DNA of 64,000 bases, taken from contig JAGHZR010000018.1 of NCBI GenBank assembly GCA_017745295.1, forward strand, positions 62,001 through 126,000, read 5' to 3'. Below are positions 1-64,000 of this stretch, one piece after another. The position numbers were made by a program, and so were the translations under genes. Within the stretch, counting starts at the first letter, position 1. Every line of letters starts with the position of its first letter. The notes below the pieces were generated by a model. The model made no database searches. It was not told the origin of the DNA and was given only the letters and a program-made list of their open reading frames with translations. This stretch comes from Novosphingobium sp. Its GTDB lineage: Bacteria > Pseudomonadota > Alphaproteobacteria > Sphingomonadales > Sphingomonadaceae.

Positions 1-183
1 GGCAAGGTCGAGGTTCAGGACGCCACGGTCGAAGTGAACGGCGCGGGCGACCTGACGCTGGGCGCCAGCGGCAACGTCAGCGTGCAGATCAACGGCATCG
101 GCAATGTCACGCTGGTCCGCAAGCCGGCGAACCTCAAGACCGAGATCAACGGCATCGGCAACGTCAGCCACGACTACAAGTAA
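1..183 (+). CDS. C-terminal fragment of DUF2807 / GIN-domain (auto-transporter adhesin head) protein
   Basis: Open frame from the window start to TAA at 181-183; repeats of the type ..VEVNGAGDLTLGASGNVSVQINGIGNVTL.. are typical of the DUF2807 beta-helix. Confidence 0.6.
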   Translation, partial: GKVEVQDATVEVNGAGDLTLGASGNVSVQINGIGNVTLVRKPANLKTEINGIGNVSHDYK

Positions 184-236
184 GCCGAAGGAAACCGAGG
201 CACCGCCGCGATCCTTTCGCAGGCGGTCAATATGAC

Positions 237-274
237 AAGGGCCGCACCGTTTCGACGGTGCGGCCCTTTTTTCG
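237..274 (+). terminator. Rho-independent terminator with TTCG loop
   Basis: GGGCCGCACCGT-TTCG-ACGGTGCGGCCC followed by TTTTTT. Confidence 0.85.
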
Positions 275-294
275 TCTTTCCGAAAGGACTTCGG

Positions 295-1185
295 TCAATG
301 CACCGGCGGATCGACCGGCGGCACCGCGCCAACGGGCGCCACCGGCTCGTCCGGTTCGCGCGGGGGCAGGGCGTTCTCGGGAACCTGATCGATCTGCATG
401 GCCGCAGTCGGCACATGTTCGAGATTGCGGGCGACCACCCGGATCTCGTCGCCGTCGATGGTGATCTCGTTGAAGCTGGGCGGCGTCGAGCGGATCCGCT
501 TCGACAGCGTACCCGCGCCGATCATCCGCAGCGGCCCGGCCGACGTCTGGGCGGTAAGATCGAAAGCGTCGTGAATGTGCCCCGACAGCACGGCCATGAC
601 CTTGCGGCCGGCCAGCACTTCCATCGTGCGCGTGCCGTTGATCGTCAGCAGCTTGCCGTCCTTGGCGCGCCGCTCGATCAGCGGATGGTGCGCCGCGACC
701 AGCACGCGGGTCCCGGCGGGCAGGGCATCGATGGCGGCTAGCGTCTCGGCCAGCGCCTTTTCCGTCACCCAGCCGTTCGACCAGGGAAAGCGCTGCCATT
801 GCGCGCGGGTCGTGGTCTTGAGCGGCACAATGGCGACGCCCGGCAAGTGGAGTTCGGCCTCGACCAGATTCTCGATCGCGTGGAAGCGCTTGTACGGCGC
901 GAAGAACCGTTCGTAGAGGTTGAAATAGGGAATGTCGTGGTTGCCGACTTCGACCGTCACGGGGATGTCCAGCCCCTTGATCCAGCGCGCCGCCGCATCG
1001 AATTCGGGATGGCGCGCGCGCATGGTCAGGTCGCCGGTGATCGCCACGGCATGGGGATTCTCCCGCTCGATGCAGGATTTCGCCCAGTCCAGCGCGCGCT
1101 GGTCTTCCAGCCCGAAATGGATGTCGCTCAAGTGAAACAGGCGGATCGGCCCGCCCGCAGGGAAGGAATTTTCAGGAACCATCAC
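295..1185 (-). CDS. Metallophosphoesterase (calcineurin-like)
   Basis: LFHLSDIHFG..ITGDLT..GNHD..AAHHPL..LSGHIHDAF metallophosphoesterase motifs. Confidence 0.85.
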   Translation of the reverse strand: MMVPENSFPAGGPIRLFHLSDIHFGLEDQRALDWAKSCIERENPHAVAITGDLTMRARHPEFDAAARWIKGLDIPVTVEVGNHDIPYFNLYERFFAPYKRFHAIENLVEAELHLPGVAIVPLKTTTRAQWQRFPWSNGWVTEKALAETLAAIDALPAGTRVLVAAHHPLIERRAKDGKLLTINGTRTMEVLAGRKVMAVLSGHIHDAFDLTAQTSAGPLRMIGAGTLSKRIRSTPPSFNEITIDGDEIRVVARNLEHVPTAAMQIDQVPENALPPREPDEPVAPVGAVPPVDPPVH

Positions 1186-2047
1186 GCGTCGTTACCAGAT
1201 CGACTTCGCAAGTCGCGAGGTAAAACACCTCTTCGGCCGCTCCGTCGAACGGTTCGCCGTCGATCAGCAGACCCATCGGTTCGCCGGACGGGCAGACCAG
1301 CCTGATCTGGCGATGATTTCCCAGCGAATCGTGCGGCCCGTCGCGAAAGTCGCGGTTGAGCAGGGCGATCCCCTGTCCCGCATAGTCGGCCAGCGATTCC
1401 GCGTAATAGCCGTTGGCTTCCAGCCCGTCCTCGCCCGGAGTCACGGTGATCGCCGCATACCCCTCGTCGCGGCCGCAGTCGGCTTCGGCGCAGACGACCT
1501 TGGGGCCGTTAGCCGACCAGGAAATCGCCTGGGCCGCCGTATTGACGAATTCGACCACGTTCAGCGCCCGCATCGCCTCGCGCACTTCGTTCCAGACCGT
1601 GCCGGGGCCGGCAAGAATGCCGGTCAGGCCCACGCCGTGGCGACTGGAAATCACTGTGGGACGCACCGTTTCCAGCGATCCCGCGCCAAGCCGGGCGATG
1701 ATGTCCGCGGCCGGGACATCGCCGTGCAGCCGCTTGGGCAGCATGTTCATCGTGCCGCCCGGCAATACCAGCACCGATCCGCTCCAGCCCGCCGCCTCGG
1801 CGACGACCGAGTGCGTGGTGCCGTCGCCGCCGAACGTCACCAGCATGTCCACTTGCGCGGCATCGAGAACGGCGGGGGTAGGGGCCTCCTCGTCCGGAAA
1901 CCGCAGAGTCCGCGCGACCGGAAAACCGGCCTCGGCCAGGCCCTGCTCGACGGCGGCGACGGAATCGTCGTCGTTGCTGCCGCTGGCTGCATTGCATACG
2001 AGCCAGACTTGCGGGCTCGGAACGGGGGGTGTTTCCGTTTGCGTCAT
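1172..2047 (-). CDS. Diacylglycerol kinase family (lipid kinase) protein
   Basis: VCNAASGSNDD..VTFGGDGTTHSV..LPGGTMNML motifs. Confidence 0.8.
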   Translation of the reverse strand: MTQTETPPVPSPQVWLVCNAASGSNDDDSVAAVEQGLAEAGFPVARTLRFPDEEAPTPAVLDAAQVDMLVTFGGDGTTHSVVAEAAGWSGSVLVLPGGTMNMLPKRLHGDVPAADIIARLGAGSLETVRPTVISSRHGVGLTGILAGPGTVWNEVREAMRALNVVEFVNTAAQAISWSANGPKVVCAEADCGRDEGYAAITVTPGEDGLEANGYYAESLADYAGQGIALLNRDFRDGPHDSLGNHRQIRLVCPSGEPMGLLIDGEPFDGAAEEVFYLATCEVDLVTTRDGS

Positions 2048-2084
2048 CCCGCCAGAAACCGGCCTCGCCCGATCCGGTTCCCGA

Positions 2085-2447
2085 TCACAGCCTTCCGCTC
2101 GCGATCAACCAGGCGGAAAGGCCGTTGAGCGCGGAGTAGAGAACGTAGACCCAGGCCCAGCCCGCCGATCCTCCGGCCACCGCGACCATCGCCGCCAGCA
2201 GCATCGCGAATTCCACGAACAGACTGAAACGGCCACCCAGCGGCTTGAAGAACCAGGGGATCTGGGAAAGCATGCGATGGCCGCTTTCCAGCACCGCCTT
2301 GTGCGCGGCGAAGTTGAAGATCCCAAGGAAGAAGACGATCGCAAGTCCCATAAGTCCAGACAAATGGTACTGCGAAACCGGAAGCGGCGCCAGCCTTTGT
2401 AATGGCCGAGAAATACGCCGCCCCGATTCGTGACATTTTCTTTTCAA
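2085..2447 (-). CDS. Small integral membrane protein of unknown function (start uncertain)
   Basis: ORF track; several hydrophobic segments; no family recognised. Confidence 0.5.
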   Translation of the reverse strand: MKRKCHESGRRISRPLQRLAPLPVSQYHLSGLMGLAIVFFLGIFNFAAHKAVLESGHRMLSQIPWFFKPLGGRFSLFVEFAMLLAAMVAVAGGSAGWAWVYVLYSALNGLSAWLIASGRL

Positions 2448-2637
2448 GATATGAAACGCCGGGACGTCGTTCGTCGACGCGGAATGTCGTTCATCGCCCC
2501 GCGCCGGTCTTCGTCGAACTTGGACGGGTCATGGTCGAGCCTCGCGTGAAGATGCCGCGATTCGGGGGCAAACAGGATTCACCGAGCCGGACGCGACACA
2601 CTCTCGACCAACGGCTCACCCTGAGGAGGAAGAGACG

Positions 2638-2973
2638 ATGTTCAAGACCAACATGTTCGCCGCTGTCGCCGCTGCCGGATTTGCCTTCGGCGCCATTGCC
2701 GCCGCGACCACCCCCGCCCCCGCTTTCGCCAAGGAAGTCCAGGTGCGCTATTCGGACCTGAACCTTTCGACGCCGGAAGGCCAGAAGAAGCTGGACCGCC
2801 GCATCGACACCGCCGCCCGCACGGCCTGCGGCCTCGGCACCGCCACCACCGGATCGCGCCTGCGCAGCGCCGATGCCACCGAATGCTACGCCAAGGCGCG
2901 CGAAAACGTGCGCAGCCAGGTCGCCGGTGCCGTCGACAAGGCAGGTGGCGAGCATCTCGCGGTCGGCCAGTAA
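2638..2973 (+). CDS. UrcA family protein (secreted)
   Basis: Signal peptide followed by VRYSDLNLSTPEGQKKLDRRIDTAARTACG, the UrcA signature; AGGAGGAAGAG RBS upstream. Confidence 0.85.
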   Translation: MFKTNMFAAVAAAGFAFGAIAAATTPAPAFAKEVQVRYSDLNLSTPEGQKKLDRRIDTAARTACGLGTATTGSRLRSADATECYAKARENVRSQVAGAVDKAGGEHLAVGQ

Positions 2974-3027
2974 GGCCGCGCGGGGCGCTCTAACGAGGTC
3001 CCATAAAAATAACCCGGATACGAGACT

Positions 3028-3052
3028 GGCGGGCCTTAACGGCCCGCCATTT
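3028..3052. terminator. Hairpin terminator between convergent urcA-like and LytTR genes
   Basis: GGCGGGCC-TTAAC-GGCCCGCC followed by ATTTTCTTT. Confidence 0.65.
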
Positions 3053-3791
3053 TCTTTACCGTCGGCAAATAAGTCCGGCCGATCCGCAGGGCATCGCCAC
3101 TGGCGGTCTCCACCGACCAGACGCCCAGTCCCTCGTGCCGCAACCCCGTCACATGATCGCGGCGCAGGATACAGCTGCGATGGATGCGGATGAAGCGCTC
3201 GGGGTCGAGGCGCTCTTCCAGGCTGGTGATGGTCTGGAGCAACAGGTAGCTCTGCCCGCGCACGTGCAGGCGCACATAGTCGCGCTCGGCATCAATGCGC
3301 TCGACATCGGCGGCGGGCACGCGCACCAGCTCGGAGCGGTGCGGCACCCAGAATTCCTCCAGCCACTCGCTGGTCGGGCTACTGCGCTGGTCGCCGCGGC
3401 GGGACATGACCCGGCCCACGGCGCGCTCCAGCCGGTCCGGCGCGACGGGCTTGAGCACATAGTCGATGGCGTCGAGATCGAAGGCCTCCACCGCGAACTC
3501 GTCATGCGCGGTCACGAAGATCACCGCCGGGGCATCGGGCTTGCCCGAAAGCCGCCGGGCGACGGTGAGACCGTCGGTTTCCGGCATCGTCAGGTCGAGC
3601 AGGACGAGATCGGGGGTGAGGGCATCGATCAGCCGCAGCGCGGCCTGGCCGTCGCTGGCGGTGCCGATCACGGAAACGCCGTCGATCCGCGAGCAGATCA
3701 CCTGCATGCGCTCGACCGCCAGCGGTTCGTCGTCGACGATCAGCGCGCGCAGCGGCGCGGCCCCGCTCAATTCAGGGGTTATTTCAGGCAA
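3036..3791 (-). CDS. LytTR-family response regulator
   Basis: Receiver domain (IVDDEPLA..VLLDLTMPETDG..VFVTAHDEFAVEAF..YVLKPV) plus LytTR C-terminal domain (YVRLHVRGQSYLL..RFIRIHRSCI). Confidence 0.9.
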   Translation of the reverse strand: MPEITPELSGAAPLRALIVDDEPLAVERMQVICSRIDGVSVIGTASDGQAALRLIDALTPDLVLLDLTMPETDGLTVARRLSGKPDAPAVIFVTAHDEFAVEAFDLDAIDYVLKPVAPDRLERAVGRVMSRRGDQRSSPTSEWLEEFWVPHRSELVRVPAADVERIDAERDYVRLHVRGQSYLLLQTITSLEERLDPERFIRIHRSCILRRDHVTGLRHEGLGVWSVETASGDALRIGRTYLPTVKKMAGR

Positions 3792-5154
3792 GTCCGGACT
3801 CCAGGGGCATTCTCAGGACCGTGGCGAAGCCGCCTTCGGGGCGCTTGCCGAATTCGATGGTGGCCGCCGCGCCATAGCGCGCGCGCAGCCGGTCCCGCAC
3901 ATTGCTGAGGCCGATTCCGAAACCGCCGCTGTTTTCCGGGCAGCCCGGACCATCGTCGGTAACGCTCACTTCCAGCATGTTCCCGTCGCGACGAGCGTGC
4001 ACGGCGATCGTCACCGGCTTCTGGGTAGCCGCGACGGCATACTTCACCGAGTTCTCGACGAGCGGTTGCAGGATCATGCCCGGCACCATTGCACCAAGAA
4101 CGGAATCGTCAACATCAATCGTCGTCAACAAGCGATTCGGAAAGCGCACGGCTTCTATGGCGAAATAGAGTTTCTGGAGTTCGATCTCATCGACCAGCGC
4201 AAGATCGTTGGTGGGATCGCCGGAAAGTGTTCGGCGGTAGAAGGTCGAGAGGTTCTGAATCATTTTCTCCGCATCGTCCTGCCTGCCGATCATGACCAGC
4301 GCGGAGAGCGAATTGAGCGTGTTGAACAGGAAGTGCGGATTGACCTGATAGCGCAGCGAGCGCAGCTCCGCCGCCGCCGCCGCCCGGCGATACTCACCCT
4401 CGCGCCATTCCGCCGCGCGGGCTTCCTCGGCCTTCACCAGCGCGAAATAGAGCGCCGCCCAGGCCAGGATCAGGAAGTAGCGGCCGAAGGCGGTATCGGC
4501 CATGTTCGCCCAGTCGCCGTAACTCTTGCCGAACAGCTTCTCGGTGCTGATCGTGATCGCCGAACTAGTCTCCTCGGTCGAAGCCGTGGTGGTGGTCGAC
4601 GATTCGGTCGCCCCGTCGGAGGGGGGCGCCTCGGTGGAATCTGTGCGCCGCGTCACCGATGGCGGCAAGTCCACGAGAATATTGCCGGATTCGTCGCGGC
4701 TGATCCGCACTTTCCCGGCTTTGACCGCTGCCGCCTCTTCCTCGCTGCCATAGGCCTTGGTCGTTTCCATGTCGGCGAAGATCGCGCCGTTGATGAGCGT
4801 CAGCGCCACCGACAGCGGCAAGGCGCCAACCAGCACGACCACGAAACGCGCGCTGGCCGACCGCCGATCCAGCAACTGCAGCAGCGGCCAGACCGCCGCC
4901 ATCAGCAGCATCGAGAGAATGCAGATCGTCAGCCGCCGGGACACGATCGCCCAGCTCATGTCGTAGTCCAGCACGACACCGCGCAGCGTGGCGACAATGA
5001 AATAGCAGGTCCAGAGTGCAGCCAGGGAAATCAGCACGAGCCGCGCGGGCACGCGCGGCCGATGGGCACCAATCGTCGTCGGGGTCGTCATCCTCAGGGG
5101 ATAGCGCGAAAAAACCCCGCAGCGCCAGTTCCCTGATCGGGCCGGGACCGACAT
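3784..5154 (-). CDS. LytS/YehU-type sensor histidine kinase
   Basis: ELRSLRYQVNPHFLFNTLNSLSALV and LQPLVENSVKYAV..DDGPG..GIGLSNVRDRL motifs; N-terminal TM segments; overlaps the regulator gene. Confidence 0.9.
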   Translation of the reverse strand: MSVPARSGNWRCGVFSRYPLRMTTPTTIGAHRPRVPARLVLISLAALWTCYFIVATLRGVVLDYDMSWAIVSRRLTICILSMLLMAAVWPLLQLLDRRSASARFVVVLVGALPLSVALTLINGAIFADMETTKAYGSEEEAAAVKAGKVRISRDESGNILVDLPPSVTRRTDSTEAPPSDGATESSTTTTASTEETSSAITISTEKLFGKSYGDWANMADTAFGRYFLILAWAALYFALVKAEEARAAEWREGEYRRAAAAAELRSLRYQVNPHFLFNTLNSLSALVMIGRQDDAEKMIQNLSTFYRRTLSGDPTNDLALVDEIELQKLYFAIEAVRFPNRLLTTIDVDDSVLGAMVPGMILQPLVENSVKYAVAATQKPVTIAVHARRDGNMLEVSVTDDGPGCPENSGGFGIGLSNVRDRLRARYGAAATIEFGKRPEGGFATVLRMPLESGLA

Positions 5155-5217
5155 TCGTCGAACCGGCCCGCAGGAGAGCGCTGATCCGGCGGAAACGCCC
5201 CCCGGATCGGCTCTTTC

Positions 5218-6741
5218 TTACGCCGGAAGCAGATGCTCCTTGGCGATCTTTTCCTTCCACACGAGCGGGGCGAGCTGGTGGACGTTCTTGCCTTCGGAAT
5301 CGACTGCCACGGTCACCGGCATGTCCTTGACGGTGAATTCGTAGATCGCCTCCATGCCGAGGTCGGCAAAACCGACGACCTTGGCTTCCTTGATCGCGCG
5401 GGCGACGAGGTAGGCGGCGCCGCCGACGGCCATCAGATAGGCCGACTTGTGCTTGGCGATGGACTTGGTGGCGGCAGGGCCGCGCTCCGACTTGCCGATG
5501 CTGGCGAGCAGGCCGAGATCGAGCATGGTGTCCGAGAACTTGTCCATGCGCGTCGCGGTGGTCGGACCGGCGGGGCCGACGACTTCCTCGCGCACCGGAT
5601 CGACCGGGCCGACGTAGTAGATCACGCGGCCCTTGAAATCGACCGGCAGTTCCTCGCCCTTGGCGAGCATGTCGGCAATGCGCTTGTGCGCGGCATCGCG
5701 GCCCGTCAGCATCTTGCCGTTCAGCAACAGGCGGTCGCCCTGCTTCCAGCTCTGGACGATCTCGGGGGTGAGGGTGTCGAGGTCGACGCGGATGGCGCCC
5801 GCGTCAGGCGCCCATTCCACCTGCGGCCACTCGTCGAGGTTCGGCGTTTCGAGGAAGCTCGGGCCGGAACCGTCCAGCGTGAAGTGCGCGTGGCGGGTGG
5901 CGGCGCAGTTCGGGATCATCGCGACCGGCTTGCCGGCGGCATGGCACGGCCAGTCCATGATCTTGACGTCGAGGATGGTGGCCAGGCCGCCAAGGCCCTG
6001 CGCGCCGATGCCGAGCGCGTTCACCTTGTCGAAGATTTCGATGCGCAGCGCCTCGATATCGTTCTGGGGGCCGCGCTGCTTGAGCTGGGCCATGTCGATC
6101 GGCTCCATCAGGCTCTGCTTGGCGAGCTTGACGCAGTGCTCGGCGGTGCCGCCGATGCCGATGCCCAGCATGCCCGGCGGGCACCAGCCCGCGCCCATCT
6201 GCGGCAGCATCTCGATCACCCAGTCGACGATGGAATCGCTGGGATTCATCATCTTGAACTTCGACTTGTTTTCCGAGCCGCCGCCCTTGGCCGCGACGTC
6301 CACCGAGACCTTGGAGCCGGGGACCATGCTGACCGAGAGCACCGAAGGCGTGTTGTCCTTGGTGTTACGGCGGGTGAAGGCCGGGTCCGCCAGCACCGAG
6401 GCGCGCAGCTTGTTCTCGGCATTGTTGTAGGCGCGGCGCACGCCTTCATCGACCACTTCCTGCAGCGACTTCTCGGATTCGAGGCGGCAGTTCTGGCCCC
6501 ATTCGATGAAGACGTTGACGATGCCGGTGTCCTGGCAGATCGGGCGATGCCCTTCCGCGCACATGCGGCTGTTGGTCAGGATCTGGGCGATGGCATCCTT
6601 GGCCGCCGGACCTTGCTCCGCCTCATAGGCATCGCCGAGAGCACGGATATAGTCCATCGGGTGGAAGTAGCTGATATACTGGAGGGCGTCGGCGACACTC
6701 TCGATGAGGTCGTCTTCGCGGATCGTGACCATCTGCGTCAT
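5218..6741 (-). CDS. Class I fumarate hydratase
   Basis: Full-length match to the class I fumarase pattern (..CQDTGIVNVF.., GIGIGGTAEHCVKLAK, YYVGPVDPVREEVVGPAGPTTATRMDKF). Confidence 0.92.
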   Translation of the reverse strand: MTQMVTIREDDLIESVADALQYISYFHPMDYIRALGDAYEAEQGPAAKDAIAQILTNSRMCAEGHRPICQDTGIVNVFIEWGQNCRLESEKSLQEVVDEGVRRAYNNAENKLRASVLADPAFTRRNTKDNTPSVLSVSMVPGSKVSVDVAAKGGGSENKSKFKMMNPSDSIVDWVIEMLPQMGAGWCPPGMLGIGIGGTAEHCVKLAKQSLMEPIDMAQLKQRGPQNDIEALRIEIFDKVNALGIGAQGLGGLATILDVKIMDWPCHAAGKPVAMIPNCAATRHAHFTLDGSGPSFLETPNLDEWPQVEWAPDAGAIRVDLDTLTPEIVQSWKQGDRLLLNGKMLTGRDAAHKRIADMLAKGEELPVDFKGRVIYYVGPVDPVREEVVGPAGPTTATRMDKFSDTMLDLGLLASIGKSERGPAATKSIAKHKSAYLMAVGGAAYLVARAIKEAKVVGFADLGMEAIYEFTVKDMPVTVAVDSEGKNVHQLAPLVWKEKIAKEHLLPA

Positions 6742-7029
6742 GGAATTGTGCTCCCGTTTTTCGGATCGCCTGGTTTGTGGCGCTCCTTAGACGCGCTTTG
6801 GCATTTGCGCAAAAGCGCATTTTCCGCGGCGATTCTTGTGTTCTGCGCGGCAGCGGTTGCAAGTTCCGGAACGCTATCGTCAAAGCGTAACGATTGATCG
6901 ACCAAGGACTTTCAAACCGCTTGGCCTCAAACGCCGCTTCGCCTAGAAGGCCGGGCATAAAGTCCGTATTTTGCGGGGGTACAGGCGCTGCGCCGTCCTT
7001 TCCCGCGCCAGCATGAGGAATAGGCCGCA

Positions 7030-7623
7030 ATGACCCTGACCGAGGATCGGTCCGCCACCGAAGCCCGTACCGCGATGATCGTCAGCCAGCTGCGCACCAG
7101 CGGCGTCAACGAGCATTGGGTGCTCAATGCCATGGCCGCCGTCGCCCGCGAGGATTTCGTTCCCGCCGCGATGCGCGATGCCGCCTATATCGATCGTGCG
7201 ATCCCGCTCGAAAACGGCCGCTTCCTGGCCGCGCCGCTGTTCCACGGCAAGTTGCTGGCCGAAGCCGCCCCGACCCAGGACGACACGGTCCTGCTCGTGG
7301 GCGAAGCCAACGGCTACCTCGCCGCGTTGCTGCGCCCGCTGGCCGGATCGCTGACGGTGGTCGATCCTGCCGAGGTTGCCGGTCTCTCCGATGAGGGCGG
7401 CTACTCGCTCGCCGTGATCGACGGCGCTGTCGAGGAACTGCCCACCGCGGTTGCGGCCAAGCTGGTCGACGGCGGCCGCGTGGTAACGGGTGTCGTCGAA
7501 CGCGGCGTGACCCGGCTCGCTACCGGCGTAAAGGCTGCCGGCGCGGTTTCGCTGTTGCCGCTGATCGAAATGGGGATTCCGGCTCTGCCCGAATTCGCCG
7601 CTCCCAAAAACTGGAGCTTCTGA
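7030..7623 (+). CDS. Protein-L-isoaspartate O-methyltransferase family protein
   Basis: MIVSQLRTSGVNEHWVLNAMAAVAREDFVP PCMT-like N-terminus; located upstream of tolC as in other alphaproteobacteria. Confidence 0.8.
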   Translation: MTLTEDRSATEARTAMIVSQLRTSGVNEHWVLNAMAAVAREDFVPAAMRDAAYIDRAIPLENGRFLAAPLFHGKLLAEAAPTQDDTVLLVGEANGYLAALLRPLAGSLTVVDPAEVAGLSDEGGYSLAVIDGAVEELPTAVAAKLVDGGRVVTGVVERGVTRLATGVKAAGAVSLLPLIEMGIPALPEFAAPKNWSF

Positions 7624-7625
7624 GC

Positions 7626-9083
7626 ATGGCCCGGTTCGCGTTGCGTGCCGGGCTGCTCGCGGGGGGATGTCTGACACTGGCACTGGCCGGCGCTTCGGCG
7701 CGGGCTGATACCCTGCGCGATGCGCTCATAGCCGCCTACCAGACAAACCCCACCCTTGAATCGGCGCGCGCCCAGCAGCGCGCGACCGATGAAGGCGTGC
7801 CGATCGCGCGGGCGGCAGGCCTGCCCAGCCTTACCACGACGGAAACCTTCGTCCGGAACGTGAAGCAAAGCGAAAACTCGCTGACGGCACCCTCGAAGAT
7901 ATTCACCGCGGACGGACAGCTCGGCGTGCCGATCTATTCGGGCGGCGCGGTGAAGAACCGCATCAAGGCCGCGAAGATCCGCGTCGAGGCCGGACAGGCG
8001 GACTTGCGCGCGACGGAAGCCTCGGTTTTCTCACAAGTCGTCGCCGCTTACATGGACGTGATCCGTACCGAGGCGATCGTCGGCCTCAACCGCAAGAACG
8101 TCAGCGTGCTGGAGACCAACCTCCAGGCCACCAGCGACCGTTTCCAGATCGGCGATCTCACCCGCACCGACGTCGCCCAGTCGCAATCGCGTCTGGCCGT
8201 CGCCCAGAGCGACTTGCGCACCGCCGAAGCGAACCTCGCCTCCGCGCGGGAGACTTATATCCGCTTCGTCGGCCGCGCGCCCGAAACACTGGATGCACCG
8301 CCGCCGCTGCCGAACCTGCCGGCCACCGCCGAGGATGCCGCCGCGATCGCGCTCGATTTCAACCCCGACCTGATCGGCGCGCGCGAGCGCACCAAGGCGG
8401 CGGACAAGGACATCGACGTGGCCGGGGCAGGGCGCCTGCCCACCCTGCGCCTGTTCGGACAGGGCACGTATAACAACTACTTCAATACGCTGGCGCGCGG
8501 TGCCGTGAACGCGAACATTTCGCAGAGCGATTCATCCGCACAAGCGGGGGCGCAGCTGTCGATCCCGATCTTCCAGGGCGGTCTTCCCGCCGCCCAGCGC
8601 CGCCAGGCCCAGGCCACCGCCTCGGCCACGCTGGAACAGGAGATCGCCACCGAGCGCGACGTGATCGCCCAGGTGCGTTCGGCCTATACCTCGTGGAATG
8701 CCTCGAACGACCTGATCCGCTCCTCGCAAGTGGCGGTGGATGCCGCCGCGCTCAGCCTTGAAGGCGTCCGGGCCGAGAACTCGGTGGGCAACCGCACGAT
8801 TCTCGACATTCTCAATGCCGAGCAGGAGTTGCTCAACGCGCAGGTCACGCTGGTGACGGCACGGCGCAACGCCTATGTCGCGGGCTTCACGCTGCTGGCG
8901 GCGATGGGCAAGGCCGAGGCGCGCGATCTCAATCTGGACGGCGGCACCCTTTACGATCCGCAGCTCAATTACGAACGCGTGAAGGGCAAGTTCATGGATT
9001 GGGGCAACGATCCCGCGCCCGTGGCCAAGTCCACCCGTACCGTTGACACGCCCGTGCAGGACGGGAACATTCAGCAGCAGTGA
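7626..9083 (+). CDS. tolC: TolC family outer membrane protein
   Basis: Signal peptide, ETLRDALIAAYQTNPTLESARAQQRATDEGVPIARA, duplicated coiled-coil architecture. Confidence 0.88.
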   Translation: MARFALRAGLLAGGCLTLALAGASARADTLRDALIAAYQTNPTLESARAQQRATDEGVPIARAAGLPSLTTTETFVRNVKQSENSLTAPSKIFTADGQLGVPIYSGGAVKNRIKAAKIRVEAGQADLRATEASVFSQVVAAYMDVIRTEAIVGLNRKNVSVLETNLQATSDRFQIGDLTRTDVAQSQSRLAVAQSDLRTAEANLASARETYIRFVGRAPETLDAPPPLPNLPATAEDAAAIALDFNPDLIGARERTKAADKDIDVAGAGRLPTLRLFGQGTYNNYFNTLARGAVNANISQSDSSAQAGAQLSIPIFQGGLPAAQRRQAQATASATLEQEIATERDVIAQVRSAYTSWNASNDLIRSSQVAVDAAALSLEGVRAENSVGNRTILDILNAEQELLNAQVTLVTARRNAYVAGFTLLAAMGKAEARDLNLDGGTLYDPQLNYERVKGKFMDWGNDPAPVAKSTRTVDTPVQDGNIQQQ

Positions 9084-9184
9084 TCGACTGCTCCGATTCG
9101 GAGCAGGTTTTTCGTTGTGTCCGGCCCGGTACAGCAACTGTGCCGGACAGCATCGGGCCGGACAGCGAACAGGGGCAAAGTGGC

Positions 9185-9613
9185 ATGCGTCAGAGCGGTG
9201 AACCTTCGGTCGAGGAGATTCTCCAGTCGATCAAGCAGGTGATCGCGCGCGACAACCGTGTCGATTCCCGCAGCCCGCGCCGCGCAGCAGACGCCGTGTT
9301 CGACGAGGAAGACGACGTGCTCGACCTCGCGGAGACGACCCAACTCGCGCCCGAGGACACGGCCAGCGAGGAACCCGCGCTGCTGCAAGACGTGACCCGC
9401 AATTCCATGCGGGAATCGCTGGCGGCGCTGGCGATGCTCTCCGAACCCGGCGCGCCGCCGCAGATCGTCCGCTCGGGCGAGACCTCGCTGGAAGGCCTGA
9501 CCCGCGAACTCCTGCGCCCGGCACTGGCCGAATGGCTGGACAAGAACCTGCCGCCGATGGTCGAACGCCTCGTCGCGGCTGAGATCGCAAGAATCGTCGG
9601 CAAGAAGGGCTGA
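9185..9613 (+). CDS. DUF2497 / PopZ-like protein
   Basis: N-term PSVEEILQSIKQVIARDN, acidic linker, C-term LTRELLRPALAEWLDKNLPPMVERLVAAEIARI, the DUF2497 (PopZ) pattern; start at ATG 9185. Confidence 0.82.
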   Translation: MRQSGEPSVEEILQSIKQVIARDNRVDSRSPRRAADAVFDEEDDVLDLAETTQLAPEDTASEEPALLQDVTRNSMRESLAALAMLSEPGAPPQIVRSGETSLEGLTRELLRPALAEWLDKNLPPMVERLVAAEIARIVGKKG

Positions 9614-9619
9614 GAGTAT

Positions 9620-9761
9620 GTTTGAAAAATGCCCGTATGGGCATTTTTAAAGCGGCACCAGCCCACGCCCCCACCCTACCACCCGCAGGATACTACCGTT
9701 GGGTGGTAGGATGGGGGCGTGGGCTGGTGCCGCAAAATTCGCCTTCAGCGAATTTTCAAAC
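9620..9761. repeat. Cloverleaf-like compound inverted-repeat element
   Basis: Outer stem GTTTGAAAA(9620-9628)/TTTTCAAAC(9753-9761); hairpin AAAAATGCCC-GTAT-GGGCATTTTT (9625-9648); central 33-bp stem 9652-9684/9701-9733 with one mismatch; hairpin AAAATTCGC-CTTCA-GCGAATTTT (9734-9756). Confidence 0.9.
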
Positions 9762-9801
9762 GAAACTGGACCTGAGCGCTCCGCGTTCCTAACTCAGGCG
9801 C

Positions 9802-10233
9802 ATGGCAAGACCCGACCCTGCACTGCTCGATCCCGCGCGCTATCCGTTTTCCTGTGCAATCGAACCGCGCTTCAGCGACCTCGATCTCAATCGCCACATC
9901 AACAACGTCGCCATGGCGGGGATGCTCGAAGACGGGCGCGTACGGTTCTACCGCGCCGCTGCCGGAGAAGGCGAGTTCCAGGGGCTGGCGACGATGGTGG
10001 CGAGCATCTCGATCGAATACCTCGGCGAGACTCACTACCCCGAAACCCTGACCGTCCACGGCGCCATCGAGCAGCTCGGCCGCACCAGCCAGCAGATCGT
10101 GCAAATCGTGACTCAGGGCGGTGAGCCGGTGGTTTTCTGCCGCACGGTTATCGTCATGGTCGGACCCGAAGGCCCCGCAGCCTTGCCCGAAGACTATCGC
10201 GCCCGCGCCGCCGAATGGTCGCTGCGCGCATGA
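9802..10233 (+). CDS. Acyl-CoA thioesterase (4HBT hotdog fold)
   Basis: [27 protein letters not shown] thioesterase motif. Confidence 0.85.
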
Positions 10234-10604
10234 CCGCTTCCCACCACGAGATCGAGAAGGCCGAGGAAGCCCTCGCAAAGGCGGGCGGGGACGCGATCCA
10301 GCGCCACATCTTCATCTGCGCGGAGCCGCAGAAGGGCGAATGCTGCTCGCCGGAAAAGGGCGCCGCCGCGTGGAAATACCTGAAGAAGCGCCTCAAGCAG
10401 CTCGGCCTCGACGGAAACGGCGGGGTCGCCCGCACCAAGGCCGATTGTCTGCGAATCTGCTTCGCGGGTCCGGTCGCGGTCGTCTGGCCGGACGGGGTCT
10501 GGTATCACTCCTGCACCGACGAGGTGCTGGAACGGATCATCCAAGAGCACCTGATCGGCGGCGAGCCGGTCGAGGAATTCCGGCTGCGTCCTGCGGGAAA
10601 TTGA
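10230..10604 (+). CDS. (2Fe-2S) ferredoxin domain-containing protein
   Basis: [58 protein letters not shown], thioredoxin-like ferredoxin pattern. Confidence 0.85.
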
Positions 10605-10614
10605 AGACTCACAA

Positions 10615-10911
10615 CTAGTGATCGTCGTCGAGCGGATCGACAACCGACTCGTCGTGTCCGGTGCCGCTGGAGAGGAACACCAGCCCCATCAAAGCCGAAG
10701 CCAGCAGCATCGTGAAGCCGATACCCAGCGCCGCGGCAATGTAGAAGTGCACCGAGACCATCCCGTTCGACCGATAGAGCAGGATCACCGAAGCGATCAC
10801 CAGCGCCACCGTCACCGTCATCATGTAGCGCATGATCCGGCGATAGCGCGCCCAGGCATGGGCAGCCTTTTCGGGATCTTCCAGGGGCGAACGGGGTATC
10901 ATCGCGCCCAT
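10615..10911 (-). CDS. Small two-TM membrane protein
   Basis: ORF with two hydrophobic helices; ATG at 10911 preferred over the longer ORF start. Confidence 0.55.
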   Translation of the reverse strand: MGAMIPRSPLEDPEKAAHAWARYRRIMRYMMTVTVALVIASVILLYRSNGMVSVHFYIAAALGIGFTMLLASALMGLVFLSSGTGHDESVVDPLDDDH

Positions 10912-11042
10912 TTGCGCCTTCGCGCGGGCGCCCGCAAGGGACTCGTGCAGTCGCCCCGCAGCTATGATAGTCTCCCTTGAACAAGCTCCGGAAGAGAGCG
11001 AGCGAGGAGCGGGTCGGAGACCCGATAAGGGAGATTGCAAAG

Positions 11043-11468
11043 ATGACGATCGAACGGATCATCGCCGGCCGGGAGGCCGTGATCACCTGCCAGGCAGACT
11101 GCACCGTCAGCGAAGCCGCATCGCTTCTGGCCGAACGCCGGATCGGCGCGCTGCCGATCTTCGAGGGCGACAACCTCGTCGGGATATTCTCGGAACGCGA
11201 CCTGATCTACCGCCTGCGCGAATTCGGGCCCAGCGTGCTGGGGATGCAGGTCAGCGAAGTCATGACCGCACCGCCCCTGACCGTGGACCCTTCGGCTACG
11301 GCGCTCGCCGCGCTGGCGCTGATGACGCGGCGCCGCGTCCGTCACCTGCCGGTCATCGTGGACGGCCGCATGGTCGCCTTCGTCTCGATCGGCGACATCG
11401 TGAAATATCGGCTGGAAAAGGTGGAATCGGAAGCCGCGGCGATGCGCGACTATATCCAGATGGCGTAA
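11043..11468 (+). CDS. CBS domain-containing protein
   Basis: Two CBS repeats (ADCTVSEAASLLAERRIGALPIFEGDNLVGIFSERDLI.. / ..VRHLPVIVDGRMVAFVSIGDIV). Confidence 0.9.
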   Translation: MTIERIIAGREAVITCQADCTVSEAASLLAERRIGALPIFEGDNLVGIFSERDLIYRLREFGPSVLGMQVSEVMTAPPLTVDPSATALAALALMTRRRVRHLPVIVDGRMVAFVSIGDIVKYRLEKVESEAAAMRDYIQMA

Positions 11469-11538
11469 TCGCACAGCCATCGCCCGATCTCCTGCCGCCC
11501 ACCTTGCCGCAGGGGACGGGGAGGCCTACATCGCGGGC

Positions 11539-11871
11539 ATGGACCAGCAAACCGTCACACTCAGCCCCTCGGCTGCCTCGCGCGTGGCCGCGATTGCCGA
11601 AAAGCAAGGAAAGCCGGCGATTCTTCGCCTCTCGGTCGAAGGCGGCGGCTGTTCGGGCTTCCAGTACAAGTTCGGCCTCGCCGAAGCCCCGGAAGCCGAC
11701 GACACCGTGACGGAGACCGACGGCGTGCGTCTGGTGGTGGACTCGGTCAGCCTCGACCTCGTGAGCGGCTGCGTGGTGGACTACGTGGAATCGCTCGGCG
11801 GCGCCGCCTTCCGGGTCGAGAACCCGCAGGCTGCAGCCGGATGCGGATGCGGATCGAGCTTCTCCATATGA
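11539..11871 (+). CDS. HesB/IscA-type iron-sulfur cluster assembly accessory protein (ErpA-like)
   Basis: LRLSVEGGGCSGFQYKF ... NPQAAAGCGCGSSFSI conserved cysteine pattern. Confidence 0.9.
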   Translation: MDQQTVTLSPSAASRVAAIAEKQGKPAILRLSVEGGGCSGFQYKFGLAEAPEADDTVTETDGVRLVVDSVSLDLVSGCVVDYVESLGGAAFRVENPQAAAGCGCGSSFSI

Positions 11872-12644
11872 AGAAGATCGCCACGTTCAACATCAACGGC
11901 ATCAAGGCCCGCCTGCCCCGTCTGCTCGAATGGCTGGAGGAGACCCGCCCTGCGGTCGCCTGCCTTCAGGAGATCAAGACCCAGGACGAAGGTTTCCCGA
12001 TCGCCGAGTTCGAGAAGATCGGCTACAAGGGCATCTGGCACGGCCAGAAAGGCTTCAACGGCGTGGCCATCCTTGCGGACGGCGAGATGCCGGTCGAAGT
12101 CCAGCGCGGACTTGAAGGCGAGCCGGAAGACGAACATTCGCGCTATCTGGAAGCGGACGTCTTCGGCATGCGCGTGGTCTGCATCTACCTGCCCAACGGC
12201 AACCCGCTGCCCGGTCCCAAGTTCGACTACAAGTTGCGCTGGATGGAGCGCCTGCGCCGCCGCATGGACGCGATCAGGGCCGAGGAAGTCCCGGCGATCG
12301 TTACCGGCGACTTCAACGTGATTCCCACGGACCGGGACGTCTGGTCGCCGCCCGCCATGGCCGCCGATGCGCTGATGCAGCCGGAATCGCGCGATGCCTA
12401 CTTCCGCCTGTTGGGCGATGGCTGGACCGACGCGATCGCCACCCACAACCCGCGCGGCGGCGTCTGGACGTTCTGGGACTATCAGGCCGGTGCCTGGCAG
12501 CGCGACCACGGCTTCCGCATCGACCACGCATTGCTCTCGCCGGAACTCGCCGACCGCCTCGTTTCCTGCGGCGTCGACAAGTCCTATCGCGGGCGCGAGA
12601 AGTCCAGCGACCATACGCCGGTCTGGGTGCAGTTGCGGGATTGA
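11868..12644 (+). CDS. xth: Exodeoxyribonuclease III
   Basis: KIATFNINGIKARLPRLLEWLEE..CLQEIKTQDEGFP..GDFNVIPTDRDVW..RIDHALLSPEL; ATGA overlap with the upstream gene. Confidence 0.92.
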   Translation: MKKIATFNINGIKARLPRLLEWLEETRPAVACLQEIKTQDEGFPIAEFEKIGYKGIWHGQKGFNGVAILADGEMPVEVQRGLEGEPEDEHSRYLEADVFGMRVVCIYLPNGNPLPGPKFDYKLRWMERLRRRMDAIRAEEVPAIVTGDFNVIPTDRDVWSPPAMAADALMQPESRDAYFRLLGDGWTDAIATHNPRGGVWTFWDYQAGAWQRDHGFRIDHALLSPELADRLVSCGVDKSYRGREKSSDHTPVWVQLRD

Positions 12645-12652
12645 TCCGCACC

Positions 12653-12703
12653 GATACGAAAAAGGGGAGCGAAACAGTGTGTTTCGCTACCCTTTTTCGT
12701 ATC
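12653..12703. terminator. Bidirectional terminator between convergent xth and cell wall hydrolase genes
   Basis: GATACGAAAAAGGGGAGCGAAAC-AGTGT-GTTTCGCTACCCTTTTTCGTATC, 23-bp stem with one mismatch. Confidence 0.85.
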
Positions 12704-12722
12704 TGCCGCCGAGACCGCAATC

Positions 12723-13406
12723 TCAGCGATAGAAGATATGATTGTCCACCTGGGCAAGGCGGGTCAGGCGCCAGTTCGGTGCCACGCGCGCGGCGTGGAA
12801 GAAGAGGGCGCCCTTCACCGGGCTCTTCCAGCTCTTCTCGACGGCGATCTTGGCGATCGCCACGGCCTCGCGCCAGCCGCTCGACTGTTCGCGGACCTTC
12901 GGCATCTTCTTGCCCTGGATGAACGAGAACTGCGAAGGTTGGTAGACCACGCCGCAATAGCTTGCCGGGAAGCGGCCGGATTCGGCGCGATTGATGATCA
13001 CGCGGCCGACGGCCAGCTGACCTTCGAGCGTCTCGCCGCGCGATTCGAAGTAGATTGCACTGGCAAGGCAGCGCATTTCGCTGCTGAGGCGGCCGGGAAC
13101 GGCCTGCTGCGCAACAAGCTGCGCAAGCGTGTCGGCATCGACCTGGCTGTCCTGGGTACCCTCATCGTCGGTGGTGCCGGTGTCGGCACCCGTGTCAGCC
13201 GCTGCGTCCGTCGCATCTGCCCCGTCTTCCGAGGGGAGGGACTGGATGACCGGCTGCGATACGAAGATCGGGTCGAGGGTCGATTTGGCCTGGACCAGAA
13301 CCGGTGCCAAAGCCGCGGCGCCCGAACCCTGTGCGCCGAATAGGGTGGTCAAAACCGTAGCGGCCAGCGCCACCGCGCTAGCCCACTGAAACTTGGTTCG
13401 CATCAA
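12723..13406 (-). CDS. Cell wall hydrolase (SleB family)
   Basis: RCLASAIYFESRGETLEGQLAVGRVIINRAESGRFPASYCGVVYQPSQFSFIQ hydrolase_2 motif. Confidence 0.88.
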   Translation of the reverse strand: MMRTKFQWASAVALAATVLTTLFGAQGSGAAALAPVLVQAKSTLDPIFVSQPVIQSLPSEDGADATDAAADTGADTGTTDDEGTQDSQVDADTLAQLVAQQAVPGRLSSEMRCLASAIYFESRGETLEGQLAVGRVIINRAESGRFPASYCGVVYQPSQFSFIQGKKMPKVREQSSGWREAVAIAKIAVEKSWKSPVKGALFFHAARVAPNWRLTRLAQVDNHIFYR

Positions 13407-13600
13407 ATCTTGATCAAAGGCGGTGAACCAGTCCGACGCAGGCGGGAACGGAATGCCCTTTTGAGGCGTTCACCTTCCAAACGATCCTGCCGACGATTCC
13501 CCGTCTGCGTGCTAGCCGGGTTGGCCGAAGTGCTACCCGAGCCGCTTCCGCGTCTGTGCAGTGGCCATTAACTTGCATCGTCTGCAAGTCAACCTTCTTG

Positions 13601-13942
13601 TTAACCAACCCCGATGAAGCGTTCGGGCTTCGCGATGTCCAGTTCGACGATCCACAAGTCCGGGTCCTGCTGCCCGCGTCGCTCGAGATAGTCGGAAAAG
13701 GCGAGTCGCTCTGCCGGATCTCCGCCGGTTTCCTGGCGTTTCGTGCAAGTCCAGACGCGGGTGCCGTCAAGCTGCGGCATGCGCTCATAGAGGCGCGGAT
13801 TGTCTCCATTCTCAATCAGAACGAGCATGATCGTCCCGGCGTCGCGTTCACCTTTGCTGAGAACCGCGCCGAAACCGCCTTCCGCCTGTACCGCGCGGAG
13901 GAGTCCGGAAACTTCGAGATGGGCGGGAAGGCGAGCGTCCAA
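13601..13942 (-). CDS. DUF1491 family protein
   Basis: RLPAHLEVSGLLRAVQAEGGFGAVLSKGERDAGTIMLVL...DLWIVELDIAKPERFIG pattern. Confidence 0.75.
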   Translation of the reverse strand: MDARLPAHLEVSGLLRAVQAEGGFGAVLSKGERDAGTIMLVLIENGDNPRLYERMPQLDGTRVWTCTKRQETGGDPAERLAFSDYLERRGQQDPDLWIVELDIAKPERFIGVG

Positions 13943-13944
13943 GA

Positions 13945-14442
13945 TCAGGAACCGGCGTAGCCCGGCAGGCCGGAGAGGGCGATGCGCGAGCGCATGAAGG
14001 TTCCGGTGCCGCGCCCGACTTCCTCGCCATCCTCATCCACCAGCCGGGCTTCCGCCACCAGCACGCGGCGACGGCCGCTGACCCAGCGTCCTTCCGCCAC
14101 GATCGTGCCGCCCTTGATCGGCTTGCTCAGCAGCAGGTTGAACGAGGTGGTAAGCAGGAACCGGTCGGTGACGAGGGTGTTCGCGGCGTAGAAGGCCGCG
14201 TCGTCCAGCATCTTGAAATAGATCGTACCATGCGCGGCGCCGGCGGCATGGAAACAGTCCGGCTCGACGTCGAAAGTGATGCGCGACAGGCCCTCGCCGG
14301 GAATCTCCAGACGGGAGCGGAACATCTGGTTGATCGGGGCCGAGGCATAGAGACCTTCCAGCGCCCGCCAGTGCAGTCCGGCGCCGGACACGTCCGGAGC
14401 GCCGGATTCCGATGATTCAGGCGGCATCGCGATCGATGACAT
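13945..14442 (-). CDS. PaaI family thioesterase
   Basis: HAAGAAHGTIYFKMLDDAAFYAANTLVTDRFLLTTSFNLLLSKPI..GGTIVAEGRWVSGRRRVLVAEA. Confidence 0.8.
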   Translation of the reverse strand: MSSIAMPPESSESGAPDVSGAGLHWRALEGLYASAPINQMFRSRLEIPGEGLSRITFDVEPDCFHAAGAAHGTIYFKMLDDAAFYAANTLVTDRFLLTTSFNLLLSKPIKGGTIVAEGRWVSGRRRVLVAEARLVDEDGEEVGRGTGTFMRSRIALSGLPGYAGS

Positions 14443-14878
14443 TGCTGAGCAAGCTGTAGAGCGCTTCCGGGCCGGGCGCCTCGATCAGCGCGCCGTGCAT
14501 TCGCTCGTCGCGCATCATGCGCGAGATCGCCGCCAGCGCGTGAAGGTGCGTGGCGCCCGCGTTCTCAGGCGAGAGCAGGCCGAACACGAGATCGATCGGC
14601 ACGCCGTCGGCGGAATCGAAATCGACCGGGGTATCGAGCCGCATGACCACCGCCACCGGGCGGCCGAGGCCTGCCATGCGGGCATGGGGGATCGCGATGC
14701 GGCGACCGAACCCGGTGCTGCCCATTTCCTCGCGTTCGACGATGCGCGCCAGAACCTGTTCGCGATCGAGGTGGTAAACCTCGGCGAAAAGGTCGGCGAG
14801 TCGGCCGAGAATCACGTGCTTGCTGTCTGCGCTGGTAGTCACGACGGCGTCAGGCAACAGGGTAAAAAGACTGCTCAT
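14417..14878 (-). CDS. ptsN: PTS IIA-like nitrogen regulatory protein
   Basis: VLARIVEREEMGSTGFGRRIAIPHARM EIIA-Ntr motif; downstream of hpf as usual. Confidence 0.85.
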   Translation of the reverse strand: MSSLFTLLPDAVVTTSADSKHVILGRLADLFAEVYHLDREQVLARIVEREEMGSTGFGRRIAIPHARMAGLGRPVAVVMRLDTPVDFDSADGVPIDLVFGLLSPENAGATHLHALAAISRMMRDERMHGALIEAPGPEALYSLLSNVIDRDAA

Positions 14879-15005
14879 CTGCGTTTCTGGTTCTGGCCCG
14901 AACGGAATGCCCAGGGTTTAAACGTTCATAACCCCCGGAAAACCGGGGGTTATGTTTTCTTCTCCGAGAAGAAGTTCAGGCACCCGATCGGTACCCAAAT
15001 CTGCG

Positions 15006-15575
15006 TCAGTGCGGTTCGACCCAGCCAATCGAACCGTCGCCGCGGCGGTAAACCATATTATGACGTCCCGTTCCAGCGTTTTTGAACAGCAGCGCCGTGG
15101 TGTTGCGGAGGTCCAGCATCATCACCGCATCCGAAACCGTGGCTTCGGGAACGTCCACGCGGGTTTCCGCGATCACGACCGGCGCATCGATTTCGAACTC
15201 TTCCTCGTGCTCGGTTTCCGGCTCTTCGAAGATCGTATAGGCGGCTTCCTCCACGGCGACGGCATGGGCGGTCTGTTCGTGGCGATCCTTGATCCGGCGC
15301 TTGTAGCGGCGAAGCTGCTTGTCGATCTTCTCGGCGGCCTGGTCGCAGGCGATATGCGCGTCCTGCGCCATGCCGGTGCCCTTGAGCACAAGGTTCTGCA
15401 TCACGTGCACCACGATATCGCAGCGGAAAGCCGCTGCCGGGGCGCGACCGAACGTGACCTGGGACGACAGCGCGCGGCTGAAGTACTTGTCTACGATCGC
15501 CGTCAACCGCTCGTTGGCGTGGGTCTGGAGGGCTTCACCGGTGTCGACCTGATGGCCGGAAACGCGGATGTCCAT
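15006..15575 (-). CDS. hpf: Ribosome hibernation-promoting factor, long form (HPF/RaiA)
   Basis: MDIRVSGHQVDTGEALQTHANERL..; conserved C-terminal domain EAVMMLDL..ALLFKNAGTGRHNMVYRRGDGSIGWVEP. Confidence 0.9.
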   Translation of the reverse strand: MDIRVSGHQVDTGEALQTHANERLTAIVDKYFSRALSSQVTFGRAPAAAFRCDIVVHVMQNLVLKGTGMAQDAHIACDQAAEKIDKQLRRYKRRIKDRHEQTAHAVAVEEAAYTIFEEPETEHEEEFEIDAPVVIAETRVDVPEATVSDAVMMLDLRNTTALLFKNAGTGRHNMVYRRGDGSIGWVEPH

Positions 15576-15599
15576 GAGCGATTACTCCTCTGCTGTGAT

Positions 15600-16283
15600 T
15601 CAGGCGCCCCAGAGCGGGGCATCGACCGACTTGAGAAACTCCGCATGAATGAGGAGTTCCTCCTCGGTTGCCGCGTGGGGACGCGGCTGACGGAAAGGAC
15701 GATCCTTGCGAATGAGGATCTTCGATTCCGCGGTGATCTCGGCGGTTTCGGCGAGAAGTTCGAGACCGATCTGGCGACCGCCCCGAAGCTCCACGTAGAC
15801 CTGCGCGAGCAGCTCGGCGTCTAGCAAGGCGCCGTGCTTGGTACGATGACTTCGATCAATTCCGTAGCGCGAGCAGAGCGCATCGAGCGTCAGCTTGGCG
15901 CCGGGGTGGCGCACTTTGGCCAGCTCCATCGTATCGACCATGCGGCCGAGATCGACGTGCGGATGGCCGCAGCGCTCCAGCTCGAAATTGATGAAGTTGA
16001 AGTCGAACTTGGCATTGTGAGCGATCATCGGCGCGTCGCCGATGAAGTCCAGGAAGTCCTGCGCGCTCTGGGCGAACAGCGGCTTGTCGGCCAGGAAGGC
16101 GTCGGACAGGCCATGCACCGCTTCCGCTTCGGCGGGCATCGTGCGCTCGGGATTGAAATAGGCGTGGTAGGCCTTGCCGGTCAGCACCCGGTTGACCATT
16201 TCGATGCAGCCGATCTCCACCATCCGGTCCCCGTTCCTGGGGTCGAAACCTGTGGTTTCGGTATCGAAGATGATCTCTCTCAT
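15600..16283 (-). CDS. dnaQ: DNA polymerase III epsilon subunit
   Basis: MREIIFDTETTGFDPRNGDRMVEIGCIE..HNAKFDFNFINFEL..HGALLDAELLAQVY exonuclease motifs. Confidence 0.93.
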   Translation of the reverse strand: MREIIFDTETTGFDPRNGDRMVEIGCIEMVNRVLTGKAYHAYFNPERTMPAEAEAVHGLSDAFLADKPLFAQSAQDFLDFIGDAPMIAHNAKFDFNFINFELERCGHPHVDLGRMVDTMELAKVRHPGAKLTLDALCSRYGIDRSHRTKHGALLDAELLAQVYVELRGGRQIGLELLAETAEITAESKILIRKDRPFRQPRPHAATEEELLIHAEFLKSVDAPLWGA

Positions 16284-16333
16284 CCCTCTCCATATCTGCC
16301 TGCCAGACCCACTTCGCAAGGGCCTGACCGCGA

Positions 16334-16924
16334 TTATTCTGACTCGGCCAACGCAGCCACGATACGATTCACCTGCGCGCGGGTTTCCGCCAGCGACGTA
16401 CCGGTATCGATGACGAAATCGGCCCGCGCGCGCTTTTCCGCATCGGGGACCTGGAGGCCCAGAATCTGCTCGAATTTCTCCGGCGTCATGCCCAGCCGCG
16501 CGAGGACGCGGGCGCGCTGCGCCTCGGCCGGCGCGGAAACCACCGCCACCCCGTCCAGCCCCCGGTCGCCGACTTTCTCGTAAAGCAAGGGGATGTCGAA
16601 GACGACCAGCGGGACGCCGCTGTGCTCCGCAAGGAACCGGGTCCGCGACTCAGCCACGGCCGGGTGGACGATTCCCTCGAGTCGGGCGAGCGCTTCCCGA
16701 TTCCCGAAAACCGCCGCGCCCAGTTTCGCGCGGATGACCCCCTCCGGCCCGGTGGTGCCGGGGAAGGCCGCCTCGATTTCGCCGACCAGCGCGCCGCCCG
16801 GTCCCTGAAGTTCGTGAACCACGGCATCAGCATCGAAGACCGGCACGCCCCGTTCGCGAAACATCCCGGCCACCGTCGACTTGCCCATGCCGATGGAGCC
16901 GGTGAGGCCGAGAATGCGCGTCAT
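16334..16924 (-). CDS. coaE: Dephospho-CoA kinase
   Basis: [39 protein letters not shown]; start CAT at 16922-16924. Confidence 0.92.
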
Positions 16925-17778
16925 GCCAGCAGGCGCTCGCGCAGTTCCGCGTCGAAAGCGCGCGGCGGCTTGACGCCGAAGAAGTGCGCGAAAGCGACAT
17001 CGGCCTGGCCGATCAACATCGAAAGGCCGTCCACCGTCTCGAATCCGGCACGGCGCGCTTCGCGGAGGAACGGCGTTTCGAGCGGGCTGGTGACGATATC
17101 GTAGACCACGCTGCGCGGCGGAGCATGGGTGAAGTCGAAGGCGAGGGGAGGCTGGCCGGTCATGCCGAGCGGACTCGCATTGACGATCACATCGAGGCAC
17201 TGCTCGCGGTCGTCGAAGGCGAAGTCGGTCGGCTCGGCGAAATGGGCGAGGTCGATGGCGTGATGGTCGTCCTGCGTCGTCACGTCATCGAGCATGGCCT
17301 GCGCCTTGGCGGGATTGCGCCCGGCGAGGACGACGACGAATCCCCGCTCTGCCAGCGCCGCGACGATCGCCCGCGAGGCCCCGCCGGTGCCGAGCACGCG
17401 GGCCATGCGGAACAGATGAGCCTGTTCGAGCAGCGGCTGCAGGGGTTCGAGGAAACCCGGCGCATCGGTGTTGTAGCCACTCAGCGTGCCGTCCGACTCG
17501 CGCACCACCGTGTTGACGGCGCCGATCTTCGCCGCGAGCGGATCGAGGCGATCGAGCAGAGGGACGATGGCCTGCTTGTGCGGCATCGTGACGTTGCAGC
17601 CGCGCCAGTCCGGATCGGCGCGGCGCTCGGCCAGATAATCGGCGAGTCGCTCGGCCGGAACCCGGTGGCGGTCATAGCGGCCGGCAAGGCCCAGCTTCTC
17701 CAGCCAAAATCCGTGGATCACCGGGGACTTGGACTGTTCGATCGGATCGCCGATGACTTCGGCATAAGGCTGATTCAT
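16921..17778 (-). CDS. aroE: Shikimate dehydrogenase
   Basis: [52 protein letters not shown]. Confidence 0.93.
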
Positions 17779-18359
17779 GACGCGATCGCTCCCAGACGGC
17801 GCAGCGCCGCCTGCACTTTGAGCAGCGGCATGCCGAGAATGGTGAAATAGTCGCCCTCGATCTTCTCGAAAAGCTGCACACCGCGCGCCTCGATGCGAAA
17901 CACGCCGACGCAGCCCGCCACTTCCGGCCATTCCGCATCCAGATATTCGGCGATGAAGGCGTCCGAAAGCGTGGTGACATGGAGCGCCGCCACGGCGTCC
18001 TCGGCCCAGAGCACCTCACCGTCGCGCACGAGCGCGGCGGCGCTGTGGAGATGCATCACCTTGCCGGAGAAGAAGCGCAGATGCTCCGCGGCGGCCTCGC
18101 GGCTCGCGGGTTTGTCGAAACGGCGACCGCCACATTCGACGAGGGAATCGCTGCCGAGCACGAGTTCGCCCGACTCTTCTGCGGAGACCGCCAGCGCCTT
18201 GGCCCGTGCCAGTTCCAGCGCGATTTCGGCAGGCGATTTGCCGAAGAGTCCGGCCTCGATGGCGCGTTCATCGACATGGGCCGGGCGGGCGCGAAACGAA
18301 ATCGCGGCAGCTTCGAGCATGGCGCGCCGCGAGGCGCTTTGCGAGGCGAGGACGATCAT
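17775..18359 (-). CDS. maf: Maf family nucleotide pyrophosphatase
   Basis: [51 protein letters not shown]. Confidence 0.92.
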
Positions 18360-18379
18360 GGTGCTGGTTTCCGGAAGAG

Positions 18380-19225
18380 TCAGATCGGCTTCGGACCGAC
18401 CGGACCCTGAGTCCCTTCGGCCTTGCGCTCGTTGTAGAGATTGATGATCGCCGCCGCGGTTTCCTCGATGGAGCGGCGCGTCACGTCGATCACCGGCCAG
18501 GAATTGTCCGCGAACATGCGCCGCGCATATTTCAGTTCGTCCTCGACCCTGTCGCTTTTAACATAATCGGTGTCGGGCGACTGACTGAGGGAGAGCAGGC
18601 GGTTGCGGCGGATCTGGATCAGGCGCTCGGGCGCGGTGGTCAGGCCGACGACCAGCGGGCGCTTCAGCCCGAACAGCAGGGTCGGCGGCGGACTCTCGAC
18701 GACAATCGGGATATTCGCGACCTTGTACCCGCGATTGGCGAGATAGATCGAGGTCGGCGTCTTGCTGGTGCGCGAGACTCCAGCCAGCACGATATCCGCT
18801 TCCTCCCAGTCCTCCCAGGCGATCCCGTCGTCGTGGGCGATGGTGAACTGAATCGCATCGACGCGGGCGAAGTAGGCATCATCCAGACGGTGCTGGCGGC
18901 CGGGGCGACCCTTGGCTTCCTGCCCGAGCAGGGCCTCCAGCGCATCGGTGACGCCGTCGAGCACCGCGATCGCGGGCAGGCCGAGCTGCTGGCAGCGCTC
19001 TTCCAGACGGCCACGGGTTTCCTCGTTCACGAGGGTGAAGAAGACGAGTCCGGGATTGGCGGCGATCTCGCCCATGATCCGGTCGAGGTGCTGCTGGGAG
19101 CGGACCATCGGCCAGAAATGCCGCAAAACGTCGGAATCATCGAACTGGGCGAGGGCCGCCTTGGCGATCATTTCCAGCGTTTCGCCGGTGGAATCCGAGA
19201 GCAGGTGAAGGTGAAAACGCGCCAT
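18380..19225 (-). CDS. Pyruvate, water dikinase regulatory protein (PPSR/DUF299)
   Basis: [63 protein letters not shown]. Confidence 0.9.
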
Positions 19226-19586
19226 TCGAGGCTTTTCCGAGAGTCTTTCGCGTGAAGAACCCCCGAGACAACCCGGCGGCCTGTGGATATGTGGCGGCAT
19301 AAACCACGGGACAGTGCTGGTGACAACTCGCTTCCCGGTTTTGCTCCACATTGAACCGATTTCGTCGCGAGAGTCGTAAACATGATTCAAATCCGCCCCA
19401 CACCCTGTGGGTAACAGGGATAAAGAGTCTTTGACTCAGACTCTCCGGAGAGTCGCTTCGTGAATTTGAACCTGTTCGCCGTGGAATGAATCGTGCAAGA
19501 TTCAAAAGTCCCCGATATCCACAGGACCAACAGACTCCATCATCCTTCTAAGAATCTTTAATTTTTTTGATCGGACCTGAACCTCG
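19226..19586. other. oriC: Putative chromosomal replication origin region (oriC)
   Basis: Divergent PPSR/hemE intergenic region; three 8/9 DnaA-box matches (TGTGGATAT 19282-19290, TGTGGGTAA 19406-19414, ATATCCACA 19515-19523); about 10 GANTC sites in 19371-19556; AT-rich stretch CTAAGAATCTTTAATTTTTTTGATC next to hemE; flanking genes typical of alphaproteobacterial oriC. Confidence 0.72.
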
Positions 19587-20612
19587 ATGCCTGGCCTTCT
19601 TCTCGAAAACCTGCTCGGAACGAACACGAGCAAGCGTCCAGTCTGGTTGATGCGCCAGGCCGGAAGATACCTTCCCGAATATCGTGCCCTGCGCGCCGAA
19701 AAGGGCGGATTCCTGGCGCTCGTCTACGACACCGATGCAGCGGCGGAGATCACCTTGCAGCCGATCCGTCGTTTCGGATTCGACGGCGCGATCCTGTTCT
19801 CCGACATCCTGATCGTGCCTTATGCGATGGGTCAGAATCTCGAGTTTCTCGCCGGTGAAGGCCCAAAACTGACTCCGCGTCTGGTCGATTCCGCGCTGGA
19901 GAATCTCGGCGCGGTTCCCGAACGGCTGACTCCGATCTACGAAACCGTGCGCAAGGTTCGCGCCGGACTCGATTCCGACAAGACAATGCTGGGTTTTGCA
20001 GGGAGCCCCTGGACCGTCGCCACCTACATGTGTGCAGGCGAGGGCAGCCGGGATCAGCATGAGACAAGGGCGATGGCCTATCGCGACCCTTCGGCTTTCG
20101 CGGAAATCATCCAGGCTATCGTGGGGGTGACTGTCGAATATCTCAGTGGCCAGATTCAGGCCGGAGCAGAGGCTGTACAGTTGTTCGATTCATGGGCGGG
20201 GTCGCTCTCACCCGCACAGTTCGAGCAATGGGTCATCGCACCGAATGCCGCCATCGTCTCGGCAGTGAAGGCGCGCCATCCCGAGACTCCGATCATCGGC
20301 TTCCCCAAGGGATCCGGCGAGAAACTTCCCGCTTACGCCCGCGAAACCGGGGTGGACGCGGTCGGAATCGATGAAACGATCGATCCCGTCTGGGCCGCGC
20401 GCGAATTGCCCGAGGGACTCCCGGTGCAGGGGAATCTCGATCCGCTGCTGCTGCTGGCGGGTGGCGAGGAACTGGAGAGTCAGGCACTGCGCGTGCTCGA
20501 TGCCTTTGCGACCCGTCCGCATGTCTTCAATCTCGGCCACGGAATCGGTCAGTTCACGCCGATCGAGAACGTGGAGCGCCTGCTCGGAATCGTCCGCAAC
20601 TGGTCGCGCTGA
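19587..20612 (+). CDS. hemE: Uroporphyrinogen decarboxylase
   Basis: RPVWLMRQAGRYLPEYRALR..GFAGSPWTVATYM..FDSWAGSLSPAQFEQW..GNLDPLLL. Confidence 0.95.
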   Translation: MPGLLLENLLGTNTSKRPVWLMRQAGRYLPEYRALRAEKGGFLALVYDTDAAAEITLQPIRRFGFDGAILFSDILIVPYAMGQNLEFLAGEGPKLTPRLVDSALENLGAVPERLTPIYETVRKVRAGLDSDKTMLGFAGSPWTVATYMCAGEGSRDQHETRAMAYRDPSAFAEIIQAIVGVTVEYLSGQIQAGAEAVQLFDSWAGSLSPAQFEQWVIAPNAAIVSAVKARHPETPIIGFPKGSGEKLPAYARETGVDAVGIDETIDPVWAARELPEGLPVQGNLDPLLLLAGGEELESQALRVLDAFATRPHVFNLGHGIGQFTPIENVERLLGIVRNWSR

Positions 20613-20792
20613 TCCTTCCCGACACGGGGAGGGGGACCATCGGCAAGGCGGTGGCGGCGGGCAGGCAGTTCATGCAAGCTCACCGGCCAAACACCGCCAC
20701 CTTGCTGATTCAGCGCCGGAATCGGCTTGCCCCGCGCCTGCCAAGGGTGCAGGAGGGCCGCCGCTGAACCATTAGCCTAACCGTCGAGACTC

Positions 20793-21245
20793 GTGGGACC
20801 CATGCAGGAAGCGCTTTCCATGCTCTATCTCTGGCTCAAGGCCGGACATGTCATCTTCGTGATCTTCTGGATGGCCGGGCTGTTCATGCTCCCGCGCTAT
20901 TTCGTCTATCATCAGGAAGCGGAAGCCGGCTCGGCAGAGGAAGCGCGCTGGATCGACCGCGAGGCGAAGCTGCGCAAGATCATCCTGACGCCCTCACTGA
21001 TCCTTACCTGGGTCCTCGGCATCGCCACCGCGACCGCGATGGGTGCGTGGAGCGAAGGCTGGCTCCATACCAAGCTGCTCTTCGTGCTGGCGCTCTCCGG
21101 TTACCACGGCTGGCTGGTTGGCTACGGCAAGAAGCTGGCGCGCGGCGAACGCCCGCTGACCGGCAAGAAACTGCGCCTGCTGAACGAGATTCCGGGCCTT
21201 GCCGCCGTGGTGATCGTGATCCTGGTGGTCGTGAAGCCGTTCTGA
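20793..21245 (+). CDS. hemJ: HemJ/CopD-family protoporphyrinogen oxidase-like membrane protein
   Basis: LYLWLKAGHVIFVIFWMAGLFMLPRYFVYHQEAE..ILTPSLILTWVLG, HemJ pattern; adjacent to hemE; start may be 20820. Confidence 0.85.
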   Translation: MGPMQEALSMLYLWLKAGHVIFVIFWMAGLFMLPRYFVYHQEAEAGSAEEARWIDREAKLRKIILTPSLILTWVLGIATATAMGAWSEGWLHTKLLFVLALSGYHGWLVGYGKKLARGERPLTGKKLRLLNEIPGLAAVVIVILVVVKPF

Positions 21246-21254
21246 ATCCTGCCC

Positions 21255-21290
21255 GATTCATCGCTTCGGTCCGATCCGGAGCGATGAATC
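21255..21290. terminator. Inverted repeat downstream of hemJ, possible terminator
   Basis: GATTCATCGCT (21255-21265) / AGCGATGAATC (21280-21290), perfect 11-bp arms; no strong T tract. Confidence 0.45.
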
Positions 21291-21475
21291 CCGTTTCCGT
21301 TCAACCCGCAAGTCTGCCGCCTCGCGGATTGACTCGTTGACCGAAACCCGCGGAACGCTTATCTGAGCCTTGTTCCGGCACAGGGCGGCGAGCCCATTCT
21401 CCTGCCCGGATCCGCTTTCCCCAAGCCCTTAGATCCCGCCGGTCGACACTCAATTTCCATCCGGAATCCAGACAG

Positions 21476-22732
<1,257 letters not shown>

Positions 22733-22747
22733 GCGGAGATCGGGGGC

Positions 22748-23461
22748 TTGAGCATTCTTCAGACCCTGGTGGCGACCTCCTCCATAGGTGGCCCCGCCGA
22801 GATCTGGCAGCACATCGTCACCGATTTTTCGAACCTTGGGACGCCGGCAGCAATGTCGGCGTTCTTGCAGGTGCTGATGATCGACGTGGTGCTGGCAGGC
22901 GACAACGCCATCGTCGTCGGTGCTCTCGCCGCCGGACTCCCGGCAGACCAGCGCAAGAAGGTCATCGCCATCGGCGTGATCGCGGCGCTGGTGCTGCGCA
23001 TCGGCTTCGCGCTGATGGTGACCTGGCTGCTGGGAATCGTCGGCCTGATCTTCGCCGGCGGACTCCTGCTGCTGTGGGTCGCCTGGAAGATGTACCGCGA
23101 GATTCGCAGCGGCGAACACTCCCCCGGCTCGCCCGAGATCGAAGGCGACGAACATTCCGGCGTGAAACCCGCCAAGAGCTTCGCCGGCGCGGCGATCTCG
23201 GTGGCGGTGGCGGATATCTCGATGTCGATCGACAACGTGCTCGGCGTGGCCGGCGCAGCGCGGGAGCATCCGGGAATCCTGATCGTCGGGCTGGTCTTTG
23301 CCGTAGCCCTCATGGGCGTGGCGGCGAACTTCATCGCCCGGTACATCGAGCGCTATCGCTGGATAGCCTGGGTCGGCCTCGCAGTGATCCTCTACGTGGC
23401 GGCGAAGATGATCTACGAGGGGTGGATCGATCCGCAACTGGGGATCGTCACCTTGATCTGA
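22748..23461 (+). CDS. TerC family (YjbE-type) integral membrane protein
   Basis: VLMIDVVLAGDNAIVVGALAAGLP..SVAVADISMSIDNVLGVAGAA, duplicated D-GDNA/D-SIDN motifs. Confidence 0.88.
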   Translation: MSILQTLVATSSIGGPAEIWQHIVTDFSNLGTPAAMSAFLQVLMIDVVLAGDNAIVVGALAAGLPADQRKKVIAIGVIAALVLRIGFALMVTWLLGIVGLIFAGGLLLLWVAWKMYREIRSGEHSPGSPEIEGDEHSGVKPAKSFAGAAISVAVADISMSIDNVLGVAGAAREHPGILIVGLVFAVALMGVAANFIARYIERYRWIAWVGLAVILYVAAKMIYEGWIDPQLGIVTLI

Positions 23462-23469
23462 TGGAAGAG

Positions 23470-23494
23470 GGCTCGGGTTTCCGGGCCTTTTTCT
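23470..23494 (+). terminator. Terminator after the terC-family gene
   Basis: GGCTCGG-GTTT-CCGGGCC followed by TTTTTCTTTT. Confidence 0.65.
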
Positions 23495-23511
23495 TTTCAG
23501 AAAGGGGAAGT

Positions 23512-23681
23512 CCTGGGGGATGATCCCCCAGACCCTCGGAATGTCGATGCTGTGGGCCGCCTATCGGTAGTGCGCTCCCTGCGGCGCAGCCATTAAGTCT
23601 CCCGACGCAGCCATGGGCGCAAAGCGGTTAGGCAGCGCGCGACGCCGACAGTATCGGGGTGCAGGGGTATTAACCCCTGCT
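23512..23681. repeat. Intergenic repeat family A, copy 1 (about 170 bp, hairpin at each end)
   Basis: CTGGGGGA-TGA-TCCCCCAG at 23513-23531 and GCAGGGGT-ATTA-ACCCCTGC at 23661-23680; core GTAGTGCGCTCC.TGC.GCGCAGCCATTA.GTCTCCCGACGC.GCCATG.GCGCA shared with 34329-34499. Confidence 0.8.
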
Positions 23682-23697
23682 CTTCCCCTTCAATTCC

Positions 23698-24666
23698 TCA
23701 AGGAATCAAAACCGTAGACCCGGTGGTAGCCCGGCTCTCCAGCGCCCGATGCGCCTCGGCAGCCTGCTCCAGCTTGAAGGTCTGCCCGATGCGCGGCTTG
23801 AGAATCCCCGAGGCGATCCGGTCGAACAGCTTCTTCGCATTGATCGCAAGCTGGTCCAGCGTGGCGACGTAGTCCGCGAGAGTCGGGCGGGTGAGGTAGA
23901 GCGACCCGGCCTTCATCAGATCGAGCGGCGGCAGCGGAGGCACAGGGCCGGAGGCATTGCCGTAAGTCACCATGAATCCGCGCCTGCGCAGCGAGGCAAG
24001 CGAGGCCGACCATGAGGCCGCGCCGACTCCGTCGTAGACGACGTGGCACATCTCGCCGCCGGTGATCTCTCGCACGGCTTCGGGAAGGTCGCCGAAGTCG
24101 CAGTGGAGCGAATGCTCGCCGGGCACCTGCGCAGCCTTCTCCGCGCTGCCGGAGTGGGCGATGACGGTCACCCCCTTATCGAGCAGCCAGGGCACCAGCA
24201 GCGAGCCTACGCCGCCCGCAGCCGAGTGCACGAGCGCGACGTGGCCCTTCGCAGCGGGGAAGGTGTCTTCGGCGAGATAGCAGGCGGTCAGGCCCTTGAG
24301 CATGACGGCAGCGGCGATTTCCGGCGCGATCGCTTCGGGAATCCGCATGGCTTTGGCAGCGGCAATCAGGCGGTGGCTGGCATAGGCGCCTCCGGCATGG
24401 GTGGTGCCCACGCGCTCGCCGATGGCAAATTCGTTCACGCCGTCGCCCAGAGCGACGATCCGGCCCACGCTTTCGGAGCCGAGGCTGATCGGCAGGGGAT
24501 CGGCGTAGAGGCCCTTGCGGTAGTAGGTATCGATGAAGTTGAGTCCGACCGCTTCGGTTTCGATCAGCACTTCGCCGGGACCGGGGGAGGGGACTGCGAA
24601 GTCCTCGCGCTCGATCACTTCGGGGCCGCCGTGGGTCCGGGCGATCATGCGGTATCCGGTGGTCAT
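23698..24666 (-). CDS. Quinone oxidoreductase (zinc-type MDR superfamily)
   Basis: MIARTHGGPEVIEREDFAVPSPGPGEVLIETEAVGLNFIDTYYRKGLY..VHSAAGGVGSLLVPWLLDKG. Confidence 0.88.
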   Translation of the reverse strand: MTTGYRMIARTHGGPEVIEREDFAVPSPGPGEVLIETEAVGLNFIDTYYRKGLYADPLPISLGSESVGRIVALGDGVNEFAIGERVGTTHAGGAYASHRLIAAAKAMRIPEAIAPEIAAAVMLKGLTACYLAEDTFPAAKGHVALVHSAAGGVGSLLVPWLLDKGVTVIAHSGSAEKAAQVPGEHSLHCDFGDLPEAVREITGGEMCHVVYDGVGAASWSASLASLRRRGFMVTYGNASGPVPPLPPLDLMKAGSLYLTRPTLADYVATLDQLAINAKKLFDRIASGILKPRIGQTFKLEQAAEAHRALESRATTGSTVLIP

Positions 24667-24745
24667 TGTCTGAACGTCCTTGAATCTGCGGTCATGCAAA
24701 TAGGTCCGGCCCGCACCAGAAAGGCGCGGGCCGGGCTGTTCCGGA

Positions 24746-25441
24746 TCAGCCGATATGTTCGGCGAAGAAATCGGCGGTGCGCTGGTCGGCCAGTTCGGCA
24801 CCGGCTTCGTCGCGGCGGGCGCCGATCTCGGCGGCGAAGCCGTGGTCGAGGCCTGCGTAGTCCCAGAGGGTGACGCGCGGGTGGTCGTCGAGGCCGTCGT
24901 GAATCGCCTTTTGCGCGGCGGCGTCGACGAAGTGGTCGGCGGTTGGAATGTGCAGCATCAGCGGGCGGGCGATCGCATGCTTTTCGTTCAGCATCTGGTC
25001 GATCATCACGCCGTAGTAGCCGACCGAGGCGTCGATATCCGTGCGCGCGGCGACCATGTAGGCGATCTTGCCGCCCATGCAGAAGCCGACGAGGCCGACC
25101 TTGGCCACACCCTGTTCGCGGCGGATCCAGTGAATCACGGCTTCGAGATCGCGCATGCCGAGGTCGAAGTCATGGGCCATCATGTGAGCGAGCGCCTGCT
25201 GCATTTCCGCTTCGACATAGGGGCTGAGTTCGATGCCGGGCTTCTGGCGCCAGAACGAGTCGGGCGCTACGGCGAGGTAGCCCTTGGCGGCCCAGCTGTC
25301 CGCCTTGCGGCGAATGCCGGGATCGACGCCGAAGATTTCCTGCTGGACGATGATCGCGCCGCGCGGGGTGCCTTCGGGGCGGGCGACATAGGCGGGGATC
25401 AGGCCGTCGCCGTCGAGCGTCGGGATTTCGGTATTGGTCAT
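24746..25441 (-). CDS. Dienelactone hydrolase family protein
   Basis: GAIIVQQEIFGVDPGIRRKADSWAAKGYLAVAPD..VGLVGFCMGGKIAYMVAART. Confidence 0.9.
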   Translation of the reverse strand: MTNTEIPTLDGDGLIPAYVARPEGTPRGAIIVQQEIFGVDPGIRRKADSWAAKGYLAVAPDSFWRQKPGIELSPYVEAEMQQALAHMMAHDFDLGMRDLEAVIHWIRREQGVAKVGLVGFCMGGKIAYMVAARTDIDASVGYYGVMIDQMLNEKHAIARPLMLHIPTADHFVDAAAQKAIHDGLDDHPRVTLWDYAGLDHGFAAEIGARRDEAGAELADQRTADFFAEHIG

Positions 25442-25587
25442 GGAAGTCTCCTGCGGATCGACCTGGAGCCTTCCGGCCCAATCAGGCGTTTAAGGGTCAG
25501 GCGTTGATCAAGGGTAGGCACGGGCGATGGACTTTGCCACCGCCATGTGCCACCCAAGCATCAGAAATTTCAAACCGGGAGGCCGCC

Positions 25588-25851
25588 ATGAAGGTCAATG
25601 TCGAGGTCGAATGCTCGCCTGAAGAAGCACGACGGTTCCTCGGTCTGCCCGATGTCACCAAGGCCAACGATGTCTATGTCGATGCGCTGGCCAAGGCGAT
25701 GCAGGGCGTGGGCAATTTCGACCAGCTTCAGGAACTGAGCAAGCAGGTCGCGCCGATGGGCCAGTTCGGACTCAAGCTGTTCCAGCAGTTCCTCGAAAGC
25801 GGCGCCGCGATGGCGATGAGCGGAGCCATGCCTCCCAAGAAGGACTCGTGA
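25588..25851 (+). CDS. Small conserved protein, DUF6489-like
   Basis: MKVNVEVECSPEEARRFLGLPDVTKANDVYVDALAKAMQ; start ATG 25588 after a GGGAGG-like RBS. Confidence 0.72.
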   Translation: MKVNVEVECSPEEARRFLGLPDVTKANDVYVDALAKAMQGVGNFDQLQELSKQVAPMGQFGLKLFQQFLESGAAMAMSGAMPPKKDS

Positions 25852-25903
25852 CAGCGCTGCTATAGGGGTTCACGCGAGGACGGCTCTGGAGTAGCGGCCG
25901 GTC

Positions 25904-27181
25904 ATGCCTGACACGATCTTCGCGCTCTCCAGTGGTTCTCCTCCTGCGGCCATCGGTGTCGTCCGCGTCAGCGGGCCTGCTGCCGGTATCGCGCTCACGG
26001 CGCTTTCGGGAACGCTGCCGCAGCCGCGCCGGGCGAGTTATCGCGCCTTGCGGGACGCAGACGGCGCAGTACTCGATCAGGCGCTGGTGCTGTGGTTTCC
26101 GGGACCCAATACGGCCACCGGCGAAGATCTCGCCGAATTGCATCTGCACGGGGGCAGGGCGGTCGTTGCGGCGGTCGAGACCGCGCTGCTCGGGATTGCG
26201 GGTTTGCGCCGGGCGGAACCGGGCGAGTTCACCCGCCGCTCCTTCGCCAATGGCCGGATCGACCTTGCCGAGGCGGAAGGCCTTGCCGACTTGCTCTCCG
26301 CCGAAACCGAACTCCAGCGCCGCAGCGCGCTCGCCATGGCAGGCGGGGCCTTTTCGCGTCAGGTCGAGCAATGGCGCGACCGGGTTCTTGTCGCCTCGGC
26401 AGCGGTGGAGGCGGTGCTCGATTTCGGGGACGAGGATGACGTGTCCGACCTGCCGCCGGACTTCCTCTCGCGGCTGACCGACCTTCGCGGCGAACTCCAG
26501 ACGTGGCTGTCGCGCCCGCGCGCCGAGGCACTGCGCGAGGGCTTCCGCGTGGTCCTCGCCGGGCCGCCGAATGCGGGCAAGAGCACTTTGTTCAACGCAC
26601 TGGTCGAGGACGAGGCGGCGATCACCTCTCCGCTCGCCGGGACCACGCGCGACGTTCTCACACGCGCGGTGTCGATTGGCGGCGTGCCATTCCTGTTTGG
26701 TGACACGGCAGGCCTGCGTGACGAGACGGGCGACGAGATCGAGGCCATCGGGATCTCGCGCGCTCTGGCCGAACTTGGCAAGGCCGATCTCGTGCTCTGG
26801 CTCGGGCCGGAAGGCGAAGGGCCGGACGGCGCCTGGGAAGTAGCACCGCAGGCGGACGTGTTTCACGTGGAACACAAGGCCTCGCCCCGGCACCGGATTT
26901 CCGCCGTCACCGGAACGGGCCTCGATGCCTTGCGGAAGGATCTGATCGAGACCGCTGCGGCCTCCATGCCCAAGCCGGGCGAGGCGGCGCTCAACCGCAG
27001 GCAATATGCTTTGGTGGTGGAGGCCGAACGCGCACTCGGCAGCGCCGCGGCGGAACGGGACCCTCTGCTGGTTGCCGAAGCCCTGCGTCTGGTGCGCGTC
27101 GCTTTCGATGGGCTGATCGGGCGGGCGACGACGGAGGACATGCTCGATTCCTTGTTCGGCCGGTTCTGCATCGGCAAATAA
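25904..27181 (+). CDS. mnmE: tRNA uridine-5-carboxymethylaminomethyl(34) synthesis GTPase MnmE
   Basis: DTIFALSSGSPPAAIGVVRVSGPAA..VLAGPPNAGKSTLFNALVEDEAAITSPLAGTTRDV..LLDSLFGRFCIGK. Confidence 0.96.
   Translation: MPDTIFALSSGSPPAAIGVVRVSGPAAGIALTALSGTLPQPRRASYRALRDADGAVLDQALVLWFPGPNTATGEDLAELHLHGGRAVVAAVETALLGIAGLRRAEPGEFTRRSFANGRIDLAEAEGLADLLSAETELQRRSALAMAGGAFSRQVEQWRDRVLVASAAVEAVLDFGDEDDVSDLPPDFLSRLTDLRGELQTWLSRPRAEALREGFRVVLAGPPNAGKSTLFNALVEDEAAITSPLAGTTRDVLTRAVSIGGVPFLFGDTAGLRDETGDEIEAIGISRALAELGKADLVLWLGPEGEGPDGAWEVAPQADVFHVEHKASPRHRISAVTGTGLDALRKDLIETAAASMPKPGEAALNRRQYALVVEAERALGSAAAERDPLLVAEALRLVRVAFDGLIGRATTEDMLDSLFGRFCIGK
26859..26874. promoter_or_regulatory. parS: parS-like ParB site 1 (inside mnmE)
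   Basis: TGTTTCACGTGGAACA; 15/16 to TGTTTCACGTGAAACA. Confidence 0.85.
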
Positions 27182-27185
27182 GCAC

Positions 27186-27201
27186 TGTTCCACGTGAAAC
27201 A
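27186..27201. promoter_or_regulatory. parS: parS-like ParB site 2 (mnmE-mnmG intergenic)
   Basis: TGTTCCACGTGAAACA; 15/16 to consensus. Confidence 0.88.
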
Positions 27202-27250
27202 TTTCGGACGACTTTGACGCAAGTCGCCGCTTCGGGTAAGCGCGTCGTCC

Positions 27251-29113
27251 ATGCATTCCTTTGATGTGATCGTGATCGGCGGCGGCCATGCCGGCTGCGA
27301 GGCGGCGGCGGTTGCCGCCCGCATGGGCGCGCGCGTCGGGCTGGTCAGCTTCGATCTCGCCGCTGTCGGCGCGATGAGCTGCAATCCGGCCATCGGCGGC
27401 CTCGGCAAGGGCCACCTCGTGCGCGAGGTCGATGCCTTCGACGGACTCATTGCCCGCGCGGCGGACGCGGCGGCGATTCACTATCGCATGCTCAATCGCT
27501 CGAAGGGCAGCGCCGTGCAGGGGCCACGCGTCCAGGCCGACCGCAAGCTTTTCAAGGCGGCGATTCATCGTCTGCTCCAGCAGCAGGGCGACCTGACTCT
27601 GGTCGGCGGCGAAGCGGCGGCTCTGGTGATCGAGCAGGGCAGAGTGGTCGGCATCGATCTGGCCGACGGCACCCGCCTCGATGCCCGCGCCGTCGTCCTG
27701 TGTACCGGCACGTTCCTGGGCGGAACTCTGTTCCGGGGCGAGGAACGCCTGACCGGAGGCCGCATTGGCGAGGCTTCGGCGCAGCGGCTTGCGAGTCAGA
27801 TGCGCGAGGCGGCTCTGCCGATGGCGCGACTCAAGACCGGTACGCCGCCGCGTCTCGACGGTCGTACCATCGATTGGGCACGGCTAGACGAGCAGCCCTC
27901 CGATGGCGAGGACTGGACGATGTCGGCGATGGCGGAGGGCCGTGATGGCCGCCGCCGCGCGGTGCCCCAGGTGTTCTGCGCGATCACCCGCACCAATCCG
28001 CGCACCCATGACGTCATTCGCGAAAACCTCCATCGCTCGCCGCTGTTTACGGGCGCGATCGGGGCTTCCGGTCCGCGCTACTGTCCGTCGATCGAGGACA
28101 AGATTCACCGCTTCGCCGATCGCGACGGGCACCAGATCTTCCTGGAGCCGGAAGGCCTCGACAACCCGCTGGTCTATCCGAACGGGGTGAGCACCTCGCT
28201 GCCTGCCGATGTGCAGCTGGCGATGCTGCGCACGATGGAAGGGCTGGAGCGGGTGGAGATGGTCGTGCCCGGCTATGCCGTCGAGTACGATCATATCGAC
28301 CCCCGCGCGCTGCGCACGAGTCTTGAACTGCGCGACATGCCCGGCCTCTATTGTGCGGGCCAGATCAACGGCACGACCGGCTACGAGGAAGCCGCCGCGC
28401 AGGGACTCGTCGCGGGCATGCATGCGGCGGCAGAGGTCCTTGGCCGCGCGGCACCGGCGCTCGACCGGGCCAACAGCTACATGGCGGTGATGATCGACGA
28501 TCTCACCCTGCACGGCGTGAGCGAGCCTTATCGCATGCTGACTGCCCGCGCGGAGTACCGCCTGCGCCTGCGCGCCAACAATGCCTCGACCCGGCTCACC
28601 CCGCTCGCCATCAAGATTGGTGCGGCGGGAGCGGAGCGTCGTGCCTGGTTCGAACGGCGGCTTGCCGAGCGGGCCGAAATCGATTCCGCCTTCGACACCT
28701 CGCTTTCGGGGCATGAACTGGCGCAGGCCGGTCTGCCGGTTCGCGCCGATGTCGGGCGCCTGCCCATCCGCGAGTGGCTGCGCTTCGGCGGCGTCGACAT
28801 CGCCGGGTTGTCGCCCTGGATCGATGCTGCCTTGCTGGGCGATGCCGCGCTGGTCGAGGAGATGGTCGAGGATGCGGCCTATGCACCCTATCTGGAGCGG
28901 CAGGAGCGCGAACTGCGCGACTTGCGCGCCAGCGAGGCACTGCCGCTGCCGGATGATTTTCCTTATGCCGAAATTCCCGGCCTCTCACGCGAGATGGTCG
29001 AGCGGCTGAGCAAGGCCCGCCCGGCGAACCTCGCGGCGGCGGGACGGATTCCCGGAATTACCCCGGCAGCGCTGGCGGCGCTGCTGGTCCATGCCCGCAG
29101 GGAGGCGGCGTGA
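27251..29113 (+). CDS. mnmG: tRNA uridine-5-carboxymethylaminomethyl(34) synthesis enzyme MnmG
   Basis: [65 protein letters not shown]. Confidence 0.97.
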
Positions 29114-29751
29114 TCACCACCGAAGACCAAGCACGCGAATGGCTGCGTGCACTGCCCGAATGCGATGATGCCGCCTGGGTTCGGCTTGAGACGCTGATCG
29201 CCATGCTGGTCGAGGAGAACCGGCAGCAGAATCTGGTCTCGGCGGCCAGCCTCGATCAGGTCTGGCTGCGGCACATCGTCGATAGTGCCCAGCTTCTGCC
29301 CTATGTTCCACGTGAAACATCGACACCCTGGCTCGACCTCGGGACAGGGGCGGGCTTCCCCGGTCTCGTCATCGCGGCGCTTCGGCCCGAGTGCGAAGTG
29401 GTCATGGTGGAGTCGCGGACCCGGCGGATCGAGTGGCTCGACCGCGCCCGTATTGCCATGGGTCTCGACAATGCCCGCGTTGCCGGTCAGCGTCTCGAAC
29501 TGGTCGAGAGCTTCCCGGTCAGCGTGATTTCGGCGCGCGCTTTTGCGCCGCTTGAAAAACTTCTGACAATTTCTTCGCGTTTTTCCACAAGCGACACGGT
29601 CTGGCTGTTGCCCAAAGGGCGTTCGGCAAAGCAAGAACTGGAAGACCTTCGCAAGTGGCGGCACATGTTCCACGTGGAACAGTCCCTGACGGACCCGCAG
29701 GCAGGCATCATTGTCGGCAAGCTGGCCGACAGGAAGGGTATGACCAAGTGA
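29110..29751 (+). CDS. rsmG: 16S rRNA (guanine(527)-N(7))-methyltransferase RsmG
   Basis: [57 protein letters not shown]. Confidence 0.95.
29304..29319. promoter_or_regulatory. parS: parS-like ParB site 3 (inside rsmG)
   Basis: TGTTCCACGTGAAACA. Confidence 0.87.
29666..29681. promoter_or_regulatory. parS: parS-like ParB site 4 (inside rsmG)
   Basis: TGTTCCACGTGGAACA, perfect 16-bp palindrome. Confidence 0.85.
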
Positions 29752-30524
29752 TCCGTATCGCTATCGCCAACCAGAAGGGCGGAGTAGGGAAGACCACGAG
29801 CGCGATCAACATCGCGACGGCCCTTGCCGCCACGGGTTGGAAAACCCTGCTGATCGATATCGACCCCCAGGGCAATGCCTCGACGGGGATCGGCGTTTCG
29901 GCATCCGAGCGCGACCGTACCTCCTACGATGTGCTCGTGGACCGGGCGCGTATCGCCGAGTGCGTGATGCCGACCCGCATTCCCAACCTCGACCTGCTGG
30001 CGGCGACCGTCGACCTGTCCGGCGCGGAAGTGGAACTGGTCAATGCCGACGATCGCGCCAATCGCCTGCGCACCGCGCTGCGCGGCGATCTCGGCTACGA
30101 TGTCTGCCTGATCGACTGCCCGCCCTCGCTGGGCCTGCTGACGCTCAATGCGCTCGCGGCGGCGGATACCCTGCTGGTGCCGCTGCAATGCGAGTTCTTT
30201 GCGCTGGAAGGGCTGAGCCAGCTGCTCCAGACGGTGGAGCGGGTGCAGCAGCGCTTCAATCCCGACCTCGGGATTATCGGTATCGCGCTTACCATGTTCG
30301 ATCGCCGCAACCGCCTGACCGATCAGGTCTCCGAAGACGTGCGCTCGGTCCTGGGCCAGCTCGTTTTCGAAACCACCATTCCGCGCAATGTGCGCTTGTC
30401 CGAAGCGCCGAGCCACGGCGTGCCCGCGCTGATCTACGATCATGCCTGCGCCGGCAGCCGGGCCTACATGGCCTTGGCGCGCGAACTTATCACCCGACTG
30501 CCCGAGAAGAGGAAAGCGGCATGA
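29748..30524 (+). CDS. parA: Chromosome partitioning ATPase ParA (GTG start)
   Basis: [52 protein letters not shown] overlap with rsmG. Confidence 0.96.
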   Translation: MIRIAIANQKGGVGKTTSAINIATALAATGWKTLLIDIDPQGNASTGIGVSASERDRTSYDVLVDRARIAECVMPTRIPNLDLLAATVDLSGAEVELVNADDRANRLRTALRGDLGYDVCLIDCPPSLGLLTLNALAAADTLLVPLQCEFFALEGLSQLLQTVERVQQRFNPDLGIIGIALTMFDRRNRLTDQVSEDVRSVLGQLVFETTIPRNVRLSEAPSHGVPALIYDHACAGSRAYMALARELITRLPEKRKAA

Positions 30525-31510
30525 ACGACGAATCGATCGTCCGCATCAGCGTACCCCCCGCCCTGAATGTGACTGGCGCCGCCGCTGCGGTGTCCAAACA
30601 GAAGTCGAAGGGCCTCGGTCGCGGACTGGGGGCCTTGCTGGGCGAGACTCGCCGCGAGGAACCGCTCGGCGCTCCGGGAAGCTCCGAGAGCCGTGGTCCG
30701 GCGACGCGGGCAGGGGGACTTGCCGTCCTTGCCATTGCCGACATCACCCCGCACCCGGATCAGCCGCGCCGCATTTTCGACGAGGAAGCGTTGGAGGAAC
30801 TGGCCGCCTCGATCGCGCATCGCGGCGTAATTCAGCCGATCATCGTGCGACCGATGGACGGTGGCCGCTATCAGCTCGTCGCCGGTGAGCGCCGCTGGCG
30901 CGCAGCGCAGAAGGCGCAGCTTCACGAGATTCCAGCGCTCGTTCGCGAACTCACCGAACGCGAAGTCATGGCGCTGGCGCTGATCGAGAACCTCCAGCGC
31001 GAGGATCTCAATCCCATCGAAGAAGCACGGGCCTACAACCGTCTTTCCGAATTCGAGGGCATGACTCAGGCCGAGATCGCCCGCATGGTCGACAAGAGCC
31101 GCAGCCATGTCGCCAACTTCCAGCGCCTGCTCGCTCTGCCGGACGAGGTCATCTCGATGGTCGAGAAGGGTAGCCTGTCGATGGGCCACGCCCGCGCCCT
31201 GATCGGCTGCGACGGTGCCGAGGAGATCGCCGAAGCCGCAATCGCCAAGCAGATGTCGGTCCGCGAGATCGAGAAGCTTGTGCGCAAGAAGGCGCGCGGC
31301 GATGTCGCGCCGCGTCGTGCCCGCACCGCGCGCAGTGCCCATGAGGATGCCGATATCGTTGCCGTGCAGAGCCACCTCGAGGAATTCCTCGGGCTGCCGG
31401 TGAAGATCAATGCCGATGCCGATCCGAAGTCGGGCACGGTGACGATCCGCTATGCCACGCTCGATCAGCTCGATTTGATCTGCCAGCGCCTGACCGGCGG
31501 GGCGATCTAA
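30521..31510 (+). CDS. parB: Chromosome partitioning protein ParB
   Basis: KGLGRGLGALLGE..PHPDQPRRIFDEEALEELAASIAHRGVIQPIIVRP..GERRWRAAQKA..MALALIENLQREDLNPIEEA. Confidence 0.96.
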   Translation: MNDESIVRISVPPALNVTGAAAAVSKQKSKGLGRGLGALLGETRREEPLGAPGSSESRGPATRAGGLAVLAIADITPHPDQPRRIFDEEALEELAASIAHRGVIQPIIVRPMDGGRYQLVAGERRWRAAQKAQLHEIPALVRELTEREVMALALIENLQREDLNPIEEARAYNRLSEFEGMTQAEIARMVDKSRSHVANFQRLLALPDEVISMVEKGSLSMGHARALIGCDGAEEIAEAAIAKQMSVREIEKLVRKKARGDVAPRRARTARSAHEDADIVAVQSHLEEFLGLPVKINADADPKSGTVTIRYATLDQLDLICQRLTGGAI

Positions 31511-31518
31511 AGCATCGT

Positions 31519-31545
31519 TTGCTTCGCTACGCTCGCAATGACGAG
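31519..31545. repeat. Short palindromic repeat (REP-like) copy
   Basis: TTGCTTCGCTACGCTCGCAATGACGAG; same unit as the inverted pair at 63623-63700. Confidence 0.8.
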
Positions 31546-31593
31546 ATTGGTTTCAGAAAAAACGGCGCTTGGACTTCGGTTCGGGCGCCGCTT

Positions 31594-32118
31594 TTATTGC
31601 GCGCTTTCGGCCTCGGTCGATGTCTCGGCAGCCACTGTCTGACGACGGGGAATTGAGCGGCGGGCAGGGCGGATGCTGGAGTCTTCGGCATAGGCGATAG
31701 GCTCGCCCGCGCTGTCGATGGCCTGGACTACCGGAATCGACACCATGCGCTGCGATTGGGCCGGGTAAACATAGGCATAGCCCGGCGCGGCATAGCCATG
31801 GATCGGCACGACGACCTGTCCCTGCCGGTAGCGGGCTAGGTAGTCGTCGAGATAAGTCTCGCATTCGCCGTGGTTGCCCTGGCCCTCGCGGACGGTTCCC
31901 GACTTCGGCCTGCTGGCGGCGACCTTCTGGTGGCAATCCGCAAGCCAGGCGTCGCGCTGCGCAGGATCGAATTCGTAGCGGATCGGCGTGCTCGCGACAG
32001 GCGCCGCGGAGTCGCTTTGCAGGTAGTCTGCACCAGCCTCGTTCTCCGCAGCCGAAACCACTGAAGCGCTGGCAAGAAAGGCCAAAGCGAGACTGGCGGT
32101 GCAGAGGGTCGAACGCAT
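31594..32118 (-). CDS. Hypothetical secreted/periplasmic protein
   Basis: Signal peptide MRSTLCTASLALAFLASASVVSA; no family recognised. Confidence 0.6.
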   Translation of the reverse strand: MRSTLCTASLALAFLASASVVSAAENEAGADYLQSDSAAPVASTPIRYEFDPAQRDAWLADCHQKVAASRPKSGTVREGQGNHGECETYLDDYLARYRQGQVVVPIHGYAAPGYAYVYPAQSQRMVSIPVVQAIDSAGEPIAYAEDSSIRPARRSIPRRQTVAAETSTEAESAQ

Positions 32119-32237
32119 TCGCAGGGCCTTTTCACGGGTTCATGGGCATTAGCCGCGTCTGTTAACAAGACGTTTAGCATCATAACCCGCGAAAGGCCAA
32201 GCATCCGGGACCGATCGGCGGTCCCGGAGAGAGACGG

Positions 32238-32720
32238 TCAGATCGACGCGGCGACGATGGTCGCGAGAGCCTCGATACCGGCGGCGTCTTCGGCATCGAA
32301 ACGGTCGGCGACGGGGCTGTCGAGATCGATCACCGCCACGACCTTGCCGTCCCGTAGCACCGGCACCACCAGTTCGGAGCGGCTGTCGGCATCGCAGGCG
32401 ATGTGGCCGGGGAAGGCGTGGACATCCGGCACGACCTGAGACTCGCCGCTGGCTGCCGCCGTGCCGCAGACTCCGCGCCCCAAAGGAATGCGGATGCAGG
32501 CGGGCTTGCCCACGAACGGGCCGAGCACCAGCTCGTCCGCGACGTTGCGATAGAATCCCGCCCAGTTGAGGTTCGGCAGGAACTGCCAGATCAGCGCTGC
32601 CACGTTGGCCATGTTGGCGACGCCGTCGGGTTCGCCCTCGACGAGCGCCTTGGCGGCTGCGGCGAGGTCTGCGTAGAGTTCGGGCTTGGGCTGGTCGCCC
32701 TTGGGAGCAAAGTCGTACAT
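32238..32720 (-). CDS. GAF domain protein (free methionine-(R)-sulfoxide reductase type)
   Basis: NWAGFYRNVADELVLGPFVGKPACIRIPLGRGVCGTAAASGESQVVPDVHAFPGHIACDADSRSELVVPVL. Confidence 0.9.
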   Translation of the reverse strand: MYDFAPKGDQPKPELYADLAAAAKALVEGEPDGVANMANVAALIWQFLPNLNWAGFYRNVADELVLGPFVGKPACIRIPLGRGVCGTAAASGESQVVPDVHAFPGHIACDADSRSELVVPVLRDGKVVAVIDLDSPVADRFDAEDAAGIEALATIVAASI

Positions 32721-32781
32721 AGATGCCCCGATACTCCAAGTCCTTGTTGCCGCATAGGCGGTAGCGTCTTATCTCAGGGCC

Positions 32782-34278
32782 ATGCGCTCCATTCTCATCA
32801 AATCTGGCCTGGCTCTCGGTGCCGTCGTTCTCATCGGTGCTGGCACGATTGCCTGGTCCCAGTATTCCAACACCTCCGACCTGCCGTTCGACGATACGGT
32901 GGGCAAGGACCCCAAGCTGGTCGAGCCGGACCCGCAGTGGATTCCCAGCGTCAAGCTGGTCGAGACCGTGGGCTGGGCTGCCAATGAGGCACCCAAGGCC
33001 GGGGAAGGGCTGGCTGTCGCCCGCTTCGCGCAAGGCCTCGACCATCCCCGCACGATGCTTACCCTACCCAACGGCGACGTGCTGGTGGCGGAAACCAATG
33101 CACCCGCCGGGAACAAGCCCAAGGGCCTCACCGGAATGGTGATGGGCTGGATGATGGGCAAGGTTGGCGCAGGCGAACCCTCGCCCGACAAGATCGTCCT
33201 GCTGCGCGACGCCGACGGCGACGGCAAGGCGGAGCAGCGCTTCGACTTCCGCAGCGCCGACATGCATTCGCCCTCGGGCATGGCCTACCGCGACGGCAAG
33301 CTCTACATCGCCAACCACGACAAGGTCCTCGAATTCGCCTTCCAGCCCGGCGCGACCAAGCTGGACGGCAAGCCGCTGCGCACGATGATGGATCTGCCGC
33401 CCGCCGGTAACCACTGGATGCGCAACCTGCTGCTGAGCCAGGACGGCAAGCAGCTCTATGTCGCGGTGGGTTCGGCCACCAACATCGCCGACGACGGCAT
33501 GGAAGCCGAGACCGGCCGCGCCGCGATCTGGGAAATCGATGTCGACACCGCGCGCCGGCGCCAGTTCGCGGCGGGCATGCGCAATCCCAACGGCCTTGGC
33601 TGGAATCCGTCGACCGGCGAAATGTGGTCGACGGTGCAGGAGCGCGACATGCTCGGCCCCGATCTCGTGCCGGACTATCTGACCAACGTGCCGGTCGGCG
33701 CGCAGTACGGTTGGCCCTGGATCTACTGGAAGACGACGTTCGACGAACGCGTGCAGTGGCCAATGCAGACCTACATGCTCGAATATACCCGCAAGCCCGA
33801 ATACGCGATGGGCGCCCACGCTGGCACGCTTGGCATGGTTTTCGCGAACGGCGGCAACCGCATGGGCGCGAAGTTTGCCAACGGTGCTTTCGTGGCCCGC
33901 CACGGCTCCTGGAATCGCCGTCCGGCCGTGGGCTACGACGTGGTCTTCGTGCCCTTCGACGCCAACGGCAATCCGCAGAACGGCAAGCCGATTCCGGTAC
34001 TCTCGGGATTCCTGAAGGACGGCTCGCACACGCATGGCCGCCCGACCTGGCTGGCCTGGGACAAGAGCGGCAGCCTGCTGGTCAGCGATGACACCGCAGG
34101 CGTGGTCTGGCGCGTGCAGGCACCGGGCGCTGGGCCCTCCGCCGCGATCAAGCCGGTGGAGACCGAGCACATGAAGCCGCTGAAGGAAATCAAGGACCCG
34201 ACGATTCCCGGCGCCACCGGGGAACTGGAGGCCGGGTTCACCAAGGGGCCGGACAAGCTGCTGCCTACCGGGCACTGA
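32782..34278 (+). CDS. PQQ-dependent sugar (sorbosone-type) dehydrogenase
   Basis: N-terminal TM anchor; ARFAQGLDHPRTMLTLPNGDVLVAET..AAGMRNPNGLGWNPSTGEMWSTVQERDMLGPDLVPDYL. Confidence 0.88.
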   Translation: MRSILIKSGLALGAVVLIGAGTIAWSQYSNTSDLPFDDTVGKDPKLVEPDPQWIPSVKLVETVGWAANEAPKAGEGLAVARFAQGLDHPRTMLTLPNGDVLVAETNAPAGNKPKGLTGMVMGWMMGKVGAGEPSPDKIVLLRDADGDGKAEQRFDFRSADMHSPSGMAYRDGKLYIANHDKVLEFAFQPGATKLDGKPLRTMMDLPPAGNHWMRNLLLSQDGKQLYVAVGSATNIADDGMEAETGRAAIWEIDVDTARRRQFAAGMRNPNGLGWNPSTGEMWSTVQERDMLGPDLVPDYLTNVPVGAQYGWPWIYWKTTFDERVQWPMQTYMLEYTRKPEYAMGAHAGTLGMVFANGGNRMGAKFANGAFVARHGSWNRRPAVGYDVVFVPFDANGNPQNGKPIPVLSGFLKDGSHTHGRPTWLAWDKSGSLLVSDDTAGVVWRVQAPGAGPSAAIKPVETEHMKPLKEIKDPTIPGATGELEAGFTKGPDKLLPTGH

Positions 34279-34286
34279 GCAGGAGA

Positions 34287-34310
34287 GGGGACCTTCGGGT
34301 CCCCTTTTTT
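34287..34310 (+). terminator. Rho-independent terminator (TTCG loop)
   Basis: GGGGACC-TTCG-GGTCCCC-TTTTTT. Confidence 0.9.
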
Positions 34311-34328
34311 GTAGAGCAAGGGAATGAT

Positions 34329-34499
34329 TCTGGGGCCATCGCCCCAGACCCCGTTACTGTCGATGTTGCGCGCGCAGCGGCGTAGTGCGCTCCTTGCAGC
34401 GCAGCCATTATGTCTCCCGACGCTGCCATGAGCGCACAACGGCGTTGGTCCGAATGACCTAGACGGTAATGGGGGTGCAGGGGGGCTATGCTCCCCTGC
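34329..34499. repeat. Intergenic repeat family A, copy 2
   Basis: CTGGGGC-CATC-GCCCCAG (34330-34347) and GCAGGGGGGC-TAT-GCTCCCCTGC (34477-34499) flanking the shared core. Confidence 0.8.
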
Positions 34500-34510
34500 G
34501 TTATCTTTTC

Positions 34511-35338
34511 CTAGACTATCTTCCCGGCCCGTCCCGCAACTTCGGTAACGTATTGCCATGCCACACGCCCCGAGCGCGCCCCGCGACGGCGGGACCATTC
34601 CAGCGCGTCGTGCTCGTCGAAGCTCAGGCCGAACTGCTGCGTATAGCCCTCGATGATCGCGAGGTAGGAGGGCTGGTCGCAGTTGTGGAAGCCGATCGAG
34701 AGGCCGAAGCGGTCGGCCAGCGCGAGTCGGTCGTCCACCACGTCGCGGGCGTTGATGGGATCGTCCTGTTCCGACATCGAGCGGGAGACGATGGCGCGGC
34801 GGTTGGCGGTGACGGCGAGGCGGACGTTGTTCGGGCGGGCCTCGACGCCGCCTTCCAGCCAGGAGCGCAGCAGGCGCGGCCCGGCGCCGTCGTTTTCCTC
34901 GAAGCCGAGGTCGTCGATGAAGACCAGGAACTGGCGGTCTACCTTGCCGAGCAGGGCGAAGAGCGCGGTCACGCCGTGGAGGGCCTCCTGCGCCACTTGC
35001 ACGAGAGCGATGCGGCCGGGGTGGGCGGTCTGGGCGGCGCGGATCGAGGCGCGCATCACGGCGGACTTGCCCATGCCGCGCGAACCCCAGAGCAGCATGT
35101 CGTGCGCGGCATAGCCAGCGGCGAGGCGCTCGACATTGGCGACCACGCGCTCTTTCTGGGACTCGATGCCGCGTAGCAGGTCGAGCGGCGGGGCGAGCAG
35201 TTCGGGCACGCCGCGCGCTTCGCTGCCGGTCCAGACATAAGCGGGGTGAGCCAGCCAATCGACTTGCGGCGCGGGGGCAGGCGCAAGGCGTTCGAGGGCT
35301 TCGGCAATGCGGCTGAGGACTTCGGTCTGGTCGGTCAT
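34511..35338 (-). CDS. DUF815-type AAA ATPase
   Basis: MLLWGSRGMGKSAVMRASIRAA (P-loop)..FLVFIDDLGFEEND..NVRLAVTANRRAIV. Confidence 0.85.
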   Translation of the reverse strand: MTDQTEVLSRIAEALERLAPAPAPQVDWLAHPAYVWTGSEARGVPELLAPPLDLLRGIESQKERVVANVERLAAGYAAHDMLLWGSRGMGKSAVMRASIRAAQTAHPGRIALVQVAQEALHGVTALFALLGKVDRQFLVFIDDLGFEENDGAGPRLLRSWLEGGVEARPNNVRLAVTANRRAIVSRSMSEQDDPINARDVVDDRLALADRFGLSIGFHNCDQPSYLAIIEGYTQQFGLSFDEHDALEWSRRRGARSGRVAWQYVTEVAGRAGKIV

Positions 35339-35442
35339 GCTCTGGGTTCTTCGCCTGTCAGTTCTTGGGTGGCCATGGCTTCGCGCATCAGATGCGCGAT
35401 AAAGCGCCGCGCGGCCATCCTTTTTCGCCTGTGGCGGGGCAT

Positions 35443-35458
35443 TGTTCCACGTGGAACG
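35443..35458. promoter_or_regulatory. parS: parS-like ParB site 5
   Basis: TGTTCCACGTGGAACG. Confidence 0.75.
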
Positions 35459-35539
35459 TTGGGAGCTGGGGAGACGCTCCTCGTTAGCCCGTACGCGGTT
35501 TCTCTTGGCTTTCGAGACCTTGGGCTATAGCGGCGGAGT

Positions 35540-36487
35540 ATGGAGCGCAATCTTGGACCCGAACTGCTGGCACCCGATCAGGACGGCGTGGCGCGCGCGG
35601 CTGCACTGCTGGGCGAGGGCAGGCTGGTCGCGGTGCCAACGGAGACCGTCTATGGTCTCATGGCGCGCGCCGACCGCGATGAATCGGTCGCGGCGATCTA
35701 CCGCGCCAAGGGACGACCGAGCTTCAATCCGCTGATCGTCCATGTCGCCGACCTGACCGCCGCTCAGGAACTGGCGGTGCTGGACGCGCGCGCATTGAGT
35801 CTGGCGGAGGCGTTCTGGCCCGGCGCCCTGACCATGGTGCTGCCCTTGCGCGAAGGCGCGGCGGTGGCTCCGGCGGTGACGGCAGGGCTGCCTACCGTGG
35901 CACTGCGCTGCCCGGCCCATCCGCTGATGCGGGCCGTTATTGCAGAGTCCGGATTGGCCTTGGCTGGGCCTTCCGCCAACCGCAGCGGCGGGGTGAGTCC
36001 GACGCTGGCCGAGCACGTCGTCGCCTCGCTGGGCGCGAATGTCGATGCGGTCGTGGACGGCGGTGCCTGCGAGGCCGGTCTCGAATCCACCATCGTCGCC
36101 TTGCGCGAGGACGGGCGCTGGCAGGTCCTGCGGCCGGGACCAATTCCGCGCGAGGCGATCCGGCAGGTCCTCGGCACGGAGAACGATGCCGTGACGTCGC
36201 AGGCGATCGAGGCACCGGGGCAACTCGCCAGTCACTACGCGCCGGGCAAGCCGGTCAGGCTGAATGCCGAGACGGCGGATGCGGACGAATTTCACATTGG
36301 TTTCGGTGCGATTGCCGGGGATACCAGCCTTTCGGCGAGGGGCGATCTCATCGAAGCGGCTTCGCGGCTCTACGCCTTGCTGCATCAAGGTGCGGCGGTG
36401 AGTCAGCCGCGCATCGCCGTTGCGCCGATTCCTGGTGAGGGCGTGGGTGCGGCGATCAATGACAGGTTGAGCCGGGCGGCGGCCTGA
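35540..36487 (+). CDS. tsaC: L-threonylcarbamoyladenylate synthase (Sua5/YwlC type)
   Basis: GRLVAVPTETVYGLMARADRDESVAAIYRAKGRPSFNPLIVHV; C-terminal Sua5 domain. Confidence 0.92.
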   Translation: MERNLGPELLAPDQDGVARAAALLGEGRLVAVPTETVYGLMARADRDESVAAIYRAKGRPSFNPLIVHVADLTAAQELAVLDARALSLAEAFWPGALTMVLPLREGAAVAPAVTAGLPTVALRCPAHPLMRAVIAESGLALAGPSANRSGGVSPTLAEHVVASLGANVDAVVDGGACEAGLESTIVALREDGRWQVLRPGPIPREAIRQVLGTENDAVTSQAIEAPGQLASHYAPGKPVRLNAETADADEFHIGFGAIAGDTSLSARGDLIEAASRLYALLHQGAAVSQPRIAVAPIPGEGVGAAINDRLSRAAA

Positions 36488-36501
36488 GTTCGGGCGCTGC
36501 C

Positions 36502-36828
36502 TCAGCGCCGCTGCGGCGCAGCTCCGGGCATCAGGTACTGCATCTGGGCGTAATCGTCGCGGGCCTTGTTGCAGGCCTCACGGTCGCCCCGGTCGCACTG
36601 GCGCAAGTGTTTCTGATACTGACCCTGCATCTTGCCCAGCTTCTCTTCCTGCTTGCGTATCTGGCGGCCGCGCTTTTCGTCGGCTTCGGACTGGCTAGTG
36701 GTCACGGCATCCACGGCCGACCCGGCAACGCGAACCGGGGCGGTCACGATCTTGCCGGCAGTGCTGAGGCAGCCGGAGAGCAGCAGAGCCGCTGCGGGGG
36801 CGAGGAAGGGCAGGGTGCGCTTAATCAT
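36502..36828 (-). CDS. Small lipoprotein
   Basis: MIKRTLPFLAPAAALLLSGCLSTAGK lipobox; ATG at 36828. Confidence 0.65.
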   Translation of the reverse strand: MIKRTLPFLAPAAALLLSGCLSTAGKIVTAPVRVAGSAVDAVTTSQSEADEKRGRQIRKQEEKLGKMQGQYQKHLRQCDRGDREACNKARDDYAQMQYLMPGAAPQRR

Positions 36829-36886
36829 CGTGCGGGACCCTCTCACGAAGCGACTGTCACCACAATGATTATCCCGGAAAACGAAA

Positions 36887-36915
36887 GGGGCCGCTTCCGG
36901 TGTGGAAGCGGCCCC
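36887..36915 (-). terminator. Terminator downstream of the carD-family gene
   Basis: GGGGCCGCTTCC-GGTGT-GGAAGCGGCCCC; T-rich on the minus-strand side. Confidence 0.8.
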
Positions 36916-36943
36916 CTTGCGTGCGAGATGACGCTGCGTCTGA

Positions 36944-37477
36944 TCAGACTGCTTCAGCGCTCTCGTAGTACTTCGGCGCATACTCGTTGAGGATCGAGAG
37001 GATCTTCTTCAGAGCCGCCGGTTCATCGGTCTTTTCCATGGCCGCGAGTTCGCGGGCCAGGCGCGAGGAAGCCGCTTCGAAGATCTGGCGCTCGGAGTAG
37101 CTCTGCTCCGGCTGATCGTCGGCGCGGAACAGGTCGCGAGTCACTTCGGCGATCGACACGAGGTCGCCCGAGTTGATCTTCGCTTCGTATTCCTGGGCGC
37201 GGCGCGACCACATGGTGCGCTTCACCTTCGGCTTGCCCTTGAGCGTATCGAGTGCTTCGCGCAGGGTCTTGTCCGACGACAGCTTGCGCATGCCGATCGA
37301 TTCGACCTTGTTCACGGGAACGCGCAGAGTCATGCGCTCTTTTTCGAAGCGCAGCACGTAAAGGTCGAGCTGCATCCCGGCAATTTCCTGCTTCTGGAGC
37401 TCGATCACACGGCCTACGCCGTGCTTGGGATAAACGACGTAATCTCCAACATCGAAGGCATCGGCCCTGGTTGCCAT
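36944..37477 (-). CDS. carD: CarD family transcriptional regulator
   Basis: FDVGDYVVYPKHGVGRVIELQKQEIAGMQLDLYVLRFEKERMTLRVPVNKVESIGMRKLSS. Confidence 0.94.
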   Translation of the reverse strand: MATRADAFDVGDYVVYPKHGVGRVIELQKQEIAGMQLDLYVLRFEKERMTLRVPVNKVESIGMRKLSSDKTLREALDTLKGKPKVKRTMWSRRAQEYEAKINSGDLVSIAEVTRDLFRADDQPEQSYSERQIFEAASSRLARELAAMEKTDEPAALKKILSILNEYAPKYYESAEAV

Positions 37478-37815
37478 GTATCGTCCTTTCACCTGCAGGA
37501 TTCGCTGCCATACCTACGGTGAGAGACAACCGGGTGGTGCGACTTGAAAACGCAAAAGCGCTTTCGCCGCCCGGTCAGATACCTCTCCCAGCCGTTTGCT
37601 TTCGAACCCTGCCTCGCAATGCAAATGCTGCCGAACGGGCAGAAGGCCCGGGCAGTTGCTGGATTATATAGCATCGATGTGACAAAATTACCAGAGGCGA
37701 GCGGACGGTTAACCGTCGCTCGCCTCAAGGTCTTTCGGGGCGGGGCGAAATGGCCCGCCAAGTCCCTCATTCATTGGGGAAAGCAGGTTCCCCAAGTGAG
37801 GTTGCAGTGCAGCAA

Positions 37816-38154
37816 TCAGTCGCCTTCGCCGGGCTCGGGCGAGAAATATTTTTCCAGCTTGCCTTCTTCGCCGCGCATCGCGTCGGCGTCTTCCGGTGCG
37901 TCCTTCTTGGTCGTGAGGTTGGGCCATTCCGCCGAATACTTGGCGTTCAGCTCCAGCCACTGTTCCAGGCCGCTCTCGGTATCGGGCAGGATCGCCTCGG
38001 CCGGGCATTCCGGTTCGCAGACGCCGCAATCGATGCATTCGCTGGGATTGATGACGAGCATGTTCTCGCCCTCGTAGAAGCAGTCCACCGGACAGACTTC
38101 GACGCAATCCATGTACTTGCACCGGATGCAATTGTCGGTGACGACATAGGTCAT
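37816..38154 (-). CDS. fdxA: Ferredoxin FdxA (7Fe/4Fe type)
   Basis: [55 protein letters not shown]. Confidence 0.95.
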
Positions 38155-38169
38155 GGCTGCGTATTCCTC

Positions 38170-38475
38170 TTAGAAGGCCTCGTTTCGGTTGGCCGCTGCT
38201 ATGGGAACATCTGCCCCCGCGTCAAGCACTCTATAGCAGGCTTGGGCTTCGGGGGTCGGTCCGCGGCGGTCTGGAAGGGATAGGATTTCTATCACCCGGA
38301 CGCCTCCAGCTGTCGGTACGGTCAGGATATCGCCGACGGCCACCTTCTGATGGGCGCGTTCCACCCGGCGACCATTAAGCCGCATATGGCCTTCCTCGGC
38401 CATGGTCTGGGCGAGGGGCCGCGTTTTGACGAGGCGCAGGAACCAGAGAAGCTTGTCGATCCTCATGCCTGTCAC
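38170..38475 (-). CDS. RNA-binding S4 domain-containing protein
   Basis: MRIDKLLWFLRLVKTRPLAQTMAEEGHMRLNGRRVERAHQKVAVGDILTV. Confidence 0.88.
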   Translation of the reverse strand: MTGMRIDKLLWFLRLVKTRPLAQTMAEEGHMRLNGRRVERAHQKVAVGDILTVPTAGGVRVIEILSLPDRRGPTPEAQACYRVLDAGADVPIAAANRNEAF

Positions 38476-38486
38476 GCTCCTACCGC

Positions 38487-41111
38487 CTATCTGCCGAGCA
38501 ATTCGCCGAGTGCGGCGAAAGCGCCGTCGCTTTGCCTGGGGGCAGGGCGGGCGACTTCGGCTTCGCGTTCGCGCTGCGGCGGGCGCCAGCGCCAGCGCAC
38601 CGGGGCCGGGGCGCCGTGCGCGCCGTCCGGAAGCGGGCGCGGCATCATTGCCTGGAAGCCGCCGAAGCGCAGTAGGCGGGCATAGCTGGCAGTGGTCAGG
38701 CCCATCGATACGGCGCGGGCCGGATCGAGCGAGAACGAACGCGAGGGACCCTTGTGGCCGCTGGCGGCGGAGCGCGCCTCATGCGCCTCGCGCAGGAGCT
38801 TCTCGGCCATGTCGAGACGGAGGAGTTGCTTGCCGAGGTTGCGATAGCCGGGGGCCTTGTGGCGCTTCGTGGCGTCCATCGTCGGCGGCATGGCGGCATC
38901 CGGCTCGCTGCCACCCTCACCTCTGGGAGCCTCCTTGCCGGCGATCTTCGCCAGCTGGCGCCAGAGCGCGATCGGGCCGGGGCGCAGCATGGCAGGGAGG
39001 AACAGGTCGAGCGCGCCCACGCGCACGCCCAGCTTCGCCAGCATCGTGCGGCGGGCCTTGTCGATCCGGTCCACGCCGGAACCGTCGCGGGCGATCATGC
39101 CGCCGCGCTCGACCAGAGTGATGAGCAGGGCGCGCAGATCCGGCCCGGCGTCCTCGGCGCGGCTTGCCTCGTCCAGCTTCGCGAGCGGCGCGAGCGGTTC
39201 CAGCGCCGTGACCAGCCAGGCTTCGAGCGCGGCGACCAGCGCCTTGCGGGCAGGCGCGGGAATCGCATCAAGCACGCGGTCGGGCACCAGTACCGGCGCC
39301 AGCAGCGAGCGACCGGGCGACAGTGCGGCGATCTTGCCGCCGTCCCAGCTCAGCGTGCCGTTCTCCAGCGTGAGCGGCGCCGCGCCTTCGTGCACGGCGG
39401 CGGTCAGGGCTTCGGCGCGGGACTGGAGCAGGCCGGGCAGATGGCGCTCGGCGGCGGCCAGCAGCAGCTTGCGGTCGGAAAGGCGGGCGGCAGGATCGAC
39501 CTGGAAGGCGAAGCCGTGCAGCGAGCCGATGTGCTCGCCTTCCACCAGCACTTCCGCGTCTTCGAGGCGGACCGACAGCAGTCCGGCATCGGGGCCGAGT
39601 TTTTTCATGAGCACGGCGGTCCTGCGATTGATGAATCGTTCGGTGAGTTTGCCATGAAGGGCATCGGAAAGGCGAGCCTCCACGGCACGGGCGCGGGCGG
39701 CCATTTCCTCGCGGGCCAGCACCCAGTCCGGGCGCTGGGCGATATAGGCCCAGGAGCGGATCGCGGCGATGCGGCCTTGCAGGGTGTCGATGTCGCCGCC
39801 GGTCAGGTCGAGCCGGGCGATCTGCTGCGCCATGTAGTCGGCGCCGAGTTCGCCGTGGCGAAGGTCCTGCCAGAGCCGGGCGACGAAGCGCGAATGAGTC
39901 TCCACGCCCTGCTGGCGGAAATCGGGCAGGCGGCAGACTTCCCAGAAGCGGCGGACCATGGCGTGGCCGCGCAGGCTGTCCATCACCGTGCCGTCGTCGG
40001 CCAGGCGCTTGAGCACCGCGAGGTCGATCGCCTCGGGGCCGAGGACGAGGCCGTCGCGGTCCGGCGGCGTTTCGAGGTCGGAGATCAGCGTGGCCACGCT
40101 GTCGAAGCGCGGTTCGGGATCGCGCCAGAACAGTTTGGTCAGCGGCGGGAAGCGGTGTTCCTCGATCGCGTAGACTTCGTCCGGCTCGAATTCGGAATCG
40201 TGCCCGCCGGAGCCGGTGAGGGTGCCGAAAGTGCCGTCCTTCTGGTGGCGCCCGGCGCGTCCGGCGATCTGGGCCATTTCCGAAGTCGTGAGTCGGCGGT
40301 GGCGCTGGCCGTCGAACTTGGAGAGTCCGGCGAAGGCGACATGTTCGACATCGAGGTTGAGGCCCATGCCGATGGCATCGGTGGCGACGAGGTAATCCAC
40401 CTCGCCCGACTGGTAGAGCGCGACCTGGGCATTGCGCGTCTGCGGGCTGAGCGCGCCCATGACCACGGCGGCGCCGCCCCGGAAACGGCGCAGCATTTCG
40501 GCGATGGCGTAGACCTGCTCGGCGGAGAAGGCGACGATCGCGCTGCGGGGCGGTATGCGCGAGAGCTTCTTCGCCCCGGCATGGCTGAGGGTGGAGAAGC
40601 GCGGCCGCGTGACCACTTCGACATCGGGAACGAGGGCCTTCACCATCGGCTCCAGCGTCGCCGAGCCGAGAATCATCGTCTCCTCCCGGCCGCGTGCATG
40701 GAGCAGGCGGTCGGTGAAGACATGGCCGCGCTCGCGGTCGGCGCCGAGCTGGGCTTCGTCGATGGCGACGAAGGCGAGGCTGCGCTCCGTCACCGGCATC
40801 GCCTCCACGGTGCAGAGCAGGTAGCGCGCTTCCTTTGGCTCGATGCGTTCCTCGCCGGTGATCAGGGCGACGCTCTTCTCGCCCTTGATCTTGCAGACGC
40901 GGTCGTAGACCTCGCGCGCGAGCAGGCGGAGCGGGAAGCCGATGGCCCCGCTGGAATGGGCGCAAAGACGCTCTATGGCGAGGTGAGTCTTGCCGGTATT
41001 CGTGGGACCGAGCACCGCCTTCACCCCGCTGGGGGCGTCCTTTCGCGACGAGGCATGCCGGTCGTGAACCATTATGGAGCCGAATGTGGCACCGCCTCCA
41101 GCCCCCCGCAA
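38487..41111 (-). CDS. SUV3-like superfamily 2 RNA/DNA helicase (start uncertain)
   Basis: VLGPTNTGKTHLAIERL..GFPLRLLAREVYDRV..VAIDEAQLGADRERGHVFTDRLLHARG..GRAGRHQKDGTFG. Confidence 0.88.
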   Translation of the reverse strand: MRGAGGGATFGSIMVHDRHASSRKDAPSGVKAVLGPTNTGKTHLAIERLCAHSSGAIGFPLRLLAREVYDRVCKIKGEKSVALITGEERIEPKEARYLLCTVEAMPVTERSLAFVAIDEAQLGADRERGHVFTDRLLHARGREETMILGSATLEPMVKALVPDVEVVTRPRFSTLSHAGAKKLSRIPPRSAIVAFSAEQVYAIAEMLRRFRGGAAVVMGALSPQTRNAQVALYQSGEVDYLVATDAIGMGLNLDVEHVAFAGLSKFDGQRHRRLTTSEMAQIAGRAGRHQKDGTFGTLTGSGGHDSEFEPDEVYAIEEHRFPPLTKLFWRDPEPRFDSVATLISDLETPPDRDGLVLGPEAIDLAVLKRLADDGTVMDSLRGHAMVRRFWEVCRLPDFRQQGVETHSRFVARLWQDLRHGELGADYMAQQIARLDLTGGDIDTLQGRIAAIRSWAYIAQRPDWVLAREEMAARARAVEARLSDALHGKLTERFINRRTAVLMKKLGPDAGLLSVRLEDAEVLVEGEHIGSLHGFAFQVDPAARLSDRKLLLAAAERHLPGLLQSRAEALTAAVHEGAAPLTLENGTLSWDGGKIAALSPGRSLLAPVLVPDRVLDAIPAPARKALVAALEAWLVTALEPLAPLAKLDEASRAEDAGPDLRALLITLVERGGMIARDGSGVDRIDKARRTMLAKLGVRVGALDLFLPAMLRPGPIALWRQLAKIAGKEAPRGEGGSEPDAAMPPTMDATKRHKAPGYRNLGKQLLRLDMAEKLLREAHEARSAASGHKGPSRSFSLDPARAVSMGLTTASYARLLRFGGFQAMMPRPLPDGAHGAPAPVRWRWRPPQREREAEVARPAPRQSDGAFAALGELLGR

Positions 41112-41269
41112 GTCTCGGCTCGTCGAAAGGAGGGTGAAAATCCCCGGAATTAGCGGGAGGTTAACCTTGAAGGCGCAGAAGCGGCCTCTCGAAGTCGGGC
41201 TTTTCCGCGGGGTCGGATGAGCCTGCGCCGCGTGGGGCGGCAGCTTTCGTACGGTGGGAAACGGGCATC

Positions 41270-42859
41270 TTGTTCAAGGCGCTGGATCGGAGTGGGGAAG
41301 GGACCGCGCATGTCGCGGCGCTTTCGCACGACCAGGTGCTGAAGGAGGCTGGTTCCCCTGCCGCGAAGCCTTCGCGACTGGCGCGCTGGAAGCACGGTAT
41401 CGAGCGCTGGTGCCACGAGGTGGAGATCGCGCCGGACCTCGCCTGCGATATCGGCAGCCGCCGGTGGTTTCGCGGCCTCGCGACGATGCTGGGGCTGGGC
41501 GCTGCCGCTTTCGCGATGGGGCCGGATTTCTCGGCGGTCGAGGCGGCCACGCCTCTCGCAAGCCGCAGCCGCGACGAATTTCGCAGCCAGACCATCTCGC
41601 CGCTCGCGCTCGGGGCCGACAGTGGCCGTCACATGGGCGCGAGTTCGCTGGTGAGTCCGCTCGCCAATGTGCCGGATCGGCCTTCGATCCAGCTCGTCTC
41701 GACCTTGGGGCAGGGCGACAGTTTCGGGCGCATGCTGGAGCGCGTCGGCGTGGGCGGGGCGGATCTGGCGCAGATTACCCAGCTGGTGAGTCAGGCAGTG
41801 CCGGTGGACGATCTCGCCTCGGGCACACGCTTCGATATCACCATGGGCCGCCGTTCGGCTCCGGGAGCGCCGCGCGCGCTCGATTCTATGGATTTCCGCG
41901 CGCGTTTCGATCTCGACCTTTCGGTTGAGCGCGGCCCCGGCGGACTCGCGCTCGTGCGCCACCCGATTCGCGTGGACGAGACGCCGCTGCGCATTCGCGG
42001 CACGGTCGGCTCCGGCCTTTATCGCTCGGCGCGCAATGCCGGGGCGCCGGTGGGCGCGATCCAGTCGTACCTGCGCGCGATCGACAAGTATCTCAGCCTG
42101 GAAAGCGACATCGCCGCGCAGGACCAGTTCGATATCGTCGTAGCCTACAAGCGCTCGGCCAAGGGCGAGCGCGAGGTGGGCGATCTGCTCTATGCCGGGC
42201 TCGATCACGGGGGCAAGCCACGGGTCCAGTTGCTGCGCTGGGGCAAGCAGGGCGAGATGATCGCGTCCTCGGCGCTGACCCAAGCGCAGGGCGCGCCGGG
42301 CGGCATGCCGGTGGCGGGGCACATGACCTCGGCTTACGGCAAGCGCCGTCATCCGATTCTCGGCTTCGTGCGGATGCATGCGGGCATCGACTATGGTGCG
42401 CGCTACGGTTCGCCGATCTATGCAGTGGCCGACGGCGTGGTGAACTTCGCCGGGCGGCACGGCGGGCACGGCAACTATGTGCGGCTCAGCCACGGCGGCG
42501 GACTCGATACCGGCTATGGCCATATGAGCCGCATCGCCGTTTCACGTGGAACACGGGTCAGGGCGGGGCAGGTGATCGGCTATGTCGGCTCGACCGGACT
42601 CTCCACCGGACCGCACCTCCACTTCGAGGCCTATCGCGGCGGTCAGACGATCAACCCGGCGGGGCTGCGCTTCATTGCGCGTCCGCAAATCGACGGCAAG
42701 GAGAAGGACGCCTTCCGCGCCAGACTGAACGCGATGCTCGGGGTGCAGCCGGGCGAGGCGCTCGGTACGATTGCCGCGCCTGCCGAGGCTCCGGCGGCTG
42801 CCGGGCGGGAGATCGACCGTTTGGCGCCGGGAGTTGAGCAGGGCCCGCAAGCCAACTGA
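41270..42859 (+). CDS. M23 family metallopeptidase (TTG start likely)
   Basis: HPILGFVRMHAGIDYGARYGSPIYAVADGVVNFAGRHGGHGNYVRLSHGGGLDTGYGHMSRIAVSRGTRVRAGQVIGYVGSTGLSTGPHLHFE. Confidence 0.9.
   Translation: MFKALDRSGEGTAHVAALSHDQVLKEAGSPAAKPSRLARWKHGIERWCHEVEIAPDLACDIGSRRWFRGLATMLGLGAAAFAMGPDFSAVEAATPLASRSRDEFRSQTISPLALGADSGRHMGASSLVSPLANVPDRPSIQLVSTLGQGDSFGRMLERVGVGGADLAQITQLVSQAVPVDDLASGTRFDITMGRRSAPGAPRALDSMDFRARFDLDLSVERGPGGLALVRHPIRVDETPLRIRGTVGSGLYRSARNAGAPVGAIQSYLRAIDKYLSLESDIAAQDQFDIVVAYKRSAKGEREVGDLLYAGLDHGGKPRVQLLRWGKQGEMIASSALTQAQGAPGGMPVAGHMTSAYGKRRHPILGFVRMHAGIDYGARYGSPIYAVADGVVNFAGRHGGHGNYVRLSHGGGLDTGYGHMSRIAVSRGTRVRAGQVIGYVGSTGLSTGPHLHFEAYRGGQTINPAGLRFIARPQIDGKEKDAFRARLNAMLGVQPGEALGTIAAPAEAPAAAGREIDRLAPGVEQGPQAN
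42538..42553. promoter_or_regulatory. parS: parS-like ParB site 6 (inside M23 peptidase gene)
   Basis: CGTTTCACGTGGAACA. Confidence 0.68.
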
Positions 42860-42887
42860 TCTGAATCGACGTTTGAACCATCAAATG

Positions 42888-42982
42888 CCGTCGCCCCCGC
42901 GAAAGCGGGGGTCCCGCTTTCTTTCTCGACCTTTCGTAATACGCAAGGAAGCGGGATCCCCGCCTTCGCGGGGATGACGGGA
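42888..42982. repeat. Palindromic intergenic repeat
   Basis: CCGTCGCCCCCGCGAAAGCGGGGGTCCCGCTTTCTT ... AAGGAAGCGGGATCCCCGCCTTCGCGGGGATGACGG, imperfect long inverted repeat. Confidence 0.75.
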
Positions 42983-43073
42983 GTGGGGGAGGCGAACGAG
43001 GAGCTGACGGGGCTTCGACAGGCTCAGCCTGAGCGGGACGGGGGAATTTCCCTTGGACAGTCCGTCACATTGA

Positions 43074-44682
<1,609 letters not shown>

Positions 44683-44708
44683 ACCGGCGCGCGACCGGGA
44701 GAGAGATA

Positions 44709-45272
44709 ATGAGTCAGCACCGAACCGACATCACCGTGGCGGCCATTCACGGCAAGGCGCCGCGGATTCATTCCAGCGCCTTCATCGCGCCGGGCTGCCG
44801 GATCATCGGCGATGTCGAGATCGGGCCGGACGTCAGCATCTGGTACAACTGCGTGATTCGCGCCGATGTGAACCGCGTGGTCATCGGCGCGCGGACCAAT
44901 GTGCAGGACGGCTCGGTGATTCACTGCGACAGCCCCAAGCCCGCAAGCCCCGAAGGCTATCCGACCCTGATCGGCGAGGACGTGCTGATCGGGCACATGG
45001 CCATGGTGCATGGCTGCACGCTGGAAGACCGGGCCTTCGTCGGCCTCGGGGCGATCGTCATGGACGGTAGCCATATCGAGTCCGACGGCATGCTGGCGGC
45101 GGGCGCGCAACTCACCGGCAAACGCATCGGGGCGCGGCAACTCTGGATGGGGCGCCCGGCAAAGTATTTGCGCGATCTCGATGATGCCGCAATTGCGGCC
45201 AACCAGGCAGGTGTACGGGGTTACGTCGTGAATGGCCGACTCCATGCCGAAGCGCTGGGACTGAAGGACTGA
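44709..45272 (+). CDS. Gamma carbonic anhydrase family protein (left-handed beta-helix)
   Basis: AFIAPGCRIIGDVEIGPDVSIWYNCVIRADVNRVVIGARTNVQDGSVIH..GHMAMVHGCTLEDRAFVGLGAIVMDGS. Confidence 0.93.
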   Translation: MSQHRTDITVAAIHGKAPRIHSSAFIAPGCRIIGDVEIGPDVSIWYNCVIRADVNRVVIGARTNVQDGSVIHCDSPKPASPEGYPTLIGEDVLIGHMAMVHGCTLEDRAFVGLGAIVMDGSHIESDGMLAAGAQLTGKRIGARQLWMGRPAKYLRDLDDAAIAANQAGVRGYVVNGRLHAEALGLKD

Positions 45273-45583
45273 TGGCCAGGGTCAAGGTTGCGCTGCCGAC
45301 TGCGGAGGCCGTTCGCGCCTTGCTCGACGGGGAGGGGCGCCTTGCGGTGCGCGTTACCCCCGGAGCCAAAGTGGAAACGCTGGAGATCCTCGAAGGCCGC
45401 CTCCTCGTGAAGGTCAGGGCCAAGCCGGAAGACGGCAAGGCCAACGAGGCCGTGCGCGCCCTGATCGCGGCCGCGCTGGATCTGGCGCCGTCGCGCGTCG
45501 AACTGCTGCGCGGCGCCACATCTCGCGAAAAGCTGTTCCACGTGGAACGTCCTCCCCGGCACGGGGAGGGGGACCATGCGTAG
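45272..45583 (+). CDS. DUF167 (YggU) family protein
   Basis: LAVRVTPGAKVETLEILEGRLLVKVRAKPEDGKANEAVRALIAAALDLAPSRVELLRGATSREKLF. Confidence 0.88.
   Translation: MARVKVALPTAEAVRALLDGEGRLAVRVTPGAKVETLEILEGRLLVKVRAKPEDGKANEAVRALIAAALDLAPSRVELLRGATSREKLFHVERPPRHGEGDHA
45534..45549. promoter_or_regulatory. parS: parS-like ParB site 7 (inside DUF167 gene)
   Basis: TGTTCCACGTGGAACG. Confidence 0.75.
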
Positions 45584-45673
45584 CATAGTGGAGGGGCATT
45601 GGACTGCCCCTTCATTATCCATCCTTCGACAAGCTCAGGATGAGCGGGCGTGGTTCTCTGCCGCCATATAGAG

Positions 45674-46090
45674 TTAACGCGCCATGTTCCGGGCCATGCG
45701 GGTCAGCACATCGATCATTGCCTGTGCCACGTTCGCCGGTTTTGGCGCGATATCGGCAATGGCGCGGGTCATCGCTTCGGCCCATTGATCGGCCGTGGTG
45801 CGATCGATGGGAAAATCCCGGTGCAGGCTCATCATGCATTTTCCGGGATTGGCCTCGAACCAGTCGCGCGGTCCTCCGGCCCAACCGGCGAGGAAGCGGG
45901 GGAGGGACTGGCGCATCGGCGCCAGATCCTCGGCATGCATCGCCCGCAGCGCCGCATAGGCCGGATCCTGCTCCATGAGGTCGTAGAAACGATTCGCAAT
46001 CGCTTCGAACACGGGCGCGCCGCCGATCATGTCGTGCGGGGTGGTTGGAGCTTCGGGCGTTCTGGGCACGGGCGGAGGTCTTTCACACAC
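45674..46090 (-). CDS. Group III truncated hemoglobin
   Basis: FEAIANRFYDLMEQDPAYAALRAMHAEDLAPMRQSLPRFLAGWAGGPRDWFEANPGKCMMSLHRDFPI. Confidence 0.9.
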   Translation of the reverse strand: MCERPPPVPRTPEAPTTPHDMIGGAPVFEAIANRFYDLMEQDPAYAALRAMHAEDLAPMRQSLPRFLAGWAGGPRDWFEANPGKCMMSLHRDFPIDRTTADQWAEAMTRAIADIAPKPANVAQAMIDVLTRMARNMAR

Positions 46091-46118
46091 AGGAAGGGAG
46101 CCTGCCTCCTAGCCCGTC

Positions 46119-46134
46119 TGTTCCACGTGGAACT
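46119..46134. promoter_or_regulatory. parS: parS-like ParB site 8
   Basis: TGTTCCACGTGGAACT. Confidence 0.75.
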
Positions 46135-46143
46135 TGATCGCGG

Positions 46144-47739
46144 TCAATCGCGGACCATGGCCTTGAGCGTTTCGATCCGGTCGGCTTCGTGCGCGGGCTT
46201 GTCCATGCGAATGCGGTCGATGCGCGGAAAGCGCATGGCGAGGCCGGACTTGTGCCGCTTGCTCAGGTGGACCGAATCGAAGGCGACTTCCAGCACCAGC
46301 GACTTGTCTGTCTCGCGCACCGGGCCGAAGCGGTTGACCGTGTGATTGCGGACATGCCGGTCCAGCCATTTCAGCTCCTCGTCGGTGAAGCCGAAATAGG
46401 CCTTGCCGACCGGGAGCAGTTCGGCGCCGGAATCCGGATCGCCGTCCCAGCAGCCGAAAGTGTAGTCGGAATAGAACGAGGACCGCTTGCCGCTGCCGCG
46501 CTGGGCATACATCAGCACGCAGTCGATCAGCAGCGGATCGCGCTTCCACTTGTACCAGAGGCCGGTCTTGCGTCCCGCGACATAAGGACTGTCGCGGCGC
46601 TTGAGCATGACGCCTTCGATGGCATTGTCGCGCGCGCCTTCGCGGATCGTGATCAGTTGGGCGAAGTCGGCGGCGGGAATCACGGCGCTCAGGTCGAAGT
46701 GTTCGGGGTCGAGGCGGGCGACGAGCGCTTCCAGCTTGGCCCGACGCTCGTGCCAGGGGAGGGGGCGCAAGTCCTCACCCTCGACGATCAGCGCATCGTA
46801 GAGCCGGACGAAGGCAGGGTATTCGGCCAGCATCTTCTTCGACACCAGCTTGCGGCCGAGCCTCTGCTGGAGCGCATTGAAGCTGGCCGCGCCGCCTTCC
46901 TCGCCGCCCTGGTGGACGCCGCGCACCAGCAGTTCGCCGTCGAGCACCGCATCCACCTGAAGCGCGGCGGCGATCTCGGGGAAAGTGCCGGAAATGTCGT
47001 CGCCCGAGCGGGAATAGACCCGCGTGTTCCCGGCGACGCGGACCACCTGCACGCGGATGCCGTCCCACTTCCACTCGGCGGCATAGTCGGCAAGGTCGAG
47101 CTGCGCGTCCTCCAGTGGATGGGCGAGCATGAACGGCCGGAACAGCGGCAGGTCTTCGGAACTTGGCGCCGCCGCGCCGTGCGCCGCCCAGTCGAACAGC
47201 GCGAGGTAGGGCGGTTGCTGGCCGTGCCAGTGTTCTTCCACGTCCTCCACCGAGACGTCGAAGGCCTGCGCGAAGGCGGTCTTGGCAAGGCGCGCGGAGA
47301 TGCCGATCCGCATGGCGCCCGTCGCCAGCTTGAGCAGGGCATAGCGGCCTTCTGCGTCGAGGCGGTCGAGCAGGCGGGGCAGTTCGGTCATGACATTGGC
47401 GCGAGTCATGCGGGCGAGGGCGTCGACCGCTTCGCTGACGGTGGGCGGAGCTTCCGTGAGCATCTCGGGATTGGGCCAGAGCAGGCTGGCTGTCTCTGCC
47501 GAATCGCCCACATAGTCGCGGCTCAGGGTCCAGAGGATCGGGTCGATCCGCTCGCCCATCAGGTTGCGGATCGTCGAACTCTTCACGGCGGGGAAGTCGA
47601 GGCCGTCGGTCAGCGCAGCCAAGGCCCATCCGCGATCCGGGTCGGGAGTCTCGCGCAAGTAGTCGGCCAAGAGCTTGAGCTTGGCATTGCGGCTGCGGGT
47701 GTAGACCAGGGCGTCGAGGAGGGCGGCGAAGCGTTCCAT
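46144..47739 (-). CDS. ATP-dependent DNA ligase ('cisplatin damage response' type)
   Basis: MERFAALLDALVYTRSRNAKLKLLADYLRETPDPDRGWALAALTDGL..YAAEWKWDGIRVQ..VMLKRRDSPYVAGRKTGLWYKWKRDPL. Confidence 0.93.
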   Translation of the reverse strand: MERFAALLDALVYTRSRNAKLKLLADYLRETPDPDRGWALAALTDGLDFPAVKSSTIRNLMGERIDPILWTLSRDYVGDSAETASLLWPNPEMLTEAPPTVSEAVDALARMTRANVMTELPRLLDRLDAEGRYALLKLATGAMRIGISARLAKTAFAQAFDVSVEDVEEHWHGQQPPYLALFDWAAHGAAAPSSEDLPLFRPFMLAHPLEDAQLDLADYAAEWKWDGIRVQVVRVAGNTRVYSRSGDDISGTFPEIAAALQVDAVLDGELLVRGVHQGGEEGGAASFNALQQRLGRKLVSKKMLAEYPAFVRLYDALIVEGEDLRPLPWHERRAKLEALVARLDPEHFDLSAVIPAADFAQLITIREGARDNAIEGVMLKRRDSPYVAGRKTGLWYKWKRDPLLIDCVLMYAQRGSGKRSSFYSDYTFGCWDGDPDSGAELLPVGKAYFGFTDEELKWLDRHVRNHTVNRFGPVRETDKSLVLEVAFDSVHLSKRHKSGLAMRFPRIDRIRMDKPAHEADRIETLKAMVRD

Positions 47740-47756
47740 TAGAGTAAAAGGAAAGT

Positions 47757-47838
47757 CCTGGGGGATGATCCCCCAGACCTTCTGCATGTCGACGTTGCGC
47801 TTGCCGATCCGTGGCGTGCGCCTTTCTGGGGAGGGGGG
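47757..47838. repeat. Intergenic repeat family A, partial copy 3
   Basis: TCCTGGGGGATGATCCCCCAGACCTTCTGCATGTCGACGTTGCGC; 5' hairpin identical to copy 1, 3' half missing or diverged. Confidence 0.7.
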
Positions 47839-48843
47839 CTAGTCATCTTCGTCCTCGTATCCCACCAAGGCCAGCGCCCGTGCCTTGCGTTGGTTCAGCT
47901 GGCACCAGCGCAGCATCGCTTCCTCGCGGCCATGGGTGATCCAGGTCTCGGCCGGATTTACGTCGATCACCGTCTGGGTCAGTTCGTCCCAATCGGCGTG
48001 GTCGGAGATCACCAGCGGCAGTTCGACCATGCGTTGCCGCGCGCGTTGGCGGACCTGCATCCAGCCCGAGGCCATGGCCGTCACCGGATCGGGCAGGCGG
48101 CGGCTCCAGCGGTCGTTGAGGGCCGAGGGCGGGGCGATCACCACGCTTCCGGCGAGGTCCGCCTTCGGGGAGTCGCTTACGAGGCGCAGTTCGCCGAGAT
48201 CGACGCCCAATTCTTCGTAGAGCTGGCACATGCGCTCCATCGCGCCGTGGAGATAGATCGCGTCATGATGGCCCGCGCGGCGCAGTTCCGCGATCAGGCG
48301 CTGGGCCTTGCCGAGCGCATAGGCGCCGACCAGCACGCAGCGCTCGGGATTGGCGGCGAGAGCGGCGAGCAGCTTGGCGATCTCGTGCTCGACCGGCGGG
48401 TGGCGGAACACCGGGAGTCCGAAGGTCGCCTCGGTGATGAGGACGTCGCAGGGCGTTACCTCGAAGGGCGGGCAGGTGGGATCGGGGCGGCGCTTGAAAT
48501 CGCCGGTGACCACGATCCGCTCGCCCGCGTGCTCCAGCAGGATTTGCGCCGAGCCGAGGACATGCCCGGCAGGAATGAATGTGGCGGAGATGCCGCCGCG
48601 CAGGGCCAGGGTCTCGCGATAGGCGACCGGCACTGCGCCTTCGGACGTAGCGTAGCGCAGCTTCATGATCGCCAGCGTTTCCGGCGTCGCCACCGTCTCG
48701 CCATGGCCGCCGCGGGCATGGTCGGCATGGCCATGAGTCACCAGCGCGCGGTCCACGGGGCGGGAAGGGTCGATCCAGCAATCGGCGGGGACGACGTGAA
48801 TTCCCCAAGGTTCGGGTCTTATCCAGGAGAAGTCGCGGGCCAT
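47839..48843 (-). CDS. Ligase-associated MBL-fold DNA damage response exonuclease
   Basis: ALVTHGHADHARGGHGETVATPETLAIMKLRY..GDFKRRPDPTCPPFEVTPCDVLITEATFGLPVFRHP..ISDHADWDELTQTV; paired with the DNA ligase; ATG 48843 (a GTG at 48879 is possible). Confidence 0.92.
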   Translation of the reverse strand: MARDFSWIRPEPWGIHVVPADCWIDPSRPVDRALVTHGHADHARGGHGETVATPETLAIMKLRYATSEGAVPVAYRETLALRGGISATFIPAGHVLGSAQILLEHAGERIVVTGDFKRRPDPTCPPFEVTPCDVLITEATFGLPVFRHPPVEHEIAKLLAALAANPERCVLVGAYALGKAQRLIAELRRAGHHDAIYLHGAMERMCQLYEELGVDLGELRLVSDSPKADLAGSVVIAPPSALNDRWSRRLPDPVTAMASGWMQVRQRARQRMVELPLVISDHADWDELTQTVIDVNPAETWITHGREEAMLRWCQLNQRKARALALVGYEDEDD

Positions 48844-48848
48844 GGATG

Positions 48849-48889
48849 AAAAATGGGGCGGGAACCGCGTGGTTCCCACCCCATTTTTT
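48849..48889 (-). terminator. Terminator-like hairpin directly upstream of the exonuclease start
   Basis: AAAAATGGGGCGGGAACC-GCGT-GGTTCCCACCCCATTTTTT. Confidence 0.6.
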
Positions 48890-48916
48890 ACGTCGCGATT
48901 GTTTCAAGTCGTGCCT

Positions 48917-48997
48917 GGGGCTTCGACAAGCTCAGCCTGAGCGGATCAAATAGGCCATCTCCTCCCGCTCGGGCTGAGCCTGCCTAAGCCCCCCGAG
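48917..48997. repeat. Palindromic 'GCTTCGACAAGCTCAGCCTGAGCGG' intergenic repeat, inverted pair
   Basis: GGGGCTTCGACAAGCTCAGCCTGAGCGG ... CCGCTCGGGCTGAGCCTGCCTAAGCCCC; related single units near 43010-43038 and 45620-45650. Confidence 0.75.
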
Positions 48998-49013
48998 GCA
49001 AGAGAAAATGACC

Positions 49014-51380
49014 TCAATCGTCCGCGTTGGCTTCCGGTTGCGGGCCGGGCTTCTTGGACGCCTTCTTTGCCGGAGCCTTCTTGCCCTTGACCATCTTGGG
49101 AGCGGCCGGCGTGAGTTCGAAGTTCAGCCCGTCGTCCTTCACTGAGACATGCACTTCGCCGCCATGGTTCAGCTTGCCGAACAGCAGTTCCTCGGCCAGC
49201 GGCTGCTTGACCTTCTCCTGGATCACGCGGCCCATCGGACGCGCACCGTAGAGCTTGTCGTAGCCGCGATCACCCAGCCAGGTGCGCGCGTCGGAGTCGA
49301 ACTGGATGTGGACGTTCTGGTCGGCCAGCTGGAGTTCCAGCTGGAGGATGAACTTGTCCACCACCCGGCTGATCGTGTCCTTGGCGAGGTAGGCGAAGGG
49401 CACGATGGCATCGAGACGGTTGCGGAATTCCGGCGTGAACATCTGCTTCACCGCCTCGTCCCCGGCATCCGCCTTGGAGGTGTCGCCGAAGCCGATCCCC
49501 TGGCGGGCCATGTCGGACGCGCCTGCATTGGTGGTCATGATGAGGACCACGTTGCGGAAGTCCACGGTCTTGCCGTGGTGGTCGGTCAGGCGGCCGTTGT
49601 CCATTACCTGCAGCAGGATGTTGAACAGGTCCGGGTGGGCCTTCTCGATTTCGTCCAGCAGCAGCACGCAGTGCGGATTCTGGTCGATGGCATCGGTGAG
49701 CAGACCGCCCTGATCGAAGCCGACATAGCCCGGAGGCGCGCCGATCAACCGGCTGACCGAGTGGCGCTCCATATATTCCGACATGTCGAAGCGCTTCAGC
49801 TCGATGCCCATGATCGAGGCGAGCTGGCGGGCGACTTCGGTCTTGCCGACGCCGGTGGGGCCGGAGAACAGGAACGAGCCGATCGGCTTGTCCGGATCGC
49901 GAAGCCCTGCGCGGCTGAGCTTCATCGCTGTCGAAAGGACGCCGATCGCCTTGTCCTGACCGAAGACTACACGCTTCAGATCGCGTTCGAGGTTTTCGAG
50001 CGCCTTCTTGTCGTCGGAGCTGACCGACTTGGGCGGGATGCGCGCCATCGTCGCGATCACCTGCTCGATTTCGCGCGCGGTGATCGTCTTCTTGCGGCGG
50101 CTGGGGGGCACCAGCATCTGCATCGCGCCCACTTCGTCGATCACGTCGATCGCCTTGTCGGGCAGCTTGCGGTCATTGATGTAGCGCGCCGACAGCTCGA
50201 CCGCAGTCTTGATCGCGTCCGGCGTGTACTTGACCTTGTGGTGCTCCTCGAACGCCGTGCGCAGGCCGCGCAGGATCTTGATCGTGTCTTCCACCGTGGG
50301 TTCGTTCACGTCGATCTTCTGGAACCGGCGCAGGAGAGCGCGGTCCTTTTCGAAGTGGTTGCGGAACTCCTTGTAGGTGGTCGAGCCTATGCAGCGGATC
50401 GTGCCGCCCGACAGCGCGGGCTTCAGCAGGTTAGAGGCATCCATCGCGCCGCCGCTGGTGGCGCCGGCACCGATCACCGTGTGGATCTCGTCAATGAACA
50501 GGATCGCGTGCGGCATCTTCTCCAGTTCGGAGACGACCTGCTTCAGGCGCTCCTCGAAGTCGCCGCGATAGCGGGTGCCGGCCAGCAGGCTGCCCATGTC
50601 GAGCGAGTAGATCACCGCCTCGGCCAGGACTTCGGGCACTTCGCCCTCGACGATCTTGCGCGCGAGACCTTCGGCGATGGCGGTCTTGCCGACACCGGGA
50701 TCGCCCACATAGAGCGGGTTATTCTTCGAACGGCGGCAGAGAATCTGGATCGTGCGGTCCACTTCGGGGCCGCGGCCGATCAGCGGGTCGACCTTGCCGT
50801 TCAGCGCCTTCTCGTTGAGATTGACGGTGAACTGGTCGAGCGCCGAATCCTTCTTGCTGGCGTTCTTGGCCTCGGCCTTTTCCTCGGGCGTGGGGGCGTG
50901 CTCCTCGGCACCCTTGGCGTTCTTGTCCTCCACGCGCTTGCCGCCCTTGCCGATGCCGTGGCTGATGTAGCTGACGGCGTCGAGGCGGCTCATGTCCTGC
51001 TGCTGCAGGAAGTAGACGGCATAGGAGTCACGCTCGGAGAACAGCGCGACCAGCACGTTGGCGCCGGTGACGGTGTCCTTGCCCGAGGACTGGACGTGAA
51101 GGATGGCGCGCTGGATCACGCGCTGGAACCCGGCGGTGGGGGCGGGATCGCCCTTTTCCTCGGTCTTGAGCGACTGGTATTCCTGGTCGAGATACTGACG
51201 GACCACGTCACCGAGGTCGCCAAGCTCCACGCCGCATGCCTGCATGACCTGTGCCGCATCCGGATCGTCGATCAGGGCGAGCAGCAGGTGCTCCAGCGTG
51301 GCATACTCGTGGCTGCGCTCGGAAGCGTGCGACAGGGCCGAGTGCAGTGTCTTTTCCAGGCTTTGCGCGAAACTTGGCAT
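49014..51380 (-). CDS. clpA: ATP-dependent Clp protease ATP-binding subunit ClpA
   Basis: MPSFAQSLEKTLHSALSHASERSHEYATLEHLLLALIDDPDA; two AAA domains (GDPGVGKTAIAEGLA, SGPTGVGKTEVARQLA). Confidence 0.96.
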   Translation of the reverse strand: MPSFAQSLEKTLHSALSHASERSHEYATLEHLLLALIDDPDAAQVMQACGVELGDLGDVVRQYLDQEYQSLKTEEKGDPAPTAGFQRVIQRAILHVQSSGKDTVTGANVLVALFSERDSYAVYFLQQQDMSRLDAVSYISHGIGKGGKRVEDKNAKGAEEHAPTPEEKAEAKNASKKDSALDQFTVNLNEKALNGKVDPLIGRGPEVDRTIQILCRRSKNNPLYVGDPGVGKTAIAEGLARKIVEGEVPEVLAEAVIYSLDMGSLLAGTRYRGDFEERLKQVVSELEKMPHAILFIDEIHTVIGAGATSGGAMDASNLLKPALSGGTIRCIGSTTYKEFRNHFEKDRALLRRFQKIDVNEPTVEDTIKILRGLRTAFEEHHKVKYTPDAIKTAVELSARYINDRKLPDKAIDVIDEVGAMQMLVPPSRRKKTITAREIEQVIATMARIPPKSVSSDDKKALENLERDLKRVVFGQDKAIGVLSTAMKLSRAGLRDPDKPIGSFLFSGPTGVGKTEVARQLASIMGIELKRFDMSEYMERHSVSRLIGAPPGYVGFDQGGLLTDAIDQNPHCVLLLDEIEKAHPDLFNILLQVMDNGRLTDHHGKTVDFRNVVLIMTTNAGASDMARQGIGFGDTSKADAGDEAVKQMFTPEFRNRLDAIVPFAYLAKDTISRVVDKFILQLELQLADQNVHIQFDSDARTWLGDRGYDKLYGARPMGRVIQEKVKQPLAEELLFGKLNHGGEVHVSVKDDGLNFELTPAAPKMVKGKKAPAKKASKKPGPQPEANADD

Positions 51381-51527
51381 CTAGAAAACTTTCATCTGGA
51401 AGGGGGACTCTCCTTGCCCGAAACCGGGCGGATGAGTTTTGGGAGGGCTGGGGTTCATTTCATATATAGGGACGCTCCGGAGGGTTGCGAGGGTGGTGTG
51501 AAAGGGTTCGCTTCAGAATGGCGCCGG

Positions 51528-51746
51528 TCATGCTTGCTTCGGCCTGAACAATGCTTCGGCAGCCAGCATATGCGCAGCCGACTTCTGGCGATGCGCCTTG
51601 ATCCGTTCGATTTCCGATTCGAGAAGCGCGACGCGTGCATCGAGTTCGTCCAGCGAAAAGCGATCCAGGCTTTCGCTGGCGAGAAGGCTGGCAGCTCCGA
51701 AGTTTCCTTCGGCTGACCGCCGCCGCGGTCGATCGTCCTCGTCCAT
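51528..51746 (-). CDS. DUF1192 family small protein
   Basis: SLDRFSLDELDARVALLESEIERIKAHRQKSAAHMLAAEALF pattern. Confidence 0.82.
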   Translation of the reverse strand: MDEDDRPRRRSAEGNFGAASLLASESLDRFSLDELDARVALLESEIERIKAHRQKSAAHMLAAEALFRPKQA

Positions 51747-51835
51747 TGCAATGCAGCATCGGACTGTACTTTGGCCCTGTCAATGGCCAGAAAATATGTT
51801 CCACTTCAAAGTGGGACTGTGGCAACAGGGCAGGC

Positions 51836-52837
51836 ATGTCAGCTAACTTACCGAAAACCATGACCGCAATCGGCTTCGAAGCGCCCGGCGGTCCGGAGGT
51901 TCTCCAGCCCGTTACCGTGCCGGTTCCCGTGCCGGGGCCGGGCGAGGTGCTGGTGAAAGTCGCCTTCGCCGGGGTCAACCGTCCGGATGTGGTACAGCGT
52001 CAGGGCAAATATCCGCCGCCGCCCGGTGCCTCGCCGCTGCCGGGTCTGGAGGTTTCCGGGCAGGTCGTGGCCCTGGGTGAGGGCGTGACGGAGCTGGAGC
52101 CGGGCCAGAAGGTCTGCGCGCTGGTGGCCGGGGGCGGCTATGCGGAATATTGCCTCGCCAAAGTCGGGGCCTGCCTGCCGGTGCCCGAATCGCTGCCGCT
52201 GGACGAGGCGGCGGCGCTGCCGGAGACGCTCTTCACCGTCTGGCACAACGTGTTCGAGCGGGGTTGGGCGCGGGACGGGGAGACCATCCTGATTCACGGC
52301 GGCACCAGCGGCATCGGCACGATGGCGACGATGCTCTGCCGCCAGTTCGGCCTAACCGTGATCGTCACCTGCGGCTCGCCCGACAAGTGCGCCCGCGCGC
52401 TGGAGATTGGCGCCGATCATGCGATCGACTACCGGGCGAGCGACTTCGTGACGGAAGTCGCGCGGATCACCGAGGGCCGGGGCGTCGATCTAGTGCTGGA
52501 CATGATCGCGGGCGACTATGTGGCGCGCAATCTCAAGTGCCTGGCGCCCGACGGCCGCCATGTCACCATTGCCGTGCAGGGCGGGGTGAAGGCGGAAGTG
52601 AACATGGCCGTGGTCATGACTCGGCGCTACACCCTGACCGGATCGACCCTGCGGCCGCGCACGGATTCGTTCAAGGCGCTGTTGGCGCAGGAGATCCGCG
52701 CCAATGCCTGGCCGCTGTTCGCGGACGGAGTGCTGCACCCGGTGATGGACGCGCGATTCCCGCTGGTCGAGGCCGCCGCCGCCCATGCTCGGATGGAAGC
52801 GGGCGATCATGTCGGCAAGATCGTTCTCGAAATCTGA
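51836..52837 (+). CDS. NAD(P)H quinone oxidoreductase (zeta-crystallin/PIG3-like)
   Basis: MTAIGFEAPGGPEVLQPVTVPVPVPGPGEVLVKVAFAGVNRPDVVQRQGKYPPPPGASPLPGLEVSG..IHGGTSGIGTMA. Confidence 0.92.
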   Translation: MSANLPKTMTAIGFEAPGGPEVLQPVTVPVPVPGPGEVLVKVAFAGVNRPDVVQRQGKYPPPPGASPLPGLEVSGQVVALGEGVTELEPGQKVCALVAGGGYAEYCLAKVGACLPVPESLPLDEAAALPETLFTVWHNVFERGWARDGETILIHGGTSGIGTMATMLCRQFGLTVIVTCGSPDKCARALEIGADHAIDYRASDFVTEVARITEGRGVDLVLDMIAGDYVARNLKCLAPDGRHVTIAVQGGVKAEVNMAVVMTRRYTLTGSTLRPRTDSFKALLAQEIRANAWPLFADGVLHPVMDARFPLVEAAAAHARMEAGDHVGKIVLEI

Positions 52838-52989
52838 TCGCATTCGGCCGAATCGTGGCGGCGCTGCGTAGAACAGAGTTGCCGAAAGCAAGGCTTTTGC
52901 TTGCCGAATGGACAAAGTTTCCCTAAATCGGCTCTGTACGGCCGCTCCGCGAAGGGGCGGCCCTTATTGTTTCCGCCGGAGATAGAGAC

Positions 52990-53706
52990 ATGAGCCAGCC
53001 CACTCCGCTGATGCCGCACGCGACCGCCTCGTGGCTGGTCGACAGCACCGCGTTGACCTTCGAGCAGATCGCAGAGTTCTGCGGCCTGCACATGCTCGAA
53101 GTGCAGGCGATGGCCGACGATCTGGCATCCAGCAAGTATACCGGACGCGATCCCGTGCGTTCGGGCGAACTGACCATGGAAGAGATCGAGAAGGGCCAGG
53201 CAAACCCGGAGTACAAGCTCCGCATGCACAAGGTTCCGGTCACTTCCAACCGCACCAAGGGTCCGCGCTACACGCCGGTCTCGAAGCGTCAGGACAAGCC
53301 CGACGGCATCGCCTGGATCCTGCGCAACCACCCCGAGGTGTCGGATGCGCAGATCGGCAAGCTGATCGGCACGACCCGCAACACGATCGCCGCGATCCGC
53401 GACCGTTCGCACTGGAACATCGCCAACATCACGCCGAAGGACCCGGTCACGCTGGGCCTGTGCTCGCAGCGTGAGCTGGACTTCATCGTGTTCAAGGCCG
53501 CCAAGAAGGCTGGTATCCAGGACGAAGGCCAGAACGACGAACGTCTGACCGACGACCGTCAGGCCCTGATCGACGAGCTGCGCGCCGAGCGTGAGGCCGC
53601 CTCGCGCGCCGCCAGCGAAGCCGCGCAGGAAGCCGAAGTCGCCGCCTGGCTCGAAGCCAAGCGCGCCGCGGAGGCCGCCGAAGCCGCCGGGGAAAAGGGC
53701 GAGTAA
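52990..53706 (+). CDS. DUF1013 protein, cell cycle transcriptional regulator TrcR-like
   Basis: LMPHATASWLVDSTALTFEQIAEFCGLHMLEVQAMADDL..IAWILRNHPEVSDAQIGKLIGTTRNTIAAIRDRSHWN. Confidence 0.9.
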   Translation: MSQPTPLMPHATASWLVDSTALTFEQIAEFCGLHMLEVQAMADDLASSKYTGRDPVRSGELTMEEIEKGQANPEYKLRMHKVPVTSNRTKGPRYTPVSKRQDKPDGIAWILRNHPEVSDAQIGKLIGTTRNTIAAIRDRSHWNIANITPKDPVTLGLCSQRELDFIVFKAAKKAGIQDEGQNDERLTDDRQALIDELRAEREAASRAASEAAQEAEVAAWLEAKRAAEAAEAAGEKGE

Positions 53707-53734
53707 TCGCTCTTCCGGCAGCTTGACCGAACAC

Positions 53735-53772
53735 AAAAAGGCCCGCGACAGGTGAATGTCGCGGGCCTTTTT
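53735..53772. terminator. Bidirectional terminator
   Basis: AAAAAGGCCCGCGACA-GGTGAA-TGTCGCGGGCCTTTTT. Confidence 0.92.
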
Positions 53773-53791
53773 GCTGGATGACGGAGCTAGC

Positions 53792-54244
53792 TTACTCGGC
53801 GGCGATGACGACTTCCGCCTCGCTGGCCGAACCCGCGTGGGGCAGGCGGGCAAGGGCCGGGGGCATCTGTCCGCCGTTGGGGCTGAGGCGGCCTTCGAGG
53901 CGCGCGCCCTGCTCGATGGTCAGCGCGTCGTAGGCGACGTCGCCGATGATCTGCGCGCTCTTGAGGATCACCACTTCGCGGGCGGCGATCGTGCCGCGCA
54001 CGATCCCGGCGATTCGCACCGATTCGGCGGAGATTCCTCCGGCGATCTCGCTGTCCTCGCCCTGGACCAGGGCCTTGCAGGTGATGTCGCCGACGACGCG
54101 GCCGTCGATGTGGAGATCGGCCGAGGCTTCGACATTGCCCGTGAGCGTGATGTCGTTGCCGAGCATCGAGAAGCCCGAGGTCGGGCCGGTGCGGTGGCTG
54201 GAGAAGTTCTTGACCATGGTGTTATCGGGCTTCTTGCTGAACAT
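53792..54244 (-). CDS. Bactofilin family (polymer-forming cytoskeletal) protein
   Basis: FSMLGNDITLTGNVEASADLHIDGRVVGDITCKALVQGEDSEIAGGISAESVRIAGIVRGTIAAREVVILKSAQIIGDVAYDALTIEQGARLEG. Confidence 0.93.
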   Translation of the reverse strand: MFSKKPDNTMVKNFSSHRTGPTSGFSMLGNDITLTGNVEASADLHIDGRVVGDITCKALVQGEDSEIAGGISAESVRIAGIVRGTIAAREVVILKSAQIIGDVAYDALTIEQGARLEGRLSPNGGQMPPALARLPHAGSASEAEVVIAAE

Positions 54245-55295
54245 TGCGGGCGGCCTCCAGGAAGGGGCGCGGATTCATCGGGCGATTGTTGACGCGCACT
54301 TCGAAGTGGAGGTGCGGGCCGGTGGAGCGGCCGGTGCTGCCCATCGCGGCGATGCGGGTGCCCCCGTCCACGTCCTGACCGACGCGAACGCCGAATCCGG
54401 AAAGGTGGCCGTAGCGGGTCATCAGGCCATTGCCATGGCTGATCTCGATGCAGTTGCCATAGCCCTGGCGCTGGCCCACGAACGTGACCTTGCCCTTGGC
54501 GGCTGCGTAGATCGGCGAGCCCATCGGGCCGGGGAAGTCGAGACCGGCATGGAACGCGGCGCCCCCGGTGAAGGGGTCGGAGCGATAGCCGTAGCTCGAT
54601 GAAACATAGGCGACGTGGGCGGGCTGGACCTGCGGGATCGAGGCGAGGCCGCTTTCCAGCGCGTCCATGCGGGCAAGGCTGAGGCCGAGGCGCTTGAAGC
54701 TGGGGTCCAGCGAACCGTCGGCGGCAGTGGCGAGGCTTTCGAGCGGACCACCTGCGGCGACCTTGGAGCGGGCGCGGGCCAGCATCGGGCCGGGGTTCAG
54801 GCCAAGCTTGCGAATGGCGTCGGAGGCCTGGGCGGCGCGGCGGTCGGCGTAGTGGGTCAGGCGTTCGACGAAGGCGCTCTGGTCGGCCTCGATCCGCGCG
54901 AGCTTGTCCGCTTCGGGGAGGAGGGCGCTGATCTTCTTGGGTTCGGGTGCGGCGGTCTGGGCGTCAGCAGGGGCGGGGGCGCCGTTCTGGGCCTCCTCGG
55001 GCAGTTCGCCGATATGGGCGTCGAAGACTTTTTCGATGAACTGCTGGCGGCGGGCGAGATTGGCGACGGTATCGTCGAGGTTCTCGCGGTAGCGGCGGAC
55101 CTGCCCGGCAGCGTCGGCCACGCGGGCCTCGCGGCTGGCGAGCGCGGCCTGTTCGCTCGTCGCGGAGAACTGCGAGACGGCCATCGCGCCCATCGACACG
55201 CTCCAGGCACCGAGCAGCGATACGGCCACGCCGGCAGCGGCCTTCTGCATGCGCGACGAAATGCGGATAAAGCGGACCTGCCCGTGAGATCGCAT
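54222..55295 (-). CDS. M23 family metallopeptidase with N-terminal TM and coiled coil (bactofilin partner; start uncertain)
   Basis: ..YGYRSDPFTGGAAFHAGLDFPGPMGSPIYAAAKGKVTFVGQRQGYGNCIEISHGNGLMTRYGHLSGF..GSTGRSTGPHLHFEVRVNNRPMNPRPFL; the long ORF-track call to 56900 runs antisense through proA. Confidence 0.88.
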   Translation of the reverse strand: MRSHGQVRFIRISSRMQKAAAGVAVSLLGAWSVSMGAMAVSQFSATSEQAALASREARVADAAGQVRRYRENLDDTVANLARRQQFIEKVFDAHIGELPEEAQNGAPAPADAQTAAPEPKKISALLPEADKLARIEADQSAFVERLTHYADRRAAQASDAIRKLGLNPGPMLARARSKVAAGGPLESLATAADGSLDPSFKRLGLSLARMDALESGLASIPQVQPAHVAYVSSSYGYRSDPFTGGAAFHAGLDFPGPMGSPIYAAAKGKVTFVGQRQGYGNCIEISHGNGLMTRYGHLSGFGVRVGQDVDGGTRIAAMGSTGRSTGPHLHFEVRVNNRPMNPRPFLEAARNVQQEAR

Positions 55296-55676
55296 GATGA
55301 ACTCGCGATCCGGGAACGCCGCCTTGAGGCGCTTGCTGAGCGCCCCGGCAGATGTGAGTTTCAAAACGACCCCGCGTAAATTTCCATAGGCCCGCAAATA
55401 ATGCGTTGGCCTGACCCGGACTGGCGAGCTAGCAGGAGGCTTGCGCCAAGGCGAATCGACTGGCCGTGACTCCCTGCGGAATCCGGCTGAGTCGAAATTT
55501 GCATGCGATGAACCGAGGAACTTGTGCCGATTGTCGGCTGAGCCGTTCATCTCCCGTTTCGGGTGATTCGCCGAAAAAACACGGTTTTCAAGGGGCTTGG
55601 CGACTGCGTTCAAAACCGCGCACTGCGCTCGGCGGTGATCGGTGACAGTGCCGTGCAAGGGTGCTAGGCCGAATCC

Positions 55677-56978
55677 ATGACCGTGCAGACCACCCCTGTC
55701 GCAGAGGCTTCCGCAGAGACTCTCACCGAGACTCCCGAAGCGCTCGTCGCCCGTCTGGCCGCCGATGGCCGCGCTGCCCAGCGCGTATTGGCCCGTCTGA
55801 GCGATGCACAGAAGGCGGAGGCGCTGCGCGCCGCCGCCGCTGCGCTGCGGGTGGCGGAACCAGTGATCCTCGCCGCCAATGCGCAGGATGTCGCGGCGGG
55901 CGAGGCCAAAGGACTGACCGGGGCCATGCTCGACCGTCTCCGGCTCGATTCCGCGCGTCTGGCCGGGATTGCCGATGCGGTGGAGCAGGTCGCGGCACTG
56001 CCCGATCCGGTCGGCGAAGTGATTTCCGAAAGCGAGCGGCCCAACGGCCTCAAGCTTTCGCGCGTGCGCATTCCGATCGGGCTGATCGGCATCATCTACG
56101 AGAGCCGCCCCAATGTGACGGCCGATGCGGCGGCGCTTTGCCTGCGTTCGGGCAATGCGGTGCTGCTGCGCGGCGGCAGCGAGGCGCTCCATTCCAACCG
56201 GGCGATCCTGTCGGCGATGGTGTCCGGCCTCGAACAGGCAGGCGTTCCCGGCGCGGCGGTCCAGCTGATGCCGACGCAGGACCGCGCCGTGGTCGGCGCG
56301 ATGCTGACGGCGGCGGGCCTGATCGACATGATCGTGCCGCGCGGCGGCAAGAGCCTCGTCGCCCGCGTCCAGGCCGATGCCCGCGTGCCGGTGCTCGCCC
56401 ACCTCGACGGCATCTGCCACACGTATGTTCACGCCTCGGCGGATCCGGAGATGGCGCGGGGCATAGCGCTCAACGCCAAGCTGCGCCGCACCGGCATCTG
56501 CGGGTCGATGGAGACCCTGCTGCTCGACACCCAGTTCCCGGCCTCGGCGGACGTGGTGAAGGCGCTGGCCGATGAGGGCTGCGAATTGCGCGGCGACGCC
56601 CGTGCACGGGCGCTGGACCCGCGCGTCCTGCCTGCTGGCGATGAGGACTGGGACACCGAATATCTTGACGCGGTGCTCTCGGTGGCGGTCGTCGATGGTC
56701 TCGACGCGGCGATGGACCATGTCGCGGCGCATTCCTCGCACCACACCGATGCCATCGTCGCCGCCGATCCGGCAGCGGCGGAGCGGTTCCTGGCCGAAGT
56801 CGACAGCGCGATCGTCATGGTCAATGCCTCCAGCCAGTTCGCCGACGGCGGCGAATTCGGCCTCGGAGCGGAGATCGGCATCGCCACCGGCAGACTCCAC
56901 GCGCGCGGCCCGGTCGCGCTCGAAGGGCTGACGACCTACAAGTGGCTGGTGCGCGGCACCGGGCAGGAACGGCCCTGA
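55677..56978 (+). CDS. proA: Glutamate-5-semialdehyde dehydrogenase
   Basis: VRIPIGLIGIIYESRPNVTADAAALCLRSGNAVLLRGGSEALHSN..DRAVVGAML..GICGSMETLLLD. Confidence 0.95.
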   Translation: MTVQTTPVAEASAETLTETPEALVARLAADGRAAQRVLARLSDAQKAEALRAAAAALRVAEPVILAANAQDVAAGEAKGLTGAMLDRLRLDSARLAGIADAVEQVAALPDPVGEVISESERPNGLKLSRVRIPIGLIGIIYESRPNVTADAAALCLRSGNAVLLRGGSEALHSNRAILSAMVSGLEQAGVPGAAVQLMPTQDRAVVGAMLTAAGLIDMIVPRGGKSLVARVQADARVPVLAHLDGICHTYVHASADPEMARGIALNAKLRRTGICGSMETLLLDTQFPASADVVKALADEGCELRGDARARALDPRVLPAGDEDWDTEYLDAVLSVAVVDGLDAAMDHVAAHSSHHTDAIVAADPAAAERFLAEVDSAIVMVNASSQFADGGEFGLGAEIGIATGRLHARGPVALEGLTTYKWLVRGTGQERP

Positions 56979-57730
56979 GCGCGATTCCTACGAGCAAGAA
57001 TCTTCCGGGCAAGATCGGCGCGAATCGCCCCGATCCGATTGCCGGACCGATCGTCGGCCTGCTCGGCGGCAGTTTCAATCCGGCGCATGGCGGGCACCGA
57101 CGCATCAGCCTGTTCGCGGCCGAGGCGCTGGGGCTCGACGAAGTCTGGTGGCTGGTCTCGCCGGGCAATCCGCTGAAGCCGAAAGCCGGGATGGCGCCGC
57201 TTGCCGCACGGGTGCTTTCGGCGCAGCGGCAGGCCCGCAGGGCGCCGATCCGCGTCACCGCGATCGAGCGCGAGCTGGGCACGCGCTATACCGTGGACAC
57301 GCTCAAGAAGCTGGTCCGGCGCTATCCGAAACGGCGCTTCGTCTGGCTCATGGGGGCCGACAATCTCGCCCAGTTCCACCAGTGGAAAGCGTGGCGCAGC
57401 ATCGCCCGACTCATGCCGATTGCGGTAATCGCCCGTCCGGGGTATGATGGTGCTGCCCTCGCGAGCCCCGCGATGGTCTGGTTGGGGAGGTTCCGGAGGC
57501 CCCGTCCCAGTCTTCGTGGTCCGGAAAGGTGGAGCGCACCCGCGCTGGTGACATTGCGATTCGACCCCGATACGCGGTCGGCCACGGCGATACGTCAGGC
57601 CGATCCGGAGTGGGCCCGGAAGCTGATGAACAGGCTTTCGCAGGCTGGCTCGGAACGTGTCGAATACCGGGATTCCGGATCGCTGAGAGATAACGTCACC
57701 CACCGCCCGATACCCGGAGATTGTGCGTGA
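56942..57730 (+). CDS. nadD: Nicotinate-nucleotide adenylyltransferase (start uncertain)
   Basis: IVGLLGGSFNPAHGGHRRISLFAAEALGLDEVWWLVSPGNPLKP..YTVDTLKKLVRRYPKRRFVWLMGADNLAQFHQWKAWRSI. Confidence 0.93.
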   Translation: MAGARHRAGTALSAIPTSKNLPGKIGANRPDPIAGPIVGLLGGSFNPAHGGHRRISLFAAEALGLDEVWWLVSPGNPLKPKAGMAPLAARVLSAQRQARRAPIRVTAIERELGTRYTVDTLKKLVRRYPKRRFVWLMGADNLAQFHQWKAWRSIARLMPIAVIARPGYDGAALASPAMVWLGRFRRPRPSLRGPERWSAPALVTLRFDPDTRSATAIRQADPEWARKLMNRLSQAGSERVEYRDSGSLRDNVTHRPIPGDCA

Positions 57731-57844
57731 GCAGGCTGTCAGCCTCTCGTTCGCATGCCCGGAAATCCAACGATCAGATCGCGCGCGGCAAGGCTTTTGA
57801 AGCCTGGCCGGGTCGGTCGCTGAAAGGAGCAGACCCTACTTAAG

Positions 57845-58243
57845 ATGCCACAGGCACAGATACAGCCGGCCGAAACCGGCGCCACGCCCCTCGCCACGGT
57901 GGAGTCCGACGACCCGCAATTGGCGCTCGTCCTGCAGTCCCTGGATGATGACCAGGCGCAGGACATCGTGACCATAGACCTCGCCGGCAAATCGACGATC
58001 GCCGAATTCATGGTGATCGCATCCGGCCGTTCGACCCGCCAGGTGGCGGCGATGGCCCAGAAACTCGGCGAACGCCTCAAGCACGGCGGCTTCGGCCATT
58101 CCCGTATCGAGGGCCTTCCGGCAGCCGACTGGGTGCTGGTGGATGCAGGCGGCGTGATCGTCCACCTCTTCCGTCCGGAAGTGCGCAGCTTCTACAACCT
58201 TGAGAGGATGTGGGGCTTCGACGGACCGTCCGGCGCGGCCTGA
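57845..58243 (+). CDS. rsfS: Ribosome silencing factor
   Basis: LQSLDDDQAQDIVTIDLAGKSTIAEFMVIASGRSTRQVAAMAQKL..WVLVDAGGVIVHLFRPEVRSFYNLERMW. Confidence 0.94.
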   Translation: MPQAQIQPAETGATPLATVESDDPQLALVLQSLDDDQAQDIVTIDLAGKSTIAEFMVIASGRSTRQVAAMAQKLGERLKHGGFGHSRIEGLPAADWVLVDAGGVIVHLFRPEVRSFYNLERMWGFDGPSGAA

Positions 58244-58375
58244 GCCGCGTCCGGAAGGCGGAAAAGAGAGGACCACCCGGCTGCCTGCGCAGCCGGGCTC
58301 CGAACGGATATCGCGGCGCGGCGTTGACGTTGCGCCCGAGATTCCCGTGTTTTCGCCATAGCCCGCGCTTTTTCC

Positions 58376-58801
58376 ATGCTTCTTCACATCATCGCCCGCG
58401 GCAAGATCGCGCGCTCTCCCGAGGGGGAGTTGCTCGATCGCTATGCCAAGCGCCTGACCTGGCCGTTCCGGCATAGCGAACTGCCGGACGTGGGCGGCAA
58501 AGTGCCGCCGCCGGCGCAGACCCCGTTCCGCGAAGTGCTGCTCGACGAGCGCGGTAAGGCGATGAGTTCCGAGGAATTCGCTGCCCTGCTCGGGCGCTGG
58601 CGCGACGAGGGCGTGCGCGAGTGCCGCTTCCTGATCGGCGCTGCCGACGGCCATGGCGACGAGGCCCGCGCGCGGGCCGACCACTTGCTCTGCTTCGGCA
58701 AGATGACCTGGCCGCACCTGATGGCCCGCGCGATGCTGGCCGAGCAGCTCTGGCGCGCGACGGCGATTCTGGCGGGGCATCCGTACCATCGCTCGGGGTG
58801 A
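58376..58801 (+). CDS. rlmH: 23S rRNA (pseudouridine(1915)-N(3))-methyltransferase RlmH
   Basis: LLHIIARGKIARSPEGELLDRYAKRL..FLIGAADGHGDEARARADHLLCFGKMTWPHLMARAMLAEQLWRATAILAGHPYHR. Confidence 0.94.
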   Translation: MLLHIIARGKIARSPEGELLDRYAKRLTWPFRHSELPDVGGKVPPPAQTPFREVLLDERGKAMSSEEFAALLGRWRDEGVRECRFLIGAADGHGDEARARADHLLCFGKMTWPHLMARAMLAEQLWRATAILAGHPYHRSG

Positions 58802-58841
58802 GTGAGGGGCGGGGTAATGCAAGACCTCTCCCATTACCGAT

Positions 58842-58931
58842 CGTCATCCTGAACTCGTTTCAGGATCCATATCTGACCATCAGCGACGGCTTGTTCGGCG
58901 AGATGGATCCTGAACCAAGTTCAGGATGACG
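58842..58931. repeat. Inverted-repeat intergenic element
   Basis: CGTCATCCTGAACTCGTTTCAGGATCCAT (58842-58870) / ATGGATCCTGAACCAAGTTCAGGATGACG (58903-58931). Confidence 0.82.
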
Positions 58932-59037
58932 TGACTTTTGCTGTGCGGGTGTCGGATGGTACTCTCGGCGCAGCGGTGTTTCCGAAAACTGCGCTTTCCT
59001 CTTCCCGCCGGACTCGCGCTGTCCTAATCATCCCGGC

Positions 59038-60285
59038 GTGAAGCCTGCATCCCGCAATGCCCTGATAGCTGCCACCGCCGTGCTCGCGGTGGGCTTCGTC
59101 GCGCTGACGGGGCAGGGGCAGACTCAGGTCGGGGCACTGGCGATCCTCGATCCGGCGGTGGACGCCACCCAGGCGCAGCGGGACATGATCGCTTCCCGGC
59201 GCGAGAGCGACGCCGCCCGCCGCCGCGCCGAAAAGCTGGAAGCCAAGGCGCGGAGCGTCACCGAACAGGCAGAAAGGACTGCGCGTGAAACCGCCGCCGT
59301 CGCCGCGCGAATTCAGGAGACCGAGGCCGCGATCGCCGCGCAGCGTGCGCAAGTCCGGCTCATCGCGATCGAGCGCGTGGAACTGCGCGAGCGGCTGGCC
59401 GAGAAGCAGGCGCCGCTGACCCGCCTCACTGGCTCTCTTCAACGTCTGTCGCGCCGTCCGCCGTTGCTGGCCGTGCTGCGACCCGGTTCGGTGCGCGACG
59501 CGGTCTATCTGCGGGCCTTGCTCGACACGATGATGCCGCAGGTCGAACGCCGCACCCGCGGCCTGCGCGCCGAGATCGAGCGGGGCCGCGCGTTGGAGCA
59601 GCAGGCCGTGGCCTCCGGTCACCAGCTGACCCAGATGGAAGGCGAGATGCGCGAGCGGCGCAAGGCGCTGGCGATCCTCGAATCGCGCCAGCGTCTTGCC
59701 GGGCGCGAGGCCAGCGGCATTGCCGCACGCGAGGGCGAACGTGCGCTGGCGCTGGCGGAAAAGGCCCGCGACCTCGGCGATCTGGTCGACCGGATGGGCG
59801 AGCAGGGCGCCCTGCGCGAACAGCTGGCAGCGCTGCCGGGGCCGACGATGCGACCGCCGCGCCCGGAAGAGACGCGGGTGATCGAGGCCTCGCAATTCGT
59901 GCCGGTTCCCGAAGGACTGGCCAGCTACATGCTGCCCGTCACCGGCCGTCTGGTGACGGGCTTCGGCGAAGTCCTGCCCGGACAGGCGCCGTCGCGCGGG
60001 CTGTCGCTGGCGACCCGGGCGAGCGCGCAGGTCGTCGCCCCGGCGGCGGGCCGGATCGCCTTCGCCGGTCCCTACCGGGGCTATGGCCGGATCGTCATCA
60101 TCGAGCACAAGGGCGGCTGGACCTCGCTGGTGACCGGGCTGACCCGGCTCGATGTCGAAGTCGGCAGGCAGGTCGTGGCCGGAGCGCCGATCGGCACGAC
60201 CGGCCCCGGCGATCCCCGCATCATGGTGGAGCTGCGGCGGCAGGGTGAGGCGGTGAATCCTCTACAATATATCCGTTCGTTGTAG
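59038..60285 (+). CDS. EnvC-like murein hydrolase activator (coiled coil + M23 domain)
   Basis: Coiled-coil RRESDAARRRAEKLEAKARS..; degenerate M23 domain GRIAFAGPYRGYGRIVIIEHKGGWTSLVTGLTRLDVEVGRQVVAGAPIGTTG. Confidence 0.88.
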   Translation: MKPASRNALIAATAVLAVGFVALTGQGQTQVGALAILDPAVDATQAQRDMIASRRESDAARRRAEKLEAKARSVTEQAERTARETAAVAARIQETEAAIAAQRAQVRLIAIERVELRERLAEKQAPLTRLTGSLQRLSRRPPLLAVLRPGSVRDAVYLRALLDTMMPQVERRTRGLRAEIERGRALEQQAVASGHQLTQMEGEMRERRKALAILESRQRLAGREASGIAAREGERALALAEKARDLGDLVDRMGEQGALREQLAALPGPTMRPPRPEETRVIEASQFVPVPEGLASYMLPVTGRLVTGFGEVLPGQAPSRGLSLATRASAQVVAPAAGRIAFAGPYRGYGRIVIIEHKGGWTSLVTGLTRLDVEVGRQVVAGAPIGTTGPGDPRIMVELRRQGEAVNPLQYIRSL

Positions 60286-60446
60286 GTATCGCCGCCGCTT
60301 CATTCCCGCCCCGTTCATCACCGATCCTATAAGCCCGACGGAATCTCTGCGTTCTTGGCAATTGTGCAGGCCGTCCTGTAGGATTACAGTCAGGAATTCT
60401 CCCGGTCCCCGGCCGGAGCGACTTACGAAAAAGGCCCTTAAGCCCG

Positions 60447-61841
60447 ATGAAATTCGCCCCCCTGATGCGCGCTGCCCTGCTGGTGTCGGCCGTTGCCGTC
60501 CTTCCTGCGGCGACGTCCGGTCTTGCCGCGGTGGACAGCCGCGTGAATCCCGAATTCAGCAAGCTTTTCACGATCTACGAACTGGTCAAGGCCAATTACG
60601 TCGACCAGGTCGACGACGACAAGCTCATCAAGGGCGCGATCGACGGCATGCTCGCCAGTCTCGATCCCCACTCCAACTATCTGGACGGTCCTTCGCTCCA
60701 GCGGCTGGAGACGATGATCGACGGCAACTACACCGGCCTCGGCCTCTCGGTGGTCGAGGATGACGGCGCGGTGAAGATCGTCTCGCCGTTCAAGGGCAGC
60801 CCGGCAGAAAAGGCCGGACTCAAGGCGGGCGATTACATCACCCACCTCGACGGCGTGCTCTATTACGAGCGCGACCTCGACGAGGCCGTGTCGAAGATGC
60901 GCGGCCAGGCGGGCACCTCGATCCGCCTGACGATCTACCGTCCCGGCCGCGACAAGCCCTTCGACGTCACCGTGACGCGCGGCGTGATCGAGCTGGAGCC
61001 GGTGACCTGGGAACTGAAGGACGACGTGGGCGTGATCTCGGTGAACGAGTTCTCGCGCGATGTCGGCAACTTCGTGAACAAGGGCATCGCCGACCTCAAG
61101 AAGCAGGCCGCGACCAAGGGCACCAGGCTCGACGGTCTGGTGCTCGACTTGCGCTCCAACCCCGGTGGTTCACTGGACGAGGCTGTGGCGCTTTCGGACC
61201 TCTTCCTCGACAAGGGCGTGATCGTGTCGCAGCGCGGCCGGATCGCCAGCGAGAACCAGTATTACCGCGCCGAAACCGTGTTCAAGGGCGATGTCGTGAA
61301 GGGCATGCCGATCGTCGTACTGGTCGATGCCGGTTCGGCTTCGGCCTCGGAGATCGTCGCCGGGGCGCTGCAGGACCAGCACCGCGCGGTCGTCATGGGC
61401 GAGCGGACGTTCGGCAAGGGTTCGGTGCAGTCGTTCATCCAGCTCGACAAGAACAGCGCGGTGAAGCTGACCACTGCGCGCTACTTCACGCCCTCCGGCC
61501 ATTCGGTGCAGGAAGGCGGCATCCTGCCCGACATCAAGGTCCCGCAGCTTTCCGATCCCGATGCCCGTGCGCGGGCCGAGCGGGCAGTGCGCGAATCCGA
61601 TCTTCGCGGCCACCTCATCAACGAGGCCTCGTTGGACGACAAGGAACTGGAGACCGACAAGGCGGACGATCCGCGCTTCAAGGCCTCGGCCGAGGACCTC
61701 AAGAAGCAGGGCATCACCGACTTCCAGTTGACTTACGCGGTCGATACGCTGCGCCGCACCGTCGGCAAGCCGGCGCTGGCCCGCTACACCGCGCCGCCCG
61801 CGACGGTGCCCGCAGCCCCCAAGACCGCGCAGAAGGACTGA
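60447..61841 (+). CDS. S41 family C-terminal processing peptidase
   Basis: IKGAIDGMLASLDPHSNYL; PDZ GLGLSVVEDDGAVKIVSPFKGSPAEKAGLKAGDYI; DLRSNPGG..VLVDAGSASASEIVAGALQDQHRAVVMGERTFGKGSVQ. Confidence 0.94.
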   Translation: MKFAPLMRAALLVSAVAVLPAATSGLAAVDSRVNPEFSKLFTIYELVKANYVDQVDDDKLIKGAIDGMLASLDPHSNYLDGPSLQRLETMIDGNYTGLGLSVVEDDGAVKIVSPFKGSPAEKAGLKAGDYITHLDGVLYYERDLDEAVSKMRGQAGTSIRLTIYRPGRDKPFDVTVTRGVIELEPVTWELKDDVGVISVNEFSRDVGNFVNKGIADLKKQAATKGTRLDGLVLDLRSNPGGSLDEAVALSDLFLDKGVIVSQRGRIASENQYYRAETVFKGDVVKGMPIVVLVDAGSASASEIVAGALQDQHRAVVMGERTFGKGSVQSFIQLDKNSAVKLTTARYFTPSGHSVQEGGILPDIKVPQLSDPDARARAERAVRESDLRGHLINEASLDDKELETDKADDPRFKASAEDLKKQGITDFQLTYAVDTLRRTVGKPALARYTAPPATVPAAPKTAQKD

Positions 61842-61852
61842 GGCCGCCCGCG

Positions 61853-62341
61853 ATGACTGTTGCTGTTGCCGCTCCCCTGCGCGCCGCCCGCGCGCTGGCG
61901 CTCGCCGTTCCCGTGGTCCTGCTTGGCGGGGCCTATGTCAGCCAGTACGTCTTCGGGCTGCACCCTTGCGAGATGTGCTGGTGGCAGCGCTATCCGCACA
62001 TGTTCGCGATCGTTTTCGCGGCGCTGGCCTTCTTCTGGCGGCCGGTGCGCCCGCTGGTGGCGGTGGCGGCGCTGGCCGTCCTCACCTCGGGCCTGATCGG
62101 CGGCTATCACGCCGGGGTCGAGTACGGCTGGTGGCAGGGCATGACCGCCTGCACCTCCACGCCTTTCGCGGCGGGCGTCGATCCGATGGATGCGATCCTC
62201 AACGCACCGATTATCCGCTGCGACGTCGCGCCCTGGACGCTCGGCGGCATCTCGCTGGCGGGCTTCAACTTCCTGATCTCCACTCTGGGCAGCCTCGCCA
62301 TGTTCGGTCTGGTCGCCCGCAGCCGCAAGGTTCCGTCATGA
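61853..62341 (+). CDS. dsbB: Disulfide bond formation protein B
   Basis: YVFGLHPCEMCWWQRYPHMFAI..GMTACTSTPFA; four TM segments. Confidence 0.9.
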   Translation: MTVAVAAPLRAARALALAVPVVLLGGAYVSQYVFGLHPCEMCWWQRYPHMFAIVFAALAFFWRPVRPLVAVAALAVLTSGLIGGYHAGVEYGWWQGMTACTSTPFAAGVDPMDAILNAPIIRCDVAPWTLGGISLAGFNFLISTLGSLAMFGLVARSRKVPS

Positions 62342-62853
62342 CGTCATCGAAGGCCGCGCGGATGATCCGGGTCGATCAGGCCGGGGAATTCGGCGCCACG
62401 CGAATCTACGCAGGCCAGCTGGCGGTGATGGGCGCGCGGGCGCCGCATTCGACCGAGATTGCCGGGATGGCCGAGCAGGAGGCCGAGCACCAGGCCCGCT
62501 TCGATGCCATGATCGCCGAGCGCAGGGTGCGGCCGACGCTGCTCCAGCCGGTATGGTCGGCAGCGGGCTATGCGCTGGGCGCGGCGACGGCGCTGATCGG
62601 GCCGGAAGCGGCCATGGCCTGCACCGCCGCGATCGAGACCGAGATCGACCGCCACTATAGCGAGCAGATCGAGGACCTCGGCGACGAGGACCCCGAACTC
62701 GGCGCGGTGATCCGCAAGTTCCGCGACGAGGAGCGCGAGCACCGCGATGCGGCGCTGGCGGCAGGCGCGGAAAAGGCGCCTGCCTATCCGCTGCTGTTCA
62801 ACGCGATCCGGCTCGGCTGCCGGGTGGCGATCAAGCTCTCGGAAAGAATCTGA
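62338..62853 (+). CDS. coq7: Demethoxyubiquinone hydroxylase family protein (Coq7/UbiF-like)
   Basis: MIRVDQAGEFGATRIYAGQLAVMG..EQEAEHQARFDAMIAERRVRPTLLQPVWSAAGYALGAATALIG..DEEREHRDAAL; ATGA overlap with dsbB. Confidence 0.92.
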   Translation: MTSSKAARMIRVDQAGEFGATRIYAGQLAVMGARAPHSTEIAGMAEQEAEHQARFDAMIAERRVRPTLLQPVWSAAGYALGAATALIGPEAAMACTAAIETEIDRHYSEQIEDLGDEDPELGAVIRKFRDEEREHRDAALAAGAEKAPAYPLLFNAIRLGCRVAIKLSERI

Positions 62854-62969
62854 AATCCGGACGTTATACTGTCGCCCAAGAAGGGCGGCATGATACCTTG
62901 AGATACTGTTCGGACCGGCAAGACCCTGTATCGGTCCTGCCAAGACCACGACCAAGCTGGAGCAATCCC

Positions 62970-63575
62970 ATGACGCGCCTCCTAACCACTGCCGCCGTTC
63001 TCGCTTTCGGGATGGGGCTGACCATGGGCGCGCTGCCCGCCGCTGCCCAAGGCGCCCAGACGTCTTCCGTCGCGGACGATCTCGGGGACGGGGACAAGGT
63101 AAACCAGCTCATCGTCTATGGCGACGATCCCTGCCCGGCATCCAGCGGCGGCGAGATCACCGTCTGCGCGCGCAAGGCGGAATCGGAGCGGTTCCGCATT
63201 CCCGAACCGCTGCGCGGCATCGACCGTCCGCAGTCGGAAGCCTGGACCAACAAGGTGCAGGCCTACGAGACGGTGGGCGCCTTTGGCAACATGAGCTGCT
63301 CGCCGGTCGGCGCGGGCGGCGCTTCGGGCTGCACCCAGAAGCTGATCCAGCAGGCCGCCGCCGAGCGCAAGAACGGCTCCGAGGTCCGCTTCAGCGAACT
63401 GATCCAGGCCGAGCGCGAAAAGCGTCTCTCCAACATCGATACCGATGCCGCCGAGCAGCAGAAGCGCGTCGAGGAAGCCGAGAAGGCCTATTTCGAACAG
63501 CGCAAGCGCCAGGAGGCCGAGGCAGACGCCAAGGCCGATGCCACCGACGCCGCGCTGCCCCAGCCGAAGCGGTAA
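62970..63575 (+). CDS. Hypothetical secreted protein with charged C-terminal helix
   Basis: Signal peptide MTRLLTTAAVLAFGMGLTMGALPAAAQ; C-term EKAYFEQRKRQEAEADAKADATDA. Confidence 0.7.
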   Translation: MTRLLTTAAVLAFGMGLTMGALPAAAQGAQTSSVADDLGDGDKVNQLIVYGDDPCPASSGGEITVCARKAESERFRIPEPLRGIDRPQSEAWTNKVQAYETVGAFGNMSCSPVGAGGASGCTQKLIQQAAAERKNGSEVRFSELIQAEREKRLSNIDTDAAEQQKRVEEAEKAYFEQRKRQEAEADAKADATDAALPQPKR

Positions 63576-63622
63576 GGCGGTTCGGGCAGTCTCCGTCTGA
63601 TTGGGTTCCGCGAAACACCTTT

Positions 63623-63700
63623 CGTCATTGCGAGCGTAGCGAAGCAATCCACAGCGGTTTGAGACCGACTCTGGATTGCTTCGCTACGCTCGCAATGACG
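63623..63700. repeat. Inverted pair of 29-bp REP-like units
   Basis: CGTCATTGCGAGCGTAGCGAAGCAATCCA (63623-63651) / TGGATTGCTTCGCTACGCTCGCAATGACG (63672-63700), perfect 29-bp arms. Confidence 0.92.
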
Positions 63701-63729
63701 AGGGGAGGGGAGGGGAAAGCCGAACGTTC

Positions 63730-64000
63730 TCAGGCCGGTTCGAACGCGGTGGAGAGCGACAGCGCTTCCCATTCGTCCATCTGCCTGCCGACGAAGGCGA
63801 TCTGGTCGCGGGCATAATGCAGCGCGTCCTCGCCGAGGAACAGATGCAGCGGCGGCTCGGCGGAATTGAGCGCAGCCAGGATCGCATCGGCACCGCGCGC
63901 CGGATCGCCCTTTTCCGCACCGGCGCCCTCGGTCAGGCTGCGGCGGGCGAAATGGGCGCCGTCCTCGTAGTCGGCGATGTCCTTCGCGGAGACCTTGAGA
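63730..64000 (-). CDS. C-terminal part of an SDR-family oxidoreductase (truncated by window end)
   Basis: Reverse-strand translation ..DPARGADAILAALNSAEPPLHLFLGEDALHYARDQIAFVGRQMDEWEALSLSTAFEPA*, typical classical SDR C-terminus. Confidence 0.65.
   Translation of the reverse strand, partial: LKVSAKDIADYEDGAHFARRSLTEGAGAEKGDPARGADAILAALNSAEPPLHLFLGEDALHYARDQIAFVGRQMDEWEALSLSTAFEPA

Follow-up and report, generated by a model that had tools for sequence, protein, structure and literature searches.

The oriC of Escherichia coli carries a cluster of GATC sites, the target of Dam, together with the SeqA system, and in Caulobacter the GANTC methyltransferase CcrM acts only late in the cell cycle. 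The Caulobacter origin, Cori, is placed beside hemE with DnaA boxes and several GANTC motifs in the second-hand account given by PMC3973325 (citing Shaheen 2009), and the same paper reports that about 80% of cells have their origin-proximal GANTC sites in the hemimethylated state; CcrM over-expression in Caulobacter leads to extra chromosomes. Initiation and replication control are normal in its delta-ccrM strain (PMC3973325), whereas cell-cycle models assume full methylation of Cori as a condition for re-initiation (PMC2217572, PMC8865702). For A. tumefaciens, CcrM control of ori2/repABC has been described, with ori1 not significantly affected (PMC11514494). At a broader scale, Koppenhofer et al. 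2022 (PMC9836097) describe how GANTC becomes much denser around ori in four alphaproteobacterial orders, Sphingomonadales among them, in coarse bins of 1% and with no mechanism. The occurrence of GANTC in Caulobacter-type origins, the coarse ori-proximal rise and the idea of a full-methylation requirement are already published. We likewise found GANTC enrichment near ori, and to that coarse picture we add a base-pair core, synonymous-site selection, reversal of avoidance and lineage limits; in the open-licence literature we found no description of a sphingomonad base-pair core cluster, a hemE synonymous-site extension or a local avoidance reversal.

The window analyzed here, a stretch of 64,000 nucleotides, is part of contig C9 of a 4.84-Mb draft assembly, and its hemE is 96% identical to those of Novosphingobium lindaniclasticum and N. 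panipatense. A dense GANTC cluster lies between the gene for a PEP-synthase regulator and hemE, which is followed by a hemJ-like gene and rho (Table 1). Of the five DnaA-box-like sites that the window contains with up to one mismatch allowed, three lie in the cluster's intergenic region, both of the AT-richest 30-mers in the window fall in the adjoining probable unwinding element, parS-like sites occur at +7 to +10 kb, at distances similar to those in a complete relative (Sphingomonas sp. IC081, G153), and the cumulative GC-skew minimum of C9, at 84.5 kb, is 3 kb from the cluster. Because of this combination of hemE side, DnaA boxes, AT-rich DNA, parS and skew, the locus is very probably oriC as judged from its sequence features, which agrees with the presumptive origin of an earlier sequence-only reading. 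One extra parS-like near-match was seen at -57 kb on C9, and a comparison of origin-region DNA with plasmid records gave no match.

Table 1. Coordinates of the origin-region features in the window
Feature	Position	Strand	Remarks
Pyruvate phosphate dikinase / PEP synthase regulator gene	18380..19225	-	Other flank of the origin
Extended GANTC-dense domain	19241..21464	.	Intergenic region, hemE, hemJ, to start of rho
DnaA-box-like site ATATCCACA	19282..19290	-	1 mismatch to TTATCCACA
Core GANTC cluster, ten sites	19371..19556	.	Motif positions, shuffles, conservation across relatives
DnaA-box-like site TTACCCACA	19406..19414	-	1 mismatch to TTATCCACA
GACTC-N12-GAGTC pair GACTCAGACTCTCCGGAGAGTC	19433..19454	.	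Includes 16-bp palindrome 19439-19454
DnaA-box-like site ATATCCACA	19515..19523	+	1 mismatch to TTATCCACA; strongly conserved block
AT-rich probable unwinding element	19539..19571	.	Beside hemE; GANTC at 19552 on left flank
hemE (uroporphyrinogen decarboxylase)	19587..20612	+	18 GANTC
hemJ-like protoporphyrinogen oxidase gene	20793..21245	+	Within GANTC-dense domain; 129 bits, just below curated cut-off of 138
rho	21476..22732	+	Dense domain ends at its start
parS-like site TGTTTCACGTGGAACA	26859..26874	.	+7.4 kb from origin
Further parS-like sites	27186, 29304, 29666		

Like Cori, this origin combines a position beside hemE with DnaA boxes, GANTC sites and an AT-rich element; it differs in that no CtrA box of the form TTAA-N7-TTAA occurs in the whole 64-kb window. 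The likeness to E. coli oriC lies in the density of sites for an orphan methyltransferase (10 GANTC in 186 bp); the mark is GANTC/CcrM here, however, SeqA is absent, and the enrichment extends into coding genes and a wide island. A GAATC site flanks the AT-rich unwinding region, an arrangement that we take to recall the GATC-starting 13-mers of E. coli. The AT-rich stretch at 19548-19571 reads GAATCTTTAATTTTTTTGATC and resembles those 13-mers (GATCTnTTnTTTT), with GANTC replacing GATC; its GANTC is kept in all eight close genomes and is missing in several more distant ones. With A. tumefaciens the locus shares the theme of GANTC methylation affecting a replication origin module, although the module there is the RepC-dependent ori2 and the effect runs through repC transcription (PMC11514494). 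The repC-type secondary replicons of relatives showed no GANTC cluster (at most 3 sites per 186 bp in ten loci), and we discarded the cluster as a feature of repC replicons.

The ten core sites start at 19371, 19384, 19425, 19433, 19439, 19450, 19488, 19499, 19533 and 19552, exactly as counted by hand in the sequence-only reading, and its four sites within 30 bp are present at 19425-19454. In 10,000 dinucleotide shuffles of the 186-bp core, the mean was 1.8 GANTC (sd 1.2, maximum 7) and none reached 10. When the whole window was shuffled 300 times, no 186-bp stretch held more than 9. The expectation of about one site per 300 bp fits the base composition, but the actual genome is sparser, with one per about 600-680 bp (1.68 per kb across 679 kb sampled outside the window, and 1.48 per kb on contigs other than C9). 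Across that 679 kb, the densest 186 bp held 5 GANTC versus 10 at the origin, and the densest 2 kb held 13 versus 36 counted from 19371. The origin cluster is thus the top peak of the window and the sample, which together cover about 15% of the 4.84-Mb genome, and the many comparable clusters named beforehand as a potential objection did not appear in the 679 kb. As an interval, 19371-19556 is a real core but was drawn too narrowly, since dense sites span about 19241 to 21464. The origin and its surroundings carry far more GANTC than any other sampled part of the genome.

The perfect 16-bp palindrome with GANTC at both ends is real (19439-19454). It forms part of a GACTC-N12-GAGTC pair that, among eight genomes searched, has its sole genomic copy at the hemE origin in six, a second copy elsewhere in one, and no copy in one. 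The pair was rejected as a family-wide signature, being present at 36 of 160 loci and hence a sub-clade feature. Among the seven closest relatives, only one (L009) keeps the palindrome GACTCTCCGGAGAGTC, while the GANTC positions persist. A conserved protein site was discarded here, as the interior is not conserved while the surrounding GANTC positions are, and the palindrome is mostly incidental.

Three layers of enrichment can be distinguished: a core found across the family, and, both restricted to a lineage, an extension of 2 kb and an island reaching about ±70 kb. For the core, the last 250 bp before hemE at 80 hemE loci of relatives contain 20.5 GANTC per kb versus about 2 per kb elsewhere, and seven permuted control palindromes of equal composition range from 1.2 to 7.2 per kb in the same stretch. 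Over 160 loci, of which almost all belong to the window's family, the region upstream of hemE averages 6.1 GANTC per 420 bp (minimum 2) against a background of 0.81 (1,522 windows), and it stands 5.9-fold above a second-order Markov expectation trained on GANTC-masked intergenic DNA; relatives thus keep the cluster, the conservation that the sequence-only reading had proposed to check. Other families of the order mostly have no GANTC cluster upstream of hemE, and hemE may not mark the origin there; across the class the picture is mixed, with 0-6 GANTC per 400 bp. In one genome from another family of the order (G004, locus L207), the 400 bp upstream of hemE hold 10 GANTC at 41% GC along with two DnaA-box-like sites, apparently either an independent or an ancestral cluster.

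The composition of the sites themselves indicates what has been kept. The N base is evenly distributed among intergenic sites (GATTC 257, GAATC 251, GACTC 233, GAGTC 230), and the flanks have no consensus. In the eight closest genomes, divergence is 0.085 for the four recognition bases, 0.149 for the N base and 0.176 for other intergenic positions, a comparison that is partly circular given that sites were picked as common to at least four of the eight. Across relatives, only 14% of the GANTC sites at the origin match the extended GcrA motif YGAKTCK, a depletion relative to 22% elsewhere, and none of the ten origin sites in the window does. With a neutral N base and GcrA-type flanks under-represented, selection seems to act on the methylatable site as such; this is what the sites share, and not a protein-specific sequence.

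Beyond the intergenic region, hemE holds 18 further GANTC and the next kilobase 9. Synonymous-codon shuffles of this hemE gave 7.45 ± 1.92 sites, and none of 2,000 reached 18; in most relatives, hemE has only 0-4. The enrichment runs on through hemJ and ends at the start of rho, with the next GANTC after 21464 at 22268. Fifteen genomes have six or more hemE sites, and a HemE tree places every one of them in a single clade of 24 members (support 100/98); in the window's closest group all eight genomes are high in hemE GANTC (support 99/96). The extension is weak or absent in both a more distant Novosphingobium (G093) and a member of another genus (G037); on these sequence comparisons the 2-kb hemE-hemJ extension is specific to a lineage, not family-wide.

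At the widest scale, GANTC density on C9 is highest in the bin that contains the origin (6.9 per kb), has dropped to about 3.3 by 20-30 kb and to 1.6 by +100 kb, and the ratio of density on C9 to that on other contigs is 2.12 for GANTC versus 0.87-1.04 for seven control motifs. In the complete relative G153, density declines from 4.0 per kb at the origin through about 3 (±20-40 kb) and about 2 (±70 kb) to around 1 past 200 kb on either side (Spearman -0.76 with distance from the origin; one control, TCNGA, also trends, at -0.62). GANTC is relatively richer between genes (1.66 per kb) than in coding sequence (1.25 per kb) and is avoided in coding sequence away from the origin, where observed counts are 0.56-0.64 of the synonymous expectation. 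In G153 this ratio rises from 0.56 at 120 kb or more to 1.26 at less than 50 kb from the origin, and in the window's own genome from 0.64 elsewhere to 1.54 in the window, a reversal that no control motif shows in GANTC-like form near the origin. The island thus reverses the genome's usual coding avoidance of GANTC (from about 0.6 to 1.2-1.5), and its weakness or absence in G093 and G037 makes it a trait of the lineage; a family-wide island was discarded on the same grounds. Two side observations concern other places and motifs. Opposite the origin of G153 (L250, G153:C1:1500001-1520000), GANTC reaches 1.95 per kb versus about 1 per kb in mid-replichore, a slight rise that is possibly a terminus effect. 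CTNAG is also avoided in coding genes of G153 and the window's own genome, at about 0.5-0.65 of the synonymous expectation, but unlike GANTC both near and far from the origin.

The genome encodes a CcrM ortholog, a 377-aa protein with a RAMA domain (PF18755) above cut-off and an E-value of 1e-153 against the Caulobacter CcrM structure 6pbd; the NCBIfam CcrM equivalog model matches it below the Caulobacter-level cut-off (606 versus 830 bits). A missing ccrM gene, raised in the sequence-only reading as a point that could speak against it, is therefore not the case here. Of 151 genomes sampled from the order, 149 have CcrM, the two without a match falling outside the window's family, so that with the enzyme nearly universal no natural loss tests cause, and this route to a causal test was dropped. 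GcrA is encoded as well. None of 21 genomes, this one and 20 relatives, has SeqA (PF03925), which the same search did detect in the E. coli control; SeqA was discarded accordingly. The sites, with their selection, conservation and location, and the CcrM gene are established by the present analysis.

Methylation at this locus, its timing, its reader and its effect on initiation we infer from these observations and from Caulobacter. After the origin fires, no DNA in the cell would be as densely hemimethylated as this stretch, and it would stay so until the action of CcrM, which on the Caulobacter analogy would come late in the cell cycle. The hemimethylated state would mark sister origins as already replicated and would change their handling by DnaA or some reader, so that re-initiation would be limited or origin processing aided. 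We give about an even chance to this reading, an oriC with an array of CcrM sites selected as methylatable, whose hemimethylation marks replicated sister origins and limits re-initiation or aids origin processing. The restriction of the hemE extension and the wide island to part of the family counts against it. A methylation-dependent origin switch is plausible but unproven. Its earlier form, an array that sequesters or recruits a factor, was not supported, given the absence of SeqA, the depletion of GcrA-type sites and the normal initiation after ccrM deletion in Caulobacter (PMC3973325). From the sequence-only reading, then, the oriC placement, the CcrM gene, the top sampled peak, the family conservation and the selection of sites as methylatable were supported, but the switch role was not.

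That AT-rich intergenic DNA or codon bias alone yields the sites is exceedingly improbable: the intergenic region is indeed AT-richer (GC 0.51), but the shuffles, the permuted control motifs and the synonymous shuffles exclude composition and chance, which are refuted for the core cluster. We also consider it unlikely that the sites form a GcrA/promoter array, through which methylation would govern the transcription of hemE or of an RNA crossing the origin, in the manner of cell-cycle promoters in Caulobacter. The presence of GcrA, its binding to methylated GANTC (PMC7987155) and the position directly upstream of hemE fit such an array, but the scarcity of YGAKTCK at the origin and in the window's ten sites disfavors it, and a promoter would not need as many as ten sites and a density that continues across two coding regions.

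A different account needs no mark at all: the counter-selection that acts on most of the genome would simply be weaker near the origin, where sites stay hemimethylated for most of the cycle. The coding ratio, which near the origin is about 1.2 instead of about 0.6, agrees with it, as does the finding that origin-proximal sites in Caulobacter are hemimethylated longest (PMC3973325), but the several-fold excess at the core and in hemE is left unexplained. Hemimethylated time should also fall about linearly over a 2-Mb replichore, whereas density is at baseline within about 200 kb; a linear gradient was discarded since the local island does not fit it, and this sharpness counts against relaxed avoidance as the sole cause, which we regard as improbable. 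Of similarly low probability is a role in organizing the origin domain, in which the island would be read not by the initiation machinery but by a factor of the nucleoid or of segregation (cohesion, origin positioning, the SMC/ParB region). The symmetry of the island about the origin, out to about ±70 kb, and its inclusion of the parS-like cluster speak for this, but the core is located within the DnaA-box/AT-rich region and the wide island is confined to a lineage; we know of no nucleoid or segregation reader of such an island. Strand marking for mismatch repair was also discarded, as Caulobacter mutation-rate data would by analogy argue against it.

Returning to hemimethylation as a mark of replicated origins, a fuller proposal is that sphingomonads may use a CcrM-based, SeqA-independent mark of new origins, built from a core, a lineage extension into genes and an island of ~150 kb, with a reader of hemimethylated sites that would limit re-initiation or organize sister origins. 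We hold this only tentatively and think it rather less probable than not. Against hemimethylation as such a mark, SeqA is absent and, to our knowledge, no other reader of hemimethylated GANTC at origins is known. The sharp, avoidance-reversing island argues for a local function at the origin more than for a passive consequence of when the DNA replicates. Control of chromosome initiation by GANTC methylation in alphaproteobacteria is a matter of debate between models (PMC2217572, PMC8865702) and the Caulobacter deletion (PMC3973325). The GANTC-dense origin makes methylation timing of replication directly testable here, and a lineage whose origin is packed with GANTC, even at the synonymous sites of hemE, is a natural place to settle that debate.
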